Positions 1 through 49,249 of a stretch of 49,249 nucleotides of DNA are shown here, piece by piece (positions within the stretch are counted from its first letter, which is position 1; each line of letters starts with the position of its first letter). The translations under genes and the position numbers were made by a program. A model generated the notes under the pieces. It was given only the letters and a program-made list of their open reading frames with translations, was not told the DNA's origin and did not search any database. The stretch is from Anaerolineae bacterium (lineage in GTDB: Bacteria > Chloroflexota > Anaerolineae > J102). Where the stretch lies: positions 1 to 49,249 of the forward strand of contig JALWZT010000233.1 of the NCBI GenBank assembly GCA_027002405.1, written 5' to 3'.

Positions 1-410
1 CTTTCTGCGGGGGGTGAACGCTATCCTTGTAAAATTGTTGAAGGGGCAGGATATTTCTCTCACACGCTTTGCGCCAGGTCCGCGGCTCTCAGCGGTCCCT
101 CCATAAAAGTCTACCCTTGTGAGCCCCCTGCCCCTCCCCCGCTTGCGGGGGAGGGGTGATCGTCCGGATCGGAGGGGCTATGTAAGACTCATCCCCTCCT
201 GCAGAAGCGGTCGAGAGGAGGTATCCTCATCGTACCAATAGTAAACCAACAGGTTCACTTCATCGCCGGGCGGGCGTGGTGGCCCCAGACTCGGAGGTCT
301 GCGCAGACCCTCCAAGGTCTCATGCTCATCTGCCACTTGCCACTTGCCACTTGCCACTTGCAAACCTGCAACCTGTGTCCTATTTTCGTCGTGATGCGGT
401 GAGCTATTGC
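1..410. repeat. Left-edge intergenic region made of repeats
   Basis: Bases 1-117 show no recognisable gene or motif. From 118 the region is repeat modules shared with 28672-28953 and, inverted, with 48987-49249. They include a GC-rich hairpin (CCCCTCCCCCGCTTGCGGGG type, near 128-155), a stretch reading CTTCATCGCCGGGCGGGCG, a palindrome around GGTCTGCGCAGACC (297-310), and an array of the 7-nt word TGCCACT (331-362). An inverted copy of the boundary repeat (381-427) ends the region and overlaps the 3' end of alr. No protein is supported here. Confidence 0.75.
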
Positions 411-1550
411 TCATGGCGCCTGTTCCGACACATACACTCGGGGCAACCGGGGAAGGAGGCTGGTGGTGACTTCGTAATGAATGGTTTGGGCCCAGGCCGC
501 GACCTCCTCCGCCCGAATGCGTTCATCCCCTTGCTGCCCAAGCAGGACCGATTGGTCCCCTTCCTGGGCGTCGGGGATATGGGTCACATCCACCATGATG
601 TTATCCATGCACACCCGGCCGATGATGGGGGCCCGTTGGCCTCGCACGAGGACTTCCCCCCGGTTGGAAAGCAGCCGGTGGATGCCATCGCCATAGCCGA
701 TAGGAAGCAGGGCCACCCGGGTGGGCCGGGAGGCGATAAAGGTCCGACCGTAGCTGACACTGGCGCCGGGGGGCAAAACCCGTATCCGCCCGATGTGGCT
801 CAACACGGTCAAAGCCGGGCGCAGGGGGACCGTTTGGTTCACTTCCGGGGAAGGATAGAGCCCATAGATGGCAATGCCGGGCCGGGCGGCATCCAGGTAG
901 GTTTCGGGCAGGTCCAGGATCGCCGCGCTGTTGGCAACATGGAGCAAGGGGATCTGAAAACGATCCCGGGCCATGGCCGCCGTTTCCTGGAACAGGGCGA
1001 ACTGCTGGTGGGTAAAGGTTTTATCCGCCTCATCCGCGGTGGCGAAATGGGTCCATAGGCCTTCGATGTGCAGATGGGGATAATGGGTCAGGCCCTCTAA
1101 GAAGGGCAGGAGTTCATCAGGCAGTTGACCGAAACGGCCCATCCCGGTATCGATTTTGACATGGATGGGCAGGGTTTTGCCCAGGTCTCGGGCATGGTCG
1201 TTCAGGGCCCGGGCAAAGCCGTGGTCGTTCACGGTCACGGTCAGGTCATAGGCGGCCGCGAGCTCCGCTTCGGGGGGCAGGTGATAGCCCATGACCAGGA
1301 TGGGGGCCGTGATCCCTGCCTGGCGCAGGGCCACGCCCTCGTGAATACGAGCGACCGCGAGGCGGGACGCGCCCGCGGCCAGGGCTGTGCGGGCCACAGG
1401 CACCGCGCCATGGCCGTAAGCGTTGGCCTTGACCACCGCCCATAGGGCCACCTTCGGGCCCAGGCGGACTTTGAGCGCGGCCACGTTGTGCGCGATGGCA
1501 TCCAGGTCCACAATGGCCAGGTTCGTAGGGGTGGGGTCGGGAAGAGGCAT
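411..1550 (-). CDS. alr: Alanine racemase
   Basis: This 379-residue protein is a PLP-dependent alanine racemase, which makes D-alanine for peptidoglycan in the cytoplasm. The N-terminal PLP motif VVKANAYGHG is clear, with the Schiff-base lysine at K41. The PLP-barrel continues through IDTGMGRFG and HVANSAA. The C-terminal domain carries SYGRTF with the expected catalytic tyrosine, then RVCMDNIMVDV. Length is normal for the family. The ATG start sits about 10 nt from an ATCAGT word array, with no Shine-Dalgarno sequence visible. The last residues SEQAP and the TGA stop lie inside an inverted boundary repeat, so the C-terminus appears repeat-derived. It is separated from holA by a MITE-like element and is probably its own transcription unit. 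Confidence 0.96.
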   Translation of the reverse strand: MPLPDPTPTNLAIVDLDAIAHNVAALKVRLGPKVALWAVVKANAYGHGAVPVARTALAAGASRLAVARIHEGVALRQAGITAPILVMGYHLPPEAELAAAYDLTVTVNDHGFARALNDHARDLGKTLPIHVKIDTGMGRFGQLPDELLPFLEGLTHYPHLHIEGLWTHFATADEADKTFTHQQFALFQETAAMARDRFQIPLLHVANSAAILDLPETYLDAARPGIAIYGLYPSPEVNQTVPLRPALTVLSHIGRIRVLPPGASVSYGRTFIASRPTRVALLPIGYGDGIHRLLSNRGEVLVRGQRAPIIGRVCMDNIMVDVTHIPDAQEGDQSVLLGQQGDERIRAEEVAAWAQTIHYEVTTSLLPRLPRVYVSEQAP

Positions 1551-1689
1551 GGGTGGGTATCAGTTAGTTATCAGTAATCAGTGATCAGTAATCAGTAATC
1601 AGTCGCCATGAGCGATGGCTCACCACATAACGATGAAAATGGGAACGCAGATTTGTGCAGATGCGACGCAGATTGACGCAGATAATCTT
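1551..1689. repeat. Word array and boundary repeat between alr and holA
   Basis: Directly upstream of alr is an array of ATCAGT-type words (1560-1603). It is followed by a plus-oriented boundary repeat (1604-1650, ATGAGCGATGGCTCACC core) and GCAGATT-type words. No coding sequence is supported. Confidence 0.75.
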
Positions 1690-1897
1690 GGCATAGTTCA
1701 TTTTTGACTACAAGGAACTTGACGAATGCTGCCAGGTCTTTCGTTGCAAGATAGTCGATATTTGGTATTGGATATTGGGTATTTGCATCGTACTGAAACA
1801 AGGAATATCCAATATCCAGTATCCAATATCCAGTATCCAATATCGATACTCTCGCAGCCGATTTGCCAAGCTACAAAGCGTCCATGTGAACCATGCC
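1690..1897. mobile_element. MITE-like element C, copy 1
   Basis: This 208-bp non-coding element has near-perfect 11-bp terminal inverted repeats: GGCATAGTTCA at 1690-1700 and TGAACCATGCC at 1887-1897. A second copy lies at 26869-27048 with the same order of parts. The middle is a large stem made of repeated TATTGGATAT and ATATCCAATA words. I see no target-site duplication and no transposase. The right end lies inside the 3' end of holA. Confidence 0.7.
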
Positions 1898-2890
1898 TAC
1901 ACGAGCGAGATCAACGACCAGCATATCCAAAGCCAGGTTGGCCTCCAGGCGCCCGGTTTTGATGGCCACGTCGGTTTCCAGCAGGCGATCATAGATGCGC
2001 TGCAATTGCTCCATGGTGTAGCCCCGGGCCTGGCGCATGGCCTTTTCGGTGGGATAAGGATGGAGTTTGAGGGCGGACGCGATCTCATCCCGGCGCATGC
2101 CTTGCCCCATGTAGTCCTTGACCTGCAACAGGATGCGATATTGGCGCACAATCATGGTGAGGAGGTAGAGGGGATGGGCGCCCTGGCGCCGCATTTGGGC
2201 CAAGAGCCGAAAGGCAACGGCCGTACGCCGAGACCCCAACGCATCGACCATGTCGAAGATGCTGGCTTCTTTGGCATAGGGGCAAAGAAGTTGCACATCG
2301 GCCTGGGTGATGGGGCGCTCTCCCGCGTAGAGAGCCAGTTTTTCCAGTTCGCTATCGATAAGGCGCAGGTTGGGGCCGATGAAGGTGGCCAGCGATTCGG
2401 CCACACCCCGGCCCAGACGGATGCCCTTGGCCCGGGCATGCTGGGTAACCCACCGGGCCAGTTCCCCTTTGCGGAGCTGGGGGGTTTGAAAGAGATGAAC
2501 CTGGCCCCGGCCTTCCATTTTTTGCACGGCCTTAAGCACAGGATTACGGGCGTTGATCTTTTTGCTTTCCCACAGGACCAGGGTGGTGGTTTCGGGCAGG
2601 GTAGGCAGGAACTCGGCCAACCAGCGCAAGAAAGCTTTGGCCGCCTGGCTGGGCTTTCCCTCGGGCCCCTTGCTTTTTTCCAAATGGGTGAGCAGGTCGC
2701 GCACAATCACCAAACGGAAGTCGCCCAGAAAAGGGGGCACATCGACATGATGCTGGAGGATTTCTCGAGTCAGGGTACGGCCCTCCAGCACGGTGGTATT
2801 CATTTCAGCCAGTTCGCCCAGGGCGGCTTTCAGCCCGGCGATATGCTGGCTTTTGCCAAACTCTTCGTCGCCATGAAGGAGGATGATCAT
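1871..2890 (-). CDS. holA: DNA polymerase III subunit delta
   Basis: This 339-residue protein resembles the clamp-loader delta subunit, which opens the beta sliding clamp at replication forks. The N-terminus MIILLHGDEEFGKSQHI is the typical delta start, a P-loop-like but non-canonical loop. It is followed by DFRLVIVRDLL, a middle NARNPVLKA region, and the C-terminal helical domain with EASIFDMVDALGSRR. The reading frame extends upstream to 3160, but that part overlaps the DUF6391 gene and has no family resemblance. The ATG at 2890 overlaps the previous stop as ATGA, which implies translational coupling. The last residues GMVHMDAL and the TAG stop are encoded by the end of MITE-like element C, so the native C-terminus was probably replaced. 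Confidence 0.88.
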   Translation of the reverse strand: MIILLHGDEEFGKSQHIAGLKAALGELAEMNTTVLEGRTLTREILQHHVDVPPFLGDFRLVIVRDLLTHLEKSKGPEGKPSQAAKAFLRWLAEFLPTLPETTTLVLWESKKINARNPVLKAVQKMEGRGQVHLFQTPQLRKGELARWVTQHARAKGIRLGRGVAESLATFIGPNLRLIDSELEKLALYAGERPITQADVQLLCPYAKEASIFDMVDALGSRRTAVAFRLLAQMRRQGAHPLYLLTMIVRQYRILLQVKDYMGQGMRRDEIASALKLHPYPTEKAMRQARGYTMEQLQRIYDRLLETDVAIKTGRLEANLALDMLVVDLARVGMVHMDAL

Positions 2891-3378
2891 GTTTCGTAGT
2901 GAAGGCGCACCCAGTGATAGACATGTTTGCCTAACTGTTTGCGTTCGATGGCCGCGACCTGAACCGGGGGCAGATGGGCATCGGTGGTCACTCGGGCCTG
3001 GAGCCGCACCCCCACCAGTTGCCCCAAAAGCACCCCGATGAGCGCGCCCAGCACGCCGGCCGGGGCCTGCTCTATCCATCCCCGCCGGCGCATGCTGGTG
3101 ATGCCAAAAATCGTGCCTCCTGCGGCCAGGGTGGCCGAAGCCAACATGTTGGTGCCACAATTGGGATGAAGGGCCAGATGCCGTTCGCCCGCGCGCAGCC
3201 GTTGGATCGCCTCATTCACAGCCTGGCGCACCGTGTCGGTGGGGATGTCGCCGTAGATATAAAAGCCGCGGCTATTGGACCGCCCGGCCATGCTGGTGAA
3301 CGGGGTCATGCGGCTGAGGATATGAATGGTGGCATGCTCGATGGCGTGATTCCAGCGGGTGAAGGTGAAAAAACGCAT
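2887..3378 (-). CDS. DUF6391-type protein
   Basis: This 163-residue protein resembles the DUF6391 family of unknown function that I associate with Chloroflexota and Cyanobacteria. The N-terminal NHAIEHATIHIL stretch is rich in histidines and looks like a possible metal-binding helix. The centre has LALHPNCGTN. A hydrophobic glycine-rich stretch around residues 108-125 (AGVLGALIGVLLGQLVGV) is a likely membrane segment. The gene sits 11 nt after the hypothetical gene upstream and overlaps holA by ATGA, so the three form one operon. An AGGAAA motif precedes the ATG. The family name is recalled, not searched, and the biochemical role is unknown. Confidence 0.7.
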   Translation of the reverse strand: MRFFTFTRWNHAIEHATIHILSRMTPFTSMAGRSNSRGFYIYGDIPTDTVRQAVNEAIQRLRAGERHLALHPNCGTNMLASATLAAGGTIFGITSMRRRGWIEQAPAGVLGALIGVLLGQLVGVRLQARVTTDAHLPPVQVAAIERKQLGKHVYHWVRLHYET

Positions 3379-3389
3379 AGGTTTTCCTA

Positions 3390-4031
3390 TTATATCATCT
3401 CATAAAGGGGGACCAAGGCCAGCAGGATGGGGAGCAAGCGTTCGGCCGCGCTGCTCCCCCAGGCCAGCACTTTTTCTTTGGGAGCCTGGGTGTAGAGGAT
3501 CAGGTTGATGGGCTGGTCTTGAGGCAGGGAGGAGAGGTGAATGGGGATATCGTTGAGGATGGAGGCTCTGGGCAGGGTACAGGCTTCCAGCCAGGTGAGT
3601 TGGTCTTGCTCGAAACGCCAGCAGCCGCCCAAGACGCCCCCTTCATCGGAGCCGGCATCGGTAAGGGTAAGGGGATAAAGGCTGAGGAGGTAAACCAGGA
3701 TGGCCAAAGCCGCGGGATCATGTTCCAAACGGGTGCAAAAGCGTTGCCAGTGTTCCCCGGGCCCAGGCACATGAAGCCCCCAGCGCAGGCCCTGGGGGGA
3801 GGCAGCCACGAAAAGATGGGCCTGATCCCGGCGAGGTGGGTAACGATAGGCCCCACGGCGGGCGATGTGCATGCAGTTGCTTCCGGGAACACCCCACGTT
3901 TCATAATGTCGGCCGTAAATCTGGCGAAGGCCCTTGCGTAATTCGCCCCCCAGGGCGCGACGATGCCGCCAGTAGACACCTCGTGTATGGGTGCGAAAAT
4001 CACTTTCCTGAAAACCAGCAAACGCGGGCAT
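3390..4031 (-). CDS. Hypothetical protein, first gene of the holA operon
   Basis: I do not recognise this 213-residue protein. It is an intact frame with codon use like its neighbours, and it is immediately followed by the DUF6391 gene. The N-terminal third is rich in arginine, histidine and tyrosine (THTRGVYWRHRRALGGELRK). The middle has a hydrophobic stretch (ALAILVYLLSLYPLTL, about residues 108-123), and the C-terminus ends in another (LLPILLALVPLYEMI). A GGAAG motif lies about 6 nt before the ATG. A competing frame at 3500-4078 is less convincing because it would overlap without coupling. No function is assigned. Confidence 0.6.
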   Translation of the reverse strand: MPAFAGFQESDFRTHTRGVYWRHRRALGGELRKGLRQIYGRHYETWGVPGSNCMHIARRGAYRYPPRRDQAHLFVAASPQGLRWGLHVPGPGEHWQRFCTRLEHDPAALAILVYLLSLYPLTLTDAGSDEGGVLGGCWRFEQDQLTWLEACTLPRASILNDIPIHLSSLPQDQPINLILYTQAPKEKVLAWGSSAAERLLPILLALVPLYEMI

Positions 4032-4278
4032 GATGCTTCCGGGGAGCGAAAAAGGCCGACGAATTCAGTGTAGCACAAGATGAAGATGGGGGCAATTGAT
4101 TGATGCCACTCGAGTCCATGAATCCTTCAGAACTTGCCCCTGGTGCAGGAAGGTGCTAGCATACGCGTGAGCCAAACGTCCCCGACAGACGCCCGCAAAG
4201 CGCCACGTACGGCAAGCTCGCCGACACCGAGAAAAATGGGGACGCAGATTCCCACTGATTACTGATTACTATAATTCT
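4032..4278. repeat. Divergent intergenic region with short repeat words
   Basis: This gap between the divergent holA operon and the CoA-transferase gene carries a diverged boundary-type repeat (about 4208-4253, CGGCAAGCTCGCCGACACCG) and a short ACTGATTACT array (4253-4270). TATAAT at 4270-4275 lies only 3 nt before the ATG of the next gene, too close for an ordinary promoter of that start. Promoters for both directions probably lie here, but I cannot place them. Confidence 0.5.
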
Positions 4279-5487
4279 ATGAGCAACGACGCTTTACCCC
4301 CTCAAGCCCTGGCAGATATCCGGGTCCTGGATCTTTCTCGCATCCTGGCCGGGCCTTATGCCACCATGATGCTGGCAGACCTGGGCGCGGAGGTGATCAA
4401 GATCGAGCAGCCCCAGGTGGGGGACGGCACCCGGGCCTGGGGGCCTCCGTGGGTGGGCCCCTTCAGCGCTTATTATCTTAGCATCAATCGCAATAAGCGG
4501 AGTGTCACTGTTAATCTCAAAACCGAAGAAGGGCGGGCGATCATCAAACAATTGGCGGCCCGGTCCGATATTTTGGTGGAGAATTTCAAAGTGGGGACCA
4601 TGCAGCGTTTGGGGCTGGATTACGACACGTTGTCCGCGCTGAATCCAGGGCTCATTTACTGTTCCATCAGCGGTTATGGGCAAACAGGCCCTTACAAAGA
4701 CCGGCCCGGGTATGATTTCATGATCCAGGCTCATGGCGGCATCATGTCCATCACCGGCCCGGTGGAAGGCCCTCCCACCAAAGTGGGCGTGGCCATTGTG
4801 GATGTCACCGCGGGGCTCTATGCCGTGGGGGCCATCCTGGCTGCGCTCCATCATCGCGAGCGCACGGGGCAGGGGCAATACATCGATGTGGCCCTGTTGG
4901 ACGCGCAGGTAGGATGGTTGGTGAACGTGGCCCAGAATTATTTCGCCACGGGCGAAAAGCCCAAACGCTACGGCAATGCCCATCCCAACATCGTGCCCTA
5001 CGAAACCTTCGAGACCGCGGATGGGTTTCTGGCTCTGGCTGTGGGCGCGGATAGTCAATTCCAACGTCTGTGCCAGGTCATCGAAAGGCCCGATCTCTGG
5101 GAGGATGAACGATTCCGCACCAACGCGGGCCGGGTCACCCATCGCCACATCTTGATCCCCGAACTGCAAAAGGTGTTCCGCACTCGCACCACCCAGGCCT
5201 GGATGGACGCGCTATTGGCTGCCAAAATCCCGGCCAGCCCCATCAACGACATCCCCGCGGTGTTCGCAGACCCCCAGGTGCAGCACCGGCGCATGGCCCA
5301 GACCGTCCACCATCCTCAGGTGGGGGACATCACGCTGCTGGGGCCGGTGCCGAAACTTTCTGCCACCCCTGCCACCATTCGCACCCCTCCCCCTGCATTG
5401 GGGGAACACACCGACGCGGTTTTGCAAGAGCTGCTGGGCCTGGATGAAGACACCCTGGCCCGTTTGCATGAACAAGGTGTGATTTAG
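4279..5487 (+). CDS. CaiB/BaiF-family CoA-transferase
   Basis: This 402-residue protein is a class III CoA-transferase, moving CoA between carboxylic acids through an aspartyl-CoA anhydride intermediate. Diagnostic features are the N-terminal VLDLSRILAGPYATMMLADLGAEVIK block, RNKRSVTVNL, LVENFKVGTM, the ISGYGQTGPYKDRPGYD block, and VAIVDVTAGLYA with the expected catalytic aspartate D175. Length is typical for formyl-CoA or succinyl-CoA-hydroxyacid transferases, but the substrate cannot be read from sequence. An acyl-CoA dehydrogenase follows, so a role in organic-acid or acyl-CoA catabolism is likely. The start abuts a repeat array and shows no Shine-Dalgarno sequence. Confidence 0.92.
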   Translation: MSNDALPPQALADIRVLDLSRILAGPYATMMLADLGAEVIKIEQPQVGDGTRAWGPPWVGPFSAYYLSINRNKRSVTVNLKTEEGRAIIKQLAARSDILVENFKVGTMQRLGLDYDTLSALNPGLIYCSISGYGQTGPYKDRPGYDFMIQAHGGIMSITGPVEGPPTKVGVAIVDVTAGLYAVGAILAALHHRERTGQGQYIDVALLDAQVGWLVNVAQNYFATGEKPKRYGNAHPNIVPYETFETADGFLALAVGADSQFQRLCQVIERPDLWEDERFRTNAGRVTHRHILIPELQKVFRTRTTQAWMDALLAAKIPASPINDIPAVFADPQVQHRRMAQTVHHPQVGDITLLGPVPKLSATPATIRTPPPALGEHTDAVLQELLGLDEDTLARLHEQGVI

Positions 5488-5523
5488 TAACCGTCTAAAA
5501 ATGTGTTTCCGTTTTTGTGCTCA

Positions 5524-5651
5524 TCGACTGAAGTCGAACACTTAAGGCCTACGGCCAATGGACGGCCTCCGCCGTCCAAAACGGCGACAAAAGGGGTCGC
5601 CGAAGGGCGACCCTTGGCGCGAAGCGCCTCCATAGGCACGAGTTTACTCGG
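5524..5651 (+). repeat. Hairpin-train element, copy 1
   Basis: Six small perfect or near-perfect hairpins follow each other: GACTGAAGTC, GGCCTACGGCC, GGACGGCCTCCGCCGTCC, GGGTCGCCGAAGGGCGACCC (5594-5613), GGCGCGAAGCGCC and CGAGTTTACTCG. An inverted copy with the same order lies at 12048-12165. The copies differ mostly in loops and by one paired change in a stem, which suggests folding is conserved. It sits between the CoA-transferase and acyl-CoA dehydrogenase genes and could be a transcript-processing or structural element. Confidence 0.6.
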
Positions 5652-5728
5652 CAAGTGTTGCGGCAAAAAAGGGACGTTATTTCTGGACGCTCACTTAACC
5701 ACTCACCAAACATAAAGGAGTGATAATC

Positions 5729-6937
5729 ATGGATTTCGAACTTACGGCTGAACACAAAATGATCCGGGATATGGTTTATGACTTTGCCCGGAAAGAAGTG
5801 CTCCCTATCATCAAAGACTACGACGCCCGGCATGAATACCCCATGGAACTGGTCCCCAAGATGGGGGAGATGGGGTTCATGGGGGTTTGTCTGCCGGTCA
5901 AGTATGGTGGCGCGGGCATGGATTACATCTCCCTGGGGCTGGTGGCCGAAGGCCTGGAATGGGCGGATTCCTCTGTGCGGGAGACCGTGGCCGTGCATCT
6001 GGCCCTGCATGCCATGCCCATTTTCCAATGGGGCACCGAGGAACAAAAGGAACGCTGGCTGCCCGACCTGGCCACGGGCCGCAAGCTGGCCTGCTTTGGC
6101 CTCACCGAACCCGGCGCGGGGTCGGATGTGGCGGGCATGAGCAGCCGGGCTCGCCGGGAAGGGGATGTTTACATCCTCAATGGCGAGAAGATGTGGATCA
6201 CCCTGGCCGATGTGGCCGATCGCTTCCTGGTCTTTGCCAAGACCGATCCCGAAAAGAAGCATCGCGGCATCAGCGCGTTCGTGCTGGAACGGGGGATGAA
6301 AGGCCTGACCACCGGCACCATCGAGGGCAAGTTGGGGGTTTGGGCCAGCAATACCGGTTGGATCAGCATGCAGGATGTGGAGGTGCCCGTGGAGAACCGC
6401 TTGGGCGAGGAAGGCGAAGGGTTTAAAATTGCCATGAGCGCCATCGATATGGCCCGTTACATGGTGGCCGCGGGCTCTGTGGGCTTGATGAAGGCTGCCA
6501 TGCAGGAGGCCATCGAATACGCTCTCCAGCGGAAGACCTTTGGCCGCCCCATTGCCGAATACCAATTGATCCAACAACTGATCGCCCAAATGCAACAACG
6601 CATCGATATTGGCGAATTGCTGGTCTACAAAGTCGGCTGGCTGAAGAACAAAGGGGTACGGAACACCCGAGAAACCAGCATGGCCAAATGGTACTGCACC
6701 GAGGCGGCCTTCCAGACCGCGAACGACGCGCTGCAAATTCATGGCGCGTATGGTTATTCCGATGAATACAACCCGGCCCGCTACCTGCGCAACAGCCGCG
6801 GGGCCATCATCTACGAAGGCACATCCCAGATTCATCAATTGATCCAGGCTGGCTATGCCCTGGGATGGCGCAAGGATAAGCCTCTGCGCAAAGAACTACC
6901 TCCCTATGACCCAGACCTCTGGATGGCTGAGGAATGA
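5729..6937 (+). CDS. Acyl-CoA dehydrogenase
   Basis: This 402-residue FAD-dependent acyl-CoA dehydrogenase performs alpha-beta oxidation of an acyl-CoA thioester. Seen motifs are the N-terminal helical domain, the substrate/FAD signature [38 protein letters not shown], the C-terminal [38 protein letters not shown], and YEGTSQIHQ, where the glutamate is the usual catalytic base. The frame extends to a GTG at 5720, but the ATG at 5729 is preferred because AAAGGAG (5714-5720) lies 8 nt before it. The stop overlaps the next gene as ATGA, so the two are translationally coupled. Chain-length specificity is not evident. Confidence 0.95.
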
Positions 6938-7782
6938 ACATCTTGGAACTGGCAAGGATCCTTTCTCATGTGGAAGCCCTGGTGCGCGAGGCCGGGGCCA
7001 TCGTGCGCCAGTATCACGACCAACCTGATCAGATCGACTGGAAAGGCGAAGATGACCCTGTCACCGCCGCGGACCGGGCCGTGAATGAATTTCTGGTGGC
7101 GGAGCTGCAAACGGCGTATCTTGATTTTGGTATCCTGGCCGAAGAAAGCCGGGATGACCTGCGCCGCCTGGAAAAGGAAGCGGTTTGGTGTGTGGACCCC
7201 CTGGACGGCACCAAAGAGTTCATTGCCCGCAATGGGGAATTCAGCATCATGGTCGGGCTGGCCATCCGGGAGGTGGCTGTGCTGGGTGTCGTCTATCAGC
7301 CCGTGATAGACCTCATGTATAGCGGCATCCGTGACGAAGGGGCGTGGCTCACCACGCCCCAGGGCCGCCGCGAGCTTCATGTCAGCGATATCGATACCTT
7401 CAGCCAACTGCGCCTGGTGGTCAGTCGCTCCCATCGCAATCCCATCCTGGATGAGATTAAACAAGGCCTGGGCATCCAACAGGAACGGATTTCCGGGTCG
7501 GTGGGGCTCAAATGCGGGCTCATCGCCCGGGCCGACGCGGACCTCTACATCCATCCCGCGCCGGGCTTGAAAGAATGGGACACCTGCGCGCCCGAAGCCA
7601 TCCTCTTCGGCGCCGGAGGCAGGGTCACGGATTGCTGGGGCCGTCCTTTCCTCTACAACCAGGCCGATGTCCATCGTCATTTCGGATTGGTGGCTTCCAA
7701 CGACACCCGGCATGCCGAGATCATCGCCCGGATCACCCCTGTGCTCGAAGCCCACGGCTTTACCTTCGACAAGGCCTGGTAA
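6934..7782 (+). CDS. cysQ: CysQ-like 3'(2'),5'-bisphosphate nucleotidase
   Basis: This 282-residue protein belongs to the lithium-sensitive inositol-monophosphatase superfamily, and its motif [17 protein letters not shown] is the CysQ version, hydrolysing 3'-phosphoadenosine 5'-phosphate in sulfur and CoA metabolism. Metal ligands are visible as LAEES (E70, E71), D88-P-L-D91 and [11 protein letters not shown]. It overlaps the acyl-CoA dehydrogenase stop by 4 nt, an unusual pairing. A link to turnover of phosphopantetheine or CoA products is possible but only inferred. A role as general inositol monophosphatase is the main alternative. A second, SuhB-like member lies 1 kb downstream. Confidence 0.82.
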
Positions 7783-7809
7783 AAGAACCGCTGTCACGCG
7801 CATCCGCCC

Positions 7810-8670
7810 ATGCCCGAGACCCCCAAATCCTCGCTGCTTTCCCTGGAGCCCAAACGGCCGTTGCCTTCCGCACCGGAAGAGCCGCAGCCGATCTTTTTGC
7901 GCGAGCTCCCCAAGCATGACGAACGCTTTCGCTACACCCTGGCCCACATCCTTCTGCCCGTTGATCTGCTGGTGAAATTCGACATCGATCCCATCACCCT
8001 GCGTAATCGAGAAGGCAAGGTGATGGTCCACACCGCGTATTCCCAGGATGGGATGGTGTGGGCCTTACGGCTGCTCAATGACATGGATCCCCGGGACCCC
8101 CTGATGGAGATCGAGCTGGCGGACACACCTTTCAACCGCATTGCTGTGAATTGGGTGGCTATGAACGATCCTCGGGCCCCTCGTTTCGACATCGACCGCA
8201 TGCCCGATGGCACTTCGACCCTACGAGGCACAGCCCGGCGCAACATCCCGGCCGAAATCGCAGCCATGCGAGCCGGATTGGCGCCGGGCCAGGTGCGCCG
8301 GGGCTTGGGCCATCTGGAGCGTCTCCTGGGCGATCTGGAGCAGGTCTTCGCGGCCATGCACCATTATGAGTTCGATGTCGAGCCTCTTTTCTACCACGCG
8401 GCCATCCTGTTTGAGCGGTTCGGTTTCCGCTATGCCCGCGGGGAAGGGTTTATGCGGCGCATCCACGAAGGATTTCAACCGGGCGGGGATCTGTGGGCCC
8501 GTTTGGACCGTAGCACGCCCTTTCGCGCGCCGGAGCAAGCCCATACCATCCGCGGGCGCTCGTGGGCTATCCATGATGGTATCCTGGATGAACCCTGGGA
8601 TGGCGTCAAGATGTACAAACGCCTGGGGGTGCATGGAGGGATCGATACCGCGCCCGGGGTGCCGTGGTGA
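7810..8670 (+). CDS. Hypothetical protein downstream of cysQ
   Basis: I do not recognise this 286-residue protein. It is an intact frame 27 nt after cysQ and probably co-transcribed with it. The first 30 residues are proline-rich and likely disordered. A mixed region follows with TLAHILLPVDLLVKFDIDPITLRNREGKV and repeated aspartates (DMDPRDPLMEIELADTPF). A predicted helical stretch is around residues 150-185 (GQVRRGLGHLERLLGDLEQVF), and the C-terminal part has RIHEGFQPGGDLW and WAIHDGILDEPWDGV. There is no signal peptide or membrane helix. No function is proposed. Confidence 0.65.
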   Translation: MPETPKSSLLSLEPKRPLPSAPEEPQPIFLRELPKHDERFRYTLAHILLPVDLLVKFDIDPITLRNREGKVMVHTAYSQDGMVWALRLLNDMDPRDPLMEIELADTPFNRIAVNWVAMNDPRAPRFDIDRMPDGTSTLRGTARRNIPAEIAAMRAGLAPGQVRRGLGHLERLLGDLEQVFAAMHHYEFDVEPLFYHAAILFERFGFRYARGEGFMRRIHEGFQPGGDLWARLDRSTPFRAPEQAHTIRGRSWAIHDGILDEPWDGVKMYKRLGVHGGIDTAPGVPW

Positions 8671-8698
8671 GCACCGTCCATCTTTGACCCCAACTATG

Positions 8699-8847
8699 GA
8701 TTTCCTGAAAAAACCTTAACCACGGAAACACAGAGAGCACGGAGAGGGAAAAAGACAAGGTTTGGAGAGGATTTTCTCCGTGAACCCCCTTTATTTTTCT
8801 CTGTGTCCTCCGTGTCTCCGTGTTGAAATACCTTTTTGCAGTACATC
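8699..8847 (+). mobile_element. MITE-like element A, copy 1, with 8-bp target duplication
   Basis: This 149-bp element begins GATTTCCTGAAAAAACC and ends TTTTTGCAGTACATC, giving imperfect terminal inverted repeats. It is flanked by a perfect direct repeat CAACTATG (8691-8698 and 8848-8855), the mark of an insertion with 8-bp duplication. Inside, a long inverted repeat is built of ACGGAGAGGG and TCCGTGTCTCCGTG type words. Other copies are at 12344-12492 and, inverted, at 21711-21857. No transposase is encoded. The right duplication contains the candidate ATG of the next gene. Confidence 0.75.
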
Positions 8848-8852
8848 CAACT

Positions 8853-9710
8853 ATGCCTATGGATTTACCAATCCCTACCTCATTTCCTTTCTATCAGGAA
8901 CTGATCACCGCCATTGAACTGGCCCGACAGGCGGGGGATTTGCTTCTGCGCATCCATCGTACCGGGCCGCGTCAGGTGCGGACCAAACGCACCGCGGTGG
9001 ATATGGTCACGGAAGCGGATACAGCCAGCCAGGCCCTCATTCTAGAAACCCTCATCGCCCGCTTCCCCGGACACAGCATTTTGGCCGAAGAAGAAGGGGG
9101 GGAGCGCACCGGCCAGGGGCAGGGCTTGTGGTTGGTTGATCCCCTGGACGGCACCACCAATTTCGCCAGCCGCTTCCCCGTCTTCGGGGTTTCCATCGCT
9201 CTATGGGTGGATGAAACCCCGGTATTGGGGGTGATCCAGGATGTGGTTCGGGAACGCACCTACTGGGGAGCTCGAGGGCATGGGGCCTGGCTGGGGACCC
9301 CCGCCCACCTGGCTGATCTCCCCCTGCGGGTCTCATCCACCCGGGAATTGAACCAAAGCCTTATCGCCACCGGGTTTCCCTATGCCCGGGCCACCCTGCG
9401 GGATAACAATCTGGCCGAATTCAACTATCTCATGCCCCGGGTGCGCGGGGTGCGACGGGCCGGGGCTGCTGCCTTGGACCTGGCCTGGGTGGCTGATGCC
9501 CGGCTGGATGGCTATTGGGAAGCGCATCTGTCGCCCTGGGATTGGGGCGCGGGGGTTTTGCTCATCCAGGAGGCCGAGGGCGTGGTCACCGATTATCAGG
9601 GGAATCCCTGGCGTTTGGGCCGGGATCAAATGGTCGCGGGCAATCCCTATGTGCACGAAAAGCTTTTGCAAGCAGTGCAAAAAGCCCGCCAGCAAGCCGG
9701 ATTGCCATAA
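8853..9710 (+). CDS. suhB: Inositol-1-monophosphatase family protein
   Basis: This protein, 285 residues from the chosen start, hydrolyses inositol phosphates or related sugar phosphates with magnesium. The metal-binding set is complete: LAEEEGGE (about residues 78-84), D96-P-L-D99-G-T-T-N and SPWDWGAGVLL in the C-terminal half. The frame extends to a GTG at 8820, but those residues are encoded by MITE-like element A, so ATG 8853 or ATG 8859 is preferred. ATG 8853 lies inside the target duplication of that element. The insertion therefore separated the gene from its earlier upstream region, and it may be transcribed from within or across the element. The substrate is not defined. Confidence 0.88.
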   Translation: MPMDLPIPTSFPFYQELITAIELARQAGDLLLRIHRTGPRQVRTKRTAVDMVTEADTASQALILETLIARFPGHSILAEEEGGERTGQGQGLWLVDPLDGTTNFASRFPVFGVSIALWVDETPVLGVIQDVVRERTYWGARGHGAWLGTPAHLADLPLRVSSTRELNQSLIATGFPYARATLRDNNLAEFNYLMPRVRGVRRAGAAALDLAWVADARLDGYWEAHLSPWDWGAGVLLIQEAEGVVTDYQGNPWRLGRDQMVAGNPYVHEKLLQAVQKARQQAGLP

Positions 9711-9897
9711 CAATCGCCACGCGCGGCGGCTCGCCAATACCGAGGAAAATGGGGACGCTGATGCACGCAGATGCAACGCAGACTTCGCAGATGTTCGTCA
9801 TGCTGAGCGACCGGAGGGAGCGAAAGCCTACCCTGAGGAATCGAAGGGCATCTAGCGAGCGAAGCGAGCGATAATGTGGATTTTGCGCTTCGCTAGA

Positions 9898-10125
9898 ACC
9901 TGTTATGAACTTATCGCCAGTTTCACGCGATTTTGTGGATGGCGGGCGTTTCAATTCGCCACGGATGACGCTGATGCGACGGATCGACACGGATTTTTGG
10001 GGAAAAAGCATGGTATCTGTTTGAAAAATCCGCGAAAATCTGCTTTATCCGCGTTATCCGCGGCCAATTCCAACCTCCGATGCGGCGATCCTGAGCTTTG
10101 AGGGAAGCAAGGTGCATAACAGCCT
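9898..10125. mobile_element. MITE-like element D nested in a long-hairpin repeat
   Basis: A 228-bp insert interrupts a copy of the long-hairpin repeat. Left of it the repeat stops at CTAGA (9893-9897) and it resumes with CTAGA (10126-10130), consistent with a 5-bp target duplication. The insert ends carry CTGTTATG near the left end and CATAACAG near the right end, an 8-bp perfect inverted match. The interior is another palindrome rich in GACGGAT and ATCCGCG words. It encodes nothing recognisable. Confidence 0.6.
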
Positions 10126-10448
10126 CTAGATTCCTCGGTCGCTTTGCTCCCTCGGAATGACGTTTCGTTGTCGCCTTTTTCGTGGCCCTATTTTTTGGCG
10201 TTGTCTGGCCGACCGAAGTGGCGTCTGCCACGCCCGCCCGCCCGGCGATGAAGTCGCCGGGCTATAAAACGGCGCCGGATGAATCCGGCTAGCCCCGCAA
10301 CTGATTACTGATGACTGATCACTGATTACTCGTGCTCGCGCCTAACTTCGGCCTAACAATCCTCAATCCTAATCCTGATCCTATTTACGGAACAGTCACC
10401 ATGAGCGATAGCTCACCACATAACGATGAAAATAGGGACGCAGATGTT

Positions 10449-10561
10449 CGTCATGCTGAGCGATCGAAGGGAGCGAAGCATCTAGCGAGCGAAGCGAGCG
10501 CCATGCCGTGGTTTTTGCGCTTCGCTAGATTCCTCGGTCGCTTCGCTCCCTCGGAATGACG
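10449..10561. repeat. Long-hairpin repeat, intact copy
   Basis: This roughly 113-bp palindromic repeat starts CGTCATGCTGAGCGA and ends CTCCCTCGGAATGACG, with arms rich in GCGAAGC words, so it could fold as one long hairpin. Further copies are at 14123-14236, 24772-24884 and 42724-42836 in the same orientation and at 28964-29099 and 35664-35777 inverted. A seventh copy is split at 9796-10162. Each is non-coding. Together with the boundary repeat it is framed by CTATTTACGGAACAG at 10381-10395 and 10571-10585. Confidence 0.8.
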
Positions 10562-10693
10562 TCGCGAGGCTCTATTTACGGAACAGATACGAAGCCCTGC
10601 GGGCTGGTCACGGGAGTGCTACTGAACACTGATGACTGATGACTGATTACTGATTACTGAATCACTGACTCCGTTCCTTCGTGGCAGAACATT

Positions 10694-10723
10694 TTGCAGG
10701 ATAGCTGTATCGTTACGTACAAT
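10694..10723 (+). promoter_or_regulatory. Possible sigma-70 promoter for the Trx-VKOR gene
   Basis: TTGCAG (10694-10699) and TACAAT (10718-10723) are separated by 18 bp and lie about 55 nt before the ATG. The -35-like hexamer sits inside the fragment resembling the right end of MITE-like element B, so the element may have supplied part of the promoter. This is a motif match only. Confidence 0.35.
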
Positions 10724-10779
10724 GGGGTATATGCTTATTCGTCTCTCCACGCGAAGCTCACGCTCATGAGGTATAAACC

Positions 10780-11895
10780 ATGCGCCGGCGTCTGATCCTA
10801 TTCTTGCTCCTGATCCTCCTTTCCTCCCTGGCATGGTCGGGCTTGGCCCTGGCCCAGAATCAACCCGTGGTACGGGCGGTCTTGTTCTATTCCCCCACCT
10901 GTCCCCATTGTCATAAAGTGCTGCAAAACGATCTCCCCCCTCTGGTCCAAAAGTATGGGGATCAACTTCAGATCCTGCTTATCGATGTGACAACGCAAGG
11001 GGGCCGGGAGTTGTACCTGGCCGCGGCCCAGGCCCTTCCCATCCCCGAAGAAAAACGGGGCGTGCCCGCGCTGGTCGTGGGCGATCAGCTCCTGGTGGGG
11101 GATGTGGAGATCCCGGAAAAATTCCCAGGTCTGATTGAACAAGGCCTGGCCGCAGGCGGGGTCGATTGGCCCGATATCCCCGGACTGGATCGGGTGATCC
11201 AGCAATTGGAGGCTCAAAAGCAGGCCACGCCCTCAGCCACCTCCCAGGCGCCGCAAACCCCTGCCCCTACCCCCGAATCGGCCAGCTTGAACCAGGTGAA
11301 TGTGAAAAGCGTTAGCGAGATGTCTGTGGCAGAACGCCTGGCCCTGGACCCCGTGGGCAGTGCGATAGCCATCTTCACCCTGGTGGTCATGGTGGGCATG
11401 TTGGCCTGGGCTTTGATTTACTGGGCTCGCAGCAACCTGACCCTGACCTGGGGCCCTCGCTGGCTCAATGGGATTATCCCTCTGCTTAGCCTGGCGGGCG
11501 CGGGCATTGCTTTTTATCTCGCGTTTGTGGAAACCACAGGGACTCGGGCCGTGTGTGGCCCGGTGGGGGATTGCAACGCGGTGCAACAAAGTGACTACGC
11601 GGTCCTGTTTGGCATCTTGCCCGTGGGCGTTCTTGGTTTCATCGGCTACCTGGTGATTTTGGGATTGTGGGCATGGCAGTATGCTGGCCCTCCAGCCAGG
11701 ACCGAGAAAACGGCCTGGATGTTGCCCGCGATCGTCTATTTTGGCACGGTATTCAGCACCTACCTGACTTTCTTGGAACCCTTTGTCATTGGTGCGGTCT
11801 GTATGTGGTGCATCACGTCCGCCTGGATCATGACCCTGTTGCTTTTCCTCACCTTCCGCTGGCGCATCCCCCCGCGGCGGGCCAGGGCATCCTAG
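10780..11895 (+). CDS. Thioredoxin-like/VKOR fusion, membrane thiol oxidoreductase
   Basis: This 371-residue protein joins a thioredoxin-like domain to a vitamin K epoxide reductase (VKOR) domain, a disulfide-bond-forming pair. A signal peptide or anchor covers residues 1-25 (ending ALAQ). The extracytoplasmic redox motif is SPTCPHCHK with C41 and C44. A proline- and threonine-rich linker lies around residues 145-165. The VKOR part has several membrane helices, the loop cysteines C259 and C265 with S271, and the quinone-side pair C341-M-W-C344, matching the bacterial VKOR pattern. Many bacterial VKOR fusions place thioredoxin after VKOR, while here it comes first. It probably oxidises exported proteins. 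The ATG follows GAGGTATAAACC. Confidence 0.9.
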   Translation: MRRRLILFLLLILLSSLAWSGLALAQNQPVVRAVLFYSPTCPHCHKVLQNDLPPLVQKYGDQLQILLIDVTTQGGRELYLAAAQALPIPEEKRGVPALVVGDQLLVGDVEIPEKFPGLIEQGLAAGGVDWPDIPGLDRVIQQLEAQKQATPSATSQAPQTPAPTPESASLNQVNVKSVSEMSVAERLALDPVGSAIAIFTLVVMVGMLAWALIYWARSNLTLTWGPRWLNGIIPLLSLAGAGIAFYLAFVETTGTRAVCGPVGDCNAVQQSDYAVLFGILPVGVLGFIGYLVILGLWAWQYAGPPARTEKTAWMLPAIVYFGTVFSTYLTFLEPFVIGAVCMWCITSAWIMTLLLFLTFRWRIPPRRARAS

Positions 11896-12047
11896 AAGCT
11901 GTTATGAAGATAGAGGTCTCATGCAAAGGCGCCGAGGGCGCAAAGAGAGTCATTAGTGTTCAGTGTTCAGTGTTCAGTAATCAGTGTTGGATGTCCTGAA
12001 AAAACTCATTTGGGTGCGTCCTAAATGAGTTGGCGCCAGCCTCCTAT
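11896..12047. repeat. Repeat words after the Trx-VKOR gene
   Basis: CTGTTATGAAG just after the stop resembles the end of MITE-like element D. A GTGTTCAGT word array follows (11951-11988), then GGATGTCCTGAAAAAACTC, which resembles the left end of MITE-like element A. An 8-bp inverted repeat ACTCATTT/AAATGAGT (about 12004-12030) could form a hairpin. Confidence 0.5.
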
Positions 12048-12165
12048 CCGAGTGAACTCGGACTCTTTTAGGCGCTTCGCGCCGACGGTCGACCTCCGTC
12101 GACCGGATGACTGGACGGCGAAGGCCGTCCATTGGCCATAGGCCTTAAGTGTCCGACTTCAGTCG
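12048..12165 (-). repeat. Hairpin-train element, copy 2 (inverted)
   Basis: Read on the minus strand this repeats the six-hairpin order of 5524-5651. The fourth hairpin is GGTCGACGGAGGTCGACC (12087-12104), against GGTCGCCGAAGGGCGACC in copy 1. One stem pair has changed from C-G to A-T, with both partners altered together. Other differences fall mainly in loops (TACGG against TATGG, CTCCG against CTTCG). Confidence 0.6.
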
Positions 12166-12343
12166 GTGAGTACAGCCTCAACCGAAATAGGACGCCCCCA
12201 ACTCATTTCACCGCAGAGTGCGCTGAGAGCGCAGAGAAAATCCTGAGGTTTCGCGGAGAAAATACCTCTGAATCCAGTCTTTTAACTCTGCGTCCTCTGC
12301 GTTCTCCGCGGTGAGTAACCTTTTTGCAGTGGAACCAAGATTG
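12166..12343. repeat. Palindromic repeat related to MITE-like element A
   Basis: Between about 12209 and 12333 lies an inverted repeat of CGCAGAG-type and CTCTGCG-type words, ending in TTTTTGCAGTGGAACC. It resembles the MITE-like element A layout with a different internal word. Together with GGATGTCCTGAAAAAACTC near 11989 it may be a diverged element that enclosed the hairpin train. This is uncertain. Confidence 0.4.
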
Positions 12344-12492
12344 GATTTCCTGAAAAAACCTTAACCACGGAGACACAGAGAGCACGGAGAAGAAAAAAGA
12401 TAGAATTTGGAGAGGATTTTCTCCGTGAACCCCTTTATTTTTTCTCTGTGTCCTCCGTGTCTCCGTGTTGAAAAACCTTTTTGCAGTAGATC
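12344..12492 (+). mobile_element. MITE-like element A, copy 2
   Basis: This copy is the same length (149 bp) as copy 1 and has the same ends, GATTTCCTGAAAAAACC and TTTTTGCAGTAGATC. The flanking 8-mers (12336-12343 CAAGATTG and 12493-12500 CATCGTTA) do not match, so the target duplication is lost or the junctions recombined. The long-hairpin interior is intact. Confidence 0.65.
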
Positions 12493-12493
12493 C

Positions 12494-12530
12494 ATCGTTA
12501 TGTGATGAGCCATCGCTCATGGCGACTGTT
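12494..12530 (-). repeat. Boundary repeat overlapping the GT2 start codon
   Basis: This inverted copy of the boundary repeat contains GAGCCATCGCTCATGGCGACTG. Its ATG is the apparent start codon of the GT2 gene, and the residues M-A-T-V are encoded by the repeat. No Shine-Dalgarno sequence precedes it. Confidence 0.65.
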
Positions 12531-13268
12531 TTGGTTATCATCCCCGCGTACAACGAAGCGGAAAACCTGCCCCGGGTGATTCCCGCGCTGCGTCGCGCGC
12601 TGCCCCAGGCCGATATCCTGGTGGTGGACGATCATTCCTCCGACGCCACCGCGCAGGTAGCCCGCAGTCTGGGCGCCCGGGTGGTACGCCTGCCCAATAA
12701 TCTGGGATATGGCGGCGCGGTCCAGACCGGGTTTCGTTACGGGGCCCAGCAGGGCTATCGGTACGCGGTGATGATGGATGCCGACGGCCAGCACGATCCC
12801 AACGATGCACCGCGATTGCTGGCTCCGGTCATGGCCGGGGCATGTGATGTGGCGTTGGGCTCGCGCTTTCGGGGGAAAATGACATATCAGACTTCCTGGG
12901 TGCGTCGGTTGGGCATGCGCGCGTTTGCCTTCATCACCAGCAGCCTCATGGACCAGGAGATCACCGATGCCACATCGGGCTTTCAGGCCCTCAATCGGGA
13001 TGTGATGGTCTTTTTTGCCGAGGAAAATTATCCCAGCGATTTTCCAGATGCCGATACCCTCATCATGTTGCACTTCGCGGGCTTCCGGGTCCAGGAAGTG
13101 CCGGTGGTCATGCACGAACGCCTGGCAGGGGAATCCATGCACGGCCATGTGCTGAAAAACATGTATTACATCCTGAAAATGTTTCTTTCCATTTTCATGG
13201 TTTACTTGCGCTATCGTACCCAGGCGGGGACTTTACGTCCCCGGCCCGCGAGAGAGGTTGAGGCATGA
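12519..13268 (+). CDS. Family 2 glycosyltransferase (polyprenyl-phosphate sugar transferase type)
   Basis: This protein, 249 residues from ATG 12519, is a GT-A fold glycosyltransferase. It shows VLVIIPAYNEAENLPRVIPAL, ILVVDDHSSDATAQVA, NLGYGGAVQTGFRYG and the DXD-type MMDADGQHDP, then ATSGFQALNRD. This layout resembles dolichyl- or undecaprenyl-phosphate mannose/glucose synthases. There is one hydrophobic stretch near the C-terminus (MYYILKMFLSIFMVYL), suggesting membrane attachment. The frame extends upstream through MITE-like element A, but family similarity begins at the chosen ATG, which lies in the boundary repeat. Its stop overlaps the deacetylase gene as ATGA, so the pair acts together, probably in surface glycan synthesis. 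Confidence 0.9.
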   Translation: MATVLVIIPAYNEAENLPRVIPALRRALPQADILVVDDHSSDATAQVARSLGARVVRLPNNLGYGGAVQTGFRYGAQQGYRYAVMMDADGQHDPNDAPRLLAPVMAGACDVALGSRFRGKMTYQTSWVRRLGMRAFAFITSSLMDQEITDATSGFQALNRDVMVFFAEENYPSDFPDADTLIMLHFAGFRVQEVPVVMHERLAGESMHGHVLKNMYYILKMFLSIFMVYLRYRTQAGTLRPRPAREVEA

Positions 13269-14098
13269 TCCCCGCCGCGTTATCCGTTGATCTGGAATCG
13301 TACTGGCACGCGGAATTATTGCGTTCCAGGGTGGATCGTGGCATGATGGCTGACCGGGTGGAAGAAGCCACCCGGCCCTTGTTGGACTTGCTGGCCCAAT
13401 ATCAGGCCCGTGCCACTTTTTTTGTGGTGGGCGAAGTGATGGAGGCCCATCCTCAGCTTATCCAGGATATCGTGGCCGCGGGCCATGAATTGGCATGCCA
13501 CGGGTATACCCACCGCCCCTTGTGGGAGCTTGATGAGGCCACTTTCGAAGCCGAGATTCGGCGTTTTCGTGATCTGGCAGCCCGGATTGTCCCCCAAACC
13601 CCTATCTGGGGATTCCGCGCGCCGACCTTCAGCCTTTCTCCGGCCACGGCTTGGGCTTTGGATGTTTTGGCCCGTTATGGATATCATTATGATTCCAGCG
13701 TGTTTCCCATGAAAACCCCGCTCTACGGAGTGCCTCGTGCCCCGCGGCGGCCTTATCGTCCTGGCCCGGACCTGGTCACCGAAGCTCCGGATGGCCGGTT
13801 GTGGGAATGGCCCATGACCGTGTGGTCTGTAGGGCCTGTGACCCTGCCGGTCTGTGGGGGGTTCTATCTGCGGGCTTTGCCCATGCCCCTGATCCTGCAC
13901 GGGTTGACGCGTGCGGCCGGGCGCGGGCCTGTGGTCATCTATCTCCATCCTTGGGAGCTCGACCCCGGCACCCCGCGGGTGCCTTTGCCCCCTCGCGACC
14001 GATTCATCACCTACTATCATTTGGGTGATGCCATGCGTCGCCGGGTGGAACGCCTGCTCCAGCATTTCGACTTCCTTCCCATGAGGGAAAGGCTGTAG
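13265..14098 (+). CDS. Polysaccharide deacetylase (NodB-type)
   Basis: This 277-residue protein is a carbohydrate esterase family 4-like deacetylase that removes acetyl groups from amino-sugar polymers. SVDLESYWH near the N-terminus carries the first catalytic acidic residues. ELACHGYTHRPLWEL carries the metal-binding H-x3-H. WGFRAPTFSLSPATAWALDVLARYGYHYDSSVFP follows, and VVIYLHPWELDPGTPRVP is a C-terminal segment like that of the DUF3473-containing deacetylases from exopolysaccharide loci. There is no signal peptide, so it may act on lipid-linked precursors in the cytoplasm. It is translationally coupled to the GT2 gene. No exosortase partner is visible. Confidence 0.9.
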   Translation: MIPAALSVDLESYWHAELLRSRVDRGMMADRVEEATRPLLDLLAQYQARATFFVVGEVMEAHPQLIQDIVAAGHELACHGYTHRPLWELDEATFEAEIRRFRDLAARIVPQTPIWGFRAPTFSLSPATAWALDVLARYGYHYDSSVFPMKTPLYGVPRAPRRPYRPGPDLVTEAPDGRLWEWPMTVWSVGPVTLPVCGGFYLRALPMPLILHGLTRAAGRGPVVIYLHPWELDPGTPRVPLPPRDRFITYYHLGDAMRRRVERLLQHFDFLPMRERL

Positions 14099-14567
14099 GC
14101 AACGCAGATTGACGCAGATGTTCGTCATGCTGAGCGACCGGAGGGAGCGAAGCATCTAGCGAGCGAAGCGAGCGTCATGCCGTGGTTTTTTGCGCTTCGC
14201 TAGATTCCTCGGTCGCTTCGCTCCCTCGGAATGACGTTTCGATGTCGCCTTTTTCGTGGCCCTATTTTTTGGCGTTGTCTGGCCGACCGAAGTGGCGTCT
14301 GCCACGCCCGCCCGCCCGGCGATGAAGTCGCCGGGCTATAGAACGGCGCCGGATAATTCCGGCTAGGCACGCAGCGCTGTTTCTTCTGCTCGGAGCTAAA
14401 CCTCCGAGCTACGGATACGAAGCCCTGCGGGCTGGCCACGGGAGTGCTACTGAACACTGAACACTGAACACTAATTACTGATGACTGATCACTGATTACT
14501 CCTGCTCGCGCCTCACCTCGGCCTGACAATCCTCAATCCTAATCCTGATCCTATTTACGGGACACCT
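14099..14567. repeat. Intergenic repeat mosaic before ribF
   Basis: No gene is supported. The order is GCAGATTGACGCAGATG words, a long-hairpin repeat (14123-14236), the GC-rich module with CCCGGCGA/TCGCCGGG stems (14236-14366), a GAGCTAAACCTCCGAGCTACG palindromic stretch (about 14384-14404), an ACTGAACACTGA word array (14449-14500) and AATCCT words (about 14529-14552). It ends in CTATTTACGGGACACCT directly before the ribF ATG. Confidence 0.75.
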
Positions 14568-15917
14568 ATGCAAGTCTTCGAATCGATTACCGCTGCGCAG
14601 CTCAAAGGCCCGACGCATCTCACCATCGGCAGTTTTGATGGCATGCATCGCGGCCATCAGGCTTTGATCGCGACCATGCAGGCCGCGGCTCGGGCCCAGG
14701 GGGCTGCGTGCGGGTTGCTCACCTTTCACCCTCACCCCCGCGCGGTGCTATACCCCGATCGTCCCGTGGCCAGCATCAGCTCCCTGGCCGAACGGCTCAA
14801 GCTCTATGCTCGGGCGGGGCTCGATTTCACCATTGTACATCCCTTTACCCGACAGACGGCTCAAACCGAGCCGGAAGCGTTCATGGATTTGCTCAAGGAG
14901 CATCTGGCCCTGACGGATTTGTGGGTGGGTCCCGATTTTGCCTTGGGGCGCAACCGGCGGGGCGATGTGCCTTTCCTCCAGGCTTATGGTGCAAAAATCG
15001 GTGTGCACGTGCATGTGGTGGATGAGTTCCGCTGGGAGGGGATCGCGGTGCGTTCTTCTCACATCCGGCAAACCCTGACCTTGGGGAATGTGATGTGGGC
15101 CAATGTGTGGTTGGGGCGCTTTTTCACCATCTCGGGCGTGGTGGTGTATGGGGACCAGCGGGGGCGCACGTTGGGATTCCCCACGGCCAATATCGCGGCT
15201 TCCCATAATCGAGTCCACCCGGCCGATGGGGTGTACGCGGCCTGGGCCGATGTGGAAGGACGACGCTTCCCCGCGGTGGTGAATATCGGGGTGCGCCCCA
15301 CAGTCAACGGGCGTCAGCGTACCATCGAAGCCCACATCATTGATTTTGACGAAGATATCTATGGCCGCTGCTTGCAACTCGCGTTTGTGACCCGCCTGCG
15401 GGATGAGATCCGCTTTCCTAACCTGGAAGCGCTGAAAGCGCAAATTGGCCGAGATAAAGACCTGGCCGCGTGGTTGCTGGCCCAGGACCCCCAGCTCCCC
15501 GATTATGAGCGCTATCGGGAATGGGCCTATACCGCGGATTGGGGGGTGGATGTTTTTGGTGATTCACCGGAGGCCCTGTTCCTCCACGCAGCCATTGCCA
15601 TGTTCGGGCTTCAGGCCGCTTATGATGTCCAGGGCCCCACATTGCAACAGGCCATCGAAGTGGAAGGCGCAGACCGGGAGGATTTGTTGGTCAGTTGGTT
15701 GAGCGAGTTGCTTTGGCAGCAGGAAACCCATGGCCTCATGATGCAGTATGGGGTCATTCGGGAATTGACCGAAACCCGGTTGCGGGCCTTGGTTTTTGGG
15801 CGAGCCGGTCCCAGTGATCTGGCTCATATCAAGGCTGTCACGTACCATGATTTACATATCGAACCTCCCACTGCCAGCCGGGCGTTGTGGCACGCCCGCG
15901 TCCTTTTTGATACCTGA
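14568..15917 (+). CDS. ribF: Riboflavin kinase/FAD synthetase with C-terminal archease domain
   Basis: The first roughly 305 residues are a normal RibF, making FMN and FAD from riboflavin. The nucleotidyltransferase part has GSFDGMHRGH (22-31) and LTFHPHPRAVLYP. The kinase part has GRTLGFPTAN (199-208) and VNIGVRPTVNG. Standard RibF ends near 310 residues, but this protein continues to 449. The extra part matches archease, the activator of the RNA ligase RtcB: YTADWGVDVFGDSPEALF (321 onward, for the family HTAD-x-G), AIEVEGADREDLLVSWLSEL, KAVTYHDLHIE (422 onward) and a terminal VLFDT. The two expected metal-binding aspartates appear as D324 and D448. No RtcB gene is in the window. The start abuts a repeat and lacks a Shine-Dalgarno sequence. 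Confidence 0.88.
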   Translation: MQVFESITAAQLKGPTHLTIGSFDGMHRGHQALIATMQAAARAQGAACGLLTFHPHPRAVLYPDRPVASISSLAERLKLYARAGLDFTIVHPFTRQTAQTEPEAFMDLLKEHLALTDLWVGPDFALGRNRRGDVPFLQAYGAKIGVHVHVVDEFRWEGIAVRSSHIRQTLTLGNVMWANVWLGRFFTISGVVVYGDQRGRTLGFPTANIAASHNRVHPADGVYAAWADVEGRRFPAVVNIGVRPTVNGRQRTIEAHIIDFDEDIYGRCLQLAFVTRLRDEIRFPNLEALKAQIGRDKDLAAWLLAQDPQLPDYERYREWAYTADWGVDVFGDSPEALFLHAAIAMFGLQAAYDVQGPTLQQAIEVEGADREDLLVSWLSELLWQQETHGLMMQYGVIRELTETRLRALVFGRAGPSDLAHIKAVTYHDLHIEPPTASRALWHARVLFDT

Positions 15918-15920
15918 ACC

Positions 15921-16667
15921 ATGCCTGTTCTTGTTCCAGGGCTGACCGGCACCCTCATCAACACCACCACAGTCATTTTAGGCAGCCTCATCGGCATCTT
16001 TGTGGGGCATCGCCTGAGCGAACACACGCAAAACACGGTCCTCCACGGCCTGGGGCTGGTCACCTTGGTGGTGGCCATCAGCAATGCCATCACCACCCAA
16101 AACATCCTCATCCCCCTGTTTGCAGTGGTTCTGGGAGCCATGCTGGGGGAATGGATGCAGTTGGAGGAGCGATTGGACCGTTTGGGGCACTGGATGGAGC
16201 GGACCTTTGGTCAACGCCTGGGGGAAAAGGATGAAAATCGTCTGGTCCAGGCTTTTGTCACGGCCAGCCTGGTTTATTGTGTGGGGCCTCTCACCATTTT
16301 GGGGGCTGTGCAAGATGGTCTGGTGAATAATTACCAGTTTCTTTTGTTGAAAGCTGTGTTGGATGGGTTTGCATCCATTGCCTTTGCCGCCAGTTTAGGG
16401 CCTGGGGTTATTCTTTCGGCCATCACGGTTTTCGTATTTCAGGGAGGATTGGCCCTGACAGCCATGGTATTTAGCGGTGCCCTGGGAGGAATCACCGCGG
16501 ATCATCCTGCGGTGATCGAGATGACAGCCACGGGCGGCATTGTGCTGTTGGCGATAGGGCTGATTCTTTTGGAGATAAAACGATTACGCGCGGCGAATTT
16601 TCTCCCCGCCATTTTCTTGGCCCCTGTGCTGGTGGTTCTGTTACAATGGTTGGGAATCTCATTTTAA
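15921..16667 (+). CDS. DUF554-family membrane protein
   Basis: This 248-residue integral membrane protein belongs to the DUF554 (YqgA/YdfK-like) family of uncharacterised putative transporters. The family start GTLINTTTVILGSLIGIFVG is clear, followed by GLGLVTLVVAIS, FAVVLGAMLGEWMQLE, an acidic cytoplasmic loop (LGEKDENRLVQAF), and CVGPLTILGAVQDGLVNNYQFLLLKAVLDGFASIAFA, which is strongly conserved in the family. About six to seven helices are expected. It starts 3 nt after the ribF stop and is likely co-transcribed with it. The substrate is unknown. Confidence 0.88.
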   Translation: MPVLVPGLTGTLINTTTVILGSLIGIFVGHRLSEHTQNTVLHGLGLVTLVVAISNAITTQNILIPLFAVVLGAMLGEWMQLEERLDRLGHWMERTFGQRLGEKDENRLVQAFVTASLVYCVGPLTILGAVQDGLVNNYQFLLLKAVLDGFASIAFAASLGPGVILSAITVFVFQGGLALTAMVFSGALGGITADHPAVIEMTATGGIVLLAIGLILLEIKRLRAANFLPAIFLAPVLVVLLQWLGISF

Positions 16668-16680
16668 GCAAGGAGTCCCT

Positions 16681-17052
16681 ATGTTTACCCTGGCTTTACG
16701 GAAACGCTTCATTGCCTACCATCCTGCCCGTCGACCGGATGCCGAGCACCCAATCCAGTCTCATCTTTTTGTGTTGGAAGTGATGCTGGAGGCGGAGGCG
16801 CTGGACGAGGCGGGCCAGGTGTTTGACCTGGATGTGTTGGACTCGGAGATCGCGGATATCCTGAAGGCGTATGCCAATAAAGATCTGCACCAGACCCCGG
16901 TATTTGCCCAGCGCCCCTTTACGTTGGAAGCTTTTGCTCAGGTCCTGGGGGATGCGCTGAACGAAAGTCTGTATGCCCCGCATCTCACCGCACTCAGTGT
17001 GCGCTTGTGGTGTGACGAGCGCGCCTGGGCCTTGTACGATATCGAACGATGA
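16681..17052 (+). CDS. Divergent 6-pyruvoyl-tetrahydropterin synthase (QueD) family protein
   Basis: This 123-residue protein has the small T-fold layout of the PTPS/QueD family: FIAYHPA with the first zinc-type histidine (H14), a central HPIQSHLFVLEVMLEAEALDEAGQVFDLDVL, and FTLEAFAQVL matching the family PTxE glutamate, ending in a VRLWCDERAWALY strand. The usual HGH motif is QSH here (Q26, H28), and the cysteine normally just before it is absent. Zinc binding and canonical catalysis are therefore doubtful. It follows the DUF554 gene by 13 nt, with AAGGAG before the ATG. A non-canonical pterin-binding role is possible. Confidence 0.7.
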   Translation: MFTLALRKRFIAYHPARRPDAEHPIQSHLFVLEVMLEAEALDEAGQVFDLDVLDSEIADILKAYANKDLHQTPVFAQRPFTLEAFAQVLGDALNESLYAPHLTALSVRLWCDERAWALYDIER

Positions 17053-17142
17053 GCATGGTTACTTTTTATCGAATTTGACGTGCGGCCCCGTCAACGTCGC
17101 GTCATCTTACAATTTATTGGAGAACCCTGAAAATCCCTGCCC

Positions 17143-17430
17143 TTACGACCCCTTTTTCCTGGACGCGTATTCCTCCAGGTTCATGATCACGAACAGCCGG
17201 TATTCGACACTTTCAGGAAGCTGAGGGGGAGTGTTGCGCAATTGGTGCACCAGATAGAGGGTTTTATTCAAGGTATCGAAAACAACGCGACAATTCTCGC
17301 ATACCGCGAGGTGGGCTTCCAGCTCCGAACAGAGTTCGGGGGATAATTCCCCATCGATATAATCGTTGAGATGAATCAACACTTCCTGACAGGTGTCCAG
17401 GGAGGCATGGGGGTTATGAGGGTTCATCAT
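17143..17430 (-). CDS. Zinc-type anti-sigma factor
   Basis: This 95-residue protein looks like a soluble ZAS-type anti-sigma factor that holds the adjacent ECF sigma factor inactive. A conserved segment CQEVLIHLNDYIDGELSPELCSELEAHLAVCENCRVVFD includes the signature H40-x3-C44-x2-C47 and an earlier C14. There is no transmembrane helix, so it should be cytoplasmic, possibly redox- or metal-responsive. Starts at residue 1 or 2 (adjacent ATGs) are both possible. It lies 30 nt downstream of the sigma gene in the same operon. Confidence 0.85.
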   Translation of the reverse strand: MMNPHNPHASLDTCQEVLIHLNDYIDGELSPELCSELEAHLAVCENCRVVFDTLNKTLYLVHQLRNTPPQLPESVEYRLFVIMNLEEYASRKKGS

Positions 17431-17460
17431 AATCGACAGGAGGAAGCGTTGCTCGGTGTT

Positions 17461-18060
17461 TCAGGTAAAATAGGGGGCAAGTATCTCACGCAAGCGTAAG
17501 CGGGCCCGATGGAGGCGGACTTTCGTGGCCGAAATACTGATGCCCAGCATGTTGGCGGTTTCTTCGGTGCTATAACCTTCGACCTCGCGCAGGATGAAAA
17601 CCGTGCGTAGTGTTTCGGGCAGGGACGCGATGGCTTTTTCCAGGACATCGCGGATCTCGCTATTCATCGCGTGGTCGTCAGGGGCCAGGGTGGCATCACG
17701 CACTTCGCGATAGACATCATCGCCTCCTTGGATCTCGATGGGGTCGTCCAGCGAGAGTTCGCGATGTTTATGCTTGCGCAGATGCATCAGTGCGGCGTTG
17801 GTGGCGATGCGATGCAACCACGTGTTTAATGCGCTGCGTTCTTCAAATCGGTGGATGTTTTTGCATGCGCTGATAAAGGTTTCTTGCAAGACCTCTTCCG
17901 CATCGTTGGGGTCATTCAACATGCGGATGGCAATGGCATACACGCGTGGCGCGAATTTTTTGATCATGCACGCGCATGCTTCGGGATCGCCGCGTTTAAG
18001 GCCTTGGATAAGGGCGGCCTCATCCGGGTAGATGTCAAGATCAATTTTGATTCCAGTCAT
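17461..18060 (-). CDS. ECF-type RNA polymerase sigma factor
   Basis: This protein, 199 residues from the chosen ATG, is a group 4 sigma-70 factor. Region 2 is FAPRVYAIAIRMLNDPNDAEEVLQETFISACKNIHRFEERSALNTWLHRIATNAAL, with the typical core-binding and -10-recognition residues. Region 4 is ALASLPETLRTVF-like (AIASLPETLRTVFILREVEGYSTEETANMLGISISATKVRLHRARLRLRE), with the helix-turn-helix. A TTG start at 18069 is also in frame, but ATG 18060 is preferred. The following gene encodes a zinc-type anti-sigma factor, the usual regulatory partner. A perfect 9-bp inverted repeat lies about 34 nt upstream and may control expression. Confidence 0.94.
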   Translation of the reverse strand: MTGIKIDLDIYPDEAALIQGLKRGDPEACACMIKKFAPRVYAIAIRMLNDPNDAEEVLQETFISACKNIHRFEERSALNTWLHRIATNAALMHLRKHKHRELSLDDPIEIQGGDDVYREVRDATLAPDDHAMNSEIRDVLEKAIASLPETLRTVFILREVEGYSTEETANMLGISISATKVRLHRARLRLREILAPYFT

Positions 18061-18093
18061 TGGATGCAATGGGAGGGGAAGCCGTTACGATGC

Positions 18094-18122
18094 TTTAGGG
18101 TAGAATCTCATCATACCCTAAA
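18094..18122. promoter_or_regulatory. Perfect 9-bp inverted repeat upstream of the sigma gene
   Basis: TTTAGGGTA (18094-18102) and TACCCTAAA (18114-18122) form a perfect inverted repeat with an 11-nt spacer, which resembles a dimeric operator. The minus-strand hexamer TATGAT, a plausible -10 element for the sigma gene, overlaps its edge (18109-18114 on the plus strand reads ATCATA). It could be an operator or the stem of a leader hairpin. Confidence 0.5.
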
Positions 18123-18205
18123 CCCTGGTAAAAAGAAAAGTTCCAGGTGGGTATTCAATCTCGGCCAGCGCCGGGAAAGAGTATGCTGCCCCCTCAACAA
18201 GGGTG

Positions 18206-18234
18206 TTGATCTTCTGTTTTTGATTGTGTACAAT
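18206..18234 (+). promoter_or_regulatory. Sigma-70-type promoter reading toward spoVS
   Basis: TTGATC (18206-18211) and TACAAT (18229-18234) are spaced by exactly 17 bp, a good vegetative promoter match. Predicted transcription would begin near 18241, where MITE-like element B has inserted (element 18247-18401). The spoVS leader would then carry the whole element. Confidence 0.55.
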
Positions 18235-18246
18235 AAACGTAGAAGG

Positions 18247-18401
18247 GTAACTATACACGTACCCTCTCATAGCAAGGCAAAAACCACTAAGGACACGAAG
18301 GACACGAAGGCACAAAGGGAAAAATAAAAAATTTTCTTCGTGTCTTTGTGACTTTGTGCCTTCGTGGTAAAGACGTCTTGCAGAAGGAGCTGTATAGTTA
18401 C
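18247..18401. mobile_element. MITE-like element B, copy 1, with 8-bp target duplication
   Basis: This 155-bp element has perfect 11-bp terminal inverted repeats GTAACTATACA (18247-18257) and TGTATAGTTAC (18391-18401). Flanking 8-mers GTAGAAGG (18239-18246) and GTAGAAGA (18402-18409) match at 7 of 8 positions, a likely target duplication. The interior is a long inverted repeat built of GACACGAAGG and CTTCGTGTC type words. A second copy is at 38272-38425. GTAA ends with 8-bp duplications recall the IS66 family, but no transposase is present. Confidence 0.85.
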
Positions 18402-18456
18402 GTAGAAGAAAGGATTTTCATCGCCCGCTGTTATCCGTTTCTGTAGGAGAACCCCC

Positions 18457-18792
18457 ATGGACGTCATCAAAGTATCGGGTCGCTCTCGTTCCACTGCCGT
18501 GGCAGGGGCCATCGCGGGCGTTATTCGCGATGTGGGCTACGCTGAGGTGCAGGCCATTGGTGCCAGCGCGGTCAATCAGGCCATTAAAGCCACGGCCATC
18601 GCGCGCGGCTATTTGGAGGAGGATGGCATTGATATCGTCTGCCTTCCCCTCTTCGTGGAGGTGGATATCCAAGGGCTGGTGCGTACCGCGGTGAAATTGA
18701 CCATATGGCGGGTGAGGCACGAAGAGATTCACCCGCGCGTGCGCGAACAATTGACCCAGGCCGCAGAGCAAACCCTGGATGATATCACCTGA
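18457..18792 (+). CDS. spoVS: Stage V sporulation protein S-like protein
   Basis: This 111-residue protein is SpoVS, a small Alba-like nucleic-acid-binding protein also common in non-sporulating thermophiles and Chloroflexota. The N-terminus MDVIKVSGRSRSTAVAGAIAGVIRD and QAIGASAVNQAIKATAIARGYLEEDGIDIVCLPLFVEV are highly characteristic. Ordinary SpoVS is about 86 residues. Here there is an extra C-terminal helix-like tail (VRHEEIHPRVREQLTQAAEQTLDDIT). TAGGAG (18444-18449) lies 7 nt before the ATG. A sigma-70-type promoter lies upstream, separated from the gene by MITE-like element B. Its role may be chromosome or RNA binding rather than sporulation. Confidence 0.93.
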   Translation: MDVIKVSGRSRSTAVAGAIAGVIRDVGYAEVQAIGASAVNQAIKATAIARGYLEEDGIDIVCLPLFVEVDIQGLVRTAVKLTIWRVRHEEIHPRVREQLTQAAEQTLDDIT

Positions 18793-18946
18793 GAAAGCCG
18801 AGGCCCCGTGAGGCTAGCCGGGTTCATTGAGCGATGGCTCACCACATAACGATGAAAATGGAACGCAGATTTGCGCAGATGCTTCGCAACGCAGATTGAC
18901 GCAGATGATTTTTATTTTGATTTTATCTGCGTGAATCAGCGTTTTA
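18793..18946. repeat. Boundary repeat between convergent spoVS and glgC
   Basis: This gap holds a GGCTAGCCGG palindrome, a boundary repeat (18825-18870) and CGCAGAT-type word arrays with inverted counterparts (ATCTGCG), giving a potential hairpin shared by the two convergent genes. The words continue into the 3' end of the downstream glgC gene. Confidence 0.6.
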
Positions 18947-20257
18947 TCAGCGTTTATCTGCGTTCTCTATTTTCGGGACGGGCCATTGGACATTCTCTCC
19001 TCCTGGAACTTCCAGATTGGGGAAGTCCAAAAAAGCCTCCTCCGTCACCCTCACGCCCACGACCACGTTACGTCCCAGCCGGGCCCCTTCGGGGATGCGG
19101 CTCCGTTGTCCGACCAGGGTGATGCCGGTATTGAGGATATCGGGCATATTGGAATTGGGTTGGTTGTTTTCCCCCACGCCCACCTGGGCGCGCGGGCCTA
19201 TCACCACCTGTTCATCCAGAATAGCCCGGTCTACCATGGCCCCGGCCTTGATCACCGCATTGTGCATCACAATGCTATCTCGCACCACCGCGCCCTCTTC
19301 AATGATCACGCCGGGACCGATCATGGAACGTTCCACCTCTCCCCAAATCCGGGCCCCATCACTGAGCAAATTGTTCTGGGCCCGAGCCTCGGGGCTGAAC
19401 CATACGGGCGGGTATTGTTCGGACCGGGTGTGGATGGTCCAACGGCGGTCGTTGAGCTCCAGCGCGGGGATGTGGGATAGCAAAGCCATGTTCGCTTCGT
19501 AATAAGCGGGAACGGTGCCTACATTGGCCCAATACCCTTCGAATTCATAGGCATATACTCGGGCTTTTTTGATTAGATCGGAAATAACCTCTTTACCCAG
19601 ATCGTTAGCTTCCTTTTTATTTTCTGTCAGCCAGGCTCTGAGGACCTCGGCCCGGAAGACATAAATCCCCATGCTGGCCAGGGTCGCCCGTGTACGCCGG
19701 GGTTTTTCTTCAAAACGAAGGATACGGTTATCCACATCCAGAGTCACCATCCCAAAACGGGATGTCTGGTGAGGCGCAACCGGGCGCACTGCAATGGTCA
19801 CATCGGCCCGGCTACGGCGATGAAAATCCAACATGGGTTGATAATTCATTTTGTAAACGTGATCCCCCGAGAGCACCAAAACCTCATCCACCCCGTCCTC
19901 TTCCACCACATCCAGGTTCAAACGCAAGGCATCCGCGGACCCTTTCTCCCACAATCCTTCCCCTGGCCGTGTCTGGTAAGGCTGGAGAAGGCGTAGCCCC
20001 CGGGTGGATCGATCCAAATCCCAGGGTTTGCCCGAACGAATATGTTCGTTCAGCGGCCGGGGCATGTACTGGGTGAGGACCGCCACATTGTAGATGTTGG
20101 AATTCACGCAATTGGATAGGGGGAAATCGATGACGCGATACTTGCCGGCAAAAGGCACGGCCGAGGCAGGACGCCGCGCGGTGAGCACGGCCAGGCCCGG
20201 CCCGGCACCACCGGCCAAAATCATCGCCATGACGTTGGATTCTGAGCTATCGGTCAT
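18947..20257 (-). CDS. GlgC-like protein with degraded nucleotide loop (probable non-catalytic subunit)
   Basis: This 436-residue protein belongs to the glucose-1-phosphate adenylyltransferase family, with a nucleotidyltransferase domain and a C-terminal left-handed beta-helix. Against its neighbour it has lost the signature loop: [25 protein letters not shown] sequence is replaced by [17 protein letters not shown], so the catalytic arginine is G21 and the lysine is A31. [10 protein letters not shown] and EEKPRRTRA remain. This pattern fits a regulatory subunit like GlgD or the plant large subunit. Its ATG lies inside the end of the catalytic glgC (11-nt overlap), preceded by AAAAGGAG, which suggests coupled 1:1 synthesis. 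The last residues KIENADKR come from a repeat. Confidence 0.82.
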
Positions 20258-21614
20258 GGGTCACCTGCTCCTTTTCATCAGAGGGCGAGGGGTTGGTGGC
20301 ATCACCTCTTTCTGCCTGAGCATGAAGGGTGGCGGCGGGCAATTCCACTCGGCCTGGATGCACCGATGCGCCGGAAGGGATCTCGGTATGACCTTTGAAG
20401 TCAGAAAGGTCCACCCCGGCATCGATGAGCACGTTACGCCCCACCCGCAGGTTGGAGGGGAGGTAAGCCCCCTTGCCCACCACGGTGATGCCGGTGTGGA
20501 GTTTGTCGGGCATCTCCACATTGGGGGTATTCAGGTCTTCCCCCATGCCCAGGCGCACACCCGCGCTGATAACCACATTTTTATCCACCACCACCTTATC
20601 CAGCACCGCGCCCGGGCCAATGTAGGTGTCGTTCATCACGACTGAATCCCGCACCACCGCGCCGGATGACACGAAAACGCCAGGAGAAAGCACCGAATGA
20701 GACACTTCGCCCTGGATGATGCAGCCGTTGCTCACCAAAGCATGCTGCACCTTGCCCAAAACACCGGTTTTGACGGGCGGGCGTTCCTGGCTACGCGTCC
20801 GAATTTGCAGATGGGTATCCCACAAATTCAGGGGATGCTCGGGATCGCACAATTCCAGAGATGTCTTCCAGTACGCGTCGATGGTGCCCACGTCCACCCA
20901 ATAGCCATCGAATCGAAAGGCGAAAACCCTTTCCTGGGCGTCGATCATGGCGGGGATCACGTGTTTACCAAAATCTAGATCCGGATGCTCAGGGTGGAGT
21001 TTATGGAGCCAGGTTTCCAGGGTATCGGTATTGAAAACATAAATCCCCATGCTGGCCAGGGTGCCTTTGGGTTCCTTGGGTTTTTCATAAAAGGCGGTGA
21101 TGCGCCCGTCGTCCGCGGTCGTCATAATGCCGAAACGATGAGCTTCTTCGGGCGCGACAGACCTGACCCCAATGGTCAGGGTGGCTCCCTGGGCCTGATG
21201 ATACGCGATCATGTCCCGATAATCCATCTTGTAAATATGGTCCCCCGAAAGGATCAGCACCCCATCCGCGTCCCGGTTTTCCAAGAAATCCAGGTTATGA
21301 TACACCGCGTCCGCGGTGCCCGCATACCAGGTTTGTCCCTCCCGGGCCTGGTAAGGTTGCAGCAGGCGAATGCCTCCCTGGATGCGGTCCAGGTCCCAGG
21401 GTTTGCCAATGCCAATGTGTTCATTCAGGGAATGGGGCCGATATTGGGTCAGGACCGCGATGTCATAGATTTGTGAATTGACGCAATTGGAAATGGTGAA
21501 ATCAATGATGCGATATTTCCCGGCAAAGGGAACAGAGGGCTTGGCCCGGTGGGCGGAAAGCACGGTCAATCGCGAGCCTTCGCCGCCCGCCAGGATCATG
21601 GCCACCACGCGCAT
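20247..21614 (-). CDS. glgC: Glucose-1-phosphate adenylyltransferase, catalytic
   Basis: This protein, 455 residues from the chosen ATG, makes ADP-glucose for glycogen. The full family loop [30 protein letters not shown] is intact in overlapping pieces, followed by [15 protein letters not shown] with the catalytic aspartate, [22 protein letters not shown] and [12 protein letters not shown]. The C-terminal beta-helix has hexapeptide-like repeats ([27 protein letters not shown]). The frame extends to 21665, but ATG 21614 is preferred since GGGAG lies about 8 nt before it and similarity begins there. The downstream gene encodes a degenerate paralogue, so a heteromeric enzyme is likely. No glycogen synthase gene is in the window. 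Confidence 0.93.
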
Positions 21615-21710
21615 GATGAAGCTCCCGGATAGAAAACGAGGATTGGAATGATGGCTACTATACACATGGTAGCAAAGATAACGCCATCGGGCAAGGATGG
21701 GTTATCTCTG

Positions 21711-21857
21711 GATGCACTGCCAGAAAGGTTTTTCAACACGGAGACACGGAGGACACAGAGAAAAGTAAGGGGGTTCACGGAGAAAATCCTCTCCAAATCT
21801 TATCTTTTTCTTCTCCGTGCTCTCTGTGTCTCCGTGGTTAAGTTTTTTCAGGAAATC
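21711..21857 (-). mobile_element. MITE-like element A, copy 3 (inverted)
   Basis: This 147-bp inverted copy begins GATGCACTGCCAGAAAGG and ends TTTTTTCAGGAAATC. Flanking 8-mers TATCTCTG (21703-21710) and CATCTCCG (21858-21865) match at 6 of 8 positions with only transitions, consistent with an aged target duplication. The internal palindrome is preserved. It separates glgC from the small genes upstream. Confidence 0.65.
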
Positions 21858-21870
21858 CATCTCCGCGCGA

Positions 21871-22170
21871 CTAGCCGCCCCCGCGCATGAGCATCAGGCC
21901 CAAGGGTTCCATGAGCCTGGTGAGTGCGGCCTCATCACGTCCCCGAATATCCAGCCAACCCCGGCCGATCCGCAACGAGCCCAACCGCACAGGCTCATCC
22001 GGCCGCATGAATGCTTCCCAATCCGGGCCTTGGACCCGATGTTCGGGCTCCACTACCTTCCCTCCCAATTTCACCAAATAAGATGTCACCAGCCATAACG
22101 GAGCGCTGCGCAGCTCGATATGAACCCAAGGCACGCCCTGGTCATCCCATGTGATCTGCCATGGGATCAC
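21871..22170 (-). CDS. Small protein coupled to a ThiS/MoaD-like carrier
   Basis: I do not recognise this 99-residue protein. It begins with a GTG (GTGA overlap with the upstream stop) and reads MIPWQITWDDQGVPWVHIELRSAPLWLVTSYLVKLGGKVVEPEHRV, ending in a glycine tail LMLMRGGG. The two overlapping genes are almost certainly co-translated, so it may work with the sulfur carrier, for example as a partner or substrate domain. The C-terminal triple glycine is notable because the neighbour also ends in a glycine run. There is no membrane segment. Confidence 0.6.
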   Translation of the reverse strand: MIPWQITWDDQGVPWVHIELRSAPLWLVTSYLVKLGGKVVEPEHRVQGPDWEAFMRPDEPVRLGSLRIGRGWLDIRGRDEAALTRLMEPLGLMLMRGGG

Positions 22171-22442
22171 GAACCCCCCCCCACAGGTGGGAAGATGCGT
22201 AAATCCGCGTCTTCCGGGATGACCATATCCAATCCCCCTGCATAGCGCACCTCGCGACCATTCAGGAAGATGTGAATCCGAGGTGAGATCTCGCCATCTT
22301 GCAAAAGCTCCTCCCGGAGCGCGGGATAACGGGCCAGGAGTTCGTCCAACACCGTGCGCACGGTGTCCCCAGGCCCGGCGTTCACTTCGACACTGGAACC
22401 GCCCACCAGGGGGCGTAGGGTGGCATAGAGTTTGACGTCCAT
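22167..22442 (-). CDS. MoaD/ThiS-family ubiquitin-like sulfur carrier
   Basis: This 91-residue protein has the beta-grasp sulfur-carrier layout: KLYATLRPLVGGSSVEVNAGPGDTVRTVLDELLARYPALREELL, then ISPRIHIFLNGREVRYAGGLDMVIPEDADLRIFPPVGGGS. This resembles MoaD (molybdopterin synthase small subunit) and SAMP-type proteins. Functional carriers normally end in Gly-Gly so that the C-terminus can be adenylated. Here one serine follows the glycine run, so either it is processed or it does not act as a classic carrier. No moa, thi or tungsten-enzyme genes lie nearby. It overlaps the next gene by 4 nt. Confidence 0.82.
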   Translation of the reverse strand: MDVKLYATLRPLVGGSSVEVNAGPGDTVRTVLDELLARYPALREELLQDGEISPRIHIFLNGREVRYAGGLDMVIPEDADLRIFPPVGGGS

Positions 22443-23253
22443 AGAGTGTATTCCGAAAATAGGATCAGGATTAGGATTAGGATTGAGGATTGTTAGGCCG
22501 AGGTTAGGCGCGAGCTGGAGTAATCAGTGAGCAGTCATCAGTCATCAGTGTTCAGTAGCACTCCCGTGGCCAGCCCGCAGGGCTTCGTATCTGTAGCTCG
22601 GAGTCAAAGACCTTGAAGGTCTGGGAGACGCTTCAAGGTCTGGAGCTGGCGTTGGCCCCGCGGGTGGTGGTGCGAGGGCCAGCCGCCTGCACCAGGGGAT
22701 GATTCCCCGGCCAGAAACAGCGCGCCTGGGGGGCTAGCCGGATTCATCCGGCGCTGTTTTATAGCCCGGCGACTTCATCGCCGGGCGGGCGTCAAAGACC
22801 TTGAAGGTCTGGGAGACGCTTCAAGGTCTGGAGCTGGCGTTGGCCCCGCGGGTGGTGGTGCGAGGGCCAGCCGCCTGCACCAGGGGATAATTCCCCGGCC
22901 AGAAACAGCGCGCCTGGGGGGCTAGCCGGATTCATCCGGCGCCGTTTTATAGCCCGGCGACTTCATCGCCGGGCGGGCGGGCGTGGCAGACGCCACTTCA
23001 GTCGGCTAGACAACGCCAAAAAATAGGGCCACGAAAAAGGCGACGACGAACATCTGCGGAAATCTGCGAAGCATCCGCGCAAATCTGCGTTCCCTAAGCG
23101 ATTGTATCATAAAATCTGGAAATCGGCATTCACCTCTGGCCCGGGGTTTGTCTTTCCCGAAAATGTTGTGGCACACTTGGCATGGATCAATCGATCACAA
23201 TGGCGTGACATGGATGCACCATCCTGGGAGCGCTTATTTTTCTGGAGGATTTT
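22443..23253. repeat. 811-bp intergenic repeat region with 188-bp tandem duplication
   Basis: No gene is supported. The region holds AATCCT words inverted (about 22459-22492), an ATCAGT-type array (22521-22557), and a direct tandem duplication of a 188-bp unit (22603-22790 and 22791-22978). Each unit has AGACCTTGAAGGTCT palindromes and the CCCGGCGACTTCATCGCCGGG stem. The inverted GC-rich module (22921-23048) also found at 10163 and 14236 follows. Bases 23100-23253 are repeat-poor and probably hold the promoter of the phosphohexomutase gene. Confidence 0.8.
22603..22978. repeat. Tandem duplication, two 188-bp units
   Basis: GTCAAAGACCTTGAAGGTCT starts each unit, at 22603 and 22791. The copies are nearly identical, with differences such as GATGATTCC against GATAATTCC and GCGCTGTTTT against GCGCCGTTTT. 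The very low divergence suggests a recent event. Confidence 0.85.
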
Positions 23254-24699
23254 ATGACGCCCATTCGCTTTGGCACCGACGGCTGGCGAGCCGTCATCAG
23301 TGATGAGTTCACTTTTCAGAATGTACGGTTGGTCAGTCAAGCTATCGCGGACCTGTTCCGTCGGGATCATCCCGACCAGGACTTGCTTTTCGTCGTGGGA
23401 TACGACACCCGGTTTCTTTCAGATCGCTATGCCCAAACGGTGGCCGAGGTCCTCGCGGGCAATGGCATTCGCGTGCTGTTGACCCAATCCTTCGCGGCCA
23501 CGCCCGCGGTTTCTTATGCCATCGTGCATCATCGCGCCACCGCGGGGGTCATGATCACGGCCAGTCATAACCCGCCCCGATACAACGGTTTGAAGTTGAA
23601 GGCCGGGTATGGGGGCTCGGCCTCGCCCGAACTGAGCCGCCAGGTGGAAGCCCGGTTGGTGGCCAACGAACAGGCCCGGCGCCCGGTTCAACAGCTTTCC
23701 CTGGAAGAAGGCCTTCGCCGCGGGCTTATCGCACGGTTTGATCCTTACCCTCCCTATGCCCGCCATGTGGCCCAATTGGTCGACCTGGAAGCCATCGCCC
23801 GTTCGGGTATGAGATTGGCCATCGATGCCATGTACGGCGCGGGGATAGGGTATACCAATCGCATCCTGCAGGAGGCGGGCGTCGAGCCCATCCTGCTCCA
23901 TCATGAACTCAATCCTGGATTCGGCGGCCTGCACCCAGAACCCATCGCCCGGCATTTGCAGGATCTAAGCGAGACCATGCGGCGTACCGACGCCATGCTG
24001 GGCCTGGCCACCGATGGCGACGCGGACCGCATCGGCGCCATGGACGCGGCCGGTGTCTTCCTGACACCTCATGCTATCCTCACCCTGGCCCTCGATTACC
24101 TTCTCCAAAAAGGCCTGCGGGGTAAAGTGGTAAAAACCGTGAGCACCACCCAGATGCTCAATCGTCTGGCCCAAGAACATCGGTTGGAGGTCATCGAAAC
24201 CCCGGTGGGATTCAATTACATCTCCGAGCTGATGTTGCAAGGGGATGTGCTCATCGGCGGAGAGGAATCGGGCGGGATGTCCATCCAGGGGCATATCCCC
24301 GAAGGGGATGGCGTGCTCATGGGGTTGCTTTTGGCGGAGTTGGTGGCCAAACAAGGTGGCGACGCCCGCGCCCTTATGAACCGCATCATGGACCGCATCG
24401 GGCATTTCGCTTATGCCAGACACGATTACGCGACCAAGCCCTTTGCCAAAGCCGCGTTGGTGAAAGCCCTGACCGATGATGCGCCTTCCCATCTCAATGG
24501 CGCGACGGTGGTAAGATTAGAGACCCGTGACGGCGTCAAATATGTGTTGGATGATGACAGTTGGTTGCTCATCCGCCCTTCGGGCACGGAACCGGTGCTT
24601 CGGGTGTATGCCGAAGCACGGGACCAGGACGCGGTGCAGCATTTGCTGGAAGAAGGCGCCCGCCTGGCCCAGACCGCGTTGGCCCGAGGGATCGCCTAA
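23254..24699 (+). CDS. Phosphoglucomutase/phosphomannomutase family protein
   Basis: This 481-residue alpha-D-phosphohexomutase interconverts hexose 1- and 6-phosphates. All four family signatures are seen: the phosphoserine loop GVMITASHNPPRYNG (S104), the metal loop TDGDADR (about 253-259), the sugar loop GGEESGG (about 335-341) and the phosphate loop RPSGTEPVLR (about 441-450). Length is normal. A TCTGGAGGA-type Shine-Dalgarno precedes the ATG. Glucose 1-phosphate made here would feed the nearby GlgC enzymes, though the two transcription units are divergent. Whether glucose, mannose or glucosamine phosphate is preferred cannot be read. Confidence 0.94.
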   Translation: MTPIRFGTDGWRAVISDEFTFQNVRLVSQAIADLFRRDHPDQDLLFVVGYDTRFLSDRYAQTVAEVLAGNGIRVLLTQSFAATPAVSYAIVHHRATAGVMITASHNPPRYNGLKLKAGYGGSASPELSRQVEARLVANEQARRPVQQLSLEEGLRRGLIARFDPYPPYARHVAQLVDLEAIARSGMRLAIDAMYGAGIGYTNRILQEAGVEPILLHHELNPGFGGLHPEPIARHLQDLSETMRRTDAMLGLATDGDADRIGAMDAAGVFLTPHAILTLALDYLLQKGLRGKVVKTVSTTQMLNRLAQEHRLEVIETPVGFNYISELMLQGDVLIGGEESGGMSIQGHIPEGDGVLMGLLLAELVAKQGGDARALMNRIMDRIGHFAYARHDYATKPFAKAALVKALTDDAPSHLNGATVVRLETRDGVKYVLDDDSWLLIRPSGTEPVLRVYAEARDQDAVQHLLEEGARLAQTALARGIA

Positions 24700-25114
24700 G
24701 ATACTATTTACGGAACAGTCACCATGAGCAATCGCTCACCACATAACGACGAAAATGGGGACGCAGATGTTCGTCATGCTGAGCGACCGAAGGGAGCGAA
24801 GCATCTAGCGAGCGAAGCGAGCGCCATGCCGTGTTTTTTGCGCTTCGCTAGATTCCTCGGTCGCTTCGCTCCCTCGGAATGACGTCGCGAGGCTCTATTT
24901 TCGGAACAGGCACCACGAGCGATGGCTCGCCGATACGGACGAAAATCGCTTGCGCCGACCAACGTCGACCAAAGTAGACCAACATGGACGATGGAGCTTC
25001 TTGGTCTATGTTCGTCCTATGGTCTATGTTGGTCTGATCGCTCATCAAGGTCTATGCGACCGACCTTGGACTTCGGACATTGGACCCTTTTCTTCGGAAC
25101 AGGAGGCATCACCT
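24700..25114. repeat. Intergenic repeat region before the CoA-disulfide reductase gene
   Basis: It contains the composite unit CTATTTACGGAACAG, boundary repeat (24704-24767), long-hairpin repeat (24772-24884) and CTATTTTCGGAACAG, then a diverged boundary repeat (about 24910-24950) and an inverted-word array of GACCAACAT and ATGTTGGTC type (about 24955-25065). That array can fold as a hairpin. AGGAGG (25101-25106) is the Shine-Dalgarno of the next gene. No coding sequence is supported before it. Confidence 0.7.
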
Positions 25115-26449
25115 ATGAAACTCATCGTCATTGGCGGCGTGGCCGCGGGCATGAGCGCGGCGGCTCGCGCCAAACGTCGGAATAAAGACCTCAAAATCAC
25201 GGTTTATGAAAAGTCGGGTTATGTCAGCTATGGAGCCTGCGGACTCCCCTACTTCATCAAAGGGGATATCCCCAAGGCCGAAAATCTGATAGTACGTACG
25301 CCCGAACAGTTCGCCAAACAAGGGATCGATGCCCGGATTCATCATGAAGTCGTGGATATCGATGTCAACGCGCATCGGGTGACCGTCAAGAATCTGGAAA
25401 CCGGGGAAACCTTCCAGGATGATTGGGATGAATTGCTCATCACCACGGGCGCGGTGGCTGTCCGCCCCCCTATCCCGGGATTGGACCTGCCCGGCATCTT
25501 TACCCTGCGCACCGTAGAGGATGGGATTGCCATCCGGGAATGGATCGAAAAGAAGCACCCCTGGCAGGCCGTGGTGGTCGGGGGCGGCTACATCGGGCTG
25601 GAAATGGCCGAAGCCCTGGCTGCCAATGGCATGTATGTGGAGGTGGTGGAGATGCTGCCCCAGGTATTGCCCAATATGGATGCGGACATGGCGGAATTGG
25701 TCCAGGTGGAGTTGCAACGCCAGGGAGTGACGCTGCATCTGAACAGCCTGGTGCGGGCTTTTAAGGGGGGTGATCGGGTGCAGCAGGTGATCGCCGGCGA
25801 TAAGATCCTGGAAGCGGACCTGGTTCTGTTCAGCGTGGGCGCCCGGGCCAACATCCCTCTGGCCCAGAAAGCGGGCGTGGCCATTGGGGAAACCGGCGCC
25901 ATTGCCGTGGACGACCATCAGCGCACCAATGTCCCCCATGTGTGGGCCGCGGGGGATGTGGCCGAGGCCTGGCATCGCGTGTTGAACAAACCAGCTTATA
26001 TCCCCCTGGGCACCACGGCCAATAAGCAAGGCCGCATCGCGGGCACCAACATCGCGGGTGGGGATGAGGCTTTCCCGGGCATTGTGGGCACCGCGGTGGT
26101 GAAAGTGTTTGATCTGGAGGTTGCTCGCACCGGCTTAAGCGAGCGCGAGGCCAAAGAAGCGGGCTTCAACGCCACCAGCATCACCATCAAAGCCCCTGCT
26201 CGGGCCCATTACATGCCCACCCATCCCCCCATCCATGTCAAACTGGTGTTCGAAAAAGGCACCAAGAAACTGTTGGGCGGCCAAATGGTGGGGAAAGAGG
26301 GCGTATCCAAGCGCATCGATGTCATTGCCGCGGCCCTTTATGATGGCTGGACCGTTTATGACCTCAAGAGCCTGGATTTGAGCTATGCGCCCCCCTTCGC
26401 GCCCGTTTGGGACCCCATCCTGATTGCCGCGAACGTGGCCAGTAAATAG
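25115..26449 (+). CDS. CoA-disulfide reductase/NADH oxidase-like flavoprotein
   Basis: This protein, 444 residues from ATG 25115, is a pyridine-nucleotide-disulfide reductase with a single redox cysteine. The FAD loop is VIGGVAAGMSAAARAKR. The active-site cysteine is C42 in SYGACGLPYF, as in CoA-disulfide reductases and NADH oxidases. The NAD loop is VVVGGGYIGLEMAEAL, and the second FAD motif is HVWAAGDVAEAWH. The C-terminal dimer domain has GTAVVKVFDLEVARTGLSEREA. The frame runs further upstream into repeats and was trimmed to the ATG after AGGAGG. It could reduce CoA disulfide, polysulfide or oxygen. The sequence does not decide among these. Confidence 0.92.
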   Translation: MKLIVIGGVAAGMSAAARAKRRNKDLKITVYEKSGYVSYGACGLPYFIKGDIPKAENLIVRTPEQFAKQGIDARIHHEVVDIDVNAHRVTVKNLETGETFQDDWDELLITTGAVAVRPPIPGLDLPGIFTLRTVEDGIAIREWIEKKHPWQAVVVGGGYIGLEMAEALAANGMYVEVVEMLPQVLPNMDADMAELVQVELQRQGVTLHLNSLVRAFKGGDRVQQVIAGDKILEADLVLFSVGARANIPLAQKAGVAIGETGAIAVDDHQRTNVPHVWAAGDVAEAWHRVLNKPAYIPLGTTANKQGRIAGTNIAGGDEAFPGIVGTAVVKVFDLEVARTGLSEREAKEAGFNATSITIKAPARAHYMPTHPPIHVKLVFEKGTKKLLGGQMVGKEGVSKRIDVIAAALYDGWTVYDLKSLDLSYAPPFAPVWDPILIAANVASK

Positions 26450-27087
26450 TCCTCGTGGCGTTTAACGCCCGCCCCGCGAAGAAAATAATCCGTGTTCAGT
26501 ATCGGAGCTAAATCTCCGAGCTACCTCTGCGAAGCCCTGCGGGCTGGCCATGGGAGCCCCGAAGGGGCTTTGTACGCGTAGCCCGAGGGTTCCAGACCTT
26601 GAAGGGTCTCCCAGACCTTCAAGGTCTTTGACGCCCGCCCGGCGATGAAGTCGCCGGGCACCAGAATCGCGCCGGATGAATCCAGCCAGCTCCGCAGGGG
26701 CGCTGTTTCTAACTTTATCTTCCTTTATCCTCCGACGCTCATCATGAGCGATGGCTCACCACATCACAACAAAAACGGGAACACTGATGACATAGATGCT
26801 TCGCGACGCCGATTTCCACAGATGGCTTTTATGTTCATCTATTAAACACTGGCTCCACTGCAAAAATGGGCGTGGTTCATTTTTGACTACAAGGAACCTG
26901 ACAAATGCTGACAGGTCTTTCGTAGCAAGATAGTCGATATTTGGTATTGGATATTGGGTATTTGAATCGTCCTGAAACAGGGAATATCCAATATCCATGC
27001 TTTCACAGTCAATTTGTCAAGCTACAAAGCGCCCAAGTGAACCACGCCCTCAATCCTAATCCTAATCCTAATCCTGATCCTATTAAC
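26450..27087. repeat. 638-bp intergenic repeat region
   Basis: No gene is supported. It holds a GAGCTAAATCTCCGAGCTAC palindrome (about 26504-26524), an AGACCTTGAAGGGTCT stretch, the CGCCCGGCGATGAAGTCGCC stem, a boundary repeat (26741-26790), MITE-like element C copy 2 (26869-27048) and an AATCCT array (27051-27084) that runs into the 3' end of the ferredoxin gene. Confidence 0.75.
26869..27048. mobile_element. MITE-like element C, copy 2
   Basis: This 180-bp copy has perfect 11-bp terminal inverted repeats GGCGTGGTTCA (26869-26879) and TGAACCACGCC (27038-27048). The inner parts (TTTTTGACTACAAGGAAC, TGACAAATGC and the TATTGGATAT/ATATCCAATA stem) match copy 1 at 1690-1897, with a shorter stem. 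No target duplication is apparent. Confidence 0.75.
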
Positions 27088-28383
27088 CTAGCCAGATTCG
27101 CCATCCGGCGAGGTCTTAGCCGACCGAAGTAACCGCTGGGCCAGGGCTTCGAGATAGGCTTTTTGCGTGTGCTGGCGGTACATGGTGGGGCCACGACAGA
27201 CGAAACAGAGGGCTTCTTCATCCCCCGGCCGTAGTCGGGTCAGGGTGCCGCATCGCTGGCAAGGGACTAGATAATCCGCCAGCAGAAGCTCACGTTCGGG
27301 AGCCAGCAACGCGGCCAGGGATACCGATGAGGATAGGGTCAGGGCATTTTCGGGGCAGACGGCCACGCAGATGTTGCAATCCAAACAGAGTTGGGGATGA
27401 AAGGTGAGGTTGAAAACCAGACCTTCCTCTATCTCCCCCCACAGGTAGTTGAGCGCGCCCGTGGGACAGAACCGGGCGCAAAGCTGACACCCTGAGCATG
27501 TAGCCGGGTCGAGAATGAGATCGCTCCAGGGGAGGGCGTCTGCATCGAGCAGGAAGGTGGGTTGGGGATGCCCCCGATTTTCGAGAGAAGCCAGATGCCT
27601 GTTGAGTTTGCGCAGGGAAGGGGGCACGTGGTAGGGCAGGCGTTGATCCACAGGCGCGCCCGGATCCAACATGGGGCGTACTTCGGCCCGGACGCTGGCT
27701 TCGTCCAGACGGGCCCGGGCCATCTTGCCCAGGCTGCGGAAGAACCCCCGCCGATCCACCGCGGGGGCCGCGCCATCCAGCACAGGCTTCACCACCACAT
27801 CGGTTTCATCTTCCGGCACCTGGCTGGCCAGATGGATGGCCGGAGGGAGATCAAAACCGGCCAGAAGCTGGTTGACCGCCTGGGCATGGGCGTGGATATC
27901 GGCCTGGGCCTGCCCCAGAGGGCAGGTTGCGCAAGGCGTATCCTCCAGCCACACCATCCGCTGACCATCCCGGCTCAGTTGCAAGAGCGCTTCCACCGAA
28001 AAGGCAGCCAGGCAGCGTTGATGGCGAATAACGTAGGCGGCCCTGGCTGGCGTTTGCTGGGGCTGGGGATGCTGAGGACAGGCCAGGGCCAGGGCTTCGG
28101 CATCGGGGAGTTCATCCTGGATGCTCAGCAGCGCGGTTTCGGGCGAGGAAGCCTGCCCCCAGGCATCGGTGGGGCAGGCCGGGATGCATACCCCACACCC
28201 CACACAGGCTTCCTCATCCAGCATGGGCAAGGGCCGGGGGTCCGGAGCCAATTGGATGGCCTGGGCCGGACAATGATCCACACAAAGTTGGCATCCGGCC
28301 TGACGATGCCGGGCATTGAGGCATTGCTGGGGCTGGACCCGCGGTGGAGCAAGATGAAAGGCGAGGGACATGGGGGTGTGCAT
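27088..28383 (-). CDS. Multi-cluster 4Fe-4S ferredoxin-type protein
   Basis: This 431-residue protein has two pairs of ferredoxin motifs. Near the N-terminus C31-x2-C34-x3-C38-P (with C21) and C60-x2-C63-x2-C66-x3-C70-P are seen. The C-terminal half has CSGCQLCARFCP and CLDCNICVAVCP, followed by a four-cysteine zinc-ribbon-like tail (CQRCG and CFVC). The middle has CATCP and a DRRGFFRSLGKMARARL segment, a twin-arginine-like block often found inside such proteins. It stands alone, with no hydrogenase, formate dehydrogenase or reductase gene adjacent, so the electron partner is unknown. The start follows an AATCCT array without a Shine-Dalgarno sequence. The last residues and TAG come from a GGCTAG repeat. 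Confidence 0.85.
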   Translation of the reverse strand: MHTPMSLAFHLAPPRVQPQQCLNARHRQAGCQLCVDHCPAQAIQLAPDPRPLPMLDEEACVGCGVCIPACPTDAWGQASSPETALLSIQDELPDAEALALACPQHPQPQQTPARAAYVIRHQRCLAAFSVEALLQLSRDGQRMVWLEDTPCATCPLGQAQADIHAHAQAVNQLLAGFDLPPAIHLASQVPEDETDVVVKPVLDGAAPAVDRRGFFRSLGKMARARLDEASVRAEVRPMLDPGAPVDQRLPYHVPPSLRKLNRHLASLENRGHPQPTFLLDADALPWSDLILDPATCSGCQLCARFCPTGALNYLWGEIEEGLVFNLTFHPQLCLDCNICVAVCPENALTLSSSVSLAALLAPERELLLADYLVPCQRCGTLTRLRPGDEEALCFVCRGPTMYRQHTQKAYLEALAQRLLRSAKTSPDGESG

Positions 28384-29221
28384 GAAGGTAAATAGGATCA
28401 GGATTAGGATTGAGGATTGTTAGGCCGAGGTTAGGCGCGAGCAGGAGTAATCAGTGATCAGCGAGTGTTCAGTGTTCAGTAGCACTCCCGTGGCCAGCCC
28501 GCAGGGCTTCGCATTCGTAGCACGGCGGTTTAGCTCCGAGCAGAAGAAACAGCGCTGCATGCCTAGCCGGAATTATCCGGCGCCGTTCTGGTGCCCAGCG
28601 ACTTCATGAGGCTGTTGGCAAACCTCAAGCGGGTTGCCGGGCAATCCGGCAAAGGCGGTGATCCGGCCGTTCGGCCCCCACCCCTGCCCCTCCCCCGCAA
28701 GCGGGGGAGGGGTGATCGCCCGGAACGGAGGGGCTGCGTAAGACTCATCCCCCTGCAGAAACGGTCGGGAGGGGGTATCCTCAACGTACATCAGTAAGCC
28801 AACAGGTTCACTTCATCGCCGGGCGGGCGTGGTGGCCCCAGACCTCGGAGGTCTGCGCAGACCCTCCGAGATCTCATGCTCACCTGCCACTTGCGCCCCA
28901 TTTTTCGTCGTTATGCGGTGAGCTCTCGCTCATGGTGACTGTTCCGTAAATAGAGCCTCGCGACGTCATTCCGAGGGAGCGAAGCGACCGAGGAATCTAG
29001 CGAAGCGCAAAAACCACGGCATAGCGCTCGCTTCGTTCGCTAGATGCCCTTCGATTCCTCAGGGCAGGCTTTCGCTCCCTCCGGTCGCTCAGCATGACGA
29101 ACATCTGCGCAAATCAGCGCTGCGAAGCATCGGCGCAATCTGCGTTCTCTCTACCTGCCACCTGCCACCTGCCACTTGCGACTTGCCACTTGCAAACCTG
29201 CAAACTGCGTTCCTATTTTCC
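28384..29221. repeat. 838-bp intergenic repeat region between the ferredoxin gene and purB
   Basis: No gene is supported. From left it contains inverted AATCCT words (about 28389-28418), an ATCAGT array (28448-28483), a GTAGCACGGCGG/GAGCTCC-type block, the CCCCTCCCCCGCAAGCGGGG hairpin (about 28687-28712), the GGTCTGCGCAGACC palindrome (about 28850), an inverted boundary repeat (28897-28953), an inverted long-hairpin repeat (28964-29099) and a TGCCACCTGCCAC-type word array (29154-29205). Confidence 0.75.
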
Positions 29222-30646
29222 TCAATTGGTTGGACGCCAGCGCGGATTCTCTAGAACGGCCCGGGCCAGGGCCCGAGCCCGGTCGGCCGCGTCGCCCACA
29301 TAATGGCTGGCATCCAGCAAGGTCAGGATGCGGTCAGCGGGCAACAATGAGGTGAGGGTTGGGTCCGTCGCCAGACGCTGGGCCAGGGGATTGGGCTCCC
29401 CCCGTTGCAGCGCGGCCCAGGCTGCCAGGCTGTGTTCTCGAATGACCTCATGCAGGACCTGCCGATCTCCCCCGGCTTTGACCCCTTCCATCAGCACCCG
29501 TTCGGTGGCCGCAAAGATGCCATAAGTTTGTAAATGCCGATGGATGGCCTCTTGGTTGACTTGCAGTTCTGTGACGATCCGTTGGGCCGAGCGCAGCAAC
29601 TCATCCACGGCCAGGAACGCGTTGGGGATGATGACGCGGCGGTTGGCGGAATCGTCCAGGGTGCGTTCCAGCAGGTTGTGGGCCGCATTATGCCAGGCCA
29701 CGGCCGGCAAGGTGGCCACGTAGCGGGCCAGGCTGTCTATTTTTTCCGCGGTGATGGGGTTGCGTTTGAAGGGCATGGCCGAGGACCCCACCTGCCGGGC
29801 CGCGAAGGGTTCGGCCAGTTCGCCAAAGAGGGGGGATTGCAAAATGCGGAGGTCAAAGGCGAAGCGGTAAAGGCTTTGGGCTAGACCGGCCAACGCGTTC
29901 AGAAGTTGCCAATCCTGTTTGCGAGGGTATGTCTGGGTGGTAATGGGGAAAGCCTCCAAATCCAGATCGGCCAGGGCCAAACGCTCCAGCTCGGCCGCGG
30001 TCATGGATTTCCCCTCCAATAACTGGGTGAAGGAGGCCGATGTCCCCACCGCGCCCTTGAAGCCCTTGCCCCTGAGCTGCCTCCGCATCCGATGCAAGAC
30101 CTCCCCGTCCATCTCCAGGTCTTGCAGGGTTTGGGCCAGGCGATAGCCCAAAGTGGTGGGTTCGGCAGGCTGAAGGTGGGTGTAGCCCATGACCGGGGTT
30201 TCGGCAAAGCGGTCAACCAGGCGGGCCAGCGCGGTGATGAGTTCGGCCAGGGAGGCGAGGATGAGGTCCAGGGCCTGGCGCTGGCGCAAGACCTCGGCAT
30301 TGTCCTTGATATCCATGCTGGTGGCACCGAGATGCAGGATCGAGCCACCCACCGGGCATTGTGCCGCGAAAACATGGATTTCGGCCATCACATCGTGGTG
30401 GAGCGTGCGTTCCAAAGCCAGGGCCCGCTCCAAATCCACGTCATCCATATGGGCTTCCAGGTCTGCCAGTTGGTCGGGGGTGACCAGGCCCGCCGCGGCC
30501 TGGGCCCGGGCCAGAGCCATCCACACTCGCCGCCATAAACGTCGTCGCTGGTGTTCAGAAAACACGCGGCGCATGGCTTCTCGGCCATAGCGCCACGTGA
30601 AGGGGGATTGATACCAGGTATGATTCTCTGTATCAAACTTTGGCAT
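29222..30646 (-). CDS. purB: Adenylosuccinate lyase
   Basis: This 474-residue fumarase/aspartase-superfamily lyase acts twice in purine synthesis, on SAICAR and on adenylosuccinate. The signature GSSAMPFKRNPITAEKI is clear. Other conserved blocks are VGGSILHLGATSMDIKDNAE, MGYTHLQPAEPTTLGYRLAQ and GKGFKGAVGTSASF. N-terminal WRYGREAMRRVFSEHQRRRLWRRVWMALA is typical of the long PurB type. It is the last gene of a minus-strand cluster with the FabL-like reductase 48 nt upstream. The TGA stop touches a repeat junction (GGAAAATAGG). PurA lies 14 kb away, unlinked. Confidence 0.95.
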   Translation of the reverse strand: MPKFDTENHTWYQSPFTWRYGREAMRRVFSEHQRRRLWRRVWMALARAQAAAGLVTPDQLADLEAHMDDVDLERALALERTLHHDVMAEIHVFAAQCPVGGSILHLGATSMDIKDNAEVLRQRQALDLILASLAELITALARLVDRFAETPVMGYTHLQPAEPTTLGYRLAQTLQDLEMDGEVLHRMRRQLRGKGFKGAVGTSASFTQLLEGKSMTAAELERLALADLDLEAFPITTQTYPRKQDWQLLNALAGLAQSLYRFAFDLRILQSPLFGELAEPFAARQVGSSAMPFKRNPITAEKIDSLARYVATLPAVAWHNAAHNLLERTLDDSANRRVIIPNAFLAVDELLRSAQRIVTELQVNQEAIHRHLQTYGIFAATERVLMEGVKAGGDRQVLHEVIREHSLAAWAALQRGEPNPLAQRLATDPTLTSLLPADRILTLLDASHYVGDAADRARALARAVLENPRWRPTN

Positions 30647-30694
30647 GGTCCCAAAGGGAGGGGGCAGGGGGATTGTTACCCATGTCTAGGCTTT

Positions 30695-31507
30695 CTACCC
30701 CACCACGTCTTCGCCGCCATCCACAAAGATCACACTGCCCGAAATCCACGACACCTCGGGGACAGCCAGTGCGGCGATGGTATTGGCTACATCTTCGGGC
30801 GTGGTCAAACGGCCGCCGGGATTACGGCGCTTGGTGAGCTCGATCATGGCCTCATGGCCCGGGATCTGGCGCAGCGCGGGGGTATCGGTCACCCCAGCCT
30901 GAATGCAGTTTACCAGCACCCCGTATTTCCCCAATTCCATGGCCAATTGCCGGGTGTGGGATTCCAGCGCAGCCTTGGCCGCGGAGACCGCGCCATAGCC
31001 GGGCACGACACGATGGGAACCTTCCGAAGTCATGGAAAAGATGCGGCTGCCCCGGCCCAGCAGGCCCTCTCGCCATAGGGCCTGGGTCCAATAGACCAGG
31101 GAGTGGGCCATGACTTCCAGGGTCATGTTCATGGAGGCGGGGTCGATGGCATCTTTGGGGTCCTCGGCAATGAAGGGCTTAAGGGTGCCGAAGGCCAGGG
31201 AATGCATCATCAGCCAGATGGTGGATTCGCCCGATTCGGCCAGGGCCTCTTTCATTTTCTTGATGGCTCGGGCCCGTTTGCGTTCGTTGGTGGCGTTCAT
31301 GTTGAAGAAGATGGCCTTCGCGCCATTGGCCTCGATGTCGCTGATGACCTCCCGCACGCGAGGCATGGTTTGTTTCATATCCAGATGGACGCCGAAGATA
31401 TTCATGCCTTTTTGGGAGAGTTTGCGGGCCGTGGCCGCGCCAAAGCCGCTGGACGAGCCCAGGATCAAAGCCCATTTGCCTTTCAGTGGGGATTCGCAGT
31501 TGCTCAT
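30695..31507 (-). CDS. fabL: Enoyl-ACP reductase-like SDR (FabL type)
   Basis: This 270-residue protein is a short-chain dehydrogenase whose catalytic spacing is Y171-x6-K178 (YGAVSAAK) instead of the ordinary Y-x3-K. That spacing marks FabI/FabL enoyl-ACP reductases, which complete the fatty-acid elongation cycle. The nucleotide loop KWALILGSSSGFGAATARKL resembles FabL (NADPH-type) more than FabI. ELGKYGVLVNCIQAGVTDT and SGSVIFVDGG are also present. The gene lies between a GT9 gene and purB, and no other fatty-acid genes are close. A 2,4-dienoyl-CoA or related reductase function is the alternative. Confidence 0.78.
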   Translation of the reverse strand: MSNCESPLKGKWALILGSSSGFGAATARKLSQKGMNIFGVHLDMKQTMPRVREVISDIEANGAKAIFFNMNATNERKRARAIKKMKEALAESGESTIWLMMHSLAFGTLKPFIAEDPKDAIDPASMNMTLEVMAHSLVYWTQALWREGLLGRGSRIFSMTSEGSHRVVPGYGAVSAAKAALESHTRQLAMELGKYGVLVNCIQAGVTDTPALRQIPGHEAMIELTKRRNPGGRLTTPEDVANTIAALAVPEVSWISGSVIFVDGGEDVVG

Positions 31508-31601
31508 AATGTCTTGTTTTCCTCCGAGAATGAAATAAGTGAGGGTATTCTAAACGTAAAACCCACGGGCAGCCAAAACGTCGCGTGGGGCGTCGGGCTA
31601 T

Positions 31602-32795
31602 CTACACGGCTCTGAGGGTATCGAGGGCTTCCAGGACGCGCGCGACCGGGATTTCGCGTACGCAACCATGGGCCGGGAGGTCGGGCCAGTCGAATGTGCC
31701 GCAAGGGGCACAGGCCCAATGGCTGAGAATAGGGATGTGCCGGGTTGGGTCTCCCCAAGGCCCGAAGAGGATGGGGTCCGAAGGGCCGTAAAGATGGATG
31801 GTGGCCGTGCCTACGGCCACCGCGAGGTGCAAAGGGCCGCTGTCGGGCCCCAGGACCCAGGTGGCTTGGGCCAGGAGCGCGGCCAGGGTGGCAAAGCGGG
31901 TACGGCCTCCCAAGTCCACCACCCTTGGGCCCCCTGCGGTCGCGACCTGTTGGGTGAGCGCACGTTCCTGGGGCCCGCCCGTCACGACCACCCGGGCCCC
32001 TTGTTGCACCAGATGCCGGGCGACCGCTCCCCATTTGGCGGGCTCCCATAACTTGATGGCCGCGCCGGAGCCAGGGTGGATCACGGCCAGGGGACGAGGA
32101 CCAAGGTCGGGGAAGAGCTGGCTCAGGAGTTGGCGAGCCTCGGCCGTGGCCGCGGGGGACAGGGCAAATTGCAAGGGATGGGCTTGCGGGTCGGGGTGCA
32201 GGGTGTCGCCTGTCAGCGCGGCCATGAGACGCATGTTGGAGACCACCGCGTGTTCTCGGGCAAGGGGGAACGCGTGGGTGAGCCAGCCCCGGGCCTGGGG
32301 GTCCTGAAAACCCACCCGCCAGGGGATTCCCGCCAACCGGGCGAGCATGGCCCCCCACCAGTGGTCAGGACGGGCAATCACCGCCACATGAAAAGCATGT
32401 TCACGCAAAATACGGGCCATGGTGCCCAGAAGGCGCCATCGTTGCACACCCCGCGCGCGCGGGCCCCGTTCAAAGCCGGGGAAGGGCAACTCCAACAGGG
32501 CATCATAGGTCCCGGCCAGGCCGGGCAACGCAGGGCGGGCCCATGGCCCTATGGCCAAGGTGATGTGGGCATGGGGGAGGCGGTTTCGTAGCCAGCGCAG
32601 AGCTGGCCCCAGAAAGAGGAGATCCCCCAAATGGTCGGGTCGTAGGACCAAAATCCGGGCATGGACCAGGGAGGCAGGCGGATGCCCTCCCTGGCCCCGA
32701 TACAAAAAGGCCATGCCGCGCAAAAGCGCCGCCCGAACTCGGGCTTTGCCCGAAGGCGGCGCATGGGGATGAGGGTATGCGGGCACGGAGGACAT
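31602..32795 (-). CDS. Family 9 glycosyltransferase
   Basis: This protein, 397 residues from the chosen ATG, resembles ADP-heptose:LPS heptosyltransferases (GT9, GT-B fold). The N-terminal acceptor domain has ILVLRPDHLGDLLFLGPALRWLRNRLPHAHITLAIGP. The C-terminal nucleotide-sugar domain has AVIHPGSGAAIKLWEPAKWGAVARHL, VVVTGGPQE, and VLGPDSGPLHLAVAVGTATIHLYGPSDP, all classic for the family. In an organism probably without LPS, the donor is unlikely to be heptose, so a role in another surface glycan is inferred. ATG 32795 is 7 nt after the baeRF stop. The upstream-extended frame overlaps that gene and is rejected. Confidence 0.9.
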   Translation of the reverse strand: MSSVPAYPHPHAPPSGKARVRAALLRGMAFLYRGQGGHPPASLVHARILVLRPDHLGDLLFLGPALRWLRNRLPHAHITLAIGPWARPALPGLAGTYDALLELPFPGFERGPRARGVQRWRLLGTMARILREHAFHVAVIARPDHWWGAMLARLAGIPWRVGFQDPQARGWLTHAFPLAREHAVVSNMRLMAALTGDTLHPDPQAHPLQFALSPAATAEARQLLSQLFPDLGPRPLAVIHPGSGAAIKLWEPAKWGAVARHLVQQGARVVVTGGPQERALTQQVATAGGPRVVDLGGRTRFATLAALLAQATWVLGPDSGPLHLAVAVGTATIHLYGPSDPILFGPWGDPTRHIPILSHWACAPCGTFDWPDLPAHGCVREIPVARVLEALDTLRAV

Positions 32796-32802
32796 AATGA
32801 AT

Positions 32803-34050
32803 TTAATAGCGCAACAACGCGCCGATGTTGCCATGGTTTTTGAGAATGGCCTGGTTTTCCTTCTCCCGCACCACCTCTACATGGCCTCCCAGATCCAGGG
32901 TTTGTCCTGCCAGCAGCGAGACCACGTCCGGCACTTCTTTGAGCCGGTCACTGCCGCAATAGATGCAGACCGGGGGCGGAGCTTCGGCCAGGTCCGCGAT
33001 GAGCCCTTGACAGCGACCGCATTGCCATCCTTTATGGATGAAGTCGGGCGGGAAGAAGAGGGTGTCGATGCGACCTTGCTGCCCGACCAGGGTCGTATCC
33101 GCCAGGCCTGCCACAGCGCGGCCATGACTGCGAGCAAGTTCCCCCACAAAGGCTTCCAACGCCTCCCTTTCCTCTTGTACCTCGGCCTGGTGCACCAGGG
33201 GCGCGACCTTATCTCGCACATCGTTGTAAGTCACATGCATGGACATGTTGACCGTGCCCAGGAATTTCCCCTTCAAGGATTTAGGCAGCATGCCCGCGAT
33301 CTCCTGCGGGACCTCGTCCGGTCCGGCCAGAACCAGCCATTTCCATCGGGCCTTTCGGTCAATGACTTCGGTGAACTCGATCACATGGCGGAAATGCTGT
33401 CGATAGTGTTCTTCCTGCCATTGTTCATGATTGTGCGCGCCCCATCCCAGGGCCTTGGTCTTGGCCGGGGTTTCATCTACCTCCGAGATGGTATATTCGG
33501 CCGCTTCACCCATGTAGTAGACAAAGAAACGGGCCCGGCGTCTATCCACTAAAACCACCCCTGTCGGCTCATGTTCATCCAATTGGATGAGCAAAGGGGT
33601 CAGGACAGGCAAGGGGCCCCATGCCAGGAAGTCCGTAGGCGCTTCGGGCAGATGATAGATCAGGAATTTTTCGTATTTGACTTCGCGGTCCCGTTTGGGA
33701 GAAAACTTGTAAGGCGCGGCAAAGATGACCAGACCTCGCCCCATAGGGGCACGGCTGAGATTGTGCTCGATGAGTTTGCCAAGATGGGTGGTCACGGCAT
33801 CAAAGAGCAGAAGCTCGTTGCGATCCGTCAAGGTCTCGCGTTGTCGGGCTACGAGGTTTTTGTAACGCAGCAACATGGGCTCTACCTGCAGCCGTTCGGG
33901 CCGGGTATCCAGGTAGAGGGTGATCATGCCCTGTTCGGATTGGAAATTTTTCAGTCCTGTGATATCTTCAGCGGTGATGAAGTCATAGCCGCGTTCGTCA
34001 TCGCCGATCAGGTCCAATATCAGTTCGTCAGCTTGGATTTTTTGGATCAT
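32803..34050 (-). CDS. Bacterial eRF1-like (baeRF) family protein with zinc ribbon
   Basis: This protein, 415 residues from ATG 34050, resembles the bacterial archaeo-eukaryotic release factor (eRF1-like) group, thought to act on stalled ribosomes or peptidyl-tRNA. GMITLYLDTRPER lies near residue 40. The central GVVLVDRRRARFFVYYMGEAAEY block is characteristic. A region with KGKFLGTVNMSMHVTYNDVRDKVAPLV follows. The C-terminal part has a treble-clef-like CGRC and CIYCG pair (zinc ribbon). AAGGAGA lies about 7 nt before the ATG. It heads a minus-strand cluster with GT9, FabL-like and purB genes. The molecular role is not proven for this subfamily. Confidence 0.75.
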   Translation of the reverse strand: MIQKIQADELILDLIGDDERGYDFITAEDITGLKNFQSEQGMITLYLDTRPERLQVEPMLLRYKNLVARQRETLTDRNELLLFDAVTTHLGKLIEHNLSRAPMGRGLVIFAAPYKFSPKRDREVKYEKFLIYHLPEAPTDFLAWGPLPVLTPLLIQLDEHEPTGVVLVDRRRARFFVYYMGEAAEYTISEVDETPAKTKALGWGAHNHEQWQEEHYRQHFRHVIEFTEVIDRKARWKWLVLAGPDEVPQEIAGMLPKSLKGKFLGTVNMSMHVTYNDVRDKVAPLVHQAEVQEEREALEAFVGELARSHGRAVAGLADTTLVGQQGRIDTLFFPPDFIHKGWQCGRCQGLIADLAEAPPPVCIYCGSDRLKEVPDVVSLLAGQTLDLGGHVEVVREKENQAILKNHGNIGALLRY

Positions 34051-34098
34051 AAGTCTCTCCTTGCGTACAGGTGGATGGATTGTCATCAAAGTGTATGT

Positions 34099-34128
34099 AT
34101 TCTACCCTTTTTTACTCGTGATGGCTAA
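34099..34128 (-). promoter_or_regulatory. Possible promoter of the baeRF cluster
   Basis: On the minus strand TTAGCC and TAGAAT are 18 bp apart (plus-strand positions 34123-34128 and 34099-34104). The -10 is a fair match and the -35 is weak. It lies about 50 nt before the start codon. Confidence 0.3.
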
Positions 34129-34186
34129 GAAACACGTTAGAAGAAGGCCAGCAAAGTATTAGAAAGGCGCCGTTCATTTTTGAACC

Positions 34187-35368
34187 ATGAAACCCGCAAC
34201 CATCCTCTATCCTCACAGCTCGGATGAGCTTTACGGTTCGGATGTGGTGCTGCTGAACTTGGTCCGACGGTTGGACCGCGCGCGTTTCCGGCCCATGGTG
34301 CTTTTGCCCACGGATATCCCCTATCAGGGGGCGCTGAGCCAGGCTCTGGATGAGGCAGGGATCGCGCATCGGGCATTGGCCATGCCCGTGTTGCGCCGGC
34401 GTTATTTTTCCGCGCGAGGCATGCCTCGATTCATCCGCGATCTATGGCGTGGCCGGCAGGGAATCCCCGCGCTGGCGCGGCAGGAGGGGGTGGCGCTGAT
34501 CCACAGCAATACCAGCGCGGTATGGGGCGGAGCCCTGGCCGCGTCGCGATTGGGGATCCCCCACATCTGGCATGTGCACGAACTGGTGACAGACCCCCTT
34601 TTGGTGCGTAAGCTTATCGCCTGGATGGTGAATCGATACAGCGATCGGGTCGTGGCCATCAGTCGGGCTGTGGCCGAGCACTTGTTGAAGGACGCGCCCG
34701 GCCTGGAAGGACGGATCACCGTGATCTATGATGCGGTGGATACCGAACGGTTTGCCCCCACGGTTTCGGGCCAAGCTTTGCGGCAGGCCTGGGGCGTGGG
34801 GCCAGAAGAGGTGCTGGTGGGGGTGGTGGGCCGCATCTCGGCCTGGAAGGGACAGGATTTCTTCTTGCGGGCCTTTGCCCAGGCCGTGCGGGTGGAGCCC
34901 CGCTTGCGGGCGGTGATCGTAGGGGATGTGCCCCCGGGCGAAGACTGGCGGCGGGATGCGCTCCAGCAACTGGCCCGGGAATTGGGTGTGGCCCAACGGG
35001 TGTTGTGGCCCGGGTATCATCCGGATGCCCCGCGGGTGATGGCTGCGCTGGATATCCTTGCCCTGCCTTCCATCAAGCCCGAACCTTTTGGCATGGTGGT
35101 CATCGAGGCCATGGCCACGGGCAAACCGGTGATCGCCACCGATCATGGAGGTCCTATGGAATCGGTGGTTCATGGCCAGACCGGGTTGCTGGTTTCCCCC
35201 ACAGCCCCGGAGGAGATGGCGCAGGCCCTGATCCGCCTGGCCCGAGACCCCCTGTTGCGTCGCACCTGGGGCGCGCAAGGTCGGGCCCGGGCCCAGACCC
35301 TCTTCAGCTTCGACGCCCATGTGAACGCGTTTCAGGCGTTGTATGCGTCTGCTATGAAAATAGAATGA
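34187..35368 (+). CDS. Family 4 glycosyltransferase
   Basis: This 393-residue GT-B glycosyltransferase transfers a sugar from a nucleotide donor. N-terminal PHSSDELYGSDVVLLNLVRRLD, then GIPHIWHVHELV, VVAISRAVAEHLL and VIYDAVDTERFAP mark the acceptor half. The donor half has VGVVGRISAWKGQDFFLRAFAQ, VLWPGYHPDAPRVMAALDILALPSIKPEPFGMVVIEAMATGKPVIAT, with the expected E-x7-E-type glutamates, and DHGGPMESVVHGQTGLLV. The last residues SAMKIE and TGA are encoded by the left arm of the 232-bp inverted repeat. It is divergent from baeRF. Together with GT2, GT9 and PopT it points to surface-polysaccharide assembly. Confidence 0.93.
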   Translation: MKPATILYPHSSDELYGSDVVLLNLVRRLDRARFRPMVLLPTDIPYQGALSQALDEAGIAHRALAMPVLRRRYFSARGMPRFIRDLWRGRQGIPALARQEGVALIHSNTSAVWGGALAASRLGIPHIWHVHELVTDPLLVRKLIAWMVNRYSDRVVAISRAVAEHLLKDAPGLEGRITVIYDAVDTERFAPTVSGQALRQAWGVGPEEVLVGVVGRISAWKGQDFFLRAFAQAVRVEPRLRAVIVGDVPPGEDWRRDALQQLARELGVAQRVLWPGYHPDAPRVMAALDILALPSIKPEPFGMVVIEAMATGKPVIATDHGGPMESVVHGQTGLLVSPTAPEEMAQALIRLARDPLLRRTWGAQGRARAQTLFSFDAHVNAFQALYASAMKIE

Positions 35369-35580
35369 TCGCTGGTTACTGAGGAATCGCCAGGCCGACG
35401 TTGGGCGAGTCGGCAAAGGTTCGTATTGCGTATTCCGTATTCCGTCCAGTCGTTACGCAATACGCAATACGGAATACGAGTCACGCCGCCCTGGCCGCGA
35501 GGCATTTTCGTCGGTATCGGCGCGGGGTGGCCCGCCGTCGGACTGCTTTGTAAATAGGATTCGGATCAGGATTAGGATTG
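35349..35580 (-). repeat. Left arm of 232-bp inverted repeat flanking popT
   Basis: This arm begins with CTGCTATGAAAATAGAATG, inside the end of the GT4 gene, and ends with an inverted AATCCT array. The right arm at 37229-37460 is its near-identical reverse complement, also 232 bp. Each arm contains an internal palindrome of CGTATTCC and CGTATTGC words. Confidence 0.85.
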
Positions 35581-35974
35581 AGGATTGTCAGGCCGAGGTT
35601 AGGCGCGAGCAGGAGTAATCAGTGATCAGTTATCAGTAATCAGTGTTCAGTAGAACCTTGCAACGTCATTCCGAGGGAGCGAAGCGACCGAGGAATCTAG
35701 CGAAGCGCAAAAAACCACGGCATGGCGCTCGCTTCGCTTGCTAGATGCTTCGCTCCCTTCGGTCGCTCAGCATGACGAATATCTGCGAAAATCTGCGTTG
35801 CGAAGCATCGGCGCAAATCTGCGTTCCCTTTTCCTCGGTATCGGCGAATCGTCGTTCGTGGCGCCTGCACGTTTTTTCAGGAAAGCCGGGCAGGTATGGT
35901 AATCTTGGGGGCTGATAGGAATGCGTTCTCTCTTCCATGCTTCTTAATTCTTTTCTGAGGTCCTCACACTTTCT
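35581..35974. repeat. Repeat-filled leader upstream of popT
   Basis: It contains an ATCAGT array (35616-35652), an inverted long-hairpin repeat (35664-35777) and ATCTGCGAAAATCTGCG words. The final ~100 bp (35875-35974) is repeat-poor and should hold the popT promoter and ribosome-binding site. No gene is supported. Confidence 0.7.
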
Positions 35975-36937
35975 ATGAATCCTACGACCCTTCAACATCC
36001 TTCTTCCGAACAACGGGTTGATCGCACCTGGAAACATTATCTGGGGCTGGTTGCCCGGGGGTTTGCCATGGGCTCGGCCGATGTGGTGCCCGGTGTTTCG
36101 GGCGGCACCATGGCGTTTATCCTGGGCATTTACGCCGAGCTGATCTTCAGCATCCGGGCCATTGGCCGCCGAGAATTTTGGGATGCCCTGCTGCATCTTC
36201 GCTTGAAGGAGGCCCTTTGGGCCATCAATCTCCCCTTCTTGCTGGCCCTGGGCTCGGGCATTATTCTGGCGTTTTTGTCCTTAGCTAAGGGCCTGGAATG
36301 GATGCTGGAAAATAAGCCCGTCTACATTTGGAGTTTCTTTTTTGGGTTGGTCCTGGCTTCTATCATCACGGTAGCCCGACGAATCAAACAATGGACCGTC
36401 ATCCTCCTGACGGCTCTGATCCTGGCCGCGGTGGGTGCGTATCTTTTGGTAGGGGCTGTGCCAGCTCAGACGCCCGATACTTTCCTCTACGTGTTTTTTA
36501 GCGGCGCCCTGGCCAGCACGGCCATGATCCTCCCCGGGATCTCGGGGGCCTTCATCCTGGTGCTTTTGGGCAAGTACCAGTTTGCCCTGAGCGCTGTCAA
36601 TCAGCGGGACGTGCTCAGCCTGTTGGTGTTGGCCGCGGGCGCGGGCGTGGGCCTGGTCACCTTTGCCCAGGTGCTGGGATGGCTTTTCCGCAAACATCAC
36701 GATCTGACCGTGGCCATTCTGACCGGCTTCATGTTAGGAAGTTTGCGCAAGCTGTGGCCATGGAAGGTGGTCGTAGAGACCATGACCGATAGCCATGGCC
36801 GGGAAATCCCTGTGGTTTTGCACAATGTGCTCCCTCCGGGCCTGACTGCGGAGGTGGGCATCGCCATCATCCTGGCTGCCATCGGTTTCGCCGCGGTCTT
36901 GCTGCTAGACCACATGGCGGTCACCATTGGTGACTGA
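35975..36937 (+). CDS. popT: DUF368 membrane protein (PopT-type polyprenyl-phosphate transporter)
   Basis: This 320-residue multi-pass membrane protein belongs to DUF368, members of which (PopT) recycle undecaprenyl phosphate across the membrane. The two inverted family repeats are seen: GFAMGSADVVPGVSGGTMAFILGIYAEL near the N-terminus and STAMILPGISGAFILVLLGKYQFAL in the middle. At least eight hydrophobic segments follow through to LLLDHMAVTIGD. It fits the surrounding glycosyltransferases, since lipid-carrier recycling limits envelope glycan synthesis. The transcription unit is enclosed by a 232-bp inverted repeat. The length is normal. The assignment to lipid carrier transport rests on family knowledge. 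Confidence 0.88.
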   Translation: MNPTTLQHPSSEQRVDRTWKHYLGLVARGFAMGSADVVPGVSGGTMAFILGIYAELIFSIRAIGRREFWDALLHLRLKEALWAINLPFLLALGSGIILAFLSLAKGLEWMLENKPVYIWSFFFGLVLASIITVARRIKQWTVILLTALILAAVGAYLLVGAVPAQTPDTFLYVFFSGALASTAMILPGISGAFILVLLGKYQFALSAVNQRDVLSLLVLAAGAGVGLVTFAQVLGWLFRKHHDLTVAILTGFMLGSLRKLWPWKVVVETMTDSHGREIPVVLHNVLPPGLTAEVGIAIILAAIGFAAVLLLDHMAVTIGD

Positions 36938-37228
36938 ACTGTCGCCATGAGCGAGAGCTCACCCCATAACGACGAAAATGGGAACGCAGATTTTCGCAGA
37001 TGCGGCGCAGATTTCCACTGATTACTGATAACTGATCACTGATTACTCTATCTTCAAAGCAGTCGCCACGAACGGCAGTTCGCCAATACCGAAGAAAACA
37101 TCTCGCGGCCAAGTTGGCGCGGGAAGCCGAGCCCGGGATGCGTAATGCGTGATGCGTAAGGCTCTCACGTTTTACGTTTCACGCATCACGCCCGTTGTCG
37201 CCTCGCCCAACGTGGGCCTGGCGATCCG
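36938..37228. repeat. Repeat words between popT and the right inverted arm
   Basis: It contains a boundary repeat (36938-36990), an ACTGATAACTGATCACTG array (37016-37047), a diverged boundary repeat (about 37065-37100) and an inverted-word hairpin made of GCGTAATGCGTGATGCG and CGCATCACGC words (about 37140-37190). No gene is supported. Confidence 0.65.
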
Positions 37229-37460
37229 CAATCCTAATCCTGATCCGAATCCTATTTACAAAGCAGTCCAACGGCGGACCAGCCCGCGCCGATACCGACG
37301 AAAATGCCTCGCGGCCAGGGCGGCGTGACTCGTATTCCGTATTGCGTATTGCGTAACGACTGGACGGAATACGGAATACGCAATACGAACCTTTGCCGCC
37401 TCGCCCAACGTCGGCCTGGCGACTCCTCAGCAACCAGCGATCATTCTATTTTCATAGCAG
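37229..37460 (+). repeat. Right arm of 232-bp inverted repeat flanking popT
   Basis: This arm is the reverse complement of 35349-35580, differing at only about ten positions by eye. It ends CTATTTTCATAGCAG. The AG at its end begins the AGGAGG Shine-Dalgarno sequence of the next gene, so the repeat abuts translation signals on this side as well. Confidence 0.85.
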
Positions 37461-37470
37461 GAGGCGCCCC

Positions 37471-38235
37471 ATGCATGCATCCACCAAAACAGTACTGGTG
37501 ACCGGAGGTGCCAGTGGCATTGGGCTGGCTATTGCCACCCGATTTGCCCGGGAAGGTTATTCCCTGGTCATTGGTGACATCAATCAACGTGATGGCGAAC
37601 GGGTCGCCCGGGACCTGCACGCGATCTTTGTGCATGGGGACTTGGCCCAACGAGCGGCATGCCGCCGCTTGGTCGATGTGGCTGTCGAAACTTATGGTCA
37701 TGTGGATATTTTGGTTAACGTAGCTGGTTTTCAGCATATTGATCCCATTGATGTGTTTCCCGAAGATGTTTGGGACAAGATGCTGGCCGTGATGCTCACC
37801 GCGCCTTTTCTCCTGACTCGTTATGTCTGGCCAGGGATGCGGGCTCGCGGTTGGGGACGCATTGTCAATATCGCGTCCATTCATGGCCTGGTGGCTTCGC
37901 CCTACAAGAGCGGGTATATTTCCGCCAAACATGGCCTCATTGGCCTCACACGCACCGCCGCGTTGGAAGGGGGGCCTTTTGGAATCACGGTAAACGCCAT
38001 TGCCCCAGCCTATGTGCGCACACCTTTGGTGGAACGCCAGATTGCCGATCAAGCGCGCACCCGGGGGCTTTCTGAAGAAGAAGTCATCGAAAAAGTGATG
38101 CTGGAACCCGCAGCCATCAAGCGTTTGATCGAACCGGAAGAGGTCGCGGCCATGGTGTGGTATCTCTGCTCGGAAGAGGCCCGCAATATCACCGGGTCTG
38201 TTTTCACGTTGGATGCCGGCTGGACCGCGCGATAA
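37471..38235 (+). CDS. bdhA: 3-Hydroxybutyrate dehydrogenase-like SDR
   Basis: This protein, 254 residues from ATG 37471, is a classic short-chain dehydrogenase. [24 protein letters not shown] is the NAD loop, [29 protein letters not shown] carries serine and Y-x3-K, and [26 protein letters not shown] sequence ([21 protein letters not shown]) with [18 protein letters not shown] is the 3-hydroxybutyrate dehydrogenase pattern. The enzyme would interconvert 3-hydroxybutyrate and acetoacetate. The longer frame from 37393 lies in the inverted repeat and is rejected. AGGAGG is just before the ATG. The acyl-CoA genes at 4-7 kb are a plausible metabolic match. Confidence 0.87.
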
Positions 38236-38271
38236 CGACTCTCACCTCCTTCTGGATAGTCAAAAATACCC

Positions 38272-38425
38272 GTAACTATACACGTACCCTCTCATAGCAA
38301 GGCAAAAACCACGAAGGACACGAAGGACACCAAGGTACAAAGGGAAAGATAAACATTTTCTTCGTGTCTTTGTGGCTTTGTGCCTTCGTGGTAAAAACGT
38401 CTTGCAGAAGGAGCTGTATAGTTAC
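38272..38425. mobile_element. MITE-like element B, copy 2, with perfect 8-bp target duplication
   Basis: This 154-bp copy has the same 11-bp ends as copy 1, GTAACTATACA (38272-38282) and TGTATAGTTAC (38415-38425), and is flanked by a perfect direct repeat AAATACCC (38264-38271 and 38426-38433). The interior long hairpin matches copy 1. It lies in the leader of the aldo/keto reductase gene. Confidence 0.9.
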
Positions 38426-38471
38426 AAATACCCCATGCTTTTACCCGACAAAGGTAGGAACGGAGGCTATC

Positions 38472-39413
38472 GTGGAATATCGAAACATGGGCCGTACAGG
38501 CCTGAAGCTTAGTGAAATCTCCTTGGGTGGATGGCTTACCTTTGGTAACGCGGTCGAAGATGATGTCGCCTTTCGCATCCTCGATGTCGCCATCGATCAC
38601 GGTGTGAATTTTATCGACCTGGCCGATATTTACGCCCGAGGCAACGCAGAACGCGTGGTGGGACGCTGGCTAAAAGGGAAAAAACGCAGCGATCTGGTGA
38701 TTTCCAGCAAGGTCTATTGGCCCATGAGCGACAATATCAATGACCGGGGGCTCAGTCGTAAGCATATTATGGAATCGGTGGAGGGGAGTTTGCGCCGTCT
38801 GGGGACCGATTATCTGGATATCTATTTCTGCCATCGGTACGATGAAGAAACACCCCTGGAAGAGGTGGTGCGGGCCATGACCGACCTGGTCAGCCAGGGA
38901 AAAATCCTCTATTGGGGGACCAGTGTGTGGGAAGCGGACCGCATTGAAGATGCCGTGGCTATCGCTCGAGAATGGTTGGGGTATCAGCCTTTTGTGGAGC
39001 AGCCCCGCTACAACATGCTGGACCGCCACATCGAGGATGCCATCATGCCCATGTGCGCGGAAAAGGGCCTGGGCATCGTAGTATGGAGCCCTTTGGCCCA
39101 GGGTGTGCTCACCACGAAATATCTAGACGGCATCCCCAAGCGCGCCCGGGTCCACTATTCGCAATGGATCAAGCAGGACCTGACGCCCAAAAACCTGGAA
39201 CGGGTGCGGAAGCTCACAGCCCTGGCCGGAGACCTGGGGCTCACCATGGCGCAACTGGCTCTGGCCTGGATTCTGCGTCGGCCGGCGATCTCCAGCGTGA
39301 TCACCGGAGCCAGCCGGCCGGAACAGATAGAGGAAAATGTTCAGGCCAGCGGCGTCAGCCTCCCTCAAGAGGCTCTGGATGAGATTGAGAGGATTCTGGG
39401 GGAGCGCTCGTGA
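38472..39413 (+). CDS. Aldo/keto reductase
   Basis: This protein, 313 residues from a GTG start, is an NADPH-dependent aldo/keto reductase of the voltage-gated-potassium-channel beta-subunit-like branch. It shows [42 protein letters not shown] with the catalytic D and [10 protein letters not shown] with the lysine, and [23 protein letters not shown] with the histidine. [16 protein letters not shown] and [18 protein letters not shown] are the cofactor-binding region. GTG 38472 is preferred because GGAGG ends about 5 nt before it and the longer frame enters MITE-like element B. The 3' end overlaps hisI by 59 nt on the opposite strand. Confidence 0.9.
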
Positions 39414-39762
39414 GGCTTCGGTAGAAACAGGTCATGGCGCCCGTGTGGCAGGCCGGGCCATGGGGACGCACCAGGACCAGCAAGGCGTCCCCATCACAAT
39501 CCAGATGGATGGAGACCACATCCTGGTAATGGCCGCTGGTTTCGCCTTTGTGCCACAGGCGCTGGCGGCTCCGGCTCCAGAAAACGGTTTGGCCTAACTG
39601 AAGGGTGCGGGCCAGGGCTTCCTGATTCATATAGGCCAGGGTCAGGACCTGGCCCGTATCCACATCCTGCACGATCGCGGGGATGAGAGGGGATTTGTTG
39701 AAATCAACATCTTCGACGCGGGCGATACCGGTCACCCAGCGGGTGGGATCAAAGGCTGGCAT
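39355..39762 (-). CDS. hisI: Phosphoribosyl-AMP cyclohydrolase
   Basis: This 135-residue enzyme opens the adenine ring of phosphoribosyl-AMP in histidine synthesis. The zinc and substrate motifs [42 protein letters not shown] and TCFYRSL are complete. It is the stand-alone HisI form without the HisE domain. The C-terminal tail [16 protein letters not shown] lies in the 59-nt antisense overlap with the aldo/keto reductase gene, so that tail was probably gained from it. No other histidine genes are in the window. It is divergent from the permease gene. Confidence 0.94.
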
Positions 39763-39804
39763 GGGGATAACCTATGACAGGGGAGCGTGTGGGGGGTGGT
39801 GTTT

Positions 39805-39833
39805 TTGCCAAATGACATGCTTTTGGGTACGAT
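39805..39833 (+). promoter_or_regulatory. Sigma-70-type promoter for the large permease gene
   Basis: TTGCCA (39805-39810) and TACGAT (39828-39833) are 17 bp apart in the hisI-permease divergent gap, about 60 nt before the permease ATG. This is a motif match without experimental support. Confidence 0.45.
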
Positions 39834-39893
39834 TAACCAGTTTGAACGTTGTCATTATCGTTATCTCTCGCCAAAAGGACAACTTCCGGGATC

Positions 39894-42380
39894 ATGTTTT
39901 TCAAAAGCTATATTCCTGAACAAGAACGCGTCGAGGCCAATCGTAAGCTGCCCAAACTGTTGGTAGAAGGCCTGCTGTTGGGTGGCACGGGCCTGGGCGT
40001 CTTTGCCTTGATTTTTGAGATCGCGGCGGATGCCTTCAGTGTTGCGGCCTATCAGACCCTGTTGGCTATCCATGGTGCAGCGGGGTATCATATGATCGCG
40101 ATCTGGGCGTTCGTGGTGCTTTCGGTGCTGCTCTATTTTGGCATCGTGCCCGCGTACAAAGCGGGGAGCTATTTGCGGCCCAATGCCGGGGGCAGTGGTC
40201 CCATGGTGGAGGCCATCGGCCCTGGCTGGCTACGATGGCTTTCCTGGGTGGGGACCAGCCTCTTCTTTGTGGACGCGGTGCTCACCATCATTATCAGCTC
40301 CATCTCGGCCGCGGATGTGACCATGTTGGTCATGCCCGAGCTGGCACCGTATCGGATTCTGTTGGCGGAGTTTTTCGCCTTTTTCATTATGGTGGTGCTG
40401 GTGCTGATGGGGCCCAAGCGGGCCGTTCCCCTTTTCCTGATCGGTGGCGGGGCCTTTACCCTTTTCACTTTGGGTGCCCTCACCCTGGTGGGGGTCGAAG
40501 CGTTGATTCATCCCGAATGGGCCTTTCTTACCGATGGCATTATCCGGCGTCTTCAGGCCGCCAATGTGGTGGAGCATGTGGTGCGCGCCCAGCAGGATAT
40601 GGTCGCGCTGGGAACGGTCATCATCTTGCAACTCTTTTTCCGGTCCATGTCCAGCGCCATGCTGGGTTTTTCGGGTTACGAGGTGATCCCGGCCAGCGGT
40701 AAACATGCGGCCCGCCCCAAATGGAAAGTCATCAGTGTGGCTCTGACGCTGGCCGCCCTTTTCCTCATTGGTACGGGGGTGGCCCAACTTTACGCGGCCA
40801 ATCGCTGGCAGATCCCTGCCACCGAAGGTTACAGTACCCTTCTCATCGAATATGAGATTGTGGCGACCCAGGCCATGAGCCCAGGGGTGGACCCCACACA
40901 GATTCAGGTCACCAAGGCCGATGAACTGGCGGCCGAGGCCATCTATGCCGAAGAGGCCCTGGCCAACCCCTTTGAAGGGATTTTGGGAGGGAGAATCCGT
41001 CCGCCCCAGCCTCCGCCCCCGGATCACGAACAATTCATCAAAGATGTTTCCTATGACATCGCGGTCTCCCGGGCCATCACCCAGACCCTGGCCGGGAGCG
41101 TGGGCGCCACGTTCCTTTTTGTGGCGGGGACTTTGATGGCCATCATCCTGCTCTTGGCCCAGGGGGGCGGTTATGTAGGCGGCGCGGCCGTGGCTGCCAA
41201 TGCCGCGCGGCTGGGCCGTCTGCCGGGCTTTTTGCTGGATGACCGCATCGGCATCGCGATCATCTGGGGGGTCTCTGCCGTCCTCATTCCCATCATCAAG
41301 CAAGTGGTCGTGGTAGAAAGCTACTATGCCTTCGGCTTTGTCAGCGCGTTTATCATCACCAGTACCGCGGTATTTTTTGTGCGGAATGATGTGCTGGAAA
41401 AGAAAGGCATCCGGCCCGGTTCGGCCGAGGCCCGCACCCTGCGCTTTGCCGGGGCCCGAGGGATGTTTGCCAGCTACCTGATGGGCGCGGTCTTGGTGGT
41501 GGAAAAGACCCACGCCCTCTATGCAGTGGCACTCGCGGGCGCGGCGATCACCGTGTTCCAAATCCTGGTGGCCAATGGAGGATTTAAGAAACAGGATGTG
41601 CGCAAACTCATCGATGTGATTGTTTCTCAGACGGATCGCTTCAAACCCCATTCAGGCATCGAACGGGCTATCGAACAGGCACGCCAGCGAGGCATTGCCG
41701 ACGCCCTGGAAGACCTCCATCATGAAGGGCGTCTGGTCAAATTCAATGTGGACTTTTGGCGGGTGCAAAGGCTGGTGGCTTATCTCTATAACCTGGATCC
41801 GAAGGTTTTCGATAAAGGGGAACATGAGGACGAACGGATTGAGGAACCCAATCTCATCCTGGCCGAAGCGTATGAACGAGCTTATGCCCAAAAGGAACAG
41901 ATTCTAAAACGGATCGAACGATACTCCCACTTTGGGATTTTCATGTTCATCCATAATTACCATGTCAACTGGATCGCTCCCGAAACGGGCCGCTCCGCGG
42001 AAACGGTCCAGCAGGCCATGATTCACATCCTCTTCCCCCTGACCCCGCCCGAAGAAATCTGGGCCGAATATCAGGCTTTTAAGCCGGTTCGCCAGCCCGA
42101 GGAGATATGGCAATTCAGCCGACAACGCTATTTATGGGCAAAGGATCAATGGCCCAACCTGTCGGACCGCATTACCACCATCTGGACCTTGCAGGATTTT
42201 GGTCTTTTGCCTAAGGATATTTCTTTTGATATGGTGGTTACCGTGGCCAATGGGAAAGAATTTCGGCGGATTCATGTGCATGCCACCGCTCCTAGAGGAG
42301 AACAAAGGACCATGGTGGAAAGGGATGAGGCCTCGCCCTCGGGAGAAGAAGATCTCCCATTCTCAGAGGAGTCGTCATGA
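39894..42380 (+). CDS. Large APC-type membrane permease with C-terminal cytoplasmic domain
   Basis: This protein, 828 residues from ATG 39894, looks like an amino-acid/polyamine/organocation-type transporter with unusual additions. Roughly residues 20-560 contain about a dozen hydrophobic segments (for example LLVEGLLLGGTGLGVFALIF, ILLAEFFAFFIMVVLVLMG and AIITVFQILVA-like stretches), with SMSSAMLGFSGYEVIPASG resembling APC motifs. A loop of about 80 residues around 320-395 is acidic and ends in a PPQPPPPD run. The last ~230 residues are soluble, with helices rich in charge (IERAIEQARQRGIADALEDLHHEGRLVKF). Substrate and family are uncertain. The stop TGA sits in a boundary repeat (GTCATGAGCG). 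Confidence 0.65.
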   Translation: MFFKSYIPEQERVEANRKLPKLLVEGLLLGGTGLGVFALIFEIAADAFSVAAYQTLLAIHGAAGYHMIAIWAFVVLSVLLYFGIVPAYKAGSYLRPNAGGSGPMVEAIGPGWLRWLSWVGTSLFFVDAVLTIIISSISAADVTMLVMPELAPYRILLAEFFAFFIMVVLVLMGPKRAVPLFLIGGGAFTLFTLGALTLVGVEALIHPEWAFLTDGIIRRLQAANVVEHVVRAQQDMVALGTVIILQLFFRSMSSAMLGFSGYEVIPASGKHAARPKWKVISVALTLAALFLIGTGVAQLYAANRWQIPATEGYSTLLIEYEIVATQAMSPGVDPTQIQVTKADELAAEAIYAEEALANPFEGILGGRIRPPQPPPPDHEQFIKDVSYDIAVSRAITQTLAGSVGATFLFVAGTLMAIILLLAQGGGYVGGAAVAANAARLGRLPGFLLDDRIGIAIIWGVSAVLIPIIKQVVVVESYYAFGFVSAFIITSTAVFFVRNDVLEKKGIRPGSAEARTLRFAGARGMFASYLMGAVLVVEKTHALYAVALAGAAITVFQILVANGGFKKQDVRKLIDVIVSQTDRFKPHSGIERAIEQARQRGIADALEDLHHEGRLVKFNVDFWRVQRLVAYLYNLDPKVFDKGEHEDERIEEPNLILAEAYERAYAQKEQILKRIERYSHFGIFMFIHNYHVNWIAPETGRSAETVQQAMIHILFPLTPPEEIWAEYQAFKPVRQPEEIWQFSRQRYLWAKDQWPNLSDRITTIWTLQDFGLLPKDISFDMVVTVANGKEFRRIHVHATAPRGEQRTMVERDEASPSGEEDLPFSEESS

Positions 42381-42871
42381 GCGATGGCTCACCGCATAAC
42401 GATGAAAATAGGACGCAGGTTGCAGGTTTGCAAGTGGCAAGTGGCTGGTGGTCACGGTGTGCGTCTCAGACATTTGGCGTGGTTTAGCCGAGCGAAGTGG
42501 CGTCCACCACGCCCGCCCGGCGATGAAGTCGCCGGGCTATAAAACGGCGCCGGATGAATCCGGCTAGCCCCGCAACTGATTACTGATGACTGATCACTGA
42601 TGACTCGTGCTCGCGCCTGACCTCGGCCTAACAATCCTCAATCCTAATCCTGATCCTATTTACGGAACAGTCACCATGAGCGAGAGCTCACCACATAACG
42701 ATGAAAATAGGGACGCAGATGTTCGTCATGCTGAGCGACCGAAGGGAGCGAAGCATCTAGCGAGCGAAGCGAGCGCCATGCCGTGGTTTTTGCGCTTCGC
42801 TAGATTCCTCGGTCGCTTCGCTCCCTCGGAATGACGTCGCGAGGCTCTATTTACGGAACAGACCGATTTCC
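42381..42871. repeat. 491-bp intergenic repeat region before glpC
   Basis: No gene is supported. The order is the end of a boundary repeat, AAGTGGC words, a GC-rich module with CCCGGCGA/TCGCCGGG and GCCGGAT/ATCCGGC stems (about 42510-42568), an ACTGAT array (42575-42603), AATCCT words (about 42631-42655), and a composite unit framed by CTATTTACGGAACAG at 42656-42670 and 42848-42862. That unit contains a boundary repeat and a long-hairpin repeat (42724-42836). Confidence 0.75.
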
Positions 42872-44152
42872 ATGACTTCCCAGCAAGCGCATGATGTCGT
42901 GGGATGGCTGAAGACCCCCGAAGCCACCCTGGATCAATGCATCAAATGCAATATCTGTGTCAGCTACTGCCCGGTAGCCCAGGTCACCGATCTTTTCCCG
43001 GGCCCTAAGTATGCTGGACCTCAGGCCCAACGTTTTCGCGCGGATGGACAACCTTCCCCTGATTGGTCGGTGGACTATTGTTCGGGATGTCGGGTCTGTA
43101 ACGAGGTGTGCCCGAATGATGTCTCCATCATGGAGATGAACGCACGGGCCCGCGCGGCCCTGGTGGAAGAGCAGGGTATGCCTCTGCGCAACCGACTTCT
43201 GGGCCGCAACGAGCTTTTGGGGAAAATCGGCAGCCACGCGCCCCGCCTGGCCAATCTCGCCCTCCACAATCCCCTCAGTCGCCAGGCCGCGGATTGGTTT
43301 TTTGGCATTGCCAAAGAAGCCCCCCTGCCCCGCTGGAGCGAAACGGGCACGTTTCTGGATTGGTGGCAAGCTTATGCTCCTTATCGATTGCGCTCAGAAA
43401 AGAAGGTGGTGTACTTTTATGGCTGTGCCACCCAGCATTACGAGCCTTTCATTGGCATGGCCGCGGTGGCCGTGCTGGAGCACATGGGCTATGAGGTCCT
43501 GATCCCTCCCCAAAATTGCTGCGGCCTGCCCATGCTCAGCAACGGGGAATTCAAAGCAGCCGGCAAACTCTATGACCAAAACGTGGACAAGCTGGGACCC
43601 TATGCCCAACAGGGATACGACATCGTAGGAACCAGCACCAGTTGTACCCTGACGCTAAAAGAAGAAGCCCCTCATTTGCTGGACCGTAGGGACCCCCAGG
43701 CCCAAACGCTCTCTCATGCGGTGTGGGATATTTTCGAATGGATACGAGAGCATGAGGAGGAGCTCCCCAGGGATTTCGTGCCCATGGAAGGGGTGATTCC
43801 TTATCATCAACCCTGTCAATATCGAGCGCATCGGGTGGGAAGGCCCGCGGCCGACGTGCTGGCGATGATCCCCGGGGTAGAGGTACACGAAAGCCATGCC
43901 CGCTGCTGTGGCATCGCGGGGACGTATGGCTATAAAAAAGAAAAATACGACATTGCCATGGCGGTAGGCCAGGAATTATTTACCTTCATCCTGGAAGAGG
44001 AGGCGCATCATCACACTTCCTTCAATGCCTGCGATTCTGAAACCTGCCGTTGGCAGATCGAACACGGCTCCGGACAAGCCAGCCGACATCCTATCGAGGT
44101 CCTGGCCGCGGCCTATGGGCTTTATGATCTGGAGGCCAGGGTGTTGGTGTGA
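42872..44152 (+). CDS. glpC: GlpC-like iron-sulfur oxidoreductase with two CCG domains
   Basis: This 426-residue protein resembles the membrane-associated subunit C of anaerobic glycerol-3-phosphate dehydrogenase, passing electrons to quinone. Two ferredoxin motifs are C23-x2-C26-x2-C29-x3-C33-P and C70-x2-C73-x2-C76-x3-C80-P. Two cysteine-rich (CCG) domains follow, with PPQNCCGLPM and HARCCGIAGTYG, plus C-terminal CDSETCRWQIEHGSG. The flavin subunits GlpA and GlpB are not in the window, so another partner such as a glycolate- or lactate-oxidase-like flavoprotein is possible. The ATG lies 9 nt after the repeat edge CTATTTACGGAACAG and has no Shine-Dalgarno sequence. Confidence 0.86.
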   Translation: MTSQQAHDVVGWLKTPEATLDQCIKCNICVSYCPVAQVTDLFPGPKYAGPQAQRFRADGQPSPDWSVDYCSGCRVCNEVCPNDVSIMEMNARARAALVEEQGMPLRNRLLGRNELLGKIGSHAPRLANLALHNPLSRQAADWFFGIAKEAPLPRWSETGTFLDWWQAYAPYRLRSEKKVVYFYGCATQHYEPFIGMAAVAVLEHMGYEVLIPPQNCCGLPMLSNGEFKAAGKLYDQNVDKLGPYAQQGYDIVGTSTSCTLTLKEEAPHLLDRRDPQAQTLSHAVWDIFEWIREHEEELPRDFVPMEGVIPYHQPCQYRAHRVGRPAADVLAMIPGVEVHESHARCCGIAGTYGYKKEKYDIAMAVGQELFTFILEEEAHHHTSFNACDSETCRWQIEHGSGQASRHPIEVLAAAYGLYDLEARVLV

Positions 44153-44167
44153 ACTGGGGTAAAGTAA

Positions 44168-45457
44168 TCAGTGTTCAGTTATCAGTGACACCGCGAACAT
44201 CTGCTCTCGCTCGGGTCCCACAGACACGTACGCGATGGGGGTGCCGGCCAGTTCGCTGATGCGTTGCAAGTAAGCCTGCGCGGCCGCAGGGAGGTCCTCC
44301 CACCTACGGACATGGCGGGTATCGGTCATCCAGCCGGGCATGGTTTCGTAGATGGGGTCTACCTGATAAAGCGCGGGGGTATCGGGCATACGGTCCGAAA
44401 TCACCTGGCCCGAAGGCAAACGGTACCCCACACAGATTTTCAATTCGGGGAAGGTATCCAGCACATCCAGCTTGGTCACCGCCAGGCCGGTCATACCGTT
44501 GAGCCAGGCCGCGTAACGGATGGCCACACCATCGAACCAACCGCAACGCCGGGGCCGGCCTGTGGTGGCGCCATATTCCCCGCCCTGTTCTCGTAATCGC
44601 TCCCCCAGCTCGTCATGAAGTTCGGTGGGAAAGGGCCCGGCCCCCACCGCGGTGCTGTAGGCTTTCACCACGCCGATCACCCGAGTGACCGAGCCCGCGG
44701 GCAGGCCCGCGCCCACAGGCGCGTAGGCCGCGGTAGGGTTGCTGCTGGTCACAAAAGGATAGATCCCCCAATCCAGGTCCCGCATGACCCCCAACTGTCC
44801 TTCCAGCAGGATCGACGCCCCCTGGGCCAGGGCCTGGCGCAGCATGGGCGTGGTATCGATGATGCGGTCGGCCAAAGCCTCGCGAAAAGTCATAAGCTGC
44901 TCGTACAAGACCTGGCCATCCACCGGCTCGCCCCCAAAAAGCTGCAACTTGCGATTCACCGTGCGCAATGCATGGTCCAGCCGCGCCTCCAACCAGTCGG
45001 GATAAAGCAGGTCGCCCATACGCAATCCCGAGCGCGCGGCCTTATCGGCATAAGCCGGGCCAATGCCCCGTTTGGTGGTCCCGATGCTATCCCGGCCTCG
45101 GACTTGTTCTTCCAACGCGTCCAGCCGGCGATGATAGGGCATCACCATCTGCGCCCGGGCACTGATCCACAGGCGGTCCAAACTGACGCCCGCGGCCTGC
45201 AATTGGGCCATCTCGTCCAGCAAAGCCGCGGGGTTCACCACGCAGCCTGTGCCAATGATGTTGTGGGTGGATGGATTGAAGATGCCGCTGGGAATAAGGT
45301 GCAAGGCATGCTTGCCGAATCGATTGATCACGGTATGACCGGCGTTATCCCCGCCCTGAAAACGGATGACCACATCCGCTTTTTGAGCCAGATAATCGAT
45401 CACACGGCCTTTTCCTTCATCGCCCCATTGGGCGCCGACAATGGCGGTAACGGACAT
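44168..45457 (-). CDS. purA: Adenylosuccinate synthetase
   Basis: This 429-residue GTP-dependent enzyme joins aspartate to IMP in AMP synthesis. The N-terminal loop [19 protein letters not shown] is diagnostic, followed by [60 protein letters not shown] and [19 protein letters not shown]. The length matches the family. The final residues SLITEH and the TGA stop are encoded by an ACTGATAACTGAACACTGA word array (44168-44186), so the original C-terminus has been replaced by repeat sequence. It is convergent with glpC and probably a single-gene unit. Confidence 0.96.
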
Positions 45458-45654
45458 AAGGGGAAACCTCGGGAATGGTATAATGTGCCGGAAATAGGAT
45501 TAGGATTAGGATTGAGGATTGTCAGGCCCGCGGTGAGCAGTAAGCAGTGTTCAGTGTTCAGTGTTCAGTGTTCAGTAATGTGTGGTGAGCCATCGCTCAT
45601 GGCGACTGCGTCACCGGCGTTCCATTTTAACATACCTTATTCCCTGCAAGGATA
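45458..45654. repeat. Repeat words between purA and the next gene
   Basis: This divergent gap has inverted AATCCT words (about 45494-45520), a GTTCAGT array (45540-45577) and an inverted boundary repeat (45580-45608). The last 45 bp are AT-richer and carry AAGGATA just before the ATG of the plus-strand gene. Confidence 0.65.
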
Positions 45655-46104
45655 ATGACTTCCATCCCTTCTGTCCTGTATCGCTTCTTGCTGGCCCACA
45701 ACACCCTCACCCTGGCCACCGTGGATGAATCAGGGCGGCCCCATGCCGCGGCCCTTTTCTACGCGGTGGCCGAAGACCTGCGTCTGGTCTTTTTCTCCCA
45801 TCCCCACACCCAGCACGCCCGCCACATCGGCCAGGGGGCCTGGGTGGCGCTGACCATCCAGGATGATGGGCAATCCTGGCAGGCCATCACTGGGGTGCAG
45901 ATCCATGGCTTTGCCCGGCCCGGCGGCCCCGATGCCAGGGGCCTCTACCTGGCTCGCTTCCCTTTCATTGCTCGGGCCGAGGTGCTGACTCAAGCCGTGA
46001 CGCGGGCCCGGGTCTACGAAATCCTCCCCACCTGGGCCCGGCTGATCGACAACCGCCTGGGGTTTGGACATAAGCAGGAATGGCGCTTTCAGATCACCTT
46101 GTAA
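45655..46104 (+). CDS. Pyridoxamine 5'-phosphate oxidase-fold protein
   Basis: This 149-residue protein has the split-barrel flavin-binding layout: LLAHNTLTLATVDESGRPHAAALFYAVAEDLRLVFFSHPHTQHARHI, then WVALTIQDDGQSWQAITGVQIHGFARP and C-terminal LIDNRLGFGHKQEWRFQI. Such proteins bind FMN, F420 or heme and reduce various substrates. It is not the biosynthetic PdxH itself. The gene is convergent with sbcC, and the 3' ends overlap by 16 nt. AAGGATA is the likely ribosome-binding region. The exact cofactor is unknown. Confidence 0.85.
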   Translation: MTSIPSVLYRFLLAHNTLTLATVDESGRPHAAALFYAVAEDLRLVFFSHPHTQHARHIGQGAWVALTIQDDGQSWQAITGVQIHGFARPGGPDARGLYLARFPFIARAEVLTQAVTRARVYEILPTWARLIDNRLGFGHKQEWRFQITL

Positions 46105-48983
46105 TGAGAGCCCTCTTCGGTTTTTTCCACCAAAATGCGCACGGGGAATTGATCCTTGAGCTCCTCGATGTGGGTAATCACCAGGATCAGGGCGAATTCA
46201 TCCTGAATCATGCGCAAGGCCCCCACCAGGTTCTCCCGGCCCTGGACGTCCTGGGTGCCGAATCCTTCATCGATGAAGAGGGTTTGCAGCGAGGCGCCGG
46301 CGCGGCGGGCCAGCAGCCGACTCAACGCCACCCGCAAGGCCAGGTCCACCCGAAAAGCTTCCCCTCCAGAGAAAAGCTCGTAGGGTCTGGAGCCCAGCTC
46401 GTCCGAAATAATGATATCCAAAACCTCTTGCATACCCCCGGACTTCTTTTGGCGTCGGGTTTCCAGGCGCACGTTCATGCTGTGGTTGCTCAGGCGATGC
46501 AATAGCCGATTGGCCTCCCCCTCCAGCTCGGGCAAGACATCCTCGATAAGCATGGCCTGAAGGCCCTTTTTGCCGAACGCACTTTCCAGCATGGTGTAGC
46601 GATGAAGCTGAGCCCGAAGCTGAGCCGTTTCTTTTTTCAGAGCCTGGTATTGTTTGCGCACGCCGGAAAGGGCATGGAGGCGCTGTCGGGCCGCGCCCAG
46701 GTGTTCGCGAGCCTGCTCCCAGACGCGATGGGCTTCCTCCGCGGCCTGGTGGGCTTCTTCCCAGGCCCGTTGAGCCTGAGGCAATCCTTGCAAAGCCTGC
46801 TTCAATTGGGCCAATTCGGCCTGTTCTTCCTGCAAGGCCGCTTCTTCATCCTGCCACCGGGCCTGAATCCGGGCCAGCGCGGCTTCTTCCTGGGGTAATC
46901 GTTTTTCCGCGTCCTGCACTCGTCGCCATTGTTCCGCTGCGTCCTGCAACGCGGCCTTTTGGGTCCGGGCCCGATCATGGGCCTGGGGATCATAAGCTAA
47001 TGCGGCCAATTGGGCCTGCAATGCCTCGATTTGCGTTTGCAATGCCGGTTCTGGCCCTTCTTGCAAACGACGTTGCAGCGCGGCCACCTCTTTTTCCCAT
47101 TGGGGCAGGGCCTGGGCCAGGCGTTGCGCTTCGGCCCATTGGTGTTCCAACTGGGCCAAATAACGTCGGCGAGCAGGCAGATCCCGCAAAAGCGGCTCGG
47201 TCGCGCGGCGGGCTTGCTCCAATTGGGCTTGCTCTTGCGCCAGTGCGTCCAAAACCCCTTGCAGGGCCTCCATCTGCGCGGCCAGGGGGACCTCTGCTTG
47301 CTCATATTCCTGCAAACGGGATTCCAGTTGTGCGAGCTGGCGTTGGAGGCCGGGGAGGCGTTTCAAGTCGAACTGGGCGTGCTCGTGGGCCTTGCGCAGG
47401 TTTTTTTCTTCCTTTTGCAAAGCTTTCAGACGATCGTTACCTTCCGCGTAGGCCTGCTGCAACGCCTCCAATTGCTGATCATATTCCCGAAGCACATGAG
47501 CCCGTCCATCTTCCCCCAAGGGACGGTGACACACCGGGCAACTCTCGGTTTCCCCTTCTTCCAGCAGGGCGCGGCGGGACCGGAGCTCTGCCATTTCCTT
47601 CTTCAGTCGGGCGAGGTCTTGCTTTTGTTGTTGAATCCAGGCTTTGAGCTCTGCCAGGCGCCGCACACGCGCTTCATCCTCCTGTTTGAGCGCCTCCAGC
47701 TCCGCCACCTTGGGGAGCAATGCCTCCCGTTTGGCTTCCAATTGGGGGAGCGCGTCCAGTTGTTTTTGCAGGCGGGTTTGGGCTTGTTTTTTTTCTGCGT
47801 ACGCGGCGCGCAGCGCGGCCAGCCGCTGCAGCCTTTGTTGCTGTTCCTGTTCCAGTTGGGTGAGTCGCTCCACCTCCTGGCGCAGGGCCTCAAGCTGTTC
47901 GGCCAGCGATGTCAATGCCTCCTGGGCTTCTCGGGCCTGGGTAAACTGTTGCATGGCCAGGACCAGCTTCTTTTCCAGGTCCGCCCGGGCCCGGGCCACA
48001 GCCCGTTCCAATTGTTGGAGCTTTTGTTCCAAAGGACGCCGCTCAGCCAAAATCTGATTCCAGCGAGCCTCCTGAGCCTGGACTTCTAAAAAGGTCTGGT
48101 ATTGTTGGGCCAGGGTCTCCTTTTGGGCCAATTGCGCGCGTAACTCTTCCACAATCTGTGCGAGCCGCTGGCGTTCCATCTCGGTGCGTTGATGATCCTT
48201 TTGCAGACGCTCCAAACGCGCGGTCAGTTTCTGATAGGTGTCTTTTTGATGTTCCAGAGCCTGCAATGCCATCCGGGCTTCGGATTCCTGGCGTCGGCGC
48301 TCGCTGGCTTGCAGGCGGGCCTGGGTTTCTCGAACCTGGGCCCGTTTCACTTCCTCTTCATACGCGGCTTCCTGCTCCAACTCCTCTTCCATCTCTTGCA
48401 AACGTCCGGCCAGATGGTCCACCTCCCGCTGCACAGCCTTGGCCAGATCTCGGGCCCGGCGGGCATACTGCTCGTATTGGGCCAGATTGAGCACTCGCCC
48501 CAGGATTTCCTTGCGTTTGGCTGGCGTGGCCCGGCTGAACGCGTCCGCTTCGCCCTGTTTCAGAAACGCGGTATGGATAAAGGTGTCATAATCCATGCGC
48601 AACAGGGCTTCGATCCGCCGTTGGGTGGCTCGTAGGCTGGGCTCTGTCAAAGATTGCCAGCGTTCGCCTTCCTCGTCCCAGATGGAGAACTCCAGGGAGG
48701 TTTTCCCAGAACGGCGGTGATACTTGCGCGTCACCCCATACCGCTGCCCAGCCAGCAGAAATTCAAAGAGGACCTGCATGGAGTCGGCACCCAGAAACAC
48801 AAGCTCATCATTTCGGGCCCGGGCCCGACCCCACAACGCCCAGGTCATCGCGTCCAAAAGTGCGGATTTCCCATGGCCGTTCGCGCCGATCAGCGCGGCC
48901 AGATGCATGTTCGAAAAATCCAACGGCTGAGAAGGACGCCGGTAACTGAGAAAGTTTTGCAGGCTGAGTTTATAGGGTATCAT
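46089..48983 (-). CDS. sbcC: SbcC/Rad50-type SMC-like ATPase
   Basis: This 964-residue protein is the ATPase of the SbcCD (Rad50-Mre11) DNA end-processing nuclease. Walker A is GANGHGKS (33-40). Two long coiled-coil arms, very rich in glutamine, alanine and leucine, surround a zinc hook C482-P-V-C485 (ESCPVCHRPLG). The ABC signature ELFSGGEAFRVDLALRVALS and Walker B LQTLFIDEGFG are near the C-terminus (about residues 865-910). The usual sbcD nuclease gene is not adjacent. Only repeat DNA precedes sbcC in the window, and downstream lies a convergent gene. The ATG abuts a boundary repeat, and no Shine-Dalgarno sequence is visible. The long palindromic repeats in this genome are typical SbcCD substrates. 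Confidence 0.94.
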   Translation of the reverse strand: MIPYKLSLQNFLSYRRPSQPLDFSNMHLAALIGANGHGKSALLDAMTWALWGRARARNDELVFLGADSMQVLFEFLLAGQRYGVTRKYHRRSGKTSLEFSIWDEEGERWQSLTEPSLRATQRRIEALLRMDYDTFIHTAFLKQGEADAFSRATPAKRKEILGRVLNLAQYEQYARRARDLAKAVQREVDHLAGRLQEMEEELEQEAAYEEEVKRAQVRETQARLQASERRRQESEARMALQALEHQKDTYQKLTARLERLQKDHQRTEMERQRLAQIVEELRAQLAQKETLAQQYQTFLEVQAQEARWNQILAERRPLEQKLQQLERAVARARADLEKKLVLAMQQFTQAREAQEALTSLAEQLEALRQEVERLTQLEQEQQQRLQRLAALRAAYAEKKQAQTRLQKQLDALPQLEAKREALLPKVAELEALKQEDEARVRRLAELKAWIQQQKQDLARLKKEMAELRSRRALLEEGETESCPVCHRPLGEDGRAHVLREYDQQLEALQQAYAEGNDRLKALQKEEKNLRKAHEHAQFDLKRLPGLQRQLAQLESRLQEYEQAEVPLAAQMEALQGVLDALAQEQAQLEQARRATEPLLRDLPARRRYLAQLEHQWAEAQRLAQALPQWEKEVAALQRRLQEGPEPALQTQIEALQAQLAALAYDPQAHDRARTQKAALQDAAEQWRRVQDAEKRLPQEEAALARIQARWQDEEAALQEEQAELAQLKQALQGLPQAQRAWEEAHQAAEEAHRVWEQAREHLGAARQRLHALSGVRKQYQALKKETAQLRAQLHRYTMLESAFGKKGLQAMLIEDVLPELEGEANRLLHRLSNHSMNVRLETRRQKKSGGMQEVLDIIISDELGSRPYELFSGGEAFRVDLALRVALSRLLARRAGASLQTLFIDEGFGTQDVQGRENLVGALRMIQDEFALILVITHIEELKDQFPVRILVEKTEEGSHYKVI

Positions 48984-49249
48984 GGGAAGTCACCATGAGC
49001 GATAGCTCACTGTATCACGACGAAAATAGAACGCAAGTGGCAGGTGGCAAGTGCGCATGAGACCTCGGAGGTCTGCGCAGACCCTCCGAGGTCTGGGGCC
49101 ACCACGCCCGCCCGGCGATGAAGTGAACTTGTTGGCAAACCTCAAGCCGGTTGCCGGGCAATCCGGCAGGGGCGGTGATCCGGCCGTTCGGCCCCCACCC
49201 CCTGCCCCTCCCCCGCTTGCGGGGGAGGGGTGATCGCCCGGAACGGAGG
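48984..49249. repeat. Right-edge repeat region
   Basis: It holds a boundary repeat (48987-49035), AAGTGGC words, the GGTCTGCGCAGACC palindrome (about 49072-49085), GCCCGGCGATGAAGTGAAC, a CCGGTTGCCGGGCAATCCGG stretch and the CCCCTCCCCCGCTTGCGGGG hairpin near the end. Apart from inversion it repeats the module set of 118-427. No gene is supported. Confidence 0.75.

What the first reader, a model, noticed from the sequence alone, without database searches (positions are those of the whole stretch)
14568..15917. RibF fused to an archease domain
Seen: the frame runs without a break from a complete FAD synthetase/riboflavin kinase (about residues 1-305) into about 130 residues with the archease pattern: YTADWGVDVFGD, EVEGADREDLLVSWLSEL, KAVTYHDLHIE and a final LFDT, with acidic residues D324 and D448 at the expected metal sites. 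Established: archease activates the RNA ligase RtcB with metal and nucleotide, while RibF makes FMN/FAD. Inference: the fusion could link flavin supply to RNA repair, or simply keep a stable fused pair. I know of no description of this architecture.
Basis: partly seen in the sequence, partly recalled or inferred. Interest (0 to 1): 0.8.

Follow-up and report, generated by a model that had tools for sequence, protein, structure and literature searches.

The report
FAD-making enzyme fused to archease
In one branch of bacteria (Anaerolineae), the enzyme predicted to make the vitamin B2 cofactors FMN and FAD carries at its end a whole second protein, archease, which is predicted to switch on the RNA-joining enzyme RtcB, and the join likely arose many times from genes lying side by side.

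Summary
Window 14568-15917 encodes 449 residues without a break: FAD synthetase, riboflavin kinase and a C-terminal archease domain (85 bits, cut-off 25). It is no assembly error: 116 of the 120 best homologues carry all three domains. The genome holds one archease and one RibF (both this gene) and one RtcB, of the archaeal/human type, on another contig. Of 107 archease-bearing genomes among 150 of the class, 28 have the fusion (11 families), 33 have a separate archease gene directly behind ribF, and 67 have rtcB behind archease. Archease and the long RtcB type occur together (104 of 106; none of 25 genomes with only other RtcB types). So the fused part most likely still activates RtcB, and the fusion likely came from repeated merging of neighbouring genes; a single clade is rejected. 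No flavin-RNA-repair link was found: no FMN riboswitch, and some relatives keep RibF while archease has decayed. New architecture, likely ordinary function. No activity was tested. Caution: the usual histidine before the metal aspartate is Tyr321 here.

The parts
14568..15917 (+). CDS of the RibF-archease fusion, 449 aa, stop at 15915-15917
   Evidence: same chain in 28 of 150 genomes of the class
14607..15059 (+). FMN adenylyltransferase (FAD synthetase) domain, residues 14-164
   Evidence: PF06574 135.4 bits, cut-off 27
15111..15467 (+). riboflavin kinase domain, residues 182-300
   Evidence: PF01687 147.6 bits, cut-off 19.6; only Flavokinase match in the genome
15483..15512 (+). short linker, residues 306-315, between the last RibF helix (286-305) and the first archease strand (316-318)
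   Evidence: secondary structure of the predicted model
15513..15914 (+). archease domain, residues 316-449 (Pfam match 316-448)
15528..15530 (+). Tyr321, at the place of the conserved His9 of P. horikoshii archease (deviation)
   Evidence: alignment; 91 of 116 homologues have His, 17 Tyr; role of His9 from PMC3973293
15537..15539 (+). Asp324, metal ligand by alignment (human D51, P. horikoshii D12)
   Evidence: (113 of 116)
15831..15833 (+). Lys422, phosphate-binding lysine by alignment (human K156, P. horikoshii K117)
   Evidence: (112 of 116)
15909..15914 (+). Asp448-Thr449: second metal aspartate and the free C-terminal carboxylate (human D178, I179; P. horikoshii D141, I142)
   Evidence: 112 of 116 homologues end in Asp-[Thr/Val]

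Best explanation
The 449-residue protein joins a complete RibF-type FAD synthetase to a C-terminal archease domain, and that archease domain is predicted to activate the genome's separately encoded RtcB RNA ligase, while the fusion likely formed by repeated merging of a tightly spaced ribF-archease gene pair. Shown: the domains, the conserved metal and phosphate residues, the terminal position of the carboxylate, the single RtcB in the genome, the neighbouring-gene state in relatives, and the scattered distribution on the RibF tree. Inferred: RibF makes FMN and FAD as usual; the archease tip brings Asp324, Asp448, the C-terminal carboxylate and Lys422 to RtcB, holds the third metal and the GTP gamma-phosphate, and so promotes guanylylation of RtcB. 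Archease would be joinable only with its own C terminus free, because that carboxylate is a metal ligand; this would explain why it sits last in every fusion listed. RibF is then mainly a carrier that fixes a constant supply of archease, not a flavin sensor.
Against: Tyr321 replaces a histidine whose substitution severely reduced activity in P. horikoshii. In the family, 4 of 17 genomes with the fusion have no RtcB found although the archease site is intact (G141, G151, G156, G159; completeness 100, 81, 72, 91%); G079 of another family (85%) is a further such case. Fused archease domains score lower against Pfam than unfused ones (median 104 against 117 bits, p 5e-5). rtcB is next to archease in only 5 of 28 fused genomes against 62 of 79 unfused; by independent pairs on the tree this is not significant. 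The tree cannot tell gain from loss of the fusion. For the window's own gene dN/dS of the archease part could not be computed (saturated). No activity was measured.
Confidence: 0.77

Rival explanations
1. The fusion couples flavin supply to RNA repair: flavin state sensed by RibF would modulate the tethered archease, or RibF would feed a flavoprotein that protects RtcB, as the FAD enzyme PYROXD1 does in animals.
For: In animals a flavin enzyme (PYROXD1) binds the same RtcB surface as archease and protects the catalytic cysteine (PMC12263435 and PMC10944509 passages). ribF is the recurrent partner in the class: fused to or directly in front of archease in 61 of 107 genomes.
Against: No FMN riboswitch or other Rfam match in the window. 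Unrelated N-terminal partners occur in other archease fusions. The RibF part stays 75-84% identical to the window's in P0015-P0018 while the archease part is at 46-62% with lost site residues. Outside the class, 0 of 57 archease-bearing genomes show the fusion. A PYROXD1-like partner was not searched for.
Confidence: 0.08
2. The archease part no longer serves RtcB and has become a structural or regulatory tail of RibF.
For: P0015-P0018, P0031 and G015 keep a long tail although site residues are lost; Tyr321 in the window; four fused genomes of the family without a detected RtcB.
Against: The catalytic trio and the exact two-residue C terminus are kept in 110 and 112 of 116; low dN/dS in the genus; the genome has an RtcB of the kind that goes with archease and no other archease.
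Confidence: 0.1
3. The archease part serves another RNA enzyme, such as a tRNA methyltransferase, as reported for Pyrococcus abyssi archease.
For: Published effect on a tRNA m5C methyltransferase (as cited in PMC3973293 and PMC4275035 passages).
Against: Archease presence follows the long RtcB type closely (104 of 106) and rtcB is the usual gene behind it (67 of 107). The residues that contact the RtcB active site are what is conserved. Methyltransferase genes were not searched for.
Confidence: 0.04
4. Assembly or sequencing error, or a chance open frame.
For: None found.
Against: Many contigs and sources, 28 of 150 genomes in 11 families, named records DRQW01000205.1 and WFTO01000014.1 with the same chain.
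Confidence: 0.01

Closest known systems
Standalone archease (PF01951; P. horikoshii 4n2p, human 5yz1/8btx/8odp)
   Same: Fold (by model), metal aspartates, lysine, free C-terminal carboxylate, lone copy in a genome with one long-type RtcB
   Different: Joined behind RibF through a short linker; the usual His before TAD is Tyr321; not beside rtcB in this genome
Bifunctional RibF / FAD synthetase (TIGR00083; C. ammoniagenes 2x0k, T. maritima 1s4m)
   Same: Complete two-domain enzyme, residues 1-305, only copy in the genome
   Different: Ordinary RibF models end near residue 305 of this chain; this one goes on into archease
archease-rtcB tRNA splicing operon (Desai et al. 2014, PMC3973293)
   Same: archease directly in front of rtcB in 67 of 107 archease-bearing genomes of the class
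   Different: Here ribF is a third member in front of archease, fused to it in 28 genomes; in the window's genome rtcB lies on another contig
Other archease fusions found here (kinase-like AAA_33, 23S-IVP, SAF, CBS, or nothing recognised; P0156, P0158, P0160-P0168)
   Same: Archease is the last domain, ending FD[VI]
   Different: Different N-terminal partner; hosts not determined

Membership tests
Archease (PF01951) | Profile match over the curated cut-off | tested here: met
   85 bits, cut-off 25, positions 1-135 of 136
Archease (PF01951) | Archease fold | tested here: met
Archease (PF01951) | Two metal aspartates plus free C-terminal carboxylate one residue behind the second | tested here: met
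   D324, D448, T449 last residue; role from PMC3973293 and PMC10944509 passages
Archease (PF01951) | Phosphate-binding lysine in KA[VI]TYH | tested here: met
   K422
Archease (PF01951) | Histidine before TAD (common in the family, taken as not defining: 91 of 116 of these homologues have it) | tested here: not met
   Tyr321
Archease (PF01951) | Stimulates RtcB guanylylation and turnover | not testable with these tools
   needs purified proteins
RibF (TIGR00083) | Equivalog model over cut-off | tested here: met
   TIGR00083 250.3 bits, cut-off 184.35; NF004160 299.6, cut-off 295
RibF (TIGR00083) | FAD synthetase / riboflavin kinase fold and invariant residues | tested here: met
RibF (TIGR00083) | Makes FMN and FAD | not testable with these tools
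   needs enzyme assay
archease-rtcB operon | archease next to rtcB | tested here: not met
   In this genome RtcB is on contig C65, the fusion on C233
archease-rtcB operon | Genome has a long-type RtcB with its catalytic residues | tested here: met
   585 bits to P. horikoshii RtcB; DINC, NHF, IHCGSRG, HN and CHGAGR aligned

The most novel reading that the evidence does not exclude
RibF-archease is a flavin-gated activator of RNA repair: one protein that makes FAD and licenses RtcB, so that flavin status sets how much RNA ligase is active, a bacterial counterpart of the PYROXD1-RtcB link of animals.
Probability: 0.07. Interest if true: 0.85.

Novelty: new variant of a known kind. Interest (0 to 1): 0.5.

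Why it matters
It is a recurrent, apparently undescribed domain architecture, and it suggests a simple structural rule that can be tested: archease may be fused to anything in front but nothing behind, because its terminal carboxylate is a metal ligand. It also shows that archease can be away from its usual place beside rtcB and locked to a housekeeping enzyme, and that proteins now named only 'bifunctional riboflavin kinase/FAD synthetase' can hide a likely RNA-ligase activator. If the two activities were coupled, it would tie cofactor supply to RNA repair.

Tried and rejected
Rejected: sequencing error; a single origin of the fusion as one clade; an FMN riboswitch as flavin link (no Rfam match in the window). 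Not upheld: the idea that absence of RtcB always goes with decay of the fused archease. G015 fits (97% complete, no RtcB found, ruined site), but G079, G141, G151, G156 and G159 have no RtcB found and keep an intact site. Three of these are 85% complete or less and all are in 210 contigs or more, so the test is inconclusive. None of the 17 fused genes of the family has an eroded site, so the genomes that hold P0015-P0018 are not among the 20 searched with P0017; they were not sought elsewhere. The link 'fused means rtcB elsewhere' is strong by plain count (5 of 28 against 62 of 79) but not by independent pairs (6 pairs, median p 0.5). G220, the only archease frame over 400 aa outside the class, has no RibF in front. 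The scan of named genomes used a single protein and gave 5 loci only; its three fused loci look like the records of G072, G156 and G157, so they are not further genomes.

Rows dropped or uncertain: of the 28 fused, G141 and G129 are cut at a contig end within RibF, G010 has a partial RibF match, and G015 has the eroded archease. G132 (RibF and archease each reach a contig end, possibly fused) is counted as unlinked and was left out of the independent pairs only. G006 (30-residue archease fragment at a contig end) is counted as unlinked but is not among the 106 domains. G116's weak RtcB match was not in the listed rows, so crossed 131 of 132 RtcB genomes. The RibF tree holds 89 rows: 27 fused (not G141), 33 adjacent, 25 of the 46 unlinked, and 4 without archease. 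In the dN/dS run the RibF rows with G141 are discarded because the script mishandled gap codons, and 6 of 15 pairs of the other six genomes, including all 5 with the window's genome, had saturated archease synonymous sites. Four of the 120 listed homologues are under 390 aa and were not used for the residue counts; these four are not the same set as the four without a Pfam archease match (P0017, P0086, P0089, P0113).

Full report
What is there. Window 14568-15917 (+) is one open frame of 449 codons from ATG to stop. Pfam places FAD_syn at 14-164, Flavokinase at 182-300 and Archease at 316-448, all far over their cut-offs. NCBIfam recognises residues 1-307 as RibF (TIGR00083, 250 bits, cut-off 184; NF004160, 299.6, cut-off 295) and gives the tail only a sub-threshold match (NF001617, 60 bits, cut-off 126); where one search shows a source's own name for such a protein, it names the flavin part only. 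In the window's genome (4.3 Mb, 98.6% complete, 363 contigs) this is the only archease match and the only Flavokinase match, and there is one RtcB, on another contig.

It is real and widespread. A protein search gave 6367 homologues among 7998 scored, the best 120 listed; 116 of the 120 carry all three Pfam domains, and the organisms named are Anaerolineae, Caldilineae or Caldilineales, and Chloroflexi. Of the 120, 116 are 390 aa or longer: at the aligned columns D324 is kept in 113, K422 in 112, D448 in 112, all three in 110; 112 of 116 end in Asp-[Thr/Val]. A search with residues 308-449 alone, among proteins of fitting length, gave 35 proteins, all with RibF domains. Three named records (JALXCB010000012.1, DRQW01000205.1, WFTO01000014.1, all 'Anaerolineae bacterium') hold the fusion; their archease sequences are those of G072, G156 and G157. 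That the window's class is Anaerolineae rests on these titles.

The partner is there. The genome's RtcB (C65:573-2081, 502 aa) aligns to P. horikoshii RtcB at 585 bits with the metal and guanylylation residues in place. It stands in front of a phosphohexomutase-like and a TatD-like gene (my reading of the translations) and not beside archease.

The class. 150 genomes drawn evenly from the class (completeness 85% or more) were searched three times with the same settings: the fused protein (147 of 150 with a match), RtcB (132 of 150), archease (107 of 150, one match each). Crossing the tables (131 of the 132 RtcB genomes): 106 genomes have an RtcB match over 280 bits, and 104 of these have archease (exceptions G033, with a divergent 322-bit RtcB, and G127, 87% complete); of 25 genomes with only weaker, other RtcB types none has archease; archease without a strong RtcB occurs in G015, G079 and G141. 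The association is strong (Fisher p 1e-30), without correction for kinship.

Gene order. After checking frames: 28 genomes in 11 families have ribF and archease in one frame, 33 in 13 families have a separate archease directly behind ribF on the same strand, and 46 have no such link (107 in all; 23 of 46 families have the link in some form, 40 have archease). rtcB follows archease directly in 67 of 107: 5 of 28 fused, 23 of 33 adjacent, 39 of 46 unlinked (up to 1000 bases, or 2500 to the rear part of an RtcB with an intein-like insert). In several genomes the string is ribF-archease-rtcB (for example G026, G023, G096, G105). In the 33 adjacent pairs the archease domain begins between 17 bases before and 110 bases behind the ribF stop, and a possible ATG often overlaps that stop; 31 pairs are in different frames and two, G011 and G065, share one frame with one stop codon between. 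These are natural neighbours of the fused state.

Repeated origin. On a RibF tree of 89 rows (archease not in the alignment) the fused label needs 12 changes, at least 7 forced by well-supported branches; holding the fused rows as one clade costs 294 log-likelihood units (p-AU 4e-62). The tree cannot tell gain from loss, so an old fusion with repeated splitting is not excluded; adjacency on both sides of the midpoint root and the short step from adjacency to fusion favour repeated fusion (inference). Outside the class, none of 57 archease-bearing genomes of a phylum sample of 201 shows the fusion: only G220 has an archease frame over 400 aa, and no RibF is in it; two of the 57, G268 and G327, gave broken or partial archease matches and say little. 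In 16 loci fetched from outside the class no RibF match lies in the 1.4-3.5 kb taken.

The C-terminus rule. A search with the fused archease of another family (G039) listed 49 proteins; in all 48 not seen before the archease match reaches the last residue and ends FD[VI], whether the front part is RibF (37, one of them a fragment), a kinase-like AAA_33 domain (7), 23S-IVP, SAF, CBS or nothing recognised (1 each) (Pfam rerun for 6 of the 11 without RibF, precomputed domains for the others). In the class 103 of 106 archease domains keep D, K and the penultimate D; the exceptions are G136 and G148 (first Asp to Glu) and G015. This fits the published role of the terminal carboxylate as a metal ligand.

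Decay cases. P0015-P0018 and P0031 have lost archease site residues; their RibF part is still 73-84% identical to the window's, the archease part 34-62%. For comparison, eight of P0002-P0014 that were measured have 80-86% and 68-81%; more distant fusions with an intact site (P0019-P0022) have 65-68% and 51-58%. P0034 lacks only the proper end. G015 has no RtcB found and a ruined archease with an extended end. So RibF does not seem to need a working archease tail. Against a clean rule, four of the 17 fused genomes of the family have an intact site but no RtcB found (G141, G151, G156, G159), and so does G079 in the class sample. Within the genus the archease part is under purifying selection (dN/dS 0.06-0.13 in the 9 of 15 pairs computable; RibF 0.05-0.21 in 14 of 15). 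Fused archease domains have drifted more from the Pfam model than unfused ones (median 104 against 117 bits).

Flavin link. No Rfam family, hence no FMN riboswitch, reaches its cut-off in the window. A flavin enzyme, PYROXD1, does protect RtcB in animals and excludes archease while bound (PMC12263435, PMC10944509 passages), which keeps the idea alive but gives no direct support here.

Literature. Searches for archease with riboflavin, ribF, fusion and RtcB, gene fusion, Chloroflexi, Anaerolineae, operon and RNA repair, for RibF with domain fusion, and for SHS2 with riboflavin kinase listed no paper on RibF-archease by title or abstract start; archease together with ribF is in no held paper, and the one paper with both archease and riboflavin only lists subsystem names (PMC12282097 passages). 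A catalogue of vitamin-pathway fusions exists (PMC4921024 passages), but its supplementary tables could not be read, so an earlier listing there is possible. Desai et al. 2014 describe the archease-rtcB operon (PMC3973293 passages); PMC4275035 passages mention archease only as a chaperone-like precedent.

Verdict. A genuine, recurrent and apparently undescribed architecture of two known families. The best reading is a working archease carried by RibF after gene merger, serving RtcB in trans; a regulatory flavin-RNA link is possible but unsupported.

Noticed in passing
G072:C148, G111:C177, G127:C240, G045:C86, G093:C43 and others: In 21 of 106 strong-RtcB genomes the RtcB match resumes at model position 45-59 in a frame mostly about 1000 aa long, the first 50 positions lying about 1.5 kb upstream where listed: an intein-like insert (NCBIfam has intein-containing RtcB models). 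The window's own RtcB has none although genus mates do.
   Followed up: partly
P0156, P0158, P0160-P0164: Archease fused behind a kinase-like AAA_33/KTI12 domain, possibly an RNA-end kinase partner; hosts unknown.
   Followed up: partly
P0165, P0166, P0167: Archease fused behind 23S-rRNA-intervening-sequence, SAF and CBS domains.
   Followed up: partly
G025, G051, G055, G078, G131 and others: A second RtcB type (about 230-275 bits) and a type with split matches (about 150-226 bits); none of the 25 genomes with only such weaker matches has archease.
   Followed up: partly
window 15921-16667 (+): DUF554 protein starts three bases behind the stop of the fusion gene, likely co-transcribed.
   Followed up: no
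window 39849-42380 (+): 843-aa open frame without a Pfam match at E 1e-5.
   Followed up: no
window 24950-26449 (+): Pyridine nucleotide-disulphide oxidoreductase, presumably a flavoprotein, in the same window; no link to RtcB was tested.
   Followed up: no
window 17143-18069 (-): ECF-type sigma factor (17461-18069) followed by a short protein with an anti-sigma look (by eye only).
   Followed up: no
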